Positions 1 through 5,923 of a stretch of 5,923 nt of DNA are shown piece by piece. The notes beneath the pieces are model-generated. The model saw only the letters and a program-made list of their open reading frames with translations. It searched no databases and had not been told where the DNA came from. How positions within the stretch are numbered: position 1 is the first letter of the stretch; each line of letters opens with the position of its first letter. Both the position numbers and the translations under genes were made by a program. Source of the stretch: Candidatus Iainarchaeum sp. (lineage in GTDB: Archaea > Iainarchaeota > Iainarchaeia > JAGGVJ01); NCBI GenBank assembly GCA_021158055.1, contig JAGGVJ010000027.1, forward strand, positions 1 to 5,923, in the 5' to 3' direction.

Positions 1-39
1 ACAGCAACAGTTGATAACTTCTTTCCAAAGCCACAATAA
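1..39 (+). CDS. Possible C-terminal tail of an upstream gene (partial)
   Basis: Frame 1 is open from the window edge to a TAA at 37-39 and would encode the 12-residue end TATVDNFFPKPQ. The stop lies just before the TATA box of the next gene, as expected at the end of a preceding transcription unit. The stretch is far too short to prove coding: frame 2 is also open (to the TAA at 74-76), and on the minus strand two ATG codons at 59 and 55 open frames toward the window edge, so a divergent gene is an alternative. No function can be assigned. Confidence 0.2.
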   Translation, partial: TATVDNFFPKPQ

Positions 40-40
40 A

Positions 41-48
41 TATATAAA
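41..48 (+). promoter_or_regulatory. Archaeal-type TATA box of the first radical SAM gene
   Basis: TATATAAA at 41-48 sits in an A-rich context, about 32 bases upstream of the ATG at 77. In archaea transcription starts about 22-27 bases downstream of the TATA centre, which places the start near 67-72 and leaves a 5' leader of only about 5-10 bases, so the mRNA would be nearly leaderless. This agrees with the lack of a Shine-Dalgarno motif before 77. A bacterial reading is possible but weak: TTGATA at 11-16 is followed after 17 bases only by AATAAA, a poor -10 box. Confidence 0.5.
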
Positions 49-76
49 ACGCCATGCATATAATAAAAAGCGATAA

Positions 77-2080
77 ATGCGAGTTGTATGTATGCGTAAT
101 TTTTACCACAGTTTTTTTGAAGACAAAAATACCCTATTTAATCCAAGAGCTTGTGTTCCTTCAAAGCTAATCGAGGAACTAAAAAACTTTGCGTTCAAAC
201 CCGCTCAAGGCCTGAGGAAAGTTAAAGAAACAAAAAACGCTGTTTTTCTTCACGATTTCTTGCTTAACAGAGTTTATTGGATTGAAAAAGACATCTTCGA
301 AAGAACACAGTCATTTTCCGGGAAAATCGATTCAGAAATTGACTACAACCTTCTAAAAGCAGGATTACTTGAGGAAAAAACCCACTCATATGAACCTAAA
401 TGCTCAAACAGCAAACCGGACACCCTTTCAATATTCCCGACCACCGGATGCAATCTGAACTGCATTTATTGTTATGCAAACGCAGGAATCAACACAAAAA
501 AAATAGACATGGCTTTTGTCAGAGCCGGAATCGATTGGTTTTTAACGAACTGCCAGAAAACAATCCCCATTGTATTTCACGGCGGCGGAGAACCGACCAC
601 TGCAATGGAAATAATAAAGGAATCCCAGGATTACGCACGCTCAAAAGCAGATAACGTGTTTCTTTCCGCTTCGACAAACGGCGTCTTTCCTGAAAAAACC
701 CTTGAGTATATCCTTGAAAATTTTGACAACATAACTGTATCTTGCGACGGTCCCCCGGAAATACAAAACAGGCAACGGCCACAAAGAAACGGTGACAAAA
801 GCAGCAATATTGTTGAAGAGACACTAAAAAGATTCAGTGAAAGCGATTTCAGTTTTTCTGTAAGATCCACAGTTACAGAATATTCGTGTGCAAAACAAAA
901 TGACATGGTCGAATATTTCCGGAATTTGGGTTGCAGAAATATTCACTTTGAACCTATGTTTGAAAACTCAAAAAGTTCAAGACACACTGTTTCTTATTCT
1001 GCAGCCCCGGAATATCATAAATTCGTAAATAATTTCTTAAAGGCAAGAGAATTGAGTGATGAATACGGAATGAACTTGCATTGCTCATATCTACCAGTAG
1101 GAAGAGTCGTGGACAAATTCTGCAAGGCAGCCGGGGGAAATTTCTGCCTGACCCCTGATGGTTTCATTTCATCCTGCTATGAAGCTCCAAGCGGCAATGA
1201 TTCCGAAACAAACGACTTTATATATGGCTACTTTGACAAAAACAAACAATCAATTGAACTGAATGACGAAAAACTTCTCAAACTCAAAAACAGGACAATT
1301 GAAAAGTTAACTGATTGCCGCTCATGCAACTTCAGGTATGGGTGTGCGGGATTTTGCCTTTCAAAAACTCTTTTTAGAACACGAAACCTCAACAAGCCAG
1401 ACCCAAAACTTTGTGAGACAATAAAAAACTTGGGGGATGAATACCTCAATTTGTTCTTTGAAAAAAACGTAAAAAAAATGACTCCATATCTTATTGAAGA
1501 TACTGAAGGGAAAAATGCGTGGTATCAACTCTCAACGCAAAAAATAAAAATCAACGAAATAACTGAATTTTCCAAAACAAAAAACAATGAGTCAAAAATA
1601 CTTTCAGTGAACTTTGAATCCCTGGTATCGAAAAACACCGAAAATGCCAAAGAAATCATAAATTTAAAACCAAATATTTTGCTTGTGTTAATACCTGACT
1701 CAACCCATATCAACAAAGACAGCTATTCAAAATTCAAAGAATCAAAAAAAGAAATAGAAAAAAACAACATTATCGTAAAGCTTACAAAACCACTGCCTTA
1801 TTGCATCACAAAAGAAAAAATGCCTTCTTTTCCATGTGCAGAATGCCTTGAACTGTTCAAAGCAAAACCAGATGGAACAATTGTTTTTTGTAATGCCTTA
1901 AAAATAAACCCAAAAAAAATTAGTGATTTTGAAACCCGCAGTGATTTAACTGATTTTGTGCAGAAAACAACTGAAGACCAAAACAAAAAAAACGGCTGCT
2001 TGGACTGCATATATCTAATCCGGGGAAAGTGCGGCGGGAAGTGCCAAAAAATTCAGATAAAAAATGTTTTAAAACTATAG
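77..2080 (+). CDS. Radical SAM/SPASM maturase-like protein with a second C-terminal SPASM-like module
   Basis: Predicted cytosolic radical SAM enzyme of the SPASM group, whose members (anSME, PqqE, peptide cyclases) mostly modify peptides or proteins. Residues about 28-100 form a small domain ending in LLKAGLLEE, resembling the N-terminal (sometimes peptide-binding, PqqD/RRE-like) part of such maturases; this is tentative. The core has C125, C129 and C132 in CNLNCIYC for the SAM-binding 4Fe-4S cluster and GGGEP at 169-173. A complete seven-Cys SPASM set follows: C349-x12-G362-x4-C367, C414-x2-C417-x5-C423-x3-C427, C446. Residues about 470-667 are extra: a low-similarity stretch, then C576, C587-x12-G600-x4-C605 and C641-x2-C644-x7-C652-x3-C656, a second SPASM-like set lacking only the last Cys. 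At 667 residues it is clearly longer than the usual 370-480 of SPASM enzymes. The start at 77 fits a nearly leaderless mRNA; Met6 at 92 is the alternative. There is no signal peptide or membrane segment. The substrate is unknown. Confidence 0.9.
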   Translation: MRVVCMRNFYHSFFEDKNTLFNPRACVPSKLIEELKNFAFKPAQGLRKVKETKNAVFLHDFLLNRVYWIEKDIFERTQSFSGKIDSEIDYNLLKAGLLEEKTHSYEPKCSNSKPDTLSIFPTTGCNLNCIYCYANAGINTKKIDMAFVRAGIDWFLTNCQKTIPIVFHGGGEPTTAMEIIKESQDYARSKADNVFLSASTNGVFPEKTLEYILENFDNITVSCDGPPEIQNRQRPQRNGDKSSNIVEETLKRFSESDFSFSVRSTVTEYSCAKQNDMVEYFRNLGCRNIHFEPMFENSKSSRHTVSYSAAPEYHKFVNNFLKARELSDEYGMNLHCSYLPVGRVVDKFCKAAGGNFCLTPDGFISSCYEAPSGNDSETNDFIYGYFDKNKQSIELNDEKLLKLKNRTIEKLTDCRSCNFRYGCAGFCLSKTLFRTRNLNKPDPKLCETIKNLGDEYLNLFFEKNVKKMTPYLIEDTEGKNAWYQLSTQKIKINEITEFSKTKNNESKILSVNFESLVSKNTENAKEIINLKPNILLVLIPDSTHINKDSYSKFKESKKEIEKNNIIVKLTKPLPYCITKEKMPSFPCAECLELFKAKPDGTIVFCNALKINPKKISDFETRSDLTDFVQKTTEDQNKKNGCLDCIYLIRGKCGGKCQKIQIKNVLKL

Positions 2081-2135
2081 AAAGAAACTCATTCAAAAAA
2101 TTGAGAAATCTCGCCCCTAAAATACAGGTAAACAA

Positions 2136-2175
2136 CAAATGACAATTGAATAAACAAATGCGAAGATTGAATAAA
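2136..2175 (+). repeat. Imperfect tandem duplication of a 19-21 base unit in the intergenic region
   Basis: CAAATGACAATTGAATAAA (2136-2154) is followed directly by CAAATG-CG-AAGATTGAATAAA (2155-2175). The units share CAAATG at one end and ATTGAATAAA at the other, with two extra bases and a couple of changes between. They lie in the 150-base gap (2081-2230) between the first and second radical SAM genes. They could be a regulator-binding site or simply a small duplication in A-rich DNA. Nothing else in the gap looks like an RNA gene or a terminator. Confidence 0.55.
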
Positions 2176-2185
2176 TTCAAAATCC

Positions 2186-2193
2186 GTATATTT
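2186..2193 (+). promoter_or_regulatory. Candidate TATA box for the second to fourth genes
   Basis: GTATATTT at 2186-2193 is the best TATA-like element before the ATG at 2231. Its distance would put a transcription start near 2213-2218 and give a leader of about 15 bases containing the weak ribosome site AGGGA at 2222-2226, only four bases before the ATG. It lies inside a short inverted repeat, CGTAT (2185-2189) with ATACG (2200-2204), and beside the TTTCAATAAT repeats, so it could be controlled by a DNA-binding protein. In AT-rich DNA such a match can arise by chance. Confidence 0.3.
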
Positions 2194-2219
2194 TCAATAA
2201 TACGAAAAATTTCAATAAT
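2192..2219 (+). repeat. Pair of TTTCAATAAT direct repeats, inverted relative to the upstream ATTGAA units
   Basis: TTTCAATAAT occurs at 2192-2201 and again at 2210-2219, an 18-base period. Its core TTCAAT is the reverse complement of ATTGAA, which occurs at 2145-2150 and 2166-2171 in the upstream tandem repeat. The gap therefore holds two forward and two reversed copies of one hexamer, flanking the region of the candidate TATA box. This layout would suit an operator, but the hexamer is AT-rich and chance is a serious alternative. Confidence 0.4.
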
Positions 2220-2230
2220 GCAGGGATCAG

Positions 2231-3244
2231 ATGAATAAAAAAAAACACATTGACGGCTATCTTGAAGTCACTCACAAATGCAATCAAAACTGCGCTTTCT
2301 GTTCTTTTCCTCCAAAAAATGACGGGATGAGCTTTAAAGAGTTAAAAGAAAAAGTCATGAGATTCAAAGAAAAAAACGTCTCTGAAATTGTCTTGACTGG
2401 AGGGGAACCCACAATAAATCCTGATTTGCCTAAATTGATAAAGCTCATAAGCGATCAAGGACTGCCCTCGCGGCTCATAACCAACGGGGTGAAACTGGCT
2501 GACAAATGCTTTGTCAAAAAACTCATAGACAGCGGTTTGGGCAGGGTGGCCCTTTCTTTCCACACGCACAAAAAAGACATTTCCGAAAAGTTATCGGGAG
2601 TTCCCGGCAATTTTGAAAAATATATCCTTGCAATGGAAAACATGACAGAACTCAAGCTATGGTTTGACATAAACACCACAATAACTTCGCTGAACCTCCC
2701 GTATCTCCCAGACACTGTGAAGTTCATTGCCGCCAATTTTCCAAAAACAGCATTTATCAGCTTTAATTTCGTAGACGCGGTGGGAAATTCCAAAAATAAT
2801 TTTGCCATAGTGCCAAAAATCAGCAGTGCAGAATATCACCTGACGAAAATCTTTCACGCATGCAAAAACTGCGGAATAGAATTCCACATAGAAAGGGTCC
2901 CGTTATGCTATATGCATTACTTTGAAACGCGATCAAGTGAAGCTCACAAATTCATAAACGATGAATTTATCCTAATCTCAAGAAAAGAAAAAGATTTCAA
3001 TCCAGTCAGGCACAAGCCAGGGGCAAAAATAAACGGGTACACAAAATCAGAACCCTGCAAAATCTGCCTTCTCAACGACATATGCGCAGGATTGCCGGAA
3101 GATTATGCTGAAATGTACGGCACCGGGGAGTTATACCCGCGTTTTAAATCAATCCAAAGCGTGTTAGCGCAGGAAACGAACAGAAAATTTGTAAAGGAGA
3201 ACCAACAATGGCAAAAATCACAAACAGAGAACACATTGTTGTAA
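2231..3244 (+). CDS. Radical SAM protein with a C-terminal four-Cys auxiliary cluster site
   Basis: Compact radical SAM enzyme, predicted cytosolic. C17, C21 and C24 (CNQNCAFC) bind the SAM 4Fe-4S cluster and GGEP lies at 57-60. TNG at 84-86 and SFHTH at 109-113 match barrel-strand positions seen again in the next gene. The C-terminal part has C226 in VPLC, then C276-x2-C279-x5-C285 followed by AGLPEDY, a layout common in uncharacterised radical SAM proteins and expected to ligate an auxiliary Fe-S cluster (twitch/SPASM-like). At 337 residues it is the simplest of the three paralogues here, with no added domain, so it may resemble the ancestral module. An A9 tract at 2237-2245 encodes Lys3-Lys5. 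The last 37 bases overlap the next gene in another frame, so the two are probably translationally coupled. The reaction and substrate cannot be told from the sequence; a peptide or protein modification is the likeliest inference. Confidence 0.9.
   Translation: MNKKKHIDGYLEVTHKCNQNCAFCSFPPKNDGMSFKELKEKVMRFKEKNVSEIVLTGGEPTINPDLPKLIKLISDQGLPSRLITNGVKLADKCFVKKLIDSGLGRVALSFHTHKKDISEKLSGVPGNFEKYILAMENMTELKLWFDINTTITSLNLPYLPDTVKFIAANFPKTAFISFNFVDAVGNSKNNFAIVPKISSAEYHLTKIFHACKNCGIEFHIERVPLCYMHYFETRSSEAHKFINDEFILISRKEKDFNPVRHKPGAKINGYTKSEPCKICLLNDICAGLPEDYAEMYGTGELYPRFKSIQSVLAQETNRKFVKENQQWQKSQTENTLL
3193..3199 (+). promoter_or_regulatory. Strong Shine-Dalgarno site inside the preceding gene
   Basis: AAAGGAG at 3193-3199 stands eight bases before the ATG at 3208 and lies inside the coding sequence of the preceding radical SAM gene. 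It fixes the start of the 764-residue protein and shows that the 37-base overlap is used for coupled translation rather than being an annotation error. Confidence 0.8.
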
Positions 3245-5502
3245 CAGGCAAATGCAATAACAAGTGCATTTTCTGCCTCAACGGAGCGATTAATCCGTGT
3301 CACAAAAGTACTGAAGAAATATTCAACCGGATTGATAAAGCTGCCAGGGAAAATATTGACAGAGTCATATTCAGCGGCGGAGAACCAACAGTACACCCTA
3401 ATATAGCTAATTTTGTGGAACACGCGAAATACAATGGTTTTAAAACTATCCAGCTTGTATCAAACGGAAGGAAATTCAGCGACCCGTCCTTTACAAAAAA
3501 ACTCGTGGAAGCAGGAATGACTGAAATTACTTTTTCTGTTCACGGGCACAACGCCCAACTCCACGACATGCTTACCGATATTCCCGGGAGCTTTGATGAG
3601 CTTGTAACAGGCATAAGAAACGCGCAGCGATTTCCAAATCTCATCATAAGTGTAGATATTGCTCTTATTTCCAAGAACTATCCTTTCCTGCCTGAAATAG
3701 CCAAATTCATAGTTGATGAACTTGAAATAAGACGCGACCTCAACATAGTCGGAACTGCTCCTTCAGGCAGAGCTTATGAAAACAGAAAAAACATATTTCC
3801 GGATATGAAAAAAGCAGCTCCAAAAATAAAAGAAGCTGTAGAATGGCTTGAAAAAAACAACATAATCGTATGGATACTAAGAACAGATCCAAAATATTTA
3901 ACAGGAATAGAAAAACATAGGGAAGACCTTCCGAAAATGATTGAGGAGATAGAAACCCGTTGCAATATCTTTCAATCAAAAAGCACTACCCCCCCGTGTT
4001 TTGGCGAGATGTGTGAATTTTGCGGAATAAAACTGATGTGTGAAAAAATAGTGTGCGCCAACAAGAATCTGGAAGCAAAAACCGGTCTTGAAAGAGCATG
4101 CATCTATCTCAGCAAAGAAAAAGAACATTGCGAGGAAACAAACAAAACAAAGGAATACAACTGGAAAAAAACAAACGAAGCAAGAAAAGAAATAGAGCTG
4201 GCCGCTCGCATTGGATTCAAAGAACTCTTTTTTAAGGGTTATGAACCCATAGAACACCCTGAATTCAACGAACTGGTGCTTTTTGCCAATAAACAAAATT
4301 TCACATGCATTGGAACAGAATGCGACGGGTTTTTATTCTCTCATGAAAAATTCGCAAAAGAAGGACGGCAAAACGGCCTGAAAAAAGTTATTTTCACCTT
4401 AAATGAAATTCCAACGCCACAAATTCTGAACGCCATAAATAACACCAAAAAATCAGGAATAGAATTTGAGTTTGAAATAACCGTCACAAACAATAATCTT
4501 GAGAATCTTCAAAAAATATTTGACGTTATTGAAAAATTTGATGCAAAAATTATCTTTCGGCTGGTAAATCCACTTCCATTTATCCAAAGATATACGCACC
4601 TTAAGTTTGGCATGAACATCATCTCAAAAGGAAACCTTGTCCCAATATTGACACAACTCCCAGCTCAATTAAAACCAATCCTGAATAAAAACAACACAAA
4701 AGTGTTTGTAAAAGACGTGCCTTTGTGCATATTCAAAGAATTTCCGGAAAGTGTAATAGAAGACTGCTTTAGCCTGAACATGGAAACAATAGACTTTGAT
4801 TCTGAATCAACCAAAGGTTCTGAACCCCTGCGCGTGGATCCTGTAAAATGCGGTGTGAATTTTCTGTCCAAGATCAAGATAAAAAGCCAATTATGTGACG
4901 GCTGTGCATATTCCTTCAAATGCAGTGGCTTGTTTGAACCATATGTAAAATGGAGGGATTTTAAAGACATTGAACCGGTAAAAACCAACGATTTGGAAAA
5001 CCGGATTCAAACACCGCCTAAAAAAAGCGAGATAACGGTGTTCTGGAAAAAATTCAAAGAAAAAAAACTTGCATTAATTGAAATTTTTGAGTGCCTCAAA
5101 ATTCCTGAAAAGAAAGAATTAAACGTTTCCATTAACTACAAAAAGATTATCAATCTTCTTGCAGAACTCGCAAAAACAAGTTCCCTAAAAGATTGTTGTC
5201 CAGATTTGGAAAAACAAATCAAAGACCTCGCACACGCAAAAGAAAAAAAGATAAATATCATTGAGATAATCTCAAATTTTTATGGGGTTTTGCTTGATGA
5301 CAAATATTCTAACTTAACATTTGAAGAAAAAACCGCCCTAAAGGAGCTTATTAAAGAATATAAAAGCGAAAAATATGGCGGGACAAACAACAAACTAAGC
5401 AAACTTAAAGCAGAATTACATAAAGACAAAAACTTCTTTTTCCCAAAAGAAAACAAAGGGTTTGCCTTGCAGGAGTGTTTGAATGGTTACTCAACAAGAT
5501 GA
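3208..5502 (+). CDS. Tandem radical SAM protein: one active domain, one degenerate domain, unknown C-terminal extension
   Basis: Residues about 1-285 form an intact radical SAM domain: C16, C20 and C23 (CNNKCIFC), GGEP at 57-60, SNG at 85-87, SVHGH at 110-114. It is collinear with the preceding protein and clearly paralogous. The auxiliary region is altered: the VPLC cysteine appears replaced (Tyr230 in DPKY), but C252, C264, C269-x2-C272-x5-C278 and C283 remain. Residues about 293-585 are a second copy. FKGYEPIEHP (342-351) aligns with FSGGEPTVHP (55-64), yet no CxxxCxxC is left, only C308 nearby, so it should not cleave SAM. This copy keeps C507 in VPLC and C563-x2-C566-x5-C572, the full auxiliary set. 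Residues about 590-764 are Lys/Glu-rich, look helical and match nothing I recognise; they contain Cys663-Cys664. The protein is about twice the usual family length and predicted cytosolic. Its start is fixed by a strong ribosome site, and its end overlaps the ATPase gene by 20 bases. The substrate is unknown. Confidence 0.9.
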   Translation: MAKITNREHIVVTGKCNNKCIFCLNGAINPCHKSTEEIFNRIDKAARENIDRVIFSGGEPTVHPNIANFVEHAKYNGFKTIQLVSNGRKFSDPSFTKKLVEAGMTEITFSVHGHNAQLHDMLTDIPGSFDELVTGIRNAQRFPNLIISVDIALISKNYPFLPEIAKFIVDELEIRRDLNIVGTAPSGRAYENRKNIFPDMKKAAPKIKEAVEWLEKNNIIVWILRTDPKYLTGIEKHREDLPKMIEEIETRCNIFQSKSTTPPCFGEMCEFCGIKLMCEKIVCANKNLEAKTGLERACIYLSKEKEHCEETNKTKEYNWKKTNEARKEIELAARIGFKELFFKGYEPIEHPEFNELVLFANKQNFTCIGTECDGFLFSHEKFAKEGRQNGLKKVIFTLNEIPTPQILNAINNTKKSGIEFEFEITVTNNNLENLQKIFDVIEKFDAKIIFRLVNPLPFIQRYTHLKFGMNIISKGNLVPILTQLPAQLKPILNKNNTKVFVKDVPLCIFKEFPESVIEDCFSLNMETIDFDSESTKGSEPLRVDPVKCGVNFLSKIKIKSQLCDGCAYSFKCSGLFEPYVKWRDFKDIEPVKTNDLENRIQTPPKKSEITVFWKKFKEKKLALIEIFECLKIPEKKELNVSINYKKIINLLAELAKTSSLKDCCPDLEKQIKDLAHAKEKKINIIEIISNFYGVLLDDKYSNLTFEEKTALKELIKEYKSEKYGGTNNKLSKLKAELHKDKNFFFPKENKGFALQECLNGYSTR
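5471..5475 (+). promoter_or_regulatory. Shine-Dalgarno site of the ATPase gene
   Basis: AGGAG at 5471-5475 is seven bases before the ATG at 5483, an ideal distance, and lies inside the end of the tandem radical SAM gene. It supports the chosen start and coupled expression of the ATPase with the radical SAM genes. Confidence 0.75.
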
Positions 5503-5923
5503 TTACAGAAATGCCTTGTTTAATGACAAAAACCATAAATTGTTCAAAAACCCAAAACACACACTCTGCGATATTCACGGAAAAAATAACGCCTATTATA
5601 ATCACAATTTATTCTGCAACAGAGACCGTGAGTTAAGTGTACTAAAAAAAATAATTGAATATTCAAAAAATCAAAAACCAGATTCTGCAATACTTACAGG
5701 GGAAAGCGGAGTTGGTAAAACATTTCTCGCAAATGAATTCATAAACAGTGTGAAAAAACAATACAAAAATGTTGAATTTGTATATCTTAATCTATCTGAA
5801 TTTGGCGACAGTAAAAAATTTCAAAAAAAAATGTTAAAGATAGCAAATAAATTCAATACTGACAACAAAAGTTTTCAAAAAGAACTGTCAAAATCAGTCA
5901 AAGAATTAAAAGACAACAAAACT
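5483..5923 (+). CDS. P-loop ATPase, AAA+/STAND-like (partial, 3' end outside the window)
   Basis: The frame is open from the ATG at 5483 to the window edge, 147 codons, with no stop. A Walker A motif, GESGVGKT, lies at residues 73-80 after the hydrophobic strand AILT. NRDREL at 46-51 resembles the Arg-Glu box that precedes the P-loop in AAA+ proteins such as Orc1/Cdc6 and in STAND ATPases. The strand FVYLNLSEF at 99-107 fits the second core strand of these ATPases. Walker B, sensor motifs and any effector domain lie beyond the window, so subfamily and role are open: remodelling or chaperone partner of the radical SAM proteins, regulator, or DNA-binding Orc1-type protein. Residues 1-45 are an Asn- and Lys-rich N-terminal extension. 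It begins inside the preceding gene (20-base overlap) with its own ribosome site, so it belongs to the same operon. Confidence 0.85.
   Translation, partial: MVTQQDDYRNALFNDKNHKLFKNPKHTLCDIHGKNNAYYNHNLFCNRDRELSVLKKIIEYSKNQKPDSAILTGESGVGKTFLANEFINSVKKQYKNVEFVYLNLSEFGDSKKFQKKMLKIANKFNTDNKSFQKELSKSVKELKDNKT

Follow-up and report, generated by a model that had tools for sequence, protein, structure and literature searches.

A conserved SPASM-like C-terminal module, probably derived from a radical SAM enzyme's back half, on proteins of DPANN archaea mostly linked to His-Xaa-Ser clusters

Gene content of the window

The DNA analysed here (the window) is the whole of contig C5 (5,923 bases) from an archaeal genome of 1.15 Mb, and its features are listed in Table 1. 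The front part of P0001 is an ordinary RiPP-type radical SAM/SPASM enzyme: it matched Pfam Radical_SAM with 52.4 bits, and the predicted model of the protein aligned with CteB (5why) over residues 43–462 (Z 30.8, rmsd 3.6 Å, 366 aligned). The complete first SPASM domain (C349 to C446) reported in an earlier note on this sequence was confirmed with TIGR04085, which scored 41.8 bits on the stretch 349–446 (cut-off 27). The best NCBIfam match of P0001 was PapB (109.6 bits, below the cut-off of 340). PapB (NF047865), a ranthipeptide maturase with a single SPASM domain and an auxiliary cluster acting in intermolecular electron transfer (PMC10470005), is thus the closest curated family of the front part. 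P0001 is not HxsB, as it scored 73.6 bits against TIGR03978 (cut-off 370).

Table 1. Features of the 5,923-base window
Feature	Position	Strand	Basis
3' end of a His-Xaa-Ser precursor gene starting on contig C28; TGA stop at 12–14	1..14	+	11-base overlap
P0001, 667-aa radical SAM/SPASM peptide-maturase-like enzyme with putative C-terminal half-enzyme module	77..2080	+	ORF, Pfam, NCBIfam, model alignment
CxxxCxxC radical SAM motif (C125, C129, C132)	449..472	+	Sequence
First SPASM domain (C349, 357, 367, 414, 417, 423, 427, 446)	1121..1414	+	TIGR04085
Tail half-barrel, beta-alpha-beta-alpha-beta, residues ~508–575	1598..1801	+	AlphaFold tail model; homology to L083_1066 residues ~147–215
Tail eight-cysteine part (C576, C587, C590, C605, C641, C644, C652, C656)	1802..2044	+	Invariant in 10 of 17 copies
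HxsC-like radical SAM protein	2231..3244	+	TIGR03977 98 bits (cut-off 267.9); PxC and CxxCx5C (C226, 276, 279, 285)
ORF3, HxsC4-like radical SAM protein fused to a second, degenerate copy	3208..5502	+	NF038332 147.5 bits, two stretches; second half 33 bits

At the end of contig C28, which belongs to this genome too, lie a true HxsB gene (426.5 bits, cut-off 370) and a gene for an HxsA-like precursor that terminates in SHG repeats, and the window begins with the last 11 bases of that contig (ACAGCAACAGT). Reading across the join gives a frame with the ending ...SHGSHSSHSNS*. Together, the overlap and the joined frame would place the precursor gene directly upstream of P0001, with 62 bases between its stop codon and the P0001 start; by this contig overlap, P0001 is encoded beside an HxsA-type precursor and HxsB. 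With scores of 38.2 bits for HxsA4 (cut-off 55) and 31.8 bits for HxsA3 (cut-off 65), the precursor reached neither threshold. Precursors of the HxsA-like type consist of long repeats, and the one of this genome contains many cysteines. The arrangement resembles that of the His-Xaa-Ser system (HxsA, HxsB TIGR03978, HxsC TIGR03977, HxsD TIGR03976) in that the P0001 gene lies next to HxsA-like and true HxsB genes and is followed by HxsC-like genes; the archaeal loci represent HxsA4/HxsC4-like variants, and each cluster encodes many radical SAM enzymes. In the genomes of Diapherotrites f10 the order is the same, an HxsA-like precursor gene being followed by a P0001-type enzyme.

The second radical SAM copy of ORF3 lacks CxxxCxxC. 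A paralogue of ORF3 (G000:C29, 20549–23044, i.e. L039 15549–18044; 831 aa) apparently consists of two copies, both without the motif. Clusters of this type therewith contain pseudo-radical-SAM partners. Directly after ORF3, an ORF cut by the contig end (5483–5923) has an AAA/archaeal ATPase-like start (Pfam AAA_22, 33 bits).

The tail of P0001 is SPASM-like

The earlier note had described a second SPASM-like set of cysteines behind the first. All the residues it named, C587-x12-G600-x4-C605 and C641-x2-C644-x7-C652-x3-C656, were found at fitting coordinates, the codon of C656 being 2042–2044. It was also right about the PDG shared by the tail (598–600) and the first SPASM domain (360–362), the lack of CxxxCxxC in residues 470–667, and the approximately 115 residues preceding the cysteines (117 counted between 470 and 587). 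However, its set was incomplete, since C576 (PLPYC) and C590 had been missed. The module as delimited here occupies residues ~508–656 of the 667 aa.

The tail shares with the SPASM domains (TIGR04085/PF13186) of CteB, anSME and SuiB the order of the AuxI and AuxII cysteines, the C-x9-G-x4-C and CxxC..CxxxC elements and the C-terminal position. The general SPASM pattern C-x9-15-G-x4-C occurs as C590-x9-G600-x4-C605 and also as C587-x12-G600-x4-C605; its G is not kept in every module copy. In contrast to these SPASM domains, i) the spacing C-x2-C-x5-C-x3-C is replaced by C-x2-C-x7-C-x3-C, seen in all ten complete copies, ii) an upstream PLPxC takes the place of the downstream last cysteine, with no conserved cysteine beyond C656 and with C576 co-varying with 641, 644 and 652, and iii) the domain is the second in its protein, follows a half barrel that has no SAM site, and falls below the HMM cut-off. 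The two separate SPASM hits proposed as a check were obtained in part: TIGR04085 matched P0001 in two stretches, but the isolated tail scored 17.7 bits (E 0.0035), below the cut-off of 27, and none of seven other tails scanned with this model gave a match. The tail is therefore SPASM-like but not a SPASM member by strict definition. Nor is it a complete second radical SAM enzyme, as CxxxCxxC and a full barrel are absent and only beta-alpha-beta-alpha-beta precedes the cysteines.

In the AlphaFold model of the tail, most of the matching blocks of the half barrel had pLDDT values of 70–80, while the C-terminus (26–46) left the cysteine region unresolved. With this weak model, neither Foldseek (lowest E 0.017) nor VIA-align (highest Z 4.4) gave a significant match; they returned just generic alpha/beta folds, with no radical SAM structure listed, a result that given the quality of the model does not count against such a fold. 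A PDB profile search with the module gave only chance-level matches, no match of a zinc-binding domain profile to the tail was found, and no Pfam or NCBIfam model among those scanned covers the module as one unit.

Two cysteine quartets

All eight cysteines are kept in 10 of the 17 module copies (see below), where they make up 8 of the 13 invariant columns at a mean pairwise identity of 35% (minimum 21%). The other seven copies are partial, having lost cysteines in blocks: L071 keeps exactly 576, 641, 644 and 652; L050_6579 keeps these four plus 605; and five f10 copies, with truncated tails, keep 587, 590 and 605 but have lost 656 and the remaining four. Further cysteines occur near the end of four of these five f10 copies, where the aligner sets them at different columns. 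The block losses divide the residues into quartets A (587, 590, 605, 656) and B (576, 641, 644, 652), and the module is accordingly predicted to hold two metal clusters. Comparison of the copies thus gives good support to a module binding two Fe-S clusters and, with one radical SAM cluster and two clusters in the first SPASM domain, to a predicted total of five in P0001, in place of the four suggested earlier. In the module tree the complete P0001 groups with L050_6579 (support 92/88), so the losses from set A in L050_6579 and L071 were probably independent. The earlier note had named conservation of C587–C656 in orthologues as a test. These cysteines are kept in the ten complete copies, but the Diapherotrites f10 orthologues lack five of the eight; the tail site is hence not universal even among orthologues. 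Since the f10 enzymes without site B are encoded beside intact HxsA genes, two clusters are not essential everywhere.

The ligands of anSME are C255/C261/C276/C330 for AuxI and C317/C320/C326/C348 for AuxII (PMC5715301). The order of quartet A is that of AuxI, and quartet B follows C317, C320 and C326 of AuxII, whereas the fourth AuxII ligand of anSME is downstream (C348) and that of site B upstream (C576). Assignment of site A as AuxI-like, and of site B as AuxII-like with its fourth ligand upstream rather than downstream, is well supported. Joint loss of the AuxI ligands with retention of AuxII is known from archaeal AhbD (PMC10452713). In SuiB and AhbD one AuxI ligand comes from the linker (PMC6231123, PMC10452713), and C576 might in principle likewise be a ligand of site A, but the block losses assign it to B. 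A B-type set (PxC plus CxxC-x-C) is also present in the HxsC-like enzymes of these genomes, conserved in 50–53 of 54.

Origin of the tail

The tail HMM matched L083_1066 (= L090_5719), a complete radical SAM enzyme of 313 aa, over residues 147–310, a stretch running from mid-barrel to the C-terminus. The score was 27.0 bits with E 1.1e-7, and the genome search gave E 8e-7. This enzyme carries the radical SAM motif, a PLPxC site and CxxC-x6-C-x3-C, and its own SPASM region passes TIGR04085 (28.2 bits, cut-off 27). The best other non-carrier among 116 radical SAM ORFs tested scored 10.4 bits, 300 shuffles with the cysteines fixed gave a maximum of 3.1, and replacement of the cysteines lowered the score to 2.1. 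Given this match and its controls, the simplest reading of the tail is that a radical SAM enzyme's back half became fused to the protein; that the tail comprises the second half-barrel and SPASM-type domain of an enzyme that lost its SAM-binding half is well supported by profile homology. The earlier note took the tail for a truncated second enzyme retained on account of its Fe-S site. The match to the back half of a complete enzyme essentially bears this out, but the tail is no recognisable copy of the front enzyme. In hhalign comparisons of 15 tails with their own front halves, with HxsB and with the YydG-like front, the scores did not exceed those of column-shuffled controls, and tandem duplication of the own enzyme was set aside as the simplest origin because the tail–front comparison gave no signal. 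Against HxsC-like proteins, hhalign gave 29.4 (null maximum 22.5), over 28 columns only.

Distribution and gene context of the module

By profile searches of whole genomes, copies of this C-terminal module were located in 17 proteins of archaea belonging to three phylum-level groups: ten P0001-like radical SAM/SPASM proteins, which are HxsB-like, six YydG-like radical SAM proteins and one DUF362-ferredoxin, three carriers that otherwise differ in domain make-up. The tail is a conserved C-terminal unit that is separable and that three kinds of proteins share in DPANN archaea. The P0001-like carriers are found in Diapherotrites, in RBG_16_49_10 and G171 (located in the phylum holding the Aenigmarchaeota matches), and in a third phylum-level group, that of G515 and G516. 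A YydG-like carrier scored 65 bits with the YydG/EpeE radical SAM epimerase family, far below the cut-off of 300; EpeE is not known to have such a tail. In the module tree one branch sets off the SPASM copies and another the YydG copies (moderate support, 79/64 and 85/90), so each set may stem from a single acquisition. No match was obtained with P0001 alone as query against the genome contigs (first scan), and none was found in viral contigs or in the phylum of G087 (23 genomes). L072_6493 (E 0.0015, weak) was disregarded as a copy, its match covering the half-barrel part only.

Most of the module-bearing genes lie in or beside His-Xaa-Ser-type RiPP gene clusters. In G515 and G516, HxsA-like genes (below cut-off) and genes resembling HxsB and HxsD are found beside the module copies. 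The YydG-like carriers of L055, L068 and L069 adjoin HxsB- and HxsD-type genes, typed by length, motif and resemblance and not in every case by HMM. The DUF362 carrier has an HxsC4-like neighbour, whose score of 158.9 bits is under the cut-off of 500, and in L052 and L071 no Hxs gene was recognised in the stretch read. In the literature searched, which included few subscription journals, we found neither an HxsB described with an additional domain nor an account of an enzyme with two SPASM domains.

Possible function of the module

How SPASM enzymes recycle electrons after each turnover and what purpose AuxII serves are open questions (PMC9012708, PMC10470005). In PapB, the second auxiliary cluster is needed to hand an electron to an outside carrier and to regain it (PMC10470005). 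We suggest that the front enzyme of P0001 would, judging from its family and neighbourhood, take hydrogen from the HxsA-like peptide, and that the tail clusters would extend the electron chain from the maturase clusters to the surface and an external carrier, such that electron exchange through the tail could reset the enzyme between turnovers. The carrier would plausibly be the DUF362-ferredoxin of these clusters: one such protein bears the module and unfused DUF362-ferredoxin genes are present in the clusters of G515 and G516, which suggests it as the partner and makes it a candidate electron donor. Taken as a whole, the proposed module origin, two Fe-S sites and electron-port role form the best explanation and one we consider reasonably probable. 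The specific proposal that P0001 acts on the neighbouring HxsA-like precursor with its tail as an outboard electron port is tentative, with somewhat less than an even chance of being correct. It is somewhat unlikely that the module, built from half a radical SAM enzyme, is a clip-on redox unit providing a common electron coupling for several members of a single archaeal peptide-modification pathway, namely both types of radical SAM enzyme and the ferredoxin, which would exchange electrons or assemble as one complex; each SPASM-type carrier would then hold five Fe-S clusters.

The main rival is that the module docks the substrate, binding the long Cys/His-rich HxsA precursor through an open auxiliary-cluster site or the half-barrel surface while the front enzyme works along the repeats. 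MoaA and CteB set a precedent, since both bind substrate at an open auxiliary-cluster site (PMC9012708, PMC6231123), and the f10 copies, with only the three conserved site A cysteines, are comparable to MoaA, which likewise has three ligands; long, repetitive precursors, including the Cys-rich one encoded next to P0001, also suit a dock. However, both quartets are complete in ten copies, leaving no open site, and the module occurs on a DUF362-ferredoxin, which is no obvious peptide-modifying catalyst; we regard docking as unlikely. A structural part, in which the eight cysteines would hold two zinc ions and the domain, taking no part in redox chemistry, would help the maturation complex to assemble or dimerise, fits the interleaved CxxC pairs and the sharing of the module by several components of the same clusters. 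It is quite unlikely, since the tail is homologous to the part of a complete radical SAM enzyme that forms its Fe-S SPASM region and since every carrier is itself an Fe-S protein. That the tail is a decaying relic, now functionless and left over from an unsuccessful fusion or from a second enzyme that degenerated, might be read from the block losses in 7 of the 17 copies and the truncated f10 tails, but eight cysteines invariant in ten copies at such low identity, across three phylum-level groups and three carriers, make this already disfavoured reading most improbable.

The proteins constitute a natural set with an added, removable pair of auxiliary clusters and with variants having only site A, only site B or both. 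With these module variants and the ferredoxin carrier, the role of auxiliary clusters becomes directly testable.

Other features of the clusters

The data indicate large, uncharacterised His-Xaa-Ser RiPP clusters in DPANN archaea. DUF362-ferredoxin genes recur in them (L087 15922–17046; L089 3166–4284; L070 1193–2830), once fused to the module. The YydG-like enzyme encoded at L069 3–2258 has, in addition to the module, a further C-terminal domain of ~240 residues that is probably helical. L022_9475 (L022 9475–10749), a single-SPASM relative of 424 aa that is 38% identical to P0001, has no tail; it shares its cluster with an HxsA gene, a 298-aa membrane-like protein being encoded between them. 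L055 4822–6129 encodes an HxsA-type leader (NF038309 28.1 bits, below cut-off) fused to two Hint/intein-like domains, where TIGR01445 (N-terminal splicing region) matched in two stretches, and this precursor may self-splice or self-cleave. A possible precursor at L050 8633–9226, in a stretch that is partly N, has an HxsA-like leader ('LPKIKKKVVGFVLSEEG') and, in the frame read, a PQEQPPPR-type repeat tail. L029 and L022 (G030:C9) contain approximately ten radical SAM genes on one 32-kb contig, with genes for HxsA, HxsD-like, aminotransferase-like and very Cys-rich proteins, a maturase island unusually large for a genome of ~1 Mb.

Follow-up and report, generated by a model that had tools for sequence, protein, structure and literature searches.

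It is still largely unclear what role auxiliary clusters play in radical SAM enzymes (PMC10470005, PMC9012708). In PapB, the second auxiliary cluster likely mediates intermolecular electron transfer (PMC10470005). TrnC and TrnD act as a complex, and the only radical SAM activity that is strictly essential is that of TrnC (PMC12093266). By analogy, the two examples suggest that such parts can be played by auxiliary clusters and by partner subunits. Domains that have no SAM site but do have an auxiliary site represent a natural separation of the two functions, so mutants of each half of a protein built in this way could test what the auxiliary cluster does. The poorly understood His-Xaa-Ser (HXS) peptide maturation systems contain tandem radical SAM fusions, as well as a distinct subfamily with two auxiliary sites that occurs across many phyla. 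Literature searches returned no account of the function of HxsC-like enzymes, no paper with the phrase 'degenerate radical SAM', and nothing apparently relevant on radical SAM proteins in Diapherotrites.

The HXS locus and its genes

The window, that is, the whole stretch of DNA that was analysed, is a complete contig of 5923 bp (C5) from the 1.15-Mb genome of an archaeon assigned here to the Diapherotrites, with its own family and genus among the genomes compared. All features in it lie on the forward strand. Positions 1-14 are probably the last codons (H-S-N-S-stop) of a gene for a His-rich HGS-repeat precursor that starts on contig C28; the contig ends overlap by 11 bp, and the frame reaches a stop. 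Then follows a PapB/HxsB-like radical SAM protein of 667 aa (77-2080), a relative of the SPASM peptide maturases, with a Pfam score of 52.4 bits, an NCBIfam PapB match of 1.8e-31 that is below the cut-off, and an extra Cys-rich C-terminal part. Relatives of this protein (617-651 aa) are found in sister loci, and one from a complete genome in Candidatus Fermentimicrarchaeum limneticum (L125:6563-8473). A single-domain paralogue of 337 aa with SAM and auxiliary sites (2231-3244) overlaps by 37 bp the gene for the 764-aa fused protein (3208-5502), which is the subject of this analysis. The 337-aa protein belongs to a clade outside what we call subfamily A (described below), members of which lie within ~200 bp of a subfamily A gene in ten other loci; relative to these, the order of the 337-aa and fused genes is reversed here. 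At the contig end, an AAA-type ATPase gene is interrupted after its N-terminal part (5483-5923), and its frame can be followed into the end of contig C29. Further along C29, in convergent orientation, lies the gene for an 831-aa protein (L011:12550-15045). Judged from its ORF and alignment, this protein is a sister of the 764-aa fusion: the two share their domain layout, and their tails are related.

From the overlap with C28 and the in-frame continuation of the ATPase into C29, we infer the joins C28-C5-C29. If both hold, the series starts with HxsD-like genes and HxsB and continues with the HGS-repeat precursor, the 667-aa protein, the 337-aa protein, the 764-aa fusion, the AAA ATPase and, reversed, the 831-aa protein. 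With C28 joined in this way, the locus is recognised as an HXS locus by HxsB (426.5, cut-off 370) and an HxsD-like protein (56.4, cut-off 41). Matches to HxsD itself are below the cut-off, as are those of the precursor to HxsA4 (1.9e-9) and HxsA3 (9.1e-8). The locus holds many HxsC-like paralogues, and the same kinds of genes recur in sister loci, both in other Diapherotrites and among bacteria.

Some further observations were made in related loci. Prepilin-peptidase-like membrane proteins, judged by eye, recur in archaeal and bacterial HXS loci (L010:8168-9307, L032:4788-5855, L034:7261-8331, L120:10111-11088). In bacterial loci, peptides resembling HGS/HAS-repeat precursors are found beside subfamily A genes (L130:7242-7598, L163:6202-6699, L117:3689-3934). 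Very long proteins of 1168, 899 and 1134 aa (L093:4049-7555, L093:1126-3825 and L135:4206-7610), from a Woesearchaeota and a Bacillales MAG, each contain at least one radical SAM domain of the same family as the 764-aa protein. Proteins of ~210 aa whose match to the family profile is confined to its auxiliary-site end (L033:6222-6851, L040:449-1096) adjoin a gene for a class-V aminotransferase (cysteine desulfurase-like).

The two halves of the 764-aa protein

The initial annotation ended the protein at residue 585 (base 4965), but the ORF continues to 5502. Based on the ORF, Pfam, NCBIfam and a family HMM built from paralogues, the full protein consists of a radical SAM domain (residues 1-285, 3208-4062; Pfam PF04055 E 2.1e-24), a pseudo-radical SAM domain lacking the SAM-cluster triad (residues 290-596, 4075-4995) and a helical C-terminal extension with no confident Pfam match (residues 601-764, 5008-5502). 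Scanning with the family HMM gives two matches, at residues 7-282 (E 5.9e-80) and 307-594 (E 2.4e-36). The two halves are repeats of each other, as had been proposed, and a BLASTP of one half against the other (E 4e-9) is far beyond chance. The tail of ~160 residues is mostly helical, and its end overlaps the next gene. It shares the end motif FFFxK-KGF with the tail of the 831-aa sister, and a Pfam search with both tails gave no match above the cut-off.

In the first half, the motif CxxxCxxC (C16/C20/C23; 3253-3276) and GGEP (residues 57-60; 3376-3387) can be read directly. Together with a PF04055 score of 87 bits over residues 10-141 (cut-off 29.5), they place it in the radical SAM superfamily, and as predicted from its motifs it is apparently active in SAM cleavage. 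The nearest named families in NCBIfam are HxsC4 (NF038332, 147.5 bits) and HxsC (TIGR03977, 125.7 bits), with scores below the cut-offs of 500 and 267.9. The same is true of the TIGR04347 pseudo-SAM family for the 764-aa protein (68.8, cut-off 525), and the SPASM domain PF13186 has no match at E 0.1. The cysteine of the VPLC motif is indeed absent from this half, with a lysine in its place. This had been taken to leave the auxiliary cluster to the second half alone, but the first half has an auxiliary site of its own, of the form CX4CX2CX5C (C264, C269, C272 and C278; 3997-4041). Since these four cysteines are invariant across 20 aligned relatives from subfamily A, including the 831-aa sister, which has no SAM site, the first half probably binds a SAM cluster and an auxiliary cluster of its own.

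The second half has KGYEP (4234-4248) at the position of GGEP, with GYEP at 344-347 aligned at an offset of 287 residues. There is no CxxxCxxC near its start, and at most one of the three cysteines of the triad is aligned, so it does not qualify as a catalytic radical SAM domain. Its auxiliary set C507, C563, C566 and C572 (4726-4923) is invariant in 36/36 aligned relatives. Taken alone, this half is matched by HxsC4 at 3e-8. The full-length AlphaFold model is weak here (mean pLDDT 66.8, pTM 0.49), and a model of the second half with 36 relatives in the input reaches a pLDDT of 81.8 and a pTM of 0.82, with alternating strands and helices. In a structure search with this second model, radical SAM proteins rank top; it aligns with viperin over 222 residues (Z 17.4, 3.0 A) and with MoaA over 243 residues (Z 16.9, 3.9 A). 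The predicted fold is a partial TIM barrel like those of MoaA and viperin and not an unrelated fold. Going by sequence and model, the second half is a radical-SAM-family domain that has lost the SAM triad and has an intact predicted auxiliary site of four cysteines. The earlier picture of an active half joined to a pseudo half thus stands in terms of fold, loss of the SAM site and the retained auxiliary site; an auxiliary role for the second half alone and an origin by duplication do not.

Origin of the fusion and its 831-aa sister

Subfamily A, a label used here for ~25 proteins that include the first half of the 764-aa protein, is found in Aenigmatarchaeota, Cloacimonadota, Elusimicrobia, Omnitrophota, Patescibacteria, Spirochaetes, Verrucomicrobia and others (organism names are those of the MAG records). 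In nearly all of its members, CX4CX2CX5C replaces the other auxiliary pattern. The first half groups in this subfamily with a FastTree support of 0.992 (0.992-0.995 for the CX4CX2CX5C clade), and the second half falls outside it, among other paralogues (split support 88); by BLAST it is closest to the corresponding half of the 831-aa sister, at 27% identity. Internal duplication of one domain, the origin first proposed, was rejected on these grounds. Because the first half is 37% identical to subfamily A genes in other phyla (E 7e-62) and 24% identical to its own second half, the sequences indicate that the protein is a fusion of different paralogue lineages and not a recent duplication.

Most subfamily A members have a second auxiliary site after the first, ~55-65 residues further on in forms of ~380 aa and ~200 in others, and in most of them no barrel can be detected between the two sites (in one it is partly recognisable). 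As they keep the second site all the same, the arrangement of SAM site, first and second auxiliary site looks like the core of the enzyme. It may also be that the pseudo-domain is ancestral to subfamily A and has been eroded elsewhere, so that the barrel-less second site of the ~380-aa relatives would be its remnant; this is a question of origin, compatible with any electron-transfer or binding role as preferred below, and we consider it a little less than an even bet. An erosion series can be laid out from the full barrel in the 764-aa and 831-aa proteins, via L096 (463 aa), where hmm 146-296 is still detectable, and linkers of ~200 residues that are detected in their last part only (L105, L130, L122, L115), to the ~55-65 residues of the ~380-aa forms. 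In a tree of the short second auxiliary region, that of the 831-aa sister groups with those of subfamily A (support 0.96, short alignment), but no such grouping was obtained for the 764-aa protein (support 0.3-0.6). Profile comparison of the long linkers in L122, L115, L105 and L130 is significant for the last ~100 residues only; outside these, homology to the barrel is not significant, and later fusion of a neighbouring paralogue fits equally well.

The 831-aa sister aligns with residues 44-594 of the 764-aa protein (E 3e-45, ~27% identity). It has no SAM triad in either half, the three cysteines of the first half being substituted, and both auxiliary cysteine sets are kept. The proposal that one half retained SAM cleavage would therefore apply to the 764-aa protein and not to its sister, which, judging by its residues, is most simply a non-catalytic partner. 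Tandem radical SAM fusions are common in this family and in HXS loci, usually with a SAM site in both halves. Only 3/293 domain sequences lack the triad (not counting those truncated at a contig end or broken up by the search); all three belong to the 764-aa and 831-aa proteins, and all keep the auxiliary cysteines. What is unusual in these two proteins, as far as their residues tell, is that the SAM site is lost while the auxiliary site is kept. No relatives of the fused form were found in GTDB contigs searched with conserved stretches of both fused proteins, and none among 87 genomes of the class; viral contigs, searched likewise, yielded weak single-domain matches only. This genome was thus the only one in which a fused form with a recognisable pseudo-barrel turned up.

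Such a distribution would fit a second half that is a relic, a fused paralogue without a role that is now decaying; so would the finding that, among the complete domains of the family, the SAM triad is missing from just three, all of them in the two fused proteins. Decay is highly improbable: neither ORF (764 and 831 codons) is interrupted, each protein retains all eight auxiliary cysteines although the two share only ~27% identity, and they can still be aligned over residues 44-594 of the 764-aa protein.

Role of the second half and comparison with known systems

The explanation we favour, at about an even chance, is that the 764-aa protein acts in the HXS locus as a radical SAM enzyme that modifies peptides, and that its pseudo-half provides an accessory cluster, used either in electron transfer or in substrate binding. 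The first half would cleave SAM and carry an auxiliary cluster on C264/C269/C272/C278. The second half, descended from a radical SAM domain of another paralogue lineage and no longer able to bind SAM, would hold a further cluster on C507/C563/C566/C572, which by analogy with the second auxiliary cluster of SPASM proteins may exchange electrons with the catalytic half or help in peptide binding. The substrate would be the HGS-repeat peptide. In the main rival explanation, the pseudo-half is a scaffold that holds the repeat peptide or its leader, with a cluster that is structural or ligates the substrate and carries no electrons. The barrel core persists, and is predicted with confidence, despite the loss of SAM binding, the probable substrate is a long repeat peptide, and one of the PapB auxiliary clusters binds the substrate thiol (PMC10470005). 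Against this reading, the second auxiliary site is present in most relatives of the first half with no detectable barrel, and therefore the site matters without one; we regard the scaffold as the less likely reading, though a serious one.

The 764-aa and 831-aa proteins might also assemble into one complex that cleaves SAM at a single site and has four auxiliary Fe-S sites, in which three of the four barrels would be purely cluster carriers. This is rather unlikely. The position of the two genes on different contigs, joined by inference only, counts against the favoured explanation, as do the weak full-length model, which does not place the two clusters relative to each other, and the occurrence of the fused form in this genome alone. 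If such a complex did exist, duplicated barrels would have been turned into an electron relay or a cradle for the repeat peptide.

Among known systems, HxsC and HxsC4 (TIGR03977, NF038332) are the closest, being the best NCBIfam matches of the first half, and the locus contains HxsB, HxsD-like proteins and an HGS-repeat precursor. Unlike them, the 764-aa protein is below both cut-offs and carries a SAM-less second domain and a helical tail. SPASM/twitch enzymes (PapB, SuiB, PqqE, AnSME) likewise combine a catalytic SAM cluster with C-terminal auxiliary clusters, here predicted, and the folds align, but the 764-aa protein has no Pfam SPASM match and its second auxiliary site is on a complete extra partial TIM barrel. 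The TIGR04347 proteins of haloarchaea are also named as radical-SAM-like without a SAM site; the match is weak, and this comparison is by model only. In FbiC (FO synthase) there are two radical SAM barrels per chain as well, but both are active (PMC11917521), whereas the 764-aa protein lacks the SAM-cluster triad in one. In TrnC-TrnD (thuricin CD, PMC12093266) and Dph1-Dph2 (PMC11048331), one of the two partners has a SAM or Fe-S site that is either less essential or regulatory, which resembles the situation here, although in both cases the partners are separate chains and Dph belongs to a non-canonical radical SAM family.
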